Both the position numbers and the translations under genes were made by a program. From an uncultured Eubacterium sp. (GTDB lineage Bacteria > Bacillota > Clostridia > Lachnospirales > Lachnospiraceae), in contig CAMEJP010000023.1 of assembly GCA_945920185.1 (NCBI GenBank), forward strand, positions 1-32,579: a stretch of DNA of 32,579 bases. The letters are read 5' to 3'. Every line of letters starts with the position of its first letter. Position 1 is the first letter of the stretch. Shown one piece after another: positions 1 through 32,579 of the stretch. Below the pieces are notes generated by a model that was not told where the DNA came from, did no database searches, and saw only the letters and a program-made list of their open reading frames with translations.

Positions 1-11
1 ATACTGGAAAT

Positions 12-363
12 ATGAGAAAAATCAAGATTTTATTTGTTTGCCACGGCAACATCTGTCGTTCGCCGATGGCGGAATTTGTAATGAAAGATTTGGTGAAAAA
101 GGTGGGAAGGCAGGACAAAAGCCGATTATGAAAAATACGATTATCTGATTGGAATGGATAATTGGAATATAAAGAATATACTGAGAATTACGGGCGGAGA
201 CCCGCAGGGAAAAGTATACAGACTGTTAAATTTTACGGATGCTCCCGGAGAAGTGGCAGACCCGTGGTATACGGGGGATTTTGATATTGCCTTTGAACAG
301 GTGGAGAAGGCGTGTAAGGCGTTTTTAAAGTGCTGCAGGCAGAATCCGGACTTTAAGGCGTAG
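12..363 (+). pseudogene. Low-molecular-weight protein tyrosine phosphatase, broken by internal deletion and frameshift
   Basis: The ATG at 12 opens a frame that carries the family's P-loop CHGNICRS (C-x5-R-S) at residues 10-17 but stops at the TGA at 129-131 after 39 codons. From about 120 a second frame (+1) encodes KADYEKYDYLIGMD and continues to the TAG at 361-363. It includes the DPWY motif with the family's general-acid aspartate and the usual C-terminal helix. Intact members are about 150-160 residues. Here the two pieces add up to roughly 115-120, so about 40 residues between P-loop and KADYEKYDYL are missing, and the reading frame is lost at the junction near 115-122. No active enzyme can be made from this copy. 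The downstream piece on its own (from the ATG at 154) lacks the catalytic cysteine and has no ribosome site. It could also be an assembly error, but a deletion of this size in a short gene is more simply a decayed gene. Confidence 0.85.
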
Positions 364-420
364 AGACAATATTTGATAAAATGGTTTCTATAAGGCTGAA
401 TTTATACACAAATATTTAAC

Positions 421-449
421 TTTTCATATTCATACGAATGTAGTATAAT
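421..449 (+). promoter_or_regulatory. Candidate sigma-A promoter of the first GGDEF gene
   Basis: A perfect -10 TATAAT lies at 444-449. The hexamer 17 bases upstream, TTTTCA (421-426), is only a partial -35. It is the best promoter-like site in the gap between the broken phosphatase and the GGDEF gene, and would leave a leader of about 50 bases. Confidence 0.45.
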
Positions 450-508
450 ATACTTAGGCGTGTTGACTTTCGTGACAGAATTGAATTACATGGAATGAGT
501 TGGATAAG

Positions 509-2245
509 ATGAAAAGAACAAATGTATATAATTTGAAGATTAATAGAAATACATATGATGTGTTATCGGCTGACACTGAATTTTATGCTTTTATGAGAGA
601 CAGGCTTTATTTTACGTTTGACAGGCTGGTCGACCCAAAGGATATTGACTCTCTGAATGAAAAAGTCAGAAATTCGTATAAGGACAGGTTTCTTTTGAGG
701 CTTGTGGATATGGATGAGAGCAGGATTCTATGTCTTGCAAGAATTGAAGAAACCACAAAGGAAAATGTTGTCAATGTGGAACTTCTCAGGGTGGAGGACA
801 GCATTGCGTCCATAAATAAGCTGAACAGGGAAATTGATATTAAGAATGCCATAATTGAACTTTACAATGATTACTGCATAGAATATGATGTCGAAGCTGA
901 TTATGTAAAGGTGTATTCGGTGTGCAAATTTGAACAGAGCTATATGGAAGGAAGCTTTGAAGAGTTTGGAAAATTTATAAAAAGCAGGCTTGCAGACGAG
1001 AATAATGGAGAAGCAGAGCAGTTTCTTAATGCACTTCGCGTGGGAACAAGAAGTTTTGGCGTGTCTGTGGCGGGCGATGCCATCAAGGAGTCTGAGGAAT
1101 GTGCTTCCATAACATTTAAGTGCTCTGCCTATTATTCGGGACCACGGTATGTATATGCGGTAGGATATATTCATGTGAGTAATGAGGTTGAAAACAATGC
1201 CAGAAGGGAAATGGAGCGTGATTCGCTGACGGGTGTTTTGTCGAAGGCGGAGATTACCAATCTGGCTATTAACATAATAGATGTAAAGAAAATCAAGAAT
1301 GTGAGCATTGCCATAATTGATTTGGATTATTTTAAAAAGGTAAATGATACTTTTGGACACCGGGTAGGCGATGAAGTTTTGTGCCAGGTGGCTTCCGTGA
1401 TTGAAAATGAGGTTTCGGATACGGGCGTAGTAGGCAGAATAGGCGGAGATGAGTTCTTTGTCATATTTTATGAGGCGTACGACCTTGAAGCCATGCGTGA
1501 GCGTTTAAGAAGCATTAAAAACATTGTAGGAGCTACGTTTGCTGACGAAAACGGAACGAAGCCTAATATTACTTTGTCTATCGGCTGTGCGGCATATCCT
1601 AAGGATGCGGATAATTATGAGGATTTGTTCATGTTGGCGGATTTTTCGCTGTATCGTGCAAAGGAAAAAGGCAGAAACAGATACATTATATATGATGTGG
1701 AAAAGCACGGAACTCTGGAGGAGATTAAACAGCGCGGAAGAATTGTCGATAAAATCAATAACCGAGGAGATATGTCTCCGGGAGATATACTGTGCGTGAT
1801 GCTTGACAGAGTGTATAACGGACCGGAGTATCCTATAGAGCAGCTTTTGGATGACATTGTAATCAATTTTGGAATACAGCGTATTATGGTGTATTCGGGA
1901 AATCCTTATACCATAGCGTATATGGCGGGTGAGAAACGTCTGTCAAAGGAAGTTGCTGATGATACGCAGGATTATATCAATGACGCAGCGTTTTGGGAGT
2001 CATACAGCAAAGAAAATGTATGCGTTATCAATGATATAACAAGACTTCAGCAGAATATGCCTGGTGTCTATGACAAGCTTGTTAAGCAAAATGTATTGTC
2101 ACTTATTCAGATTAAGTTTAATGACAAAAATGAGAAAAATGCCATTTTGAGTATTGAGGCGGTAAATAAGAGGCAGGTGTGGAACGATTCGCTTTTACAT
2201 TGTTACAGACTGATAGCAAAAATGCTTTCAGAGTATGAGTTTTAG
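509..2245 (+). CDS. GGDEF-domain diguanylate cyclase with N-terminal PAS-like and C-terminal GAF-like regions
   Basis: Predicted to make cyclic di-GMP from two GTP. The N-terminal ~230 residues look like one or two PAS-type sensor folds with no membrane segment, so the protein is probably cytosolic. The GGDEF domain follows, with the intact signature GGDEF encoded at 1442-1456 and the upstream DLDYFKKVND stretch typical of the family. The inhibitory I-site is absent: the four residues where RxxD should stand read SDTG, so product inhibition is not expected. The last ~150 residues resemble a GAF domain (inference from pattern only). Start: the longest frame begins with a TTG at 500, but the ATG at 509 is preferred because nothing like a ribosome site lies at the right distance before 500; the signal before 509 is also weak. 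It is a paralogue of the gene at 3374, with the same domain order. The two genes flank a membrane protein, and 44-47 bases separate this gene from that one, suggesting co-transcription. Confidence 0.85.
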   Translation: MKRTNVYNLKINRNTYDVLSADTEFYAFMRDRLYFTFDRLVDPKDIDSLNEKVRNSYKDRFLLRLVDMDESRILCLARIEETTKENVVNVELLRVEDSIASINKLNREIDIKNAIIELYNDYCIEYDVEADYVKVYSVCKFEQSYMEGSFEEFGKFIKSRLADENNGEAEQFLNALRVGTRSFGVSVAGDAIKESEECASITFKCSAYYSGPRYVYAVGYIHVSNEVENNARREMERDSLTGVLSKAEITNLAINIIDVKKIKNVSIAIIDLDYFKKVNDTFGHRVGDEVLCQVASVIENEVSDTGVVGRIGGDEFFVIFYEAYDLEAMRERLRSIKNIVGATFADENGTKPNITLSIGCAAYPKDADNYEDLFMLADFSLYRAKEKGRNRYIIYDVEKHGTLEEIKQRGRIVDKINNRGDMSPGDILCVMLDRVYNGPEYPIEQLLDDIVINFGIQRIMVYSGNPYTIAYMAGEKRLSKEVADDTQDYINDAAFWESYSKENVCVINDITRLQQNMPGVYDKLVKQNVLSLIQIKFNDKNEKNAILSIEAVNKRQVWNDSLLHCYRLIAKMLSEYEF

Positions 2246-2292
2246 GGTGTAAGGGTGCGTTCTTGGCAAACGCTTCGGAATGAGAGGCAATG

Positions 2293-3291
2293 ATGAAGAA
2301 AAATGGTAAGACCATAGCAAAGGTTGTTTGTATTATAATTATAATTTTGCTTTTGATTTATGCGGTTAAGGATTCTCTTCCGCAGATTGTGGCAGAGGTG
2401 CTTGATACGGCATGGTATACGGTTGCTTTGATTGTTGCGGCTACCGTTGTATATCATGTTATCGAAGGCGTGATTACGACTGATTTTGCGAGAATATATA
2501 ACCCTGAATTTACGCTTGTGAACGGCATTATGTGTGCCTGCTGCGCAAGCTTTTACAGGGTGGCTACGCTGGGCAGCGGAGCAGGAGTGGCTGCTGTATG
2601 TTTTTTAAATAAACATGGAATAAAGGCACATGACGCAACCGGAATGTATATGATACAGTATGTGCTTCATAAACTGTCGATAGCCGTATTCAGCGGCGTT
2701 TTTGCCCTTATAAATATGCACTGCATTATGAGGACTTTTTCAAAGTATACCGGAGTCCTTTTGGCAGGTTATGCGCTCACTGCGGTGATTGTGGTGCTGC
2801 TTGTGGCACTCTGTGTGTCAACACATTTTCACAGGATGTGTCTGTGGCTTCTTAGAAAGCTTGACATAAAACATAAGAATGCAGAAAAAATACAGACGGT
2901 TGAAGAATATTTTAACAACTTAAAAGAGGCTACAAAGGCTTACGAGGGTAGAAAATTTCTTCTTTTTAAGCAGCTTCTTATTAACATGGTAAAGCTTTCT
3001 TGTTGGTATATCATACCGTACATCATTTTGCATGACAGCGGAATAAATGTGCTGAATTCGTTGTCGGTTACATCGATGGCTACTGTGCTTGCGGGCGTTT
3101 TGCCTACTCCGGCAGGTATCGGTTCCATGGAATTTGTGTATACTACGCTTTTTACGGAGCTTACGGGTATGGTAAATGCAGCTTCTTCTGTTTTGCTGTA
3201 CCGGTTTGCCACATATGTTTTACCGTGTATTCTCGGCGGAATTGTTTTACTGGCATATAATTCATACAGAAAGAGAAAAGTTGAACTGTAG
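2293..3291 (+). CDS. Multi-pass membrane protein, LPG-synthase-TM / UPF0104 (YbhN-like) family
   Basis: About 332 residues with roughly eight hydrophobic segments. The C-terminal part carries the family hallmark PTPAGIGSMEF followed by a helix ending in LLYRFATYVLP and a glycine-rich last segment, as in the flippase half of MprF and stand-alone PF03706 proteins. The family includes the lipid-flipping half of lysyl-phosphatidylglycerol synthase; this copy has no synthase domain, so its substrate is unknown. Two adjacent ATG codons occur at 2290 and 2293. The ribosome site GAGAGG (2282-2287) is two bases from the first and five from the second, so 2293 is chosen. It lies between two paralogous GGDEF genes, which suggests, but does not prove, that c-di-GMP signalling and envelope function are linked here. 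Confidence 0.8.
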   Translation: MKKNGKTIAKVVCIIIIILLLIYAVKDSLPQIVAEVLDTAWYTVALIVAATVVYHVIEGVITTDFARIYNPEFTLVNGIMCACCASFYRVATLGSGAGVAAVCFLNKHGIKAHDATGMYMIQYVLHKLSIAVFSGVFALINMHCIMRTFSKYTGVLLAGYALTAVIVVLLVALCVSTHFHRMCLWLLRKLDIKHKNAEKIQTVEEYFNNLKEATKAYEGRKFLLFKQLLINMVKLSCWYIIPYIILHDSGINVLNSLSVTSMATVLAGVLPTPAGIGSMEFVYTTLFTELTGMVNAASSVLLYRFATYVLPCILGGIVLLAYNSYRKRKVEL

Positions 3292-3320
3292 TTGAAAATA
3301 CATTTGAAATATGATAAAAT
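3292..3320 (+). promoter_or_regulatory. Sigma-A promoter of the second GGDEF gene
   Basis: TTGAAA (3292-3297) and TAAAAT (3315-3320) are separated by exactly 17 bases, starting right at the stop codon of the upstream membrane-protein gene. The next gene can therefore be expressed independently. Confidence 0.6.
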
Positions 3321-3373
3321 TTTATATTATATAGTGTTGCGAAAGCAGCTTACCTTTTAAAGGAGATGATGCT

Positions 3374-5137
3374 TTGAGAGAGCTTTTGAATAGAAAATGC
3401 CTTATCGGCACTGCACAGATTGGCACTAACGGGCATATATTTTTAGCTGATAACGGTTTGTATGCATTTGTAAAATATGACAAACTTGAAAGTCTTTTAG
3501 ATATAGTTTCGCCTGAGGACAGGGATAAAGTAGCACAGACGATAAGCAGAGTCCATCAGGGTAAGACAGATGAGATAATGTTCCGTATGGTTCCGGAAAA
3601 CGGTGAGGTAACGTGGGTTATAGCAAGTTTTAAGCTCGCTGACAGGCAAATGTACGGGCAGACGGCAATAAGCGTTGATATTTCAAACGCTCAGGAGATT
3701 AGCGAACGTGTATCTGAACTTGAGGAACGGCTTGAGGATGCAATAGATTGCCTTGAAATTATGGACGCCGTGCTTTTACAGTATGAGCCTGATAAGGATG
3801 AACTTAAGATATTTTCGACGGAAAAGCGTGCAACTTACTTTTTTGTCGGAAAGATAGATGAATTTGCACGAAACAGAATTAAACAGAATTGCATATATGA
3901 GGATCATATTCACATATTTGAGGAATTGTGCAACGGTCTTAAAAAGTCCCTGCCACAGATAAAAGTGGAATTTAAGGCAAAACTTCTTGGCGTTGAGGAT
4001 GACTACAAGTGGTATAAGGTTGTAGGAAAGACGCTGACGGATGACGGAAGAAAGAAGACCATAGCACGTCTTGAAATCAAAAATGATGATGATACTCTTA
4101 TCAGAGATGTTCAGTTGGTAGCGAATACAAAGGATTTTGGAACGGGTCTTGCGAATAAAGGCACTATTCTTTCTTATGCAAAGAGCCTTATAGAATCACA
4201 GCCAAACCATAACGTGGCTATTGTTATAATTGATCTTGATAATTTCAAGAACATTAACGATACATACGGACATAAGTTTGGTGATGAGGTATTGGCAAGA
4301 ACGGCACATATTATTCAGGATGCCGTAGGCGACCACGGAATGGCAGGACGAATAGGCGGAGATGAGATGTTCATTGTCTATGACAACGTGGAAAATGATG
4401 CAGAACTCCGAGGACTTTTGAGGACTATCCGTACAAATGTAGAGTGGTCTTACAAGGGAATAAGAGATGAACTTGAGATATCATGCTCAATCGGTGCGTG
4501 CTGTTATCCTCTTGCGGGAAAAACTTTTGATGAGCTTTTTGAAAAGGCTGATAAGTTACTGTACCTTGCCAAGGAAAAGGGAAGAAACCGTTATATTATC
4601 TATGTTCCTGAAATTCACGACGAATATCTTAACGGTAATATGAAGACTACGGTGCGCGAACTGGATAGAATTCAGTATAACAAGACAGGTATAGTCAATG
4701 AAGTGATAGAAGCCGCAAGAAAAGGTGAAGACTTGCTTTCAGAGGAACGCCTTGAACGTGTGGCAAGATGTTTTGAACTTGATGATATATCGATTATTGA
4801 CGGTAAGACTCATGACCGCATATGCGGATTCGGATACCTTACCACACGGGTGGATCATTATGCTTATCTTGAAGAGGAAAGCTATCAGGATTTGTTTGAC
4901 GAGAATGACATATGTACCATCAATCACATTTCTTTTGTAGGTATATGGTCAAAGACTGCAAATGAAATTTTAAAGCAGGAAAAAGTAAATGCTATGATAC
5001 AGTACAGACATTTGGTGAATGGTGAAGAAAAGGGTTACGTTTCTTTTAAAAAGAGCCGATTTTCCAAAAAATGGACTGAGATGGACATATCCTTGCTTAC
5101 GATAATAGCAAAGGTTATAAGCCTTGTGGTATTTTAA
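3374..5137 (+). CDS. GGDEF-domain protein, variant GGDEM signature, PAS-like N-terminus and GAF-like C-terminus
   Basis: 587 residues, the same layout as the gene at 509: a PAS-like N-terminal region (the ADNGLYAF and SPEDRDKV stretches align with the paralogue), a second sensor-like segment, a GGDEF domain around residues 255-415, then a GAF-like region. The signature reads GGDEM at residues 328-332, where the last aromatic is replaced by methionine; DLDNFKNINDTYG upstream is normal. The I-site position reads GDHG, so there is no RxxD. The nucleotide-binding GGDE core is kept, so activity is possible but less certain than in the paralogue. The start is TTG at 3374, supported by AAAGGAG at 3359-3365 with eight bases of spacing; the ATGs at 3366 and 3369 are in another frame. 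No transmembrane segment is apparent. Confidence 0.83.
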   Translation: MRELLNRKCLIGTAQIGTNGHIFLADNGLYAFVKYDKLESLLDIVSPEDRDKVAQTISRVHQGKTDEIMFRMVPENGEVTWVIASFKLADRQMYGQTAISVDISNAQEISERVSELEERLEDAIDCLEIMDAVLLQYEPDKDELKIFSTEKRATYFFVGKIDEFARNRIKQNCIYEDHIHIFEELCNGLKKSLPQIKVEFKAKLLGVEDDYKWYKVVGKTLTDDGRKKTIARLEIKNDDDTLIRDVQLVANTKDFGTGLANKGTILSYAKSLIESQPNHNVAIVIIDLDNFKNINDTYGHKFGDEVLARTAHIIQDAVGDHGMAGRIGGDEMFIVYDNVENDAELRGLLRTIRTNVEWSYKGIRDELEISCSIGACCYPLAGKTFDELFEKADKLLYLAKEKGRNRYIIYVPEIHDEYLNGNMKTTVRELDRIQYNKTGIVNEVIEAARKGEDLLSEERLERVARCFELDDISIIDGKTHDRICGFGYLTTRVDHYAYLEEESYQDLFDENDICTINHISFVGIWSKTANEILKQEKVNAMIQYRHLVNGEEKGYVSFKKSRFSKKWTEMDISLLTIIAKVISLVVF

Positions 5138-5206
5138 CCTTATCGTGTGGGGCTCGCCGTTTCTATACCGTAAAGGTATAAGCGGATTGAGAATATCTTA
5201 TTGAAT

Positions 5207-5252
5207 AAAAGCTGCTACGGTTTGAATAAAATTTCAAACTATAGCAGCTTTT
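5207..5252. terminator. Bidirectional intrinsic terminator between convergent genes
   Basis: A long inverted repeat with outer arms AAAAGCTGCTA and TAGCAGCTTTT and inner arms GTTTGAA and TTCAAAC. It has A-runs on the left and T-runs on the right, so it can stop transcripts from both the GGDEF gene and the convergent lipoprotein gene. A smaller TATACC/GGTATA hairpin lies just upstream near 5164-5179. Confidence 0.85.
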
Positions 5253-5319
5253 GTATTTGAAAAATATTGATTGTGGGATTGGCTGTGAAAAAACTACAAT
5301 CCCTACAGCAGAAATTATG

Positions 5320-6429
5320 TTAGTTTATGACTACATATTCTTTTGTGTCGTCTTCAACGTAGCAGATGTATGTTTTTCCTTTGTTGAGTACTACGTCTTC
5401 ACCGTTTGAATAGTAATATCTTGTTGCACCTGTTTCAGATGTCTTTTCCCATCTGATGTCGATTGCTTTGCCGTCTGTTATGAATATGCCTTCTCCCGAA
5501 CCTGTGTTGTCATAGTTAGGGGTACCGTTAGGCCAAGGCTCTCCGCCGACAAATTTGACAAGGATGTTCTTAAATGCAAGCTGGTCGCCGTTATCAATGT
5601 CGATATGAGGCGCATCGAATTGAAATCTCTTGTACAGCTTTGAATCGGCGTCATATGTAAAATATGCTTTGTTGTAGTTAAAGCCCGGTGCAAAGTAGCT
5701 GCAATCTACGCCGTTGTTAAGAGTTATCTCTTTTTTGTCTGTAAATTTGAGCGGTGATTTGTAACCTGCCGGATATGCAGTGCTCATACCTGAAGCTTCA
5801 ACGGCTGCCTTTAAGTCAGCTCCGGTGGTATAGACATTGTGAGGTGCTTCCTTATCGGTAGAACGGTAACAGTATTTTGAGTAAGCTCCCATAAGGCTTA
5901 ACGCTCTCATTTCAGGCTTTGCCAAATCGTCGAGTGCATAGCTTGACTGGCCGTAGTGGAAATATGAAGCTTCAAATTCCTTTGCAAAGTACAGATAATA
6001 TGTACGGCAGCTTCTTATTGAACCGATTTTAGGAATGTTTTCGTAGTCTTCGTACAGTGCCGTAAGACGGGTAATTCCTCCTTCGGCATATGCCTCGAAA
6101 AGCACGTCTGCATAGCTTATGCCTGACTGTGGAATGGCGTCCTTTATGTTGTTAATCATAACTGCAATAGGTGTTCTGTTGCCTATTTCCTTCTTTACTG
6201 CATTTCCTGTCAGTCTGCTTACGACATATCCATCAGGAAGGTCGTTGCTGTCAGTCTTTGCTTCTGAAGAAGATTCATTTTTTGAAGAAGCGTCGTTCTT
6301 TGAAGAAACGTCATTTTTTGAGGAATTCTTGGCCGTACCGCTTCCTTTATCATCCTTCTTCGGGCTGCATGCACAAACGCTTATAACCGTGCATAATAAA
6401 AGTAGCGATATCAATAGTCTTTTTTTCAT
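5320..6429 (-). CDS. DUF3048 (YerB-like) lipoprotein
   Basis: A secreted lipoprotein of unknown biochemical role. From the start at 6429 (ATG preceded by AAAGGAC at good spacing; a longer frame to 6468 has no ribosome site) there is a lysine-rich, hydrophobic signal peptide ending in a VCAC lipobox with the lipid-accepting Cys21. A low-complexity Ser/Lys/Asn linker follows (see the repeat at 6263). The mature part has the DUF3048 features RTPIAVMINN, AIPQSGISYADV, EAYAEGGITRL and GSIRSCRTYY, and a second C-terminal domain with the GTPNYDNTGSGEG stretch. Length fits YerB-like proteins (about 340-380 residues). It is transcribed alone, convergent with the GGDEF gene and divergent from glnN. Confidence 0.87.
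   Translation of the reverse strand: MKKRLLISLLLLCTVISVCACSPKKDDKGSGTAKNSSKNDVSSKNDASSKNESSSEAKTDSNDLPDGYVVSRLTGNAVKKEIGNRTPIAVMINNIKDAIPQSGISYADVLFEAYAEGGITRLTALYEDYENIPKIGSIRSCRTYYLYFAKEFEASYFHYGQSSYALDDLAKPEMRALSLMGAYSKYCYRSTDKEAPHNVYTTGADLKAAVEASGMSTAYPAGYKSPLKFTDKKEITLNNGVDCSYFAPGFNYNKAYFTYDADSKLYKRFQFDAPHIDIDNGDQLAFKNILVKFVGGEPWPNGTPNYDNTGSGEGIFITDGKAIDIRWEKTSETGATRYYYSNGEDVVLNKGKTYICYVEDDTKEYVVIN
6263..6334 (-). repeat. Four degenerate 18-bp tandem units coding a Ser/Lys/Asn linker
   Basis: On the plus strand four 18-base units in register (6263, 6281, 6299, 6317) share the pattern TTTGAAGAAxCGTCxTTy. Read on the minus strand they encode six-residue units such as SSKNDV and SSKNDA directly behind the lipobox of the DUF3048 protein. 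This is probably a flexible tether between membrane anchor and folded domain, and the unit number may vary between strains. Confidence 0.7.
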
Positions 6430-6479
6430 AATTTCAAGTCCTTTCTTATATATAATGTATAGATACATACATCAGACAT

Positions 6480-6508
6480 ATTTTACTACATTTTCCTACA
6501 TTTAACAA
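6480..6508 (-). promoter_or_regulatory. Candidate promoter of the DUF3048 lipoprotein gene
   Basis: Read on the minus strand, TTGTTA and TAAAAT are separated by 17 bases, placing the start of transcription about 40 bases before the ATG at 6429. The 317-base gap between this gene and glnN (6430-6746) holds this promoter, the glnN promoter, and the glnN hexaloop hairpin and attenuator. Confidence 0.5.
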
Positions 6509-6568
6509 CCTATTATATTGAGCAAATATAAGGAAAAATTATCCTGAAAATTTTTTTGAAAAAAGTTG

Positions 6569-6597
6569 TTGACAATTAATTGGAATGGGTATATTAT
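6569..6597 (+). promoter_or_regulatory. Strong sigma-A promoter of glnN
   Basis: Perfect -35 TTGACA (6569-6574), 17-base spacer, -10 TATTAT (6592-6597). Transcription should begin near 6604, directly in front of the hexaloop hairpin and terminator described below, leaving a leader of about 140 bases. Confidence 0.75.
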
Positions 6598-6606
6598 TAT
6601 TTACGA

Positions 6607-6622
6607 ACAACAAAGGCGTTGT
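6607..6622 (+). promoter_or_regulatory. Candidate ANTAR-binding hexaloop hairpin in the glnN leader
   Basis: Arms ACAAC (6607-6611) and GTTGT (6618-6622) close the six-base loop AAAGGC, which has A at loop position 1 and G at position 4, the pattern known for ANTAR antiterminator targets. The loop and the 3' arm also form the 5' arm of the terminator at 6612-6662, so the two structures exclude each other. A nearly identical element begins the glnA leader (10987). Known ANTAR targets usually have two such hairpins in tandem; I find only one here. Confidence 0.6.
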
Positions 6623-6662
6623 GAGTGATATGAAATCTACTCACGGCGCTTTTTACTTTTTT
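6612..6662 (+). terminator. Intrinsic terminator (attenuator) inside the glnN leader
   Basis: The arm at 6615-6626 pairs with 6639-6650 (cores GTGAGT and ACTCAC, plus G-U pairs), extended by AAA/TTT, and is followed by a T-rich tract to 6662. It lies between the glnN promoter and the glnN start, so it would stop transcription before the gene unless the alternative hairpin at 6607-6622 forms first. Confidence 0.75.
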
Positions 6663-6746
6663 GTAGCAGAATTACATATATTATAAAAGCAATTTGTGTC
6701 TGCGATACGGTTGTTCATTAAGAAAGAATTTAAAGGAGGACGTTGT

Positions 6747-8843
6747 ATGACAAATATACCTGAGTTGTTTGGCAGTATGGTATTTAACGACGAAGTAATG
6801 AGAGAGAGATTGCCAAAGGATATTTACAAGGCTCTTAGAAAGACTATGCAGTCAGGCAAGCATCTGGAACTTGATGTTGCAAATGTGGTTGCCAATGCTA
6901 TGAAGGACTGGGCTGTTGAAAAGGGTGCTACACATTATACTCACTGGTTCCAGCCTATGACAGGCGTAACTGCTGAAAAACACGACAGCTTTATTTCACC
7001 TGTAGGTGACGGAAAGATTATTATGGAATTTTCCGGCAAGGAGCTTGTAAAGGGTGAACCTGATGCTTCTTCATTCCCTTCAGGCGGACTCAGAGCTACA
7101 TTTGAAGCACGTGGATATACCGCTTGGGACCCTACATCTTACGCATTTGTTAAGGACGGTACATTGTATATACCTACAGCTTTCTGTTCATACACAGGCG
7201 AGGTACTTGATAAGAAGACACCACTTCTTAGATCTATGGAAGCTATTGATAAGCAGGCAAAGAGAGTCCTGAAGCTTTTCGGAAACGATAACGTAAAGAG
7301 AGTAAGCACAACCGTGGGACCTGAGCAGGAATATTTCCTTATCGATAAAGAAGTATACGAGAAACGTCCTGACCTTATATATACAGGCAGAACTCTTTTC
7401 GGCGCAAGACCTTCAAAGGGTCAGGAGATGGAGGACCATTACTTTGGTTCAATTAAGCCTAGAGTAGCAGCGTTTATGAAGGATTTGGATGAGGAACTTT
7501 GGAAGTTTGGTATTCTTGCCAAGACAAAGCACAATGAGGTTGCTCCTGCACAGCATGAGCTTGCACCAATTTTCTCTACAACAAATATTGCAACAGACCA
7601 TAACCAGCTTACAATGGAGATTATGAAGAATGTAGCAAGCAAGCATGGCCTTGCGTGTCTCCTTCATGAGAAGCCGTTTGCAGGCGTAAACGGAAGCGGT
7701 AAGCATAATAACTGGTCGCTTTCAACAGATACAGGCATGAACCTTTTGGAGCCGGGCGATACACCATCGCAGAATGCTCAGTTCCTTTTATTCCTCACTG
7801 CAGTTATAAAGGCAGTTGACGATTATCAGGATTTGATGAGAGTTTCAGCAGCAAGTGCAGGAAATGATCACAGACTCGGAGCTAATGAGGCACCACCTGC
7901 AGTAGTATCTATGTTCATCGGCGAGGAGCTTGAGGGCATTCTTGATGCTATTGAGAGCGGTACACTGTATCACGAGAAGGAAAAGACACTTATGGAAATC
8001 GGCGCATCAGTGCTTCCGCATTTCCCTAAGGATACAACAGACAGAAACAGAACATCACCTTTTGCCTTCACAGGTAACAAGTTTGAGTTCAGAATGCTTG
8101 GTTCTTCAATGTCAATTTCAGGACCGAACATCGTACTTAACACAATCGTTGCTGAGTCACTTGAGCAGTTCGCAGACAGACTTGAGAATGCTGCTGACTT
8201 CCAGACGGAACTCAACGCTCTTATCAAGGAGAATATCAAGGAGCATAAGAGAATTATCTTTAACGGCAACGGATATGATGATGAGTGGCTTAAGGAGGCT
8301 GAGAAGAGAGGTCTTTCTAACCTCAAATCAACAGTTGACGCACTTCCTGAGTTCGTATCAGAAAAGAGCAAGAAGGTATTTACAAAGCATGGCGTATTTA
8401 CTGAGGTTGAGCTTGAGTCAAGATATGAGATTCTTCTTGAGAATTACTATAAGACTATCAATATTGAAGCACTCACAATGGTAGATATGGTTAAGAAGGG
8501 TGTCTTCCAGTCAGTGCTTAAATACCAGAAAGATCTTGCAAAGGTAATGTCTGAGAAGAAGGCTCTCGGAGCAGAGTTTGATGTTACGATGGAAAGCTCT
8601 CTCCTTGAGAAGATTTCAAAGCTTTCAGCTTCTATCTACAAGAACCTTGAAGTACTTGAAAATTCTATCGTAGAAGCTAAGAATCACGATTCAGACGCTT
8701 ATGAAGAGGCTAAGTATTACAGAGAAGTAGTCTTTGACAACATGAATGTCTTAAGAACCGTAGTTGACGAGGCTGAGGCTATTGTCGGCAAAGATTATTG
8801 GGCATACCCGACTTACGAAGAAATTCTGTACAGCGTGCTTTAA
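6747..8843 (+). CDS. glnN: Type III glutamine synthetase (GlnN)
   Basis: Makes glutamine from glutamate, ammonium and ATP in the cytosol. At 698 residues it matches the ~700-residue GSIII family and not the ~450-residue GSI. Family motifs seen: [25 protein letters not shown] (metal and ammonium site region), [13 protein letters not shown] and [13 protein letters not shown]. The start is the ATG at 6747, seven bases after GGAGG; the longer frame from 6696 has no ribosome site and adds unrelated residues. It is expressed from its own promoter through an attenuated leader with an ANTAR-type hexaloop, and ends at a strong terminator before the ammonium transporter. A second, GSI-like gene lies 2.3 kb downstream. 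GSIII is probably the main ammonium-fixing enzyme here, because the GSI-like protein lacks a catalytic residue. Confidence 0.96.
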
Positions 8844-8897
8844 TTAGCGTACGGATGTCTTTAAGACAGACGAAAAATTAAAAAATGTGACACAATG

Positions 8898-8944
8898 ACG
8901 TGTACCGCTTCCCTTAATGTAAGGGAAGTGATACACGTTTTTTT
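8898..8944 (+). terminator. Strong intrinsic terminator after glnN
   Basis: Outer arms ACGTGT (8898-8903) and ACACGT (8933-8938), inner arms CTTCCCTT and AAGGGAAG around a five-base loop, then seven Ts. I could not find a convincing promoter between it and amt. Either amt depends on read-through of this terminator or its promoter is non-canonical. Confidence 0.88.
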
Positions 8945-8953
8945 ATGTGTATG

Positions 8954-9025
8954 TCAGACGTGAAATTAAAAACACGCCTGATGCTCGCTACGGCGAGCAC
9001 TAAAAAAGGTGAAAACCCAACGTAG
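8954..9025 (+). promoter_or_regulatory. Structured leader in front of amt: two hairpins and a possible loop-to-SD pairing
   Basis: Hairpin A: TCAGACGTG (8954-8962) with CACGCCTGA (8973-8981), one mismatch. Hairpin B directly follows: TGCTCGC (8982-8988) with GCGAGCA (8993-8999), seven perfect pairs capped by a C-UACG-G tetraloop. The bases CTACG at 8988-8992 are complementary to CGTAG at 9021-9025, which runs into the ribosome site AGGAGGA (9024-9030). There is no T-run after hairpin B, so it is not a terminator. The function is unknown; control of translation is an inference, and a five-base match can arise by chance. Confidence 0.4.
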
Positions 9026-9037
9026 GAGGAATGTATT

Positions 9038-10837
9038 ATGGAAATGAAAGAAGTTATGGAATTAATTTCACAACAAGAATCCAACCTGTGGGGCGTGTGG
9101 TTCCTTATAGGTGCCGCATTGGTATTCTGGATGCAGGCAGGATTTGCAATGGTAGAGGCAGGCTTTACCAGAGCTAAGAACACAGGTAACATCATTATGA
9201 AAAACCTGATGGATTTTTGTATAGGTACGGTTGTATTTATACTCATAGGTTTTGGATTGCTTTTGGGTGAAGATTTGGTAGGCTTTATCGGTAAGCCGGG
9301 ATTTGATATCTTTACTTCTTATGAGTCATTTGACTGGAGCAACTTTATATTTAACTTAGTTTTCTGTGCAACAACGGCAACCATTGTTTCAGGTGCCATG
9401 GCAGAGAGAACAAAGTTCCTTTCATACTGTGTGTACTCAGCAGTCATATCTGCACTTATTTATCCGATAGAGGCACACTGGATTTGGGGCGGCGGCTGGT
9501 TAGCACAGCTTGGCTTCCATGATTTTGCAGGTTCATGTGCAATTCATATGGTCGGCGGTATCGCAGCTTTGGTAGGTGCTAAGATACTTGGACCTCGTAT
9601 CGGTAAGTTTACGAAGGATAAGAGCGGAAAGATTGTAAAGGTAAATGCTTTCCCTGGACATAATATTACAATAGGCGCACTTGGTGTATTTATTCTCTGG
9701 CTTGGCTGGTATGGATTTAACGGTGCTGCCGCAACATCAGTTGATGAACTTGCTTCAATATTTGTGACAACAACCATTGCTCCTGCCATTGCAACAGTTG
9801 TATGTATGGTATTTACATGGATTAAGTACGGAAAACCTGATATATCTATGTGTCTTAACGCTTCACTTGCAGGACTTGTAGGTATCACAGCAGGATGTGA
9901 TGTGCTTGATGCTTTTGGCGCCATCGCAGTAGGTGTGGTTTCAGGACTTCTGGTAGTATTCGGTGTATGGCTTCTTGATTATAAGTTACATATTGATGAC
10001 CCTGTAGGTGCTGTTGCAGTTCACTGCTTAAACGGTATCTGGGGTACAATCGCAGTAGGTTTGTTCGCTACTGACACGGCTCCTGCATATGCAAGAGGTT
10101 ATGGTGACGGCGTTACATTTGGCGCAAATCAGATTAAGAATGTAGGTCTTTTCTATGGCGGCGGATTTGAACAGTTGGGACTTCAGCTTCTCGGATTTGT
10201 AAGCGTGGCAGCATGGGCAGCAGTTACAATGGTAATTGTATTCTTTGCAATCAAGGCAATATTTGGTCTTAGAGTTTCAGAAGAGGAAGAAATTGTCGGT
10301 CTTGACATTAAGGAGCATGGTCTTGCATCAGCATACTCAGGCTTCTCAATCATGGATATATCAAACGGTATGACCATGGATATCAATGAGAACACAGACC
10401 TTGGTGTAGACGCTTACGAAGAGGCTTCTGAAGTACAGAAGAATGCAGCCGTTAAGGTTGAGAAGATGCCTAGCGTATCAACAGGTATGTACAAGGTAGT
10501 AATCATTGCAAAGCTTGCACGTTATGAACACCTTAAGGAAGCTATGAACAAGCTCGGTGTTACAGGTATGACGGTTACTCAGGTAATGGGCTGCGGCGTT
10601 CAGAAGGGCGCAGGCGAAATGTACCGTGGAGTTGAGATGGATGCAACGCTTCTTCCAAAGGTAAAGGTTGAAGTTGTAGTTTCAAAGATACCTGTAGATA
10701 CTGTTATCGAGGCAGCAAAGAAGGCTCTTTATACAGGACACATCGGCGACGGTAAGATTTTTGTATATGATGTTGCTAAGGTAGTTAAGGTACGTACCGG
10801 CGAAGAAGACTTTGCGGCACTTCAGGATGTAGAGTAA
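9038..10837 (+). CDS. amt: Ammonium transporter fused to a PII (GlnK-type) signalling domain
   Basis: 599 residues. Residues ~10-410 form an eleven-helix Amt/Rh channel that takes up ammonium, with both pore histidines present in the contexts AIHMVGG and AVHCLNG and the family stretch GWYGFNGA. After a linker of about 70 residues, a complete PII domain begins near residue 484 (MYKVVIIAKL). It includes the T-loop with Tyr529 in EMYRGVE, the position uridylylated in enterobacterial PII, and the C-terminal signature TGHIGDGKIFVYDV. In other bacteria GlnK is a separate protein that plugs Amt; here the plug is tethered. The ATG at 9038 follows AGGAGGA by seven bases. It is preceded by a structured leader and followed by a terminator, between two glutamine synthetase genes. 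No uridylyltransferase gene is seen in the window. Confidence 0.95.
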   Translation: MEMKEVMELISQQESNLWGVWFLIGAALVFWMQAGFAMVEAGFTRAKNTGNIIMKNLMDFCIGTVVFILIGFGLLLGEDLVGFIGKPGFDIFTSYESFDWSNFIFNLVFCATTATIVSGAMAERTKFLSYCVYSAVISALIYPIEAHWIWGGGWLAQLGFHDFAGSCAIHMVGGIAALVGAKILGPRIGKFTKDKSGKIVKVNAFPGHNITIGALGVFILWLGWYGFNGAAATSVDELASIFVTTTIAPAIATVVCMVFTWIKYGKPDISMCLNASLAGLVGITAGCDVLDAFGAIAVGVVSGLLVVFGVWLLDYKLHIDDPVGAVAVHCLNGIWGTIAVGLFATDTAPAYARGYGDGVTFGANQIKNVGLFYGGGFEQLGLQLLGFVSVAAWAAVTMVIVFFAIKAIFGLRVSEEEEIVGLDIKEHGLASAYSGFSIMDISNGMTMDINENTDLGVDAYEEASEVQKNAAVKVEKMPSVSTGMYKVVIIAKLARYEHLKEAMNKLGVTGMTVTQVMGCGVQKGAGEMYRGVEMDATLLPKVKVEVVVSKIPVDTVIEAAKKALYTGHIGDGKIFVYDVAKVVKVRTGEEDFAALQDVE

Positions 10838-10871
10838 GACATCTTATGACAAAAAATAAAATTTAAAAATT

Positions 10872-10903
10872 GGCAGGCTCTGAAAAACGGGGTCTGCCTT
10901 TTT
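10872..10903 (+). terminator. Intrinsic terminator after amt-PII
   Basis: GGCAGGCTC (10872-10880) pairs with GGGTCTGCC (10890-10898) including two G-U pairs, followed by five Ts. It separates amt from the glnA transcription unit. Confidence 0.8.
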
Positions 10904-10950
10904 GGATTGTCTTGTGTTAAAAAGAATACCCCACCTTATTTTTATATTTA

Positions 10951-10979
10951 TTGACAAGCGGACAAAAATGATGTAAAAT
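10951..10979 (+). promoter_or_regulatory. Sigma-A promoter of the glnA operon
   Basis: Perfect TTGACA (10951-10956), 17-base spacer, TAAAAT (10974-10979). The start of transcription is expected near 10986, immediately before the hexaloop hairpin. It is the last clear promoter before 22364, so it may drive glnA, the ANTAR gene and the purF-dapL genes together. Confidence 0.75.
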
Positions 10980-10986
10980 TGAGAAA

Positions 10987-11007
10987 CGAGAACAAAGGTG
11001 TTCATCG
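10987..11007 (+). promoter_or_regulatory. Candidate ANTAR-binding hexaloop hairpin in the glnA leader
   Basis: GAAC (10990-10993) and GTTC (11000-11003) close the loop AAAGGT, extended by CGA/TCG past a bulged A. Loop A1 and G4 match the ANTAR target pattern, and the loop differs from that of glnN by one pyrimidine. As in glnN, the hairpin begins within a few bases of the predicted transcript start and is preceded by ACGA. The regulator that could bind it is encoded in the same operon. Confidence 0.6.
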
Positions 11008-11080
11008 GATAACATATTGGGCTTACACTTATAAGTGTACTTAAGGGTTGATGAAGGTCTGTGTGCTATACGATGAGCAC
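11001..11080 (+). promoter_or_regulatory. Further leader structure before glnA, possible attenuator
   Basis: TTCATC (11001-11006) can pair with GATGAA (11050-11055) and AAC (11011-11013) with GTT (11047-11049), enclosing a TACACT/AGTGTA hairpin. The first strand overlaps the 3' arm of the hexaloop hairpin, so the two are alternatives. A further GTGCT/AGCAC hairpin (11063-11080) is followed by CTATTTTG, a poor U-tract. The arrangement resembles an attenuator, but no convincing terminator is visible. Confidence 0.3.
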
Positions 11081-11108
11081 CTATTTTGCTGGAAAGGCGG
11101 TAAGGTTG

Positions 11109-12347
11109 ATGTATACTGAGAAAGAAGTCATTACATTTGTAAAAGACAATGACGTGAAGTTTATCAGGTTGGCATTCTGCGATTTGCTGGGTAACCAGAA
11201 GAATATTTCCATATTGCCGGATGCACTTGAAACGGCTTTTGAAAGAGGAATACCTTTTGACGGTTCATCCATTCTGGGATTTAATGATGTTGTTAATTCG
11301 GATTTATTCCTTTTTCCGGACGCATCAACACTCAGCATACTTCCTTGGCGTCCGCAGCAGGGACGTGTTGTCAGATTTTTCTGCAACATAAAAAATGCTG
11401 ACGGCACGGATTTTTTGTGCGATTCAAGAAAAATATTGGAAAAAGTCATTGCCAAGGGCATGAAAAGCGGCATAGGCTGCAAGGTAGGTTCAGAATGTGA
11501 GTTCTACCTGTTTAAGACGGATGATGACGGCAATAGGACGGATATTCCTTATGACCGTGGCGGATATTGTGATGTGTCACCTCTTGACAAGGGCGAAAAT
11601 GTCAGAAGAGAAGTCTGCCTTACCCTTGAGGAGATGGGCATAACTCCTGAAAGTTCTCATCACGAGCATGGCCCGGGACAAAATGAGATAGATTTTGAAT
11701 GTAGTAATCCATTAAGGAGTGCGGACAATCTTATAACCTTTAAGTCGGTAGTGGCGGTTGTAGCCAACAGAAGCGGACTCAGTGCTTCGTTTGAACCAAA
11801 ACCGATCCCGGGTGAAAGCGGAAATGCTCTCCATATTAATTTATCATTATACAAAAACGGAAAAAACATATTTGATATAGAAGGAAGCAACGATAATGCC
11901 AGACTTTCAAGAGCGTTTATGGCAGGTGTGATTAACAGGATTAAGGAGATAACAGTATTTCTCAATCCGTCCAAGAGCTCTTATGAGAGATTTGGCAATT
12001 TTGGAGCGCCTAAGTTCATTTCGTGGTCATCACAGAACCGTTCACAGCTTATAAGAATACCGGCTGCGACAGGTGAAAAGAAAAGAATGGAGCTTCGTTC
12101 ACCTGATCCGCTTGCAAATCCGTATCTTGCTTATGCGCTTGTGTTAAGTGCAGGACTTGAAGGCATAGAAAAGAATATGGAGCCGATGGAGGCGGTCAAC
12201 ATAAATCTCTACAATGAAAATCCGGAGGTTAATCTTGACAGGCTGCCGCTTAGTCTGGAGGAAGCAAAAGGTTATGCCAAGGAAAGCGAATTTGTAAGAG
12301 GCGTGCTTGGCGACACCGTTACGGAAAAATTTATTGAAATCATATAA
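11109..12347 (+). CDS. glnA: Compact GSI-type glutamine synthetase-like protein
   Basis: 412 residues, shorter than typical GSI (~440-470). Most active-site motifs are present: FDGSSI (ammonium-site Asp), GSECEFYLF and HHEHGPGQNEIDF (metal glutamates), GNALHIN (metal His), NRSQLIRIP and MELRSPDP (phosphate-site arginines and Glu). Two differences stand out. The flap, SYKRLVPGYEAP in typical GSI, reads YERFGNFGAP, so Gly299 replaces the catalytic flap glutamate and the loop is one residue shorter. The protein also ends at FVRGVLGDTVTEKFIEII, without the C-terminal tail that locks GSI hexamers together and contacts regulators in Bacillus. It may be a weak synthetase, a ligase for another amine, or a sensor. 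The start at 11109 matches the family N-terminus; the frame is open from 11061 without a ribosome site. It forms an operon with the ANTAR gene 30 bases downstream. Confidence 0.85.
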   Translation: MYTEKEVITFVKDNDVKFIRLAFCDLLGNQKNISILPDALETAFERGIPFDGSSILGFNDVVNSDLFLFPDASTLSILPWRPQQGRVVRFFCNIKNADGTDFLCDSRKILEKVIAKGMKSGIGCKVGSECEFYLFKTDDDGNRTDIPYDRGGYCDVSPLDKGENVRREVCLTLEEMGITPESSHHEHGPGQNEIDFECSNPLRSADNLITFKSVVAVVANRSGLSASFEPKPIPGESGNALHINLSLYKNGKNIFDIEGSNDNARLSRAFMAGVINRIKEITVFLNPSKSSYERFGNFGAPKFISWSSQNRSQLIRIPAATGEKKRMELRSPDPLANPYLAYALVLSAGLEGIEKNMEPMEAVNINLYNENPEVNLDRLPLSLEEAKGYAKESEFVRGVLGDTVTEKFIEII

Positions 12348-12377
12348 TAGAAAGGGCAGAAAGGCAGGTTTGTTTGT

Positions 12378-12947
12378 ATGGAAAGTGCATTAATAGTATG
12401 TGAAGCACAGAAGTCCACAGAGTACTTTAAAGACATACTTATGCAAAATCAATGCAGCGAGATATCAACTGTAAGAACCAGCCAGGAAGCCAGAAGAATG
12501 ATGCTGGAGAGGGATTTTGATTTATGTATTATCAATGCCCCTCTGATTGACGAATTTGGTGAGAGTCTGTCAAAGGACATCGCCACGCACAGTACATGTC
12601 AGATAATCATAGTTGTCAAGGCAGAACTGTTTGACGAGGTTTGCTCAAAGGTAGAGGACTACGGCGTCATAACGGTAGCAAAACCCATCAATAAGACCAT
12701 GCTATGGAATGCCATCAAATTTGCCAATGTTGCTAAGTTCAGAATGAGAATGGTGCAAAAACAGAATGAAAAGCTTCTGCAAAAAATTGATGACATAAAA
12801 CTTATAGACAGAGCAAAACTGCTTCTTATATCGTATCTCAATATGACAGAGGAGCAGGCACATAAATATATAGAAAGACAGGCTATGGATATGCGTGTTA
12901 CAAAGCGTGACATAGCTCAGAATATCTTAAAGACGTACGACAGTTAA
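12378..12947 (+). CDS. ANTAR-domain RNA-binding antiterminator with degenerate receiver (NitR-like)
   Basis: 189 residues: receiver-like fold (1-118), coiled-coil linker (~120-145), ANTAR domain (~140-187; DRAKLLLISYLNMTEEQAH and the RDIAQNIL helix). ANTAR proteins bind hexaloop RNA hairpins and prevent transcription termination. The receiver lacks phosphorylation chemistry: the acceptor aspartate is Asn53 (FDLCIIN), the acidic pocket reads CE, and the switch Thr/Ser position is Val80; only Lys102 is kept. It therefore cannot be a standard phospho-switch and may respond to protein contact, for example with the glutamine synthetase encoded just upstream, or to a ligand (inference). Clostridial glnA loci often carry such a gene, called NitR in some species. 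The hexaloop hairpins at 6607 and 10987 are its probable targets. The ATG at 12378 lies behind AAAGGCAGG at slightly long spacing. Confidence 0.88.
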   Translation: MESALIVCEAQKSTEYFKDILMQNQCSEISTVRTSQEARRMMLERDFDLCIINAPLIDEFGESLSKDIATHSTCQIIIVVKAELFDEVCSKVEDYGVITVAKPINKTMLWNAIKFANVAKFRMRMVQKQNEKLLQKIDDIKLIDRAKLLLISYLNMTEEQAHKYIERQAMDMRVTKRDIAQNILKTYDS

Positions 12948-12985
12948 AAAAATCTATATAAACTTATATGTGAAAGGACAAAGAT

Positions 12986-14404
12986 ATGCTAGGTGACAAG
13001 TTACATGAAGAATGTGCCGTCTTTGGTGTAAATGTAAACAACCAGGAGGCAGGCGGAATAACCTATAACGGTTTGCTCTCGTTACAGCACAGAGGTCAGG
13101 AGGGCGCAGGTATTGCCGTTATGGCAGGACATACCATAATGCTCCATAAGGATGTAGGCCTTGTAAGCGAAGTGTTTACAAGCGATGTATTGAAGAATAT
13201 TCCTAAGAGTAATCTTGCGGTAGGACATACAAGATATTCCACAACCGGAAATAATACCAAGGAAAATGTGCAGCCTTTTGTTACCGAGTATCTTACAGGA
13301 AGAATAGCCACAGCTCATAACGGCAATATTACAAATGCAAAAGCTTTAAAAGATAAGCTTGAGAACTGTGGACTTAATTTTGTTGCAAGTTCAGACAGCG
13401 AGGTTATATCATCCCTTATAGCATATCACAGCCTTGAAAACAAAGATGTGCTTAAGGGCGTAATAGAGGCAACGCGTCAGATAAAAGGTGCTTTTTCTCT
13501 TATTGTGTTGAGCAGTGAGAATAAGCTTATAGCGGTCAGGGATCCTCACGGCTTCAGACCTTTATGTATAGGAAAGAATGATTACGGCATGGCTGTTGCT
13601 TCCGAGAGTTGCGCCATAGATACCTGTGGCTTTAAGTTCGTTCGTGATGTGCTTCCGGGAGAGGTAGTAGTCATTGAAAATGGTGAGATAACATACAGCA
13701 GCGTGGATCTTAAGACAGATGCTGACAAGCAGAGTATGTGTATATTTGAGTATGTTTATTTTGCCCGTACTGATTCCATAATAGATAACCTCAGTGTATA
13801 TGAGGCAAGATGCAATATGGGAAGAATGCTTGCAAGAGAATGTCCGGTTGAGGCAGACGTAGTGTGCGGTGTGCCTGACAGCGGTCTGGAAGCAGCCATA
13901 GGCTATGCGGCAGAGAGCGGAATACCGCTTGCGACGGCATTTGCCAAGAATAAATATATCGGAAGAAGCTTTATATTCCCGTCACAGGCACAGAGAGAGA
14001 ATGCGGTTAAACTGAAGCTCAACCCTCTTAAAGTAAATGTAGAGGGAAAGAGAGTTGTGCTTATAGACGACTCAATCGTTCGAGGTACTACATGTGCAAA
14101 GATTGTAAAGACGCTTAAGGACGCGGGAGCAAAGGAAATCCATATGAGAATTTCTTCGCCTCCTTTTAAGCACACATGCCATTTCGGAACAGATATCGAC
14201 AGCGAGGAAAATCTTATTGCAAATAAGTATACCATATCTGAGATAGAAAAGCAGATAGGAGCAGACAGCCTTGCTTACATCAGCGTGGAAGGTCTTAAGA
14301 AAGCCTGCGAGAAGGCAAAGGTACCGTTTTGTACCAGATGCTTTACGGGCTACGAAGACAAAGAAGTAGAGAATTTAAGAAAATCACAGTTAGAGGAGGA
14401 TTAG
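12986..14404 (+). CDS. purF: Amidophosphoribosyltransferase (glutamine PRPP amidotransferase)
   Basis: First committed step of purine synthesis: glutamine + PRPP to phosphoribosylamine. At 472 residues it is of the Bacillus type: a short nine-residue propeptide precedes the N-terminal nucleophile Cys10 (EECAVFGV), followed by SLQHRGQEGAG of the Ntn-hydrolase glutaminase. The PRPP loop VVLIDDSIVRGTT is intact. Four cysteines in the contexts SMCIFEY, HTCHFG and FCTRCFTG match the ligands of the oxygen-sensitive 4Fe-4S cluster, which suits an anaerobe. It starts 38 bases after the ANTAR gene behind AAAGGA, with no promoter in between, so it is probably co-transcribed with glnA. It is the first of three glutamine-consuming enzymes in the operon. 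Confidence 0.96.
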   Translation: MLGDKLHEECAVFGVNVNNQEAGGITYNGLLSLQHRGQEGAGIAVMAGHTIMLHKDVGLVSEVFTSDVLKNIPKSNLAVGHTRYSTTGNNTKENVQPFVTEYLTGRIATAHNGNITNAKALKDKLENCGLNFVASSDSEVISSLIAYHSLENKDVLKGVIEATRQIKGAFSLIVLSSENKLIAVRDPHGFRPLCIGKNDYGMAVASESCAIDTCGFKFVRDVLPGEVVVIENGEITYSSVDLKTDADKQSMCIFEYVYFARTDSIIDNLSVYEARCNMGRMLARECPVEADVVCGVPDSGLEAAIGYAAESGIPLATAFAKNKYIGRSFIFPSQAQRENAVKLKLNPLKVNVEGKRVVLIDDSIVRGTTCAKIVKTLKDAGAKEIHMRISSPPFKHTCHFGTDIDSEENLIANKYTISEIEKQIGADSLAYISVEGLKKACEKAKVPFCTRCFTGYEDKEVENLRKSQLEED

Positions 14405-14409
14405 GAAAA

Positions 14410-15501
14410 ATGTCGAATACAGCGTATTTGATACTTGAAAACGGAAAAGTTTTCAAAGGAAAGAGCTTTGGAGCGTCAAAAGAAGTTTACGGAGAAACTG
14501 TCTTCACAACAGGAATGACAGGCTATTTGGAGACTCTTACTGACCCTAGCTACTGTGGGCAGATTATCGTTCAGACATTTCCGCTTATAGGAAATTACGG
14601 CGTTATACCTGCTGATTTTGAGAGTAATTCCATTAAAGCTAAAGCATATATCGTAAAAGACTGGTGCCAGGAGCCTTCAAACTTTAGGTGTGAAGGTACT
14701 CTTGACGCCTTTTTAAAAGCCCAGGACATACCCGGACTTTATGATATTGACACAAGAGCTCTTACAAAAATCATAAGAGAAAACGGTACCATGAACGGCA
14801 TTATAACAACCGACCTCAACTCTCCTGCCATAGAAGAGATGAAAAAGCATGCCATACATGACCAGGTAGCAAGCGTATCCACAAAGGAAGTGTATGTGGA
14901 TATGCCAAGCGAGGTTAAATACAACGTAGCAATGTTTGATTTCGGACTCAAGGATAATATAAAGAGAGAACTTTTAAAGAGGGGATGTAAGCTTACGGTT
15001 TTCCCTTACAATGCAACAAGCGAGCAGATTATGGCAATCAATCCTGACGGCATAATGCTTTCAAACGGTCCGGGCGACCCTGTGGACAACCCTGAAGCAA
15101 TAAAGGCTCTCAAAGAGCTTATTGCCACAGATACGCCTATATTCGGAATATGTCTGGGTCATCAGCTCCTTGCCCTTGCAAACGGCTTTAAGACGGTTAA
15201 ACTTAAGTACGGTCACAGAGGCGCGAACCAGCCGGCAAAGGATATGACAACCGGAAAGGTATATATTACAAGCCAGAATCATGGCTATGCGGTGTTAAGC
15301 GACAGCATTGACACGAATATAGCAAAAGAATTATTTATAAATGTAAATGACAGAACATGTGAGGGTATCGAGTACACTAACCACCCTGTATTTTCCGTGC
15401 AGTTCCATCCGGAAGCATGTGCAGGTCCAAATGATTCGCAGTTCTTATTTGACAGATTTATCAATATGATGGAGGTGAAGAAAAATGCCACTCAACAGTA
15501 A
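14410..15501 (+). CDS. carA: Carbamoyl-phosphate synthase small (glutaminase) subunit
   Basis: Supplies ammonia from glutamine to CarB. At 363 residues it has the usual length. The N-terminal CarA domain begins AYLILENGKVFKGKSFG. The C-terminal class I amidotransferase domain has the nucleophile elbow FGICLGHQ and the His-Glu pair in VQFHPEA. The start is the ATG at 14410 behind GAGGAGG (14394-14400); the frame is open further upstream, inside the end of purF, but that part is a shadow. It overlaps the carB start by 17 bases, typical of translational coupling of the two subunits. Confidence 0.96.
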   Translation: MSNTAYLILENGKVFKGKSFGASKEVYGETVFTTGMTGYLETLTDPSYCGQIIVQTFPLIGNYGVIPADFESNSIKAKAYIVKDWCQEPSNFRCEGTLDAFLKAQDIPGLYDIDTRALTKIIRENGTMNGIITTDLNSPAIEEMKKHAIHDQVASVSTKEVYVDMPSEVKYNVAMFDFGLKDNIKRELLKRGCKLTVFPYNATSEQIMAINPDGIMLSNGPGDPVDNPEAIKALKELIATDTPIFGICLGHQLLALANGFKTVKLKYGHRGANQPAKDMTTGKVYITSQNHGYAVLSDSIDTNIAKELFINVNDRTCEGIEYTNHPVFSVQFHPEACAGPNDSQFLFDRFINMMEVKKNATQQ

Positions 15502-18500
15502 CATTAAAAAGGTATTGCTTATTGGTTCAGGCCCAATAGTTATAGGACAGGCAGCAGAGTTCGACTATGCCGGCACACAGGCTTTAAGAGTCCTCAAGGA
15601 GGCCGGAATAGAGGTAGTTCTTGTAAACTCTAACCCTGCTACCATTATGACGGATAAGGCGATGGCAGATAAAATCTACATTGAGCCGCTTACACTTAAA
15701 ACAGTTGAGAGAATTATTGAAAAAGAAAAGCCGGACAGCATTCTTTCAGGTCTTGGCGGACAGACAGGTCTTACACTTTCCATGCAGCTTGCCAAGGACG
15801 GCTTCCTTGAAAAGCATGGCGTGACACTGCTTGGCTCAAACCCTGAGACTATCGACAAGGCAGAGGACAGACAGATGTTTAAGGATACGATGGAAAGTAT
15901 CGGACAGCCTGTCATTCCTTCAAAGGTAGTTACGGATGTAGAGTCTGCAAAAGAATTTGCCGCTTCAATAGGCTACCCTGTTATTATCCGTCCTGCATTT
16001 ACGCTTGGAGGTTCAGGCGGCGGTATTGTTGAAAATGAGGAAGAGCTTATTGAGGTTGCCAAGAATGGTATTAACCTTTCACCTATAGGACAGATTCTTG
16101 TAGAGAGATGTATTGCAGGCTGGAAAGAGATAGAGTTTGAGGTTATGAGAGATAAGGTGGGTAATACCATCGCCGTATGTTCCATGGAGAATTTTGACCC
16201 TGTCGGCGTACATACAGGCGACAGTATCGTTATAGCTCCTGCCGTTACTCTTGCCGATAAGGAATATCAGATGTTAAGAAGTGCTGCCTTAAAGATTATA
16301 GACGCTCTTAAGGTAGAGGGCGGATGTAACTGTCAGTTTGCACTTAATCCTGATACCTTTGAGTATGCTGTTATTGAGGTAAATCCAAGAGTATCGCGTT
16401 CTTCGGCACTTGCTTCAAAGGCAACAGGTTATCCTATTGCAAAGGTTGCCACAAAGATTGCCATCGGATACACTCTTGATGAGATTAGAAATGAAATTAC
16501 AAAGAAGACATATGCAGCATTTGAGCCTACTTTGGACTATGTGGCAGTTAAATTCCCTAAGTGGCCTTTTGACAAATTTGTATATGCAAAGCGTGACCTC
16601 GGTACTCAGATGAAAGCAACAGGCGAGGTAATGAGTATCGCTGATACATTTGAAGAAGCTCTTATGAAGGCGGTAAGAGGCGCAGAAATCGGACTTAAGA
16701 CACTGACTCTCGAGAAGTGTAAGGATGCAACGGAAGAAGAACTTCGCGCACATATAAAGAAGGCTACTGACGAGAGACTGTTCTACATTTTTGAAGCACT
16801 TAAGCGCGGAATGAGCGTTGATGAGATACATGATATCTCAAAGATTGACGAATGGTTCCTGCATAAGATTGTTAAACTTATAGATTACGAGAAAAGAATT
16901 GCCACTCAGGAGATGACAAAGGAGCTTTACACAGAGGGAAAGAGACTTGGATATCTTGACGAGAGCATTAAGGCGATAAGCGGCAAGGATTTCGATTATA
17001 AGATGTCACCTGTGTACAAGATGGTTGATACCTGCGGCGGTGAGTTTGAGGCAGAGACACCTTATTTTTACTCATCATTTGATACAGAAGAGATGGGTAC
17101 GGTCAACGAGGCGAAAGCATTTGTTGAGAAATCGGACAAGAAGAGAGTCATCGTATTCGGTTCAGGTCCTATAAGAATCGGTCAGGGTATTGAATTTGAC
17201 TATGCTTCGGTACACTGTGTATGGACTTTGAAAGAGCTTGGATACGAAGTTATCGTTATAAATAACAATCCTGAAACAGTATCCACGGATTTTGATATCG
17301 GCGACAGACTTTACTTTGAGCCACTCAGCAATGAGGATGTGCTTCATATAGTAAATCTTGAAAAACCGGACGGAGTATTTGTTGCATTTGGCGGTCAGAC
17401 GGCAATTAAGCTCACAAAGGCACTCAATAAGGCAGGCGTAAATATATTCGGAACAAGCGCCGACAGTATAGATATGGCAGAAGACAGAGAACGTTTTGAC
17501 GAGCTTTTGGAATCACTTAATGTTAAACGTCCTGCCGGATTTACCGTTATGAGTACGCAGGACGCACTTGATGCGGCAAATAAGCTCACATATCCTGTCC
17601 TTATGCGTCCGTCATATGTGCTTGGCGGTCAGAATATGATTATTGCATTCTCTGATGACGATATCAGGGAATATATGAAGATTATTCTTGATACAAATCC
17701 GGACAACCCTGTACTTATCGATAAGTATATAAGCGGTCTCGAGATAGAGGTAGACGCTATATGTGACGGCGAGGATATTCTTATTCCGGGCATTATGGAG
17801 CATATAGAGAGAACAGGTATACATTCAGGCGACAGTATAGCCGTATATCCTGCTCCACACATTGATGACAATATGGCAGACAAGATTACAGTTCTTACAA
17901 GAAGACTCTGTATGGGTCTTAAGGCAAAAGGTCTTGTAAATGTTCAGTACATTGTAAGTGACGGACAGATATTCATTATCGAGGTAAATCCTCGTGCTTC
18001 AAGAACCATTCCGTATCTTAGCAAGGTAACAAACGTGCCTATGTGCGACCTTGCCACAAAGACAAGCCTTGGCATGAAGCTTACGGATCTTGGATACGGT
18101 CTTGGACTTTATAAGGCATCTCCTTATACTGCAGTTAAGGTGCCTGTATTCTCATTTGAGAAACTGACGGATGTGGATACACAGCTCGGACCTGAGATGA
18201 AATCTACGGGTGAGGTTCTCGGTATAGGCAAGAACCTTCAGGAAGGCCTTTACAAGGGACTTATCGCTGCAGGTTACAAGATGTATAAAGAAGGCGGCGT
18301 TTTCATAAGCGTAAGAAAGAGCGATAAAGGCGAGATAGCTCCTATCGCAAAGAAATTTGACGCAATTGGATTTAAGCTGTATGCTACCGAGGGAAATGCA
18401 GAGGTTCTTAAGAATGCAGGACTTAAGGTAACTGTCGTAGATAAGATTCACGAGAGCCCTAACAATGCAATGCATCTCATTGAAAGCGGACTTGTCAATT

Positions 18501-19537
18501 ATATAATTTCTACATCTACAAAGGGAAGGAATCCTCAGCGTGACAGCGTTAAGCTCAGAAGAAGAGCAAGCCAGCTTGGTATTCCTTGTCTTACGGCGAT
18601 AGATACTGCAAATGCTCTTGTAGACAGCCTTACAAGCAGATATTCAGAGCTTAACACAGAGCTTATTGATATCAATGATTTGAGAGATAAGAAAAAGACT
18701 CTTAACTTTGTTAAGATGCAGGGCTGCGGTGATGACTACATTTACTTTGACTGCTACCGAACCAACATTGAGTCACCTGAAACACTGTCAGTAATACTTT
18801 CAGACAGACATTTCGGAATCGGCGGTGACGGCGTGGTTCTTATATGCAGGTCAAAGGTTGCAGATGCCAAAATGAGAATGTTCAATCTTGACGGCAGCGA
18901 GGCTACAATGAGCGGAAATGCCATAAGATGTATGGCAAAATATCTCTATGATAACGGTTTCGCCAGAAAGACAAAGATTAGCATAGAAACACTTGCCGGC
19001 ATAAGGGAAGTGGAAGTTATAAAGCGTCACGGAGTAGTATGGCAGGCTTCTGTTGATATGGGCAAGGTGGAAACTGCACCTGAGCTTATACCTGCTTTGC
19101 TTGACGGAGAAAATGTAATTAACAGGCCTGTTACACTGGCAGGAGAAGAAAGAAACATCACATGCGTTTCGGTCGGCAATCCTCACTGCATTATATTTGC
19201 AGATGATGTTGAAGGCATAGATGTTAAGCAGATAGGACCTGTTATAGAAAATGATGATATGTTCCCTGAGAGAATAAATGTTGAGTTCGTTAAAGTACTT
19301 GATGACCATACTATCAGAATGAGAGTGTGGGAGAGAGGTCGCGGAGAGACCGTATCCTGCGGTACAGGAGCATGTGCGGCAGCTTCAGCTGCAGTGCTTA
19401 ACGGTTACTGCAAGCCTGACAAGGACATAAGAGTACTGTTAAACGGCGGCGAACTGGTAGTTAAATACTCATCAGAAGGACATGTATATTTGAAAGGTAA
19501 CTGTGAAAAGATATACGAAGGAGTTGTAGAAGTATGA
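15485..19537 (+). CDS. carB: Carbamoyl-phosphate synthase large subunit fused to diaminopimelate epimerase
   Basis: One open frame of 1350 residues. Residues 1-~1060 are a full CarB: two ATP-grasp halves (starting [20 protein letters not shown] and [20 protein letters not shown]) and the regulatory MGS domain from ~936. After a linker, residues ~1073-1350 form a complete Dap[18 protein letters not shown], the first catalytic Cys in SGNAIRC, the second in SCGTGAC, and ERGRGET between them. CarB makes carbamoyl phosphate for arginine and pyrimidines; DapF converts LL- to meso-diaminopimelate. No stop, ribosome site or frameshift lies at the junction (18660-18720), so a single polypeptide is expected unless it is processed. 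In the first DapF motif, Asp1083 replaces the usual substrate-binding Asn of GxGND, while the neighbouring Asp1084 is kept. The start has GGAGGTG at good spacing. The stop overlaps the pyrG start by four bases. Confidence 0.94.
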
Positions 19538-21135
19538 CAAAATATATATTTGTAACAGGAGGTGTAGTTTCAGGTCTCGGTAAAGGAATTACGGCGGCAT
19601 CTCTTGGAAGACTTTTAAAATGTCGTGGATATAAGGTGGCTTCACAGAAGCTTGACCCTTATATGAACGTAGATCCCGGTACGATGAGCCCTTATCAGCA
19701 CGGCGAAGTATTCGTTACTGAAGACGGAGCTGAAACTGACCTTGACCTCGGACACTACGAGAGATTTATTGATGAGAATCTTAACAAGTTCTCAAATCTT
19801 ACATCAGGAAAAACGTACTGGAACGTACTTAACAGAGAACGTAACGGTGAATACCTGGGCGAAACGGTTCAGGTTATTCCTCACATTACCGACGAGATAA
19901 AGAAGTTCATTTATATGGGTGCCAAGTCATCTGAGGCTGACATCCTTATAACAGAAATCGGCGGAACAACAGGAGATATCGAGAGTCAGCCGTTCCTTGA
20001 AGCCATAAGACAGGTGTCATTGGAGGTCGGACGCGAGAACTGTCTGTTCATACACGTCACTCTTGTTCCTTATTTGAGCGGTTCTGACGAGTATAAGTCA
20101 AAGCCTACACAGCATTCGGTAAAGGAACTTCGTTCACTTGGTATAGCTCCTGACGTTATCGTTACAAGAGCAGACGGAAGTATCGGAGAGCATATTAAAG
20201 ATAAGATAGCACTTTTCTGTAATGTTAAGAAGGATTGCGTAATAGAAAATCTTACTCTCAACTCGCTTTATGAAGCTCCTATTATGCTCCATGAGAACGG
20301 ACTTGACAAGGTAGTCTGCAGAGAACTTAAACTTACCGACGCAGAGCCTGATCTTACGGAATGGAAAAATATGCTTGTTAAGTTAAGAAACTGCGAAAAG
20401 ACTGTCAGGATAGCCATCGTAGGAAAGTATGTAAAGCTTCATGACGCATATCTTTCAGTCAGAGAGGCGCTTTACCATGCCGGATATGAAAATGGTGCAA
20501 ATGTAGATGTTATGTGGATTGACAGTGAAAATATCACAAAGGACACAGTAAACGATATACTTAAGGACGCTCAGGGTATTCTTGTTCCGGGCGGTTTTGG
20601 TGACAGAGGCATTGAAGGCAAGGTTCTTGCCTGCAAATATGCAAGAGAGAATAATATTCCTTATTTTGGCATATGTCTTGGTATGCAGATTGCGGTTATC
20701 GAGTTTGCAAGAGATGTTTTAGGATATACGGATGCCAATTCAAGAGAATTTAACGAGGCAAGCGAGCATCTTGTAATAGACCTTATGGAGGAACAGCTTT
20801 CTGTCATAAAGAAGGGCGGTACAATGCGTCTTGGAAGTTATCCTTGTAAGGTGGCGGAAGGAACAATGCTTCGTGAAGCCTATAAGACTGAAAATGTTTC
20901 AGAACGTCACAGACACAGATTTGAATTTAACAATGCATTCAGGGACGAGATGGTGGCACACGGACTTACAATCAGCGGTACATCACCTGATGATGCCATA
21001 GTAGAGGCAGTGGAGGTAAAGGAAAACCGCTTCTTTGTAGGTGTACAGTTCCATCCTGAATTTAAATCAAGACCAAACAAACCACATCCTATTTTCAGAG
21101 AGTTTGTTAAGGCTTCACTAGAAAATGAAAAGTAA
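19534..21135 (+). CDS. pyrG: CTP synthase
   Basis: Converts UTP to CTP with glutamine and ATP. 533 residues: N-terminal synthase domain ([41 protein letters not shown]) and C-terminal class I glutaminase domain ([10 protein letters not shown] nucleophile; VGVQFHPEF His-Glu). It is coupled to the upstream CarB-DapF gene by an ATGA overlap, and followed 18 bases later by dapL. This makes a third glutamine amidotransferase in the operon after PurF and CarA. Confidence 0.97.
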
Positions 21136-21153
21136 GGAAAGAAGGCAGATACA

Positions 21154-22335
21154 GTGAAAATCAACAGTAATTATTCAAACTTAAAGGACAGCTATCTTTT
21201 CTCGACAATAGCAAAGAAGGTAAATGAATATAAGGCAGCTAATCCTGACGCTGACATTATAAGACTTGGAATAGGTGACGTAACACTTCCTCTTCCTAAA
21301 GTCTGTGTAGAGGCTATGGAGAAGGCAAGTGCCGAGATGGGTGTCAAGGAGACATTTAAAGGCTACGGCGAGGAGCAGGGCTACGGCTTTCTTCGCACGG
21401 CAGTTGCAAAGTACTATACAAACAGAAATGTTGTCTTAAGTGATGATGAGATATTTATAAGCGACGGTGCAAAGAGCGACCTCGGAAACATTCTTGATGT
21501 GTTCAGCGTAGACAACACGGTACTTATTCCTGACCCTGTATATCCTGTATATGTGGATACAAATGTTATGGCAGGAAGAAACATAGTATTTATGAACGGT
21601 AACGAGGAGAATGGCTTCCTTCCTATGCCTCAGGCAGATGTAAAGGCAGACATAATTTATCTCTGCTCGCCAAATAACCCGACAGGTGCAGTGTATAACA
21701 AGGCACAGCTTAAGGAATGGGTAGATTACGCAAATAGAAATGATGCCGTAATTCTCTTTGACGCAGCTTATGAAGCATTTATCATGGATGATACGCTTCC
21801 AAAGAGCATTTATGAAATAGAGGGAGCAAGAACATGTGCCATAGAGTTCTGCTCATTCTCAAAGAAGGCAGGCTTTACGGGAACAAGATGCGGTTATACC
21901 GTAGTTCCTAAAGAACTTGTGCGTGAGGGTGTGGCACTTAACAAAATGTGGCTTCGCCGTCAGACAACCAAATTCAACGGTGTTCCGTACATTGTTCAGA
22001 GAGGTGCCGAGGCAGTATTTACCGAGGAAGGCTACAAACAGACTCAGGAAAATATAGAGTACTACCTTGGAAATGCCAAGATCATAGCTGCCACTCTTGA
22101 CGAGCTTGGAATAAAGTACTTTGGCGGAAAGAATTCGCCATACATTTGGTTAAAGTGTCCTGATAATATGAAATCATGGGACTTTTTCGATATGCTGCTC
22201 ACTAAGATAAATGTTGTCGGCACACCGGGACAGGGCTTCGGCGAAAACGGAGAAGGATTCTTCAGACTTACTGCATTTGGCAGCAGGGAAAATGTCATAA
22301 AGGCTATGGAAAGATTCAAGAATCTTTTTGCATAA
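21154..22335 (+). CDS. dapL: LL-diaminopimelate aminotransferase
   Basis: PLP enzyme that makes LL-diaminopimelate directly from tetrahydrodipicolinate and glutamate, bypassing the DapC/D/E steps. 393 residues, the usual length. The N-terminus [17 protein letters not shown] and [12 protein letters not shown] are characteristic of DapL. The PLP-binding lysine lies in [10 protein letters not shown] and the substrate loop in PNNPTGA. The start is GTG at 21154, with AAGGAAAGAAGG just upstream. Its product is the substrate of the DapF domain fused to CarB two genes upstream, so the last two steps to meso-DAP are encoded in one operon. No clear terminator follows. Confidence 0.94.
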
Positions 22336-22363
22336 GAAGTATTTCCCAAAATTGAAATTCATA

Positions 22364-22392
22364 TTGACAAATGCGAAATTGTGGATTATGAT
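22364..22392 (+). promoter_or_regulatory. Strong sigma-A promoter of the amino-acid ABC transporter
   Basis: Perfect TTGACA (22364-22369), 17-base spacer, TATGAT (22387-22392). The predicted start near 22398 coincides with the first base of an 11-bp hairpin, giving a ~155-nt leader before the binding-protein gene. Confidence 0.78.
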
Positions 22393-22398
22393 TTTTAC

Positions 22399-22553
22399 AA
22401 GGCAATGGAGCTGAAAGACTTCCGTTGCCTTTTAAATTTAACATATGGAGGAAAAGAGTAAAAGACAGCTTTTACTCTACGAGTTTGTGCCGAAGCGTCA
22501 CAAACATCGAGATATTAATTCCTGCGCTAACGCTTCGGAATGGAGGAAAAATT
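22399..22553 (+). promoter_or_regulatory. Highly structured 5' leader of the ABC transporter; candidate cis-regulatory RNA
   Basis: Three hairpins in a row. H1: AAGGCAATGGA (22399-22409) with TCCGTTGCCTT (22421-22431), 11 pairs with one G-U. H2: AGAGTAAAAG (22455-22464) with CTTTTACTCT (22469-22478), ten perfect pairs around ACAG. H3: GTTTGTG (22483-22489) with CACAAAC (22499-22505). The nine-base loop of H3, CCGAAGCGT (22490-22498), is exactly complementary to ACGCTTCGG (22530-22538), four bases before the ribosome site GGAGG (22542-22546). Part of the loop could form a pseudoknot with the start region or, with H3 open, a nine-base helix next to the SD. No T-box consensus and no riboswitch class I can recognise is present. 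The arms also form part of an open frame from the ATG at 22445, but that frame overlaps the binding-protein gene and lacks a ribosome site. Confidence 0.6.
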
Positions 22554-23411
22554 ATGAAAAACGTAAAAAAAGTAATTTCAATGCTGCTTGTAGCAGTGCT
22601 TTGTCTTGGAGTTTTGGCTGCCTGCGGTTCAAAGGACAAAGATAAGGCAAAGGATGAGAGCAAGTCAAATGCTCCTGAGAAGACCATTGACATTTCAGGC
22701 GTCAAGCTTATCAATGACGGTGTTCTTACAGTAGGCTGTGAGGCAGGATATCCGCCTTTTGAAGATATTGCAAAAGACGGTGTCACACCTATCGGTTATG
22801 ATATTGATATCATAACAGAGGTTGCCAACAGACTTGGACTTAAGGTAAATATCATCAATACTGCATGGGACGGAATATTTGCAGGCATTGATGTAAATTA
22901 TGATGTTGTATGTTCTGCCGTTACGATAACACCTGATAGAAAAGAGACAATGATTTTCTCTACACCTTATATTAACAACTATCAGGCTGTTGTTGTTCCT
23001 AAGGGAAGCAAGTTAGACATCAAGAGTTTCAAAGACCTTGACAAGATGACAATTGCACTTCAGAAGGAAACCACATCAGATATTCTTATGTCAGATTACA
23101 AGTCAACAGGAACCATTGATATAGAGATAGTTGCAAACGAGAAGCTTACAACATGCTTTACACAGCTTACAAACGGTGAGGTTGATGCAGTGGTTGTAGA
23201 CAGCACCGTAGCAGACGGATATATCGCAAGAGAGCCTGAAAAATATACGATTATTTTTAAGGACGAGAGCGAATTTGAACAGTTTGGTATTGCCATGGGC
23301 AAGAAGAACACAGCACTTCAGAAGGCTATAAATGAAGCACTTGCCGATATGGAGGCAGACGGTTTTATTGCTGAAACATATGATTATTGGTTTGGTTCAG
23401 GCACAAAGTAA
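22554..23411 (+). CDS. Polar amino-acid ABC transporter substrate-binding lipoprotein
   Basis: Family 3 solute-binding protein that captures an amino acid outside the membrane and delivers it to the permease. 285 residues from the ATG at 22554, seven bases after GGAGG; a longer frame from 22425 runs through the leader RNA and is not coding. The signal peptide ends in LAAC, so Cys24 is the lipid anchor, followed by a Lys/Asp-rich linker. Motifs LTVGCEAGYPPFE, GYDIDII and FSTPYINNYQ are typical. Ligand class (glutamine, cystine or other polar amino acid) cannot be fixed from sequence alone. It is the first gene of a three-gene transporter operon directly after the glutamine hub. Confidence 0.93.
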   Translation: MKNVKKVISMLLVAVLCLGVLAACGSKDKDKAKDESKSNAPEKTIDISGVKLINDGVLTVGCEAGYPPFEDIAKDGVTPIGYDIDIITEVANRLGLKVNIINTAWDGIFAGIDVNYDVVCSAVTITPDRKETMIFSTPYINNYQAVVVPKGSKLDIKSFKDLDKMTIALQKETTSDILMSDYKSTGTIDIEIVANEKLTTCFTQLTNGEVDAVVVDSTVADGYIAREPEKYTIIFKDESEFEQFGIAMGKKNTALQKAINEALADMEADGFIAETYDYWFGSGTK

Positions 23412-23463
23412 AATCAACTTTACTTTAGTGTTATAAAATATTAAAGGGAATGAGCAGAAGCAG

Positions 23464-24507
23464 ATGAAGAAGATATTAAAGAAAATGGTTGATGTAAAGA
23501 ACTGGAAGAGGAAAACAAAGATTAGCGCAGTAATCGTACTTTTATGTATTATTGCGGCTATAGTGCTTGGCGTGACAAAACCAAGTGAGGAAGAAATGAT
23601 AAGTCAGGCATCTGAGACTATGCAGGAGCTTATCAAAAAGGACGAAACCAGCACAAGAAAGCGTGTGACAGTAACGTATAACAGCTTATTTGTCATTAAC
23701 TACTGCTCGTTTTCTTCATCAGGAGCAAATGCCATGAGCGAAAACTTTGTAGGCTTTGCCGGCAAAGTTTACAAGGCAGATGAAGGCATGGCAAAAACTG
23801 TCGGACAGATGGTAAATTACGTATACAGAATGCTTGGTATCGGTGAAAATGTAATGCATGGAGCAAAGCTTACAATACTTCTCACTACACTTACGGTATT
23901 CTTTGGAGTGTTACTCGGAGTATTTCTGGCTCTCGGTAAGATTTCCAGAAATCCTTTTATAAGCAAGATAAGTAGCGGTTACATATTTTTCTTCAGAGGA
24001 ACGCCGCTTCTTATCCAGCTTTTTGTGGTATATTTTTCTGTTCCGAGTATATTTGGATTTGCTTGGAGGGATTTGTTTGCGGCAAGCGACAATCAGGCAG
24101 TGTATAAGGGAGCATTTATAGCGGCACTTATTGCGTTTGCACTTAATTCCGGAGCTTACTGCGCCGAGATAATAAGAGCTGCCATTCAGTCCATCGACAA
24201 GGGACAGTATGAGGCGTCAAAGGCATTGGGCTTAAGTTATGGAAAGACTATGCGCCTTGTTATCATTCCTCAGTCTGTAAAGAGAATGATACCGCCTGTA
24301 TGTAACGAATTTATCATGGTACTCAAGGACGCTTCGTTAGTATTTGCCATATCCCTTATGGATATAACGACAATATCCAAAAACATTATGACCAGTGAAG
24401 GCTCATATCTTGTGTTCATACCGGCACTTGTAATCTACCTGATTATTACGGGTATCTTCACTTATATATTTAACAAGATAGAGAAGAAATTCTCAGTCTA
24501 TGAATAG
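23464..24507 (+). CDS. Amino-acid ABC transporter permease with extra N-terminal domain
   Basis: 347 residues, about 120 more than usual for His/Glu/Gln-type permeases. The core (residues ~126-347) has the HisM/GlnP features TLKxT-like [20 protein letters not shown], the EAA coupling loop [21 protein letters not shown], and KDASLVF. In front of it are a basic start, one membrane helix (residues ~20-37) and an ~85-residue region (41-125) predicted to face outward, for which I recognise no family. The ribosome site is weak. The 3' end overlaps only a spurious ATG; the ATPase start lies 14 bases after the stop. Confidence 0.9.
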
Positions 24508-24520
24508 GAAGGAGCCTAAT

Positions 24521-25297
24521 ATGGAAAATTATGAGTACATACTTGAAACAGAACATGTGAGCAAAAGCTTTGGTTCCCTTGAAGTATTAAAGGATATCAA
24601 TCTTAAAGTGAAAAAAGGCGAGGTTATATGTATTATCGGACCGTCAGGAGCCGGTAAGTCAACATACCTTCGCTCGCTTAATCAGCTTGAAAAAATAACA
24701 AGCGGCAAAATATTTATAAAAGGCGATTTGTTTTTGCACAGAGAGCACAACAGGACAGTTGAAAGAATTGACAAAGAGACTCAGCAGAAACTGCTTTTAG
24801 AGATGGGAATGTGTTTTCAGCGTTTTAATCTCTTTCCACATAAGACGGCACTTGAAAATGTTATGCTTGCGCCGATAAACGTGCAGGGTGTGGATAAGGA
24901 ATCAGCCAGAAAGGAAGCCATAGAGCTTCTTGGCAAGGTAGGACTTGCCGACAAGGCAGATGAGTATCCAAACAGACTTTCAGGCGGTCAGCAGCAGCGT
25001 GTGGCAATAGCGAGAGCCCTTGCCATGAAGCCTGAGATAATGCTTTTTGACGAACCGACATCAGCACTGGACCCTGAACTTGTAGGAGATGTTTTACAGG
25101 TTATGAAAAATCTTGCGAAAGCCGGTATGACTATGCTTTGCGTAACTCACGAGATGGGTTTTGCCAAGGAAGTGGCTGACAGGGTACTCTTTATGGCGGA
25201 TGGAATAATAGCAGAGGAAGGAACTCCGGAGGAGATTTTCAACAATCCTCAGAATCCGAGAACCCAGAGCTTCTTAAAGTCTATTTTAAACGCATAA
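24521..25297 (+). CDS. Amino-acid ABC transporter ATP-binding protein
   Basis: 258 residues, GlnQ/HisP-type ATPase that powers the transporter. Walker [11 protein letters not shown]-loop [10 protein letters not shown], signature LSGGQQQR, Walker [15 protein letters not shown] and the switch His in CVTHEMGF are all intact. The start is the ATG at 24521, six bases after AGGAAGGAG; an upstream in-frame ATG at 24500 lies inside the permease gene and before that ribosome site. The operon ends at a hairpin 20 bases downstream. Confidence 0.95.
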
Positions 25298-25315
25298 AAG
25301 CTGATATATGACTAA

Positions 25316-25341
25316 AAGCCCTCGCATTAGTGCGAGGGTTT
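25316..25341 (+). terminator. Hairpin terminator after the ABC transporter operon
   Basis: CCCTCGC (25319-25325) and GCGAGGG (25332-25338), seven perfect pairs with loop ATTAGT, flanked by AA/TT. The T-run is short (TTTGTGG), so termination may be partial and could let transcription reach the EamA gene. Confidence 0.6.
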
Positions 25342-25375
25342 GTGGCATTAAAAATATATTTGAACGGAGAACAAT

Positions 25376-26320
25376 ATGAAATCTACCAAGGTCAGAAATT
25401 CATTTTTTCTGGTGCTTACCGCACTTATATGGGGTGTCGCATTTGTTGCGCAGAGTGAGGGAGGAAAGGCAGTCGGACCTTACAGCTTTAACAGCATAAG
25501 GTCACTCATAGGAGCTCTGGTGCTTGTGCCGGTAATAATGCTTCTGGACAGGCTTAAAATGACAAACAGAAAACCTGTAAGCAAGGAAGACAGAAAAATG
25601 CTTATAAAGGGAGGAGTATGCTGCGGAGTGGCTTTGTTTTTGGCAAGCACCATTCAGCAGCTTGGAATATATTACGGAACCGGAGCAGGAAAGGCAGGCT
25701 TTCTTACTGCCTGTTATATACTGATTGTTCCGATTATAGGTTTGTTCTTAAAGAAAAAATGCGGTTTTAATGTATGGATAGGCGTAGTCATTACACTTGC
25801 AGGTCTTTATCTTCTGTGTATGAATGGCTCATTTTCCCTCCAGTTTTCTGATATACTGGTAATGATATGTGCAGTGTGTTTCTCGGTTCATATTCTTGTG
25901 GTGGATTATTTTTCTCCAAAGGTGGACGGAGTGAGAATGTCGTGCATACAGTTTCTGGTATGCGGCATACTGTGCGCCGTACCGATGTTTGTTTCTGATA
26001 TGGGGCACTGCGTTGAAGGCATAAAAGAATGGTCGCAGGCATTTACCTCATGGAATACATGGATACCCATTCTGTATGCCGGAGTTATGTCATGCGGTGT
26101 GGCGTATACACTTCAGATAGTAGGACAGAACGGAATAAATCCTACGATAGCTTCGCTTCTTATGAGCCTTGAATCGGTATTTTCGGTTATTGCGGGTGCA
26201 TTTATTCTGAAAGAAAAGATGTCTTCACGCGAACTTATCGGATGTGCCCTTATATTTACAGCCATCATTATTGCACAAATCCCTGTAAAGAGCAGGAAAA
26301 CAACAAAGCAAAAATCATAA
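25376..26320 (+). CDS. EamA-family (drug/metabolite transporter superfamily) membrane protein
   Basis: 314 residues with about ten hydrophobic segments arranged as two EamA repeats. The first begins FLVLTALIWGVAFVAQ; the second ends LLMSLESVFSVIAGAFILKEKMSSRELIGCALI, the typical last-helices motif. Such proteins export metabolites or amino acids; the substrate is unknown. The ATG at 25376 follows a GGAG. The next small gene starts 15 bases after the stop, so the two are probably co-transcribed. Confidence 0.9.
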   Translation: MKSTKVRNSFFLVLTALIWGVAFVAQSEGGKAVGPYSFNSIRSLIGALVLVPVIMLLDRLKMTNRKPVSKEDRKMLIKGGVCCGVALFLASTIQQLGIYYGTGAGKAGFLTACYILIVPIIGLFLKKKCGFNVWIGVVITLAGLYLLCMNGSFSLQFSDILVMICAVCFSVHILVVDYFSPKVDGVRMSCIQFLVCGILCAVPMFVSDMGHCVEGIKEWSQAFTSWNTWIPILYAGVMSCGVAYTLQIVGQNGINPTIASLLMSLESVFSVIAGAFILKEKMSSRELIGCALIFTAIIIAQIPVKSRKTTKQKS

Positions 26321-26335
26321 GAATGGAGAAAAGAT

Positions 26336-26821
26336 ATGTCAAAGAAGAATGACAATTATGTGACAACAAAGGGAGGGTTAAAGGTCAATAAGTACATTTA
26401 TGTTGCCATAATAGCCGTGTTGGTTATAGGTTTTCTGGCACTTAAAATTTCAGGCGTGCTGCCGCAGCAGGCAGATAACGCTTCTGGTACGGAATCAACC
26501 GTGAATACGGTTTCAGTTCAGACACAAAGTCAGGCAGATAGCTTACAGGATAACCGATACAGCTTCAGAACCGATACATATGCAAAACAGCATTTTGAAA
26601 AGCATGGAAGTGAGTTTGATTATGCTACGCTTGAAGAGTATGTAAAAGGTGCAAACAGGGTTATCGCTTCAAAGGATGCTCTTACCAAAACTGAGAAAGA
26701 GGATGGCGATTATGTCTATTATATTGAAGATACAAATGAATTTGTCATACTCTCTAAGGACGGATACATAAGAACATATTTTAAGCCAAGCGGCGGCAAG
26801 GCATATTTTGACAGGCAGTAG
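26336..26821 (+). CDS. Membrane-anchored small protein with a C-terminal domain resembling BECR-type RNase toxin domains
   Basis: 161 residues. Residues 1-18 are basic, 19-38 form one membrane helix, 39-75 are a Ser/Thr/Gln-rich linker, and 76-161 form a compact domain. The C-terminal pattern is HFEKHG (86-91), EYVKGANRVI (101-110), then GDYVYY, TNEFVILSKDG and YIRTYFKP with the last residues YFDRQ. From memory, the same order (HxxKHG, EYL..A, GDxxxY, NxFxVxxxDGxxRTxFKP, YW/YF..Q) occurs in C-terminal domains of RHS/LXG-type polymorphic toxins and some phage proteins of the BECR nuclease fold. I have no search to confirm this. No immunity-like gene is adjacent (EamA upstream, feoAB downstream) and the arrangement is a single-pass anchor, so it may be a domesticated domain with another role. 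The ribosome site GGAG is well placed. Confidence 0.75.
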   Translation: MSKKNDNYVTTKGGLKVNKYIYVAIIAVLVIGFLALKISGVLPQQADNASGTESTVNTVSVQTQSQADSLQDNRYSFRTDTYAKQHFEKHGSEFDYATLEEYVKGANRVIASKDALTKTEKEDGDYVYYIEDTNEFVILSKDGYIRTYFKPSGGKAYFDRQ

Positions 26822-26837
26822 AACAGGGCGGCAAAAA

Positions 26838-26851
26838 ATGATAAAAATCAT
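26838..26851. promoter_or_regulatory. Inverted repeat before feoAB, possible iron-regulator site
   Basis: ATGAT-AAAA-ATCAT is a short perfect inverted repeat 37 bases before the feoAB start. It resembles half of a Fur-type box (TGATAAT/ATTATCA) but is AT-rich and short, so chance is quite possible. No good -10/-35 pair was found in this gap. Confidence 0.25.
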
Positions 26852-26887
26852 AAAATACAGACATAAAATAGAAAAGAGTGATACATT

Positions 26888-29260
26888 TTGAAGTTATCGG
26901 AACTAAAAAATAATCAGCACGCCATAATAGATATAGTGGGAGGAGAAGGCGCATTAAGACAACATTTTCTTGATATGGGTCTTATACCGGGTACTGCGAT
27001 TACGCGTATCAAGGCGGCACCGTTAGGAGACCCTGTGGAATATCGTATCTGGAGCTACGAGATAACGCTAAGACTTGACGAGGCAGCTAAGATAGATATA
27101 ACTTTGTTACCGGAGCATAGTGAAGACGAAGAGATTCAAAATACGCAGAAAAAGGAATATACCAAGAAAGAAAAGCAGGCACATCCCGGACTTGGCGAGA
27201 TGGGCATATACCATGTAAAACAGAGAGGGGAAACGTTAAAGAAGGGAGAAATTCTTACATTTGGTCTGGCGGGAAATCAAAACTGCGGAAAAACCACACT
27301 TTTTAACCAGCTTACAGGTTCTAACCAGCATGTGGGAAATTTCCCGGGAGTAACCGTTGACAGAAAAGACGGTCAGATTAGAAAAGAGGAGAATACCCTT
27401 GTCACGGACCTTCCGGGAATATATTCCCTGTCTCCTTACACAAATGAGGAAATAGTGACAAGAGAGTTTTTGTTAAAGGACAGACCACGCGGAATTATCA
27501 ATATAGTGGATGCAACCAACATAGAAAGAAATCTTTATCTTACCATGCAGCTTATAGAACTTGACATACCTATGGTTCTTGCACTGAATATGATGGATGA
27601 GGTAAGGGAAAACGGCGGAACCATCGACATAAATACTCTCGAACAGGTTCTTGGAATACCTGTTGTTCCCATATCTGCCGCAAAAAATGAAGGTATTGAC
27701 GAACTTATTGCCCACGCCGTTCATGTGGCAAAGTACAGAGAGCGTCCGGGAAGAATGGATTTTTGTGAATCTGATGGACGTGACGGCGGAGCAATGCACA
27801 GATGTATACACTCCATAATGCATCTCATAGAAGACCATGCCACGCAGTACAAAATTCCTGTAAGATTTGCAGCCACAAAGCTTGTGGAGGGAGACCAACT
27901 TGTAATTGAAGCATTGTGTCTTGATGAAAATGAACTTGAAATGATAGAGCATATTATTACCCAGATGGAAAATGAAAGCCATATGGACAGGCAGGCAGCT
28001 CTTGCCAATATGCGATTTTCATTTATAGACAAGGTGTGTAGCGAAACTGTCGTGCGACCGCATGAGAGCAGGGAACATATAAGAAGTGCAAGGATAGATA
28101 AGGTGCTTACGGGAAAATATACGGCAATTCCTGCATTTGTTGGAATAATGGTGCTGATATTTACACTTACATTTGGCGTTATAGGCAAATGGCTTTCGCA
28201 TCTTTTTGAACTTATGATAGACCATGTGACAGTGCTGTGTGACAAGGCACTTAGCGCAACACATGTAAACAGCGTGGTACATTCGCTTGTAATAGACGGA
28301 ATATTTGCGGGTGTCGGAAGTGTTTTAAGCTTTCTTCCAATAATAGTAACGCTCTTTTTCTTCCTGTCTTTTCTTGAGGACAGCGGATATATGGCAAGAG
28401 TAGCTTTTGTAATGGATAAGCTCTTAAGAAAAATAGGCCTTTCAGGAAGAAGCTTCGTGCCTATGATTATAGGCTTCGGATGTTCTGTTCCGGCTATTAT
28501 GGCGACAAGAACCATACCGTCAGAGAGAGACAGGAAAATGACCGTGATGCTTACCCCGTTTATGAGCTGTTCGGCAAAGCTGCCTATATATGCATTTTTT
28601 GCTGCGGCATTTTTTAATGGCAATGCAGCACTCGTTATGACGGTTATGTATTTTACAGGAATCGTTGTCGGCATAATATATGCAATGATAATGGATAAAA
28701 CAGCCTTTAAGGGTGAACCGGTCCCTTTTGTTATGGAGCTTCCTAATTACCGTATACCGGGTGCCAAAAACGTGCTTCGCCTTATGTGGGACAAGGCAAA
28801 GGATTTCCTTACCAAGGCATTTACCATTATATTTATGGCGTCAATTATCATATGGTTTTTGCAGACATTCAATTTCAGGCTGAATATTGTTTCTGATTCA
28901 AAAGACAGTATGCTTGCCGCGCTTGGAGGAGTGATTGCTCCAATCTTTAAACCGCTTGGCTTTGGCGACTGGAGAATATCAACGGCACTCATAACAGGTT
29001 TTATGGCAAAGGAAAGTGTTGTAAGCACTCTTACGGTTCTTTTGGGGGAAGCCGGAATTTCAGGCATATTTACTCAGTTTACTGCATTTGTATTTTTAGT
29101 ATTTACACTTATATATACTCCATGTGTTGCGGCTGTGGCATCGGTAAAACGTGAGCTTGGCGCAAAGTGGGCATTGTTCGTAGTGTTTATGCAGTGCGCG
29201 GTGGCGTGGGCGGTGGCATTTCTTGTTCACGGCGTCGGAATGCTGGCGGGCTTGACATGA
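26888..29260 (+). CDS. feoB: Ferrous iron transporter, FeoA-FeoB fusion
   Basis: 790 residues. Residues 1-~75 are a FeoA-type SH3-like domain (KLSELKNNQHAIIDIVGG, DMGLIPGTAI), then a charged linker. The cytosolic G domain follows from ~123: G1 GNQNCGKT (129-136), G2 region FPGVTVDRK, G3 DLPGIYSL, G4 NMMD. The C-terminal membrane part contains both gate repeats with the conserved cysteines in GFGCSVPAI and FMSCSAKLPIY. It imports Fe2+ under anoxic conditions. In many bacteria FeoA is separate; the fusion is known in Clostridia and Bacteroidetes. The start is TTG at 26888, supported by agreement of the first residues with FeoA proteins; the ribosome site is weak. A possible iron-regulator inverted repeat lies just upstream. 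Confidence 0.94.
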   Translation: MKLSELKNNQHAIIDIVGGEGALRQHFLDMGLIPGTAITRIKAAPLGDPVEYRIWSYEITLRLDEAAKIDITLLPEHSEDEEIQNTQKKEYTKKEKQAHPGLGEMGIYHVKQRGETLKKGEILTFGLAGNQNCGKTTLFNQLTGSNQHVGNFPGVTVDRKDGQIRKEENTLVTDLPGIYSLSPYTNEEIVTREFLLKDRPRGIINIVDATNIERNLYLTMQLIELDIPMVLALNMMDEVRENGGTIDINTLEQVLGIPVVPISAAKNEGIDELIAHAVHVAKYRERPGRMDFCESDGRDGGAMHRCIHSIMHLIEDHATQYKIPVRFAATKLVEGDQLVIEALCLDENELEMIEHIITQMENESHMDRQAALANMRFSFIDKVCSETVVRPHESREHIRSARIDKVLTGKYTAIPAFVGIMVLIFTLTFGVIGKWLSHLFELMIDHVTVLCDKALSATHVNSVVHSLVIDGIFAGVGSVLSFLPIIVTLFFFLSFLEDSGYMARVAFVMDKLLRKIGLSGRSFVPMIIGFGCSVPAIMATRTIPSERDRKMTVMLTPFMSCSAKLPIYAFFAAAFFNGNAALVMTVMYFTGIVVGIIYAMIMDKTAFKGEPVPFVMELPNYRIPGAKNVLRLMWDKAKDFLTKAFTIIFMASIIIWFLQTFNFRLNIVSDSKDSMLAALGGVIAPIFKPLGFGDWRISTALITGFMAKESVVSTLTVLLGEAGISGIFTQFTAFVFLVFTLIYTPCVAAVASVKRELGAKWALFVVFMQCAVAWAVAFLVHGVGMLAGLT

Positions 29261-29282
29261 TATTTTAATTACATCATACATA

Positions 29283-29311
29283 TTGCATTTTTTGTCATAA
29301 ATTGCTATAAT
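29283..29311 (+). promoter_or_regulatory. Sigma-A promoter of the chemoreceptor gene
   Basis: TTGCAT (29283-29288), 17-base spacer, perfect TATAAT (29306-29311), about 35 bases before the start codon. No flagellar sigma-28 type site is seen. Confidence 0.65.
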
Positions 29312-29346
29312 ATAAGCAAAAATCGGGACGAAAGGTGTATGTGCAG

Positions 29347-31338
29347 ATGGAGGAAAAAAATAAAAAAGACAACGCAAGGCTGTTAAAGTACAGCGAGCTT
29401 TTTACCAAAATTATAAATTCAAATGTCAACAAGGCAGTAAGTATAATATTGGTGATTGCACTGATAGGAATAGCTGTATTTTCCATGAGTTCAGCAAACA
29501 GCGAGCTTAAGAATGAGGCAAATAATTACAACTCAAAGGTAGATATATGGGTTACGGAACAGAAGGCAAAGGTTGACCTTTTTGTAAACAGTATTGAAGC
29601 ACAGGGAAATCTTTACCAGAATTATGACGCGATGGTGGCATATCTTGCCAGCATTACACAGAAATATGATGATATTTCCGTAACATATATTTCAGACCCT
29701 TCAATTCCTAAACTGGTTATTATGAGCAACGGATGGACACCGAGTCCGGATTTTGACGTGGCAGCGCGTTCGTGGTATTCGGGTGCCATTGACAATGATG
29801 ATATTTATATTACGGCTCCTTATCAGGATGAGCAGACAGGTGAATTTTGTATTACCTTCAGTAAGAGAGTCATTATCGACGGTAAAGTAATAGGTGTATT
29901 CGGTATAGATTTTTATATGGATAAGCTTACCACCCTGCTTGCAGAGAGCTATTCAGGAGGCGGATATGCGTTCCTTGTAGACAACAGGGACGGTACTATT
30001 ATAACTCATCCGTCTAAAAAGTATGAACTTGGAGGAAGCGTAAACGTAAATATTGCAGACACCAAGTACAAGGCAACAAAGAACGGAAAAAAGATAGCGA
30101 CTATAGTGGATTATGACAAGAAGATAAAGACAGTGTTGAGCGTGCCGTCGGATGACGGAAACTTTGCCGTATATATGGTAGAACCTTCGGCTAAGACATA
30201 TCTGAGCTTTTTGGCGTCAATATTCTTTTATGTGATAGTGTTTATTGCCACATACTTCCTTGTGAGCTACTATAACAGGAGAGTTATCGGCAAATGGTTC
30301 AAGTCATTGGAGGGAATATCAGAAAATATTCCTGAGATTGCAGCCGGAAATCTTAATGTGGCTTTTGAAGAGGAAGAGACCACGGTTGAGATTAAAGTGC
30401 TTCAGGACAGCCTTAATTCCACAACATTAACGCTCAAATCGTACATAGACGATATCACAAGAATTCTTGACGGATTGGCAGGCGGTGACCTGACAGTTAA
30501 ATCAAAGGTAGAATACAAGGGTGACTTTAAACGTATCGAGCAGGCTGTCAATACCATAACAGGCAATCTCAATCAGCTTGTAAGGAATATTGATGACAGT
30601 GCCAAGCAGTTCAAGGTTATCGCGGCGGAGGTTTCTGAGGTTTCTGCAAATGTTGAGCAGGGAGCCCTTACTCAGGCAGACAACATCAATGCTCTTGGTT
30701 CTAATATGGAAACACTGCAGTCCAACATAAAGAATGTCAACAACAAGGCGGATATGGTTATTGAGGTTGTTGATAAGAATAACGAGAACTTAAAGGGCAT
30801 ATCGGATAATCAGATAAAAGCACTTTATGCGAAGATGGAAGAAATAGAGATGTGTTCCGCAAAGATTGGCGAGTGCCTTGAGATGATTAACGAGATTAAC
30901 TCACAGACAAATCTTCTCGCTCTTAATGCTTCGATAGAGGCAGCAAGGGCAGGAGAGGCAGGCAAGGGCTTTGCCGTAGTTGCAGACGAGATAAGAGGAC
31001 TTTCTGACGATACCTCTAAGGCAAGCGAAGACATAGCTGCAATGATTGAGAAAAATACTGTGGCTGTCAAGGAAGGCATCGAGATTATGAAGGATACCGT
31101 TGAGGTACTTCATAATAACATTGACGGTTTTGTTTCAGCAAGAAGAGACATCCTCGGTATGGCTGAAACCATTGAGCAGCAGGAGAAATACATCAACGAT
31201 ATAGCTGAGTCCATAACTAAGATTGAAGGTATTGTGGAGTCCAATACGGCTATTGCCGAAACCAATACAAATACGGCAGAGCAGATGCAAAAGCAGGCAG
31301 AGGAACTTAATGTTCAGGTAGCCACCTTTAAACTGTAG
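29347..31338 (+). CDS. Methyl-accepting chemotaxis protein with dCache sensor, probable amino-acid receptor
   Basis: About 663 residues: short cytosolic start, first membrane helix (~30-48), extracellular double-Cache domain (~50-280), second helix ([19 protein letters not shown]), HAMP, then a long coiled signalling domain with the conserved hairpin [20 protein letters not shown] and [18 protein letters not shown], which contacts CheW/CheA. The Cache domain contains AARSWYSG and, further on, GVFGIDF. R-x-W-Y plus a later Asp is the published signature of amino-acid-binding dCache_1 domains, with Phe instead of Tyr five residues before the Arg. Start: AAAGG (29331-29335) lies five bases before a GTG at 29341 and eleven before the ATG at 29347; either may be used. 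It has its own promoter and terminator. Confidence 0.92.
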
Positions 31339-31382
31339 TCTTTGAATTAAGATACCAAAGTAAAATTGAAATTTACATTGCG

Positions 31383-31415
31383 AAAAAGCTCACATATCAA
31401 AATGTGGGCTTTTTT
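31383..31415 (+). terminator. Intrinsic terminator after the chemoreceptor gene
   Basis: AAAAAGCTCACAT pairs with ATGTGGGCTTTTT (one G-U pair) around ATCAAA, followed by Ts. The rest of the gap to 31561 contains only the next promoter; no gene is seen in it. Confidence 0.88.
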
Positions 31416-31515
31416 GCGGCTTTATAAGAATTGCTTTTATGTGTGGCTTTACTTGAAATTTACAATGATAAAACAAAATTTTATAAAAGTAGCTATGTCT
31501 TTTAGTATAAATGTA

Positions 31516-31524
31516 TGTTATAAT
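31516..31524 (+). promoter_or_regulatory. Extended -10 promoter of the phosphate transporter gene
   Basis: TGTTATAAT is a TGn-extended perfect -10 box. The -35 region 17 bases upstream (TGTCTT) is poor, as is common with extended -10 promoters. The leader would be about 30 bases. Confidence 0.55.
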
Positions 31525-31561
31525 ATCCCCAAAGTGCTTTTGTGAAAAGAAAGGAAATCTT

Positions 31562-32579
31562 ATGAATATCTCGAATGTCATATCGCTTCTTGGAGGCGTA
31601 GCGCTCTTTTTGTTCGGTATGTCCCTTATGGGGGAAGGTCTTAAGAAGGTGGCGGGAAATAAGCTGGAAGTTATTTTGTGGAAGCTTACTAACACGCCAT
31701 GGAAAGGAATCCTGCTCGGAACACTCGTTACGGCTGTTATTCAGTCCAGCTCGGCAACCACGGTTATGGTAGTCGGTTTCGTTAACTCAGGCATGATGAA
31801 GGTGGCTCAGGCTATCGGTATCATTATGGGTGCAAACATTGGTACAAGCATAACAGGCTGGATTTTGTGTCTGTCGTATGTTGAGGGCGGAAGCGGTATA
31901 GCAGCACTCTTTTCAACGGCTACTCTTTCAGCTGTCATAGCTATAATAGGTATTCTTTTCAGGATGATTTCCAAGTCAAACGCCAAAAAACATGTAGGCG
32001 ACATTATGCTTGGCTTTTCGGTGCTTATGTTTGGTATGCAGAGCATGAGTGCTTCTGTAGCTCCTCTTAAAGAGAGTGAACTTGTCAGGGATGTATTCAC
32101 TAAGTTTTCAAATCCTGTTATCGGAATAATTGTCGGTATACTGATAACAGCAGTATTGCAGAGTGCCTCTGCAGCTGTCGGTATATTGCAGGCATTGTCT
32201 GTAACAGGCAACATAACATTTGGTGCGGCATTGCCTATAATAATGGGTATGGGTATCGGAGCAGCCTGCCCTGTTCTTTTGTCATCAATAGGAACCAATC
32301 AGAACGGTAAGAGAACAGCTTTTGTATATCTTCTCAATGATGTGTTCGGTATGTTGGTGTGGTCTGTCATATTCTATTCGGTAAATGCGGTCGTTCGCTT
32401 TGATTTTCTTGATACCATCGTCAGTCCTGTCGGAGTGGCGCTGATTAATACAGTGTTCAGAATGCTTACAGTATTGGTGCTTTCACCGTTTATCAAATAT
32501 ATTGAAAAACTGGTATGCTTTATGTTCAAGGATAAGGAAGAGGATCCGGAGGATCTTGAGGATGGTGACCGTCTTGAGG
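31562..32579 (+). CDS. Na+/phosphate cotransporter family protein (partial, runs off the window)
   Basis: The ATG at 31562, six bases after AAAGGAAA, opens a frame with no stop to the end of the window (339 codons). It is a membrane protein with the family's two inverted repeats: LGGVALFLFGMSLMGEGLK at the start, the QSSSATT motif and GANIGTS in the first repeat, QSASAAVG and GMGIGAACP in the second. It ends in a charged segment rich in Asp/Glu (KDKEEDPEDLEDGD), where members of this family usually continue into a PhoU-like helical domain; whether that domain is present lies outside the window. Likely role: Na+-driven phosphate (or related anion) transport. Confidence 0.92.
   Translation, partial: MNISNVISLLGGVALFLFGMSLMGEGLKKVAGNKLEVILWKLTNTPWKGILLGTLVTAVIQSSSATTVMVVGFVNSGMMKVAQAIGIIMGANIGTSITGWILCLSYVEGGSGIAALFSTATLSAVIAIIGILFRMISKSNAKKHVGDIMLGFSVLMFGMQSMSASVAPLKESELVRDVFTKFSNPVIGIIVGILITAVLQSASAAVGILQALSVTGNITFGAALPIIMGMGIGAACPVLLSSIGTNQNGKRTAFVYLLNDVFGMLVWSVIFYSVNAVVRFDFLDTIVSPVGVALINTVFRMLTVLVLSPFIKYIEKLVCFMFKDKEEDPEDLEDGDRLE

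Follow-up and report, generated by a model that had tools for sequence, protein, structure and literature searches.

Results

Leader of the transporter gene

In this study, the leader of an amino-acid ABC transporter gene was analysed within the window, which is the whole stretch of 32,579 nucleotides. The features of this leader, together with one further copy of the same element in the window, are as follows.

22364..22392, + strand: sigma-70-like promoter, TTGACA-17-TATGAT, matching the consensus at 11 of 12 positions; prediction only
22399..22431, + strand: 5'-terminal hairpin, an inverted repeat with an 11-bp stem that includes one G-U
22445..22455, + strand: left SD-containing direct repeat ATGGAGGAAAA, identical to the 11-mer at 22540-22550 and fitting the flanking-repeat pattern of the family
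22455..22478, + strand: hairpin A, perfect 10-bp stem with a 4-nt loop; full-length copies have a hairpin in the same place
22480..22509, + strand: hairpin B, the most conserved part of the element, with a bulged A at 22506 (alignment A1)
22490..22498, + strand: 9-nt loop of hairpin B, CCGAAGCGT, the 5' strand of the putative pseudoknot; perfect complement of 22530-22538, with covariation
22510..22529, + strand: linker, lacking the hairpin C that is present in most relatives (alignment A1)
22524..22533, + strand: competing local hairpin GCG-CTAA-CGC, which uses the pseudoknot strand; seen in the sequence, with covarying counterparts in relatives
22530..22538, + strand: 3' strand of the putative pseudoknot, ACGCTTCGG; perfect complement of the loop, with covariation
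22540..22550, + strand: right SD-containing direct repeat, containing the working SD, GGAGG at 22542-22546, as judged from the sequence and the flanking-repeat pattern
22554..23411, + strand: gene for an amino-acid ABC transporter substrate-binding protein (NCBIfam), start ATG at 22554
2261..2298, + strand: further copy of the element, reduced by 5' shortening to its 3' module and preceding an ORF at 2290; found by profile search and consensus BLAST

The transcript start predicted from the promoter, at about 22399, coincides with the base of the first hairpin. The initial annotation had described three hairpins, one of them a perfect 10-bp stem, and all are present (22399-22431, 22455-22478 and 22480-22509), the second having the 10-bp stem. 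It had also proposed that the entire nine-base loop at 22490-22498 is complementary to the SD-proximal strand at 22530-22538, and the two match perfectly in sequence; this strand ends three bases 5' of the GGAGG. The complement is far beyond chance, as had been claimed: when the 48 nt downstream were shuffled 20,000 times, an exact complement of the loop arose in 16 of the shuffled sequences. Moreover, the leader folded better than 200 of 200 dinucleotide shuffles (z = -3.84) and contained 3 perfect inverted repeats of 9 nt, where shuffles had a mean of 0.05.

A repeat family in the same genome

BLAST of 22340-22620 against the genome of origin gave 46 matches, and all except the locus itself were restricted to about 22450 onward. 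Since none of the remaining matches in the genome extends over the hairpin at 22399-22431, this hairpin is private to the window locus and lies outside the conserved repeat unit. A covariance-model search of the same genome gave 63 hits at E<=1e-3, a few of which were a palindromic copy hit a second time on its other strand, and the count of about 60 copies rests on the model and BLAST searches together. All 36 first-round copies lay in sense directly 5' of the start codon of an ORF, and distinct ORFs followed 63 of the 68 anchored 3' ends. Copies were in the sense orientation relative to the downstream gene throughout.

The element is modular, consisting of an optional hairpin A, hairpin B, an optional hairpin C and a 3' module with the SD at its end. 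The window copy has hairpins A and B, lacks hairpin C and measures about 105 nt, against about 130-150 nt in full copies. Copies of a second subfamily at unrelated loci of the genome were mostly 90-96% identical over 136 nt. The 3' end was fixed and the 5' ends varied among copies, with many 5'-eroded copies lacking hairpin B. In one shortened copy (L040), an apparent flanking repeat proved to be a mutated arm of hairpin C, and the 5'-short copies are therefore no evidence of truncated insertion.

Several arrangements were observed beside these. Tandem head-to-tail copies occurred at three loci (L084, L128, L193), as if the SD of an older element had received a newer one. In full copies such as L081 and L126, the first bases of the element, GTGTGA, come after the left SD copy and can be read as a start codon and an immediate stop codon. 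By eye, copies at L180, L234 and L075 lie between T-box-like leaders and proS-, trpE- and valS-like genes, forming compound leaders.

Distribution and downstream genes

Of 299 genomes sampled from the window's bacterial family, 25 carried the element, often with at least 10 copies among the matches listed. Among 341 Clostridia genomes only two matched, and both were from this same family. Because a pattern scan of named genomes gave almost solely Lachnospiraceae-type records (Roseburia, Acetatifactor, Eisenbergiella, Lachnospira, Parablautia and others), we infer that the carrier family is Lachnospiraceae. Among distinct copies from further loci, 149 of 163 preceded an ORF of at least 50 aa, a count that is favoured, though not created, by the model ending in ATG. 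The 207 proteins encoded downstream of copies fell into 190 homology clusters, and the genes concerned include those for RidA, DusB, SigG, GlmM, Upp, Cmk, type III pantothenate kinase, acyl carrier protein, FeoA, IspF, RuvA and GpsA.

Conserved fold and covariation

Covariation in homologues, which the initial annotation had named as a test, was found. In 97 distinct relatives the structure was 95.9% paired, with compensatory double changes in 22 of 27 pairs; the alignment had been fitted to two of the hairpins (B and C) and not to the pseudoknot. None of 500 shuffles matched the observed pairing, and slid controls did not come close either. Pair 19/146 alone occurred as GC (53), AU (21), GU (10), CG (5) and UA (2). 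The helix of hairpin B was 98.8% paired, with double changes in five of its six counted pairs.

The loop of hairpin B and the 3' strand also changed together, at loop position 4 (A-U/G-C), position 8 (G-C/A-U) and position 9 (U-A/C-G), and wholly rewritten pairs of loop and strand were present (CGAGAACGC/GCGTTCTCG and CGCAGGCGT/ACGTCTGCG). The nine-base complementarity narrows in relatives to a pairing core of about 7 bp, in which loop positions 3-9 pair best and positions 1-2 are the least paired and often unpaired. Because those first two positions pair least, the data would suit a pseudoknot of the H type in which the crossing loop is short and the second stem has 7 bp. Within the own genome the loop was nearly invariant and the pairing was lost in 3 of 18 copies, and support from covariation therefore comes mainly from other genera. 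Counts of G-U against A-C gave no clear decision on which strand folds.

Competing helix and openness of the SD

The pseudoknot strand can also pair locally with bases just upstream, in hairpins of the AGCG-UAAA-CGCU type. Tested copy by copy, as the columns of alignment A2 are poorly aligned there, this local hairpin exceeded shuffled controls (mean 3.36 against 2.52 +/- 0.07). It covaried with changes in the strand (AGCAT/ATGCT, GACGC/GCGTC, AGCGA/TCGCT, GAACGT/GCGTTC). The pseudoknot and the local hairpin are mutually exclusive, having this strand in common. When the strand was held occupied, mean predicted SD openness in a nested-fold approximation rose from 0.30 to 0.52, with an increase in 60 copies and a decrease in 12. 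For the copy in the window, this calculation gave no SD-opening effect from the pseudoknot.

Flanking repeats and empty sites

A second SD-like stretch lies directly 5' of hairpin A and tends to match the right-hand SD of the same copy. The left flank and the copy's own right SD had a word of 10 nt or more in common in 39 of 154 copies, against 11.2 +/- 2.4 when flanks were permuted (maximum 18 in 300 permutations), and the match extends to unusual SD variants (AACGGAGAATA, AACGGAGGTTA, AAAGAGGTCAGT, GAATCGGGGTAAAA). About two thirds of full copies are without a long flanking repeat, which needs decay as an explanation.

At one site (L116), one genome (G263) carried the element, and in 17 congeneric species the space between the genes was short and contained no full element; G318, among these 17, retained a lone 3' module. 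The valS and L111 sites were empty in another genome (G299). These clean empty sites derive from copies with eroded or nested flanks. In another genus, two species (G012 and G670) had the copies at L083 and L149 in common, with an SD repeat on both sides, and the L150 site in G670 lacked the element, its upstream region being rearranged. The L113 site was too diverged from its congeners for a readable alignment. Three identical copies (L085, L142 and L143, genome G093) all sit in one larger repeated palindromic unit, and they are therefore not independent insertions.

Terminal inverted repeats were absent from full copies, in which the ends GTGTGAAAAATC... and ...CGCTCCGG are not mutually inverted. 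Neither a transposase nor an autonomous relative of the element was found. A single reverse transcriptase gene was found in the genome (424 aa, L041 312-1586). It lies about 0.7 kb from an element copy (L041 2267-2332), on the same contig (C58) and on the opposite strand; as a mobiliser it was set aside, having no evident link to the element. The one Y1 protein in the genome, an IS200 TnpA-like protein of 155 aa, likewise showed no evident link to the element.

Discussion

The region 22445-22550 is probably an inserted small non-coding element of mobile type that is restricted to one bacterial family, targets the SD and leaves a pseudoknotted 5' UTR behind. Sequence comparison shows dispersed, sense, start-codon-adjacent copies before unrelated genes, SD-containing direct repeats at the flanks of many full copies, empty orthologous sites in congeners and a fold kept by compensatory changes. 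A directional insertion process would target SD sequences, roughly of the form GGAGNNTA, and would duplicate about 8-11 nt of the target. One copy of the SD would thus be left at the 3' edge of the element, and translation of the gene would continue from it. The pseudoknot may pack beside this SD and occupy the strand that is able to pair with it (CUYC against GRAG), and may in this way insulate the start site from the sequence upstream. If the pseudoknot were broken in favour of the local hairpin, the SD would tend to close, and individual copies could serve as translational modulators.

The leader had initially been read as a translational switch dedicated to the amino-acid importer. A metabolite-sensing riboswitch specific to this gene would account for the strong fold, the SD-adjacent pseudoknot, the covariation, the competing hairpin and the transporter gene downstream. 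However, units of identical type precede unrelated genes in about 60 copies in the own genome, no Rfam riboswitch or T-box was matched, and the unit is present or absent between congeners; this explanation is largely refuted and is now barely tenable. The proposal of a structured RNA with a covarying loop pairing was upheld, but its dedication to the importer was not, in view of the 190 clusters among 207 downstream proteins, the SD-containing flanking repeats and the presence or absence of the element between congeneric species. Since the downstream genes are unrelated, the element is unlikely to sense a ligand particular to the import of amino acids, and the functional reading as an importer switch is very unlikely. 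The idea of a translational switch fared in two ways: the competing, covarying hairpin speaks for it, but in the window copy the calculated pseudoknot does not free the SD. Two exclusive helices with a mixed effect on SD openness thus make a regulatory switch in the element possible. Such a switch might belong to a global regulon of the host, in which a factor acting in trans, be it a protein, a small RNA or temperature, reads the choice between pseudoknot and local hairpin in units that were transposed and then retained by function. Both helices on the one strand covary, placement 5' of start codons is strict and some copies are kept across species (L083 and L149 in G012 and G670), all of which would be expected of a regulon. 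However, the downstream genes lack functional coherence, presence varies site by site within a genus and many 5'-eroded copies lack hairpin B, and we consider a regulon unlikely.

As to how the proposed mobile element moves, two routes were weighed. Retroposition of a SINE-like RNA with a fixed 3' end, by target-primed reverse transcription into SD sites, is in keeping with the absence of terminal inverted repeats, the variable 5' ends, the direct repeats of variable length, the maintained structure and the strict orientation. The 5'-short copies, however, are without flanking repeats, as in simple 5' erosion, and the single reverse transcriptase gene of the genome is without an evident link to the element; this route may be entertained, but it is rather doubtful. 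Mobilisation in trans by a DDE transposase, as in a conventional MITE, would suit a short, non-coding, folded element with flanking repeats. Its ends, however, are not inverted repeats of one another and its orientation is sense only, and such movement seems improbable. Non-inverted ends and sense-only orientation fit a textbook MITE poorly and would be compatible with target-primed retroposition or some other directional process. It is distinctly improbable that all parts hold together, namely a SINE-like element with the SD as its target, an RNA intermediate and a pseudoknot/anti-SD switch that gives genes controllable, self-supplied start sites.

Small interspersed repeats are common in bacteria. 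If the preferred reading of an SD-targeting insertion is true, the ribosome-binding site is itself the target and is duplicated, and translation is restored by a pseudoknotted leader, which would be a distinct route to a harmless insertion. The element would then rewire the 5' UTRs of dozens of genes in gut Lachnospiraceae, many of them housekeeping genes, and it can mislead searches for riboswitches, as in the window leader. Should the competing helices act as a switch, translational control would have been spread genome-wide by transposition.

With respect to known families, the initial view that the leader belongs to no riboswitch or T-box class agrees with Rfam 15, which gave no match at gathering scores in the window or in 20 loci with other copies; nor is there a common pathway downstream, as would be expected of a riboswitch or T-box (190 clusters for 207 proteins). 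TD-1 and TD-2 are multi-copy elements of Treponema denticola, and TD-1 resembles the present element in being filed in Rfam as a cis-regulatory structured RNA. The window copy scored below threshold for both (20.5 of 64.5 bits for TD-1, 26.6 of 48.7 bits for TD-2) and the other copies gave no hit at E<=1, and membership was rejected.

BOX, RUP and SPRITE of Streptococcus pneumoniae are small interspersed, modular, folded, transcribed and mutually inserting repeats, of which BOX and RUP end in inverted repeats and prefer convergent intergenic sites, and BOX may adjoin T boxes (PMC3049150). The present element too is a small interspersed, modular and folded repeat, but it differs from BOX and RUP in lacking inverted ends, in lying at start codons and in its single orientation. 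REP sequences are described as GTAG/CGTC-tagged palindromes of 20-40 bp that occur with RAYT (Y1) transposases (PMC3733652). The element shares with the REP/RAYT system dispersed hairpin elements that are possibly moved in trans, but at about 130-150 nt, pseudoknotted and start-codon-proximal, it departs from the length and ends given for REP. MITEs are likewise short, non-coding and folded, with flanking direct repeats and without an enzyme of their own, and a flanking target-site duplication of approximate length is seen here in the correlated SD-containing flanks (permutation test); the element differs in lacking terminal inverted repeats and in that the duplicated target is the SD. Literature searches found no published description of the element, which is outside every family tested and is apparently an undescribed, family-restricted, structured element of mobile type that targets ribosome-binding sites.
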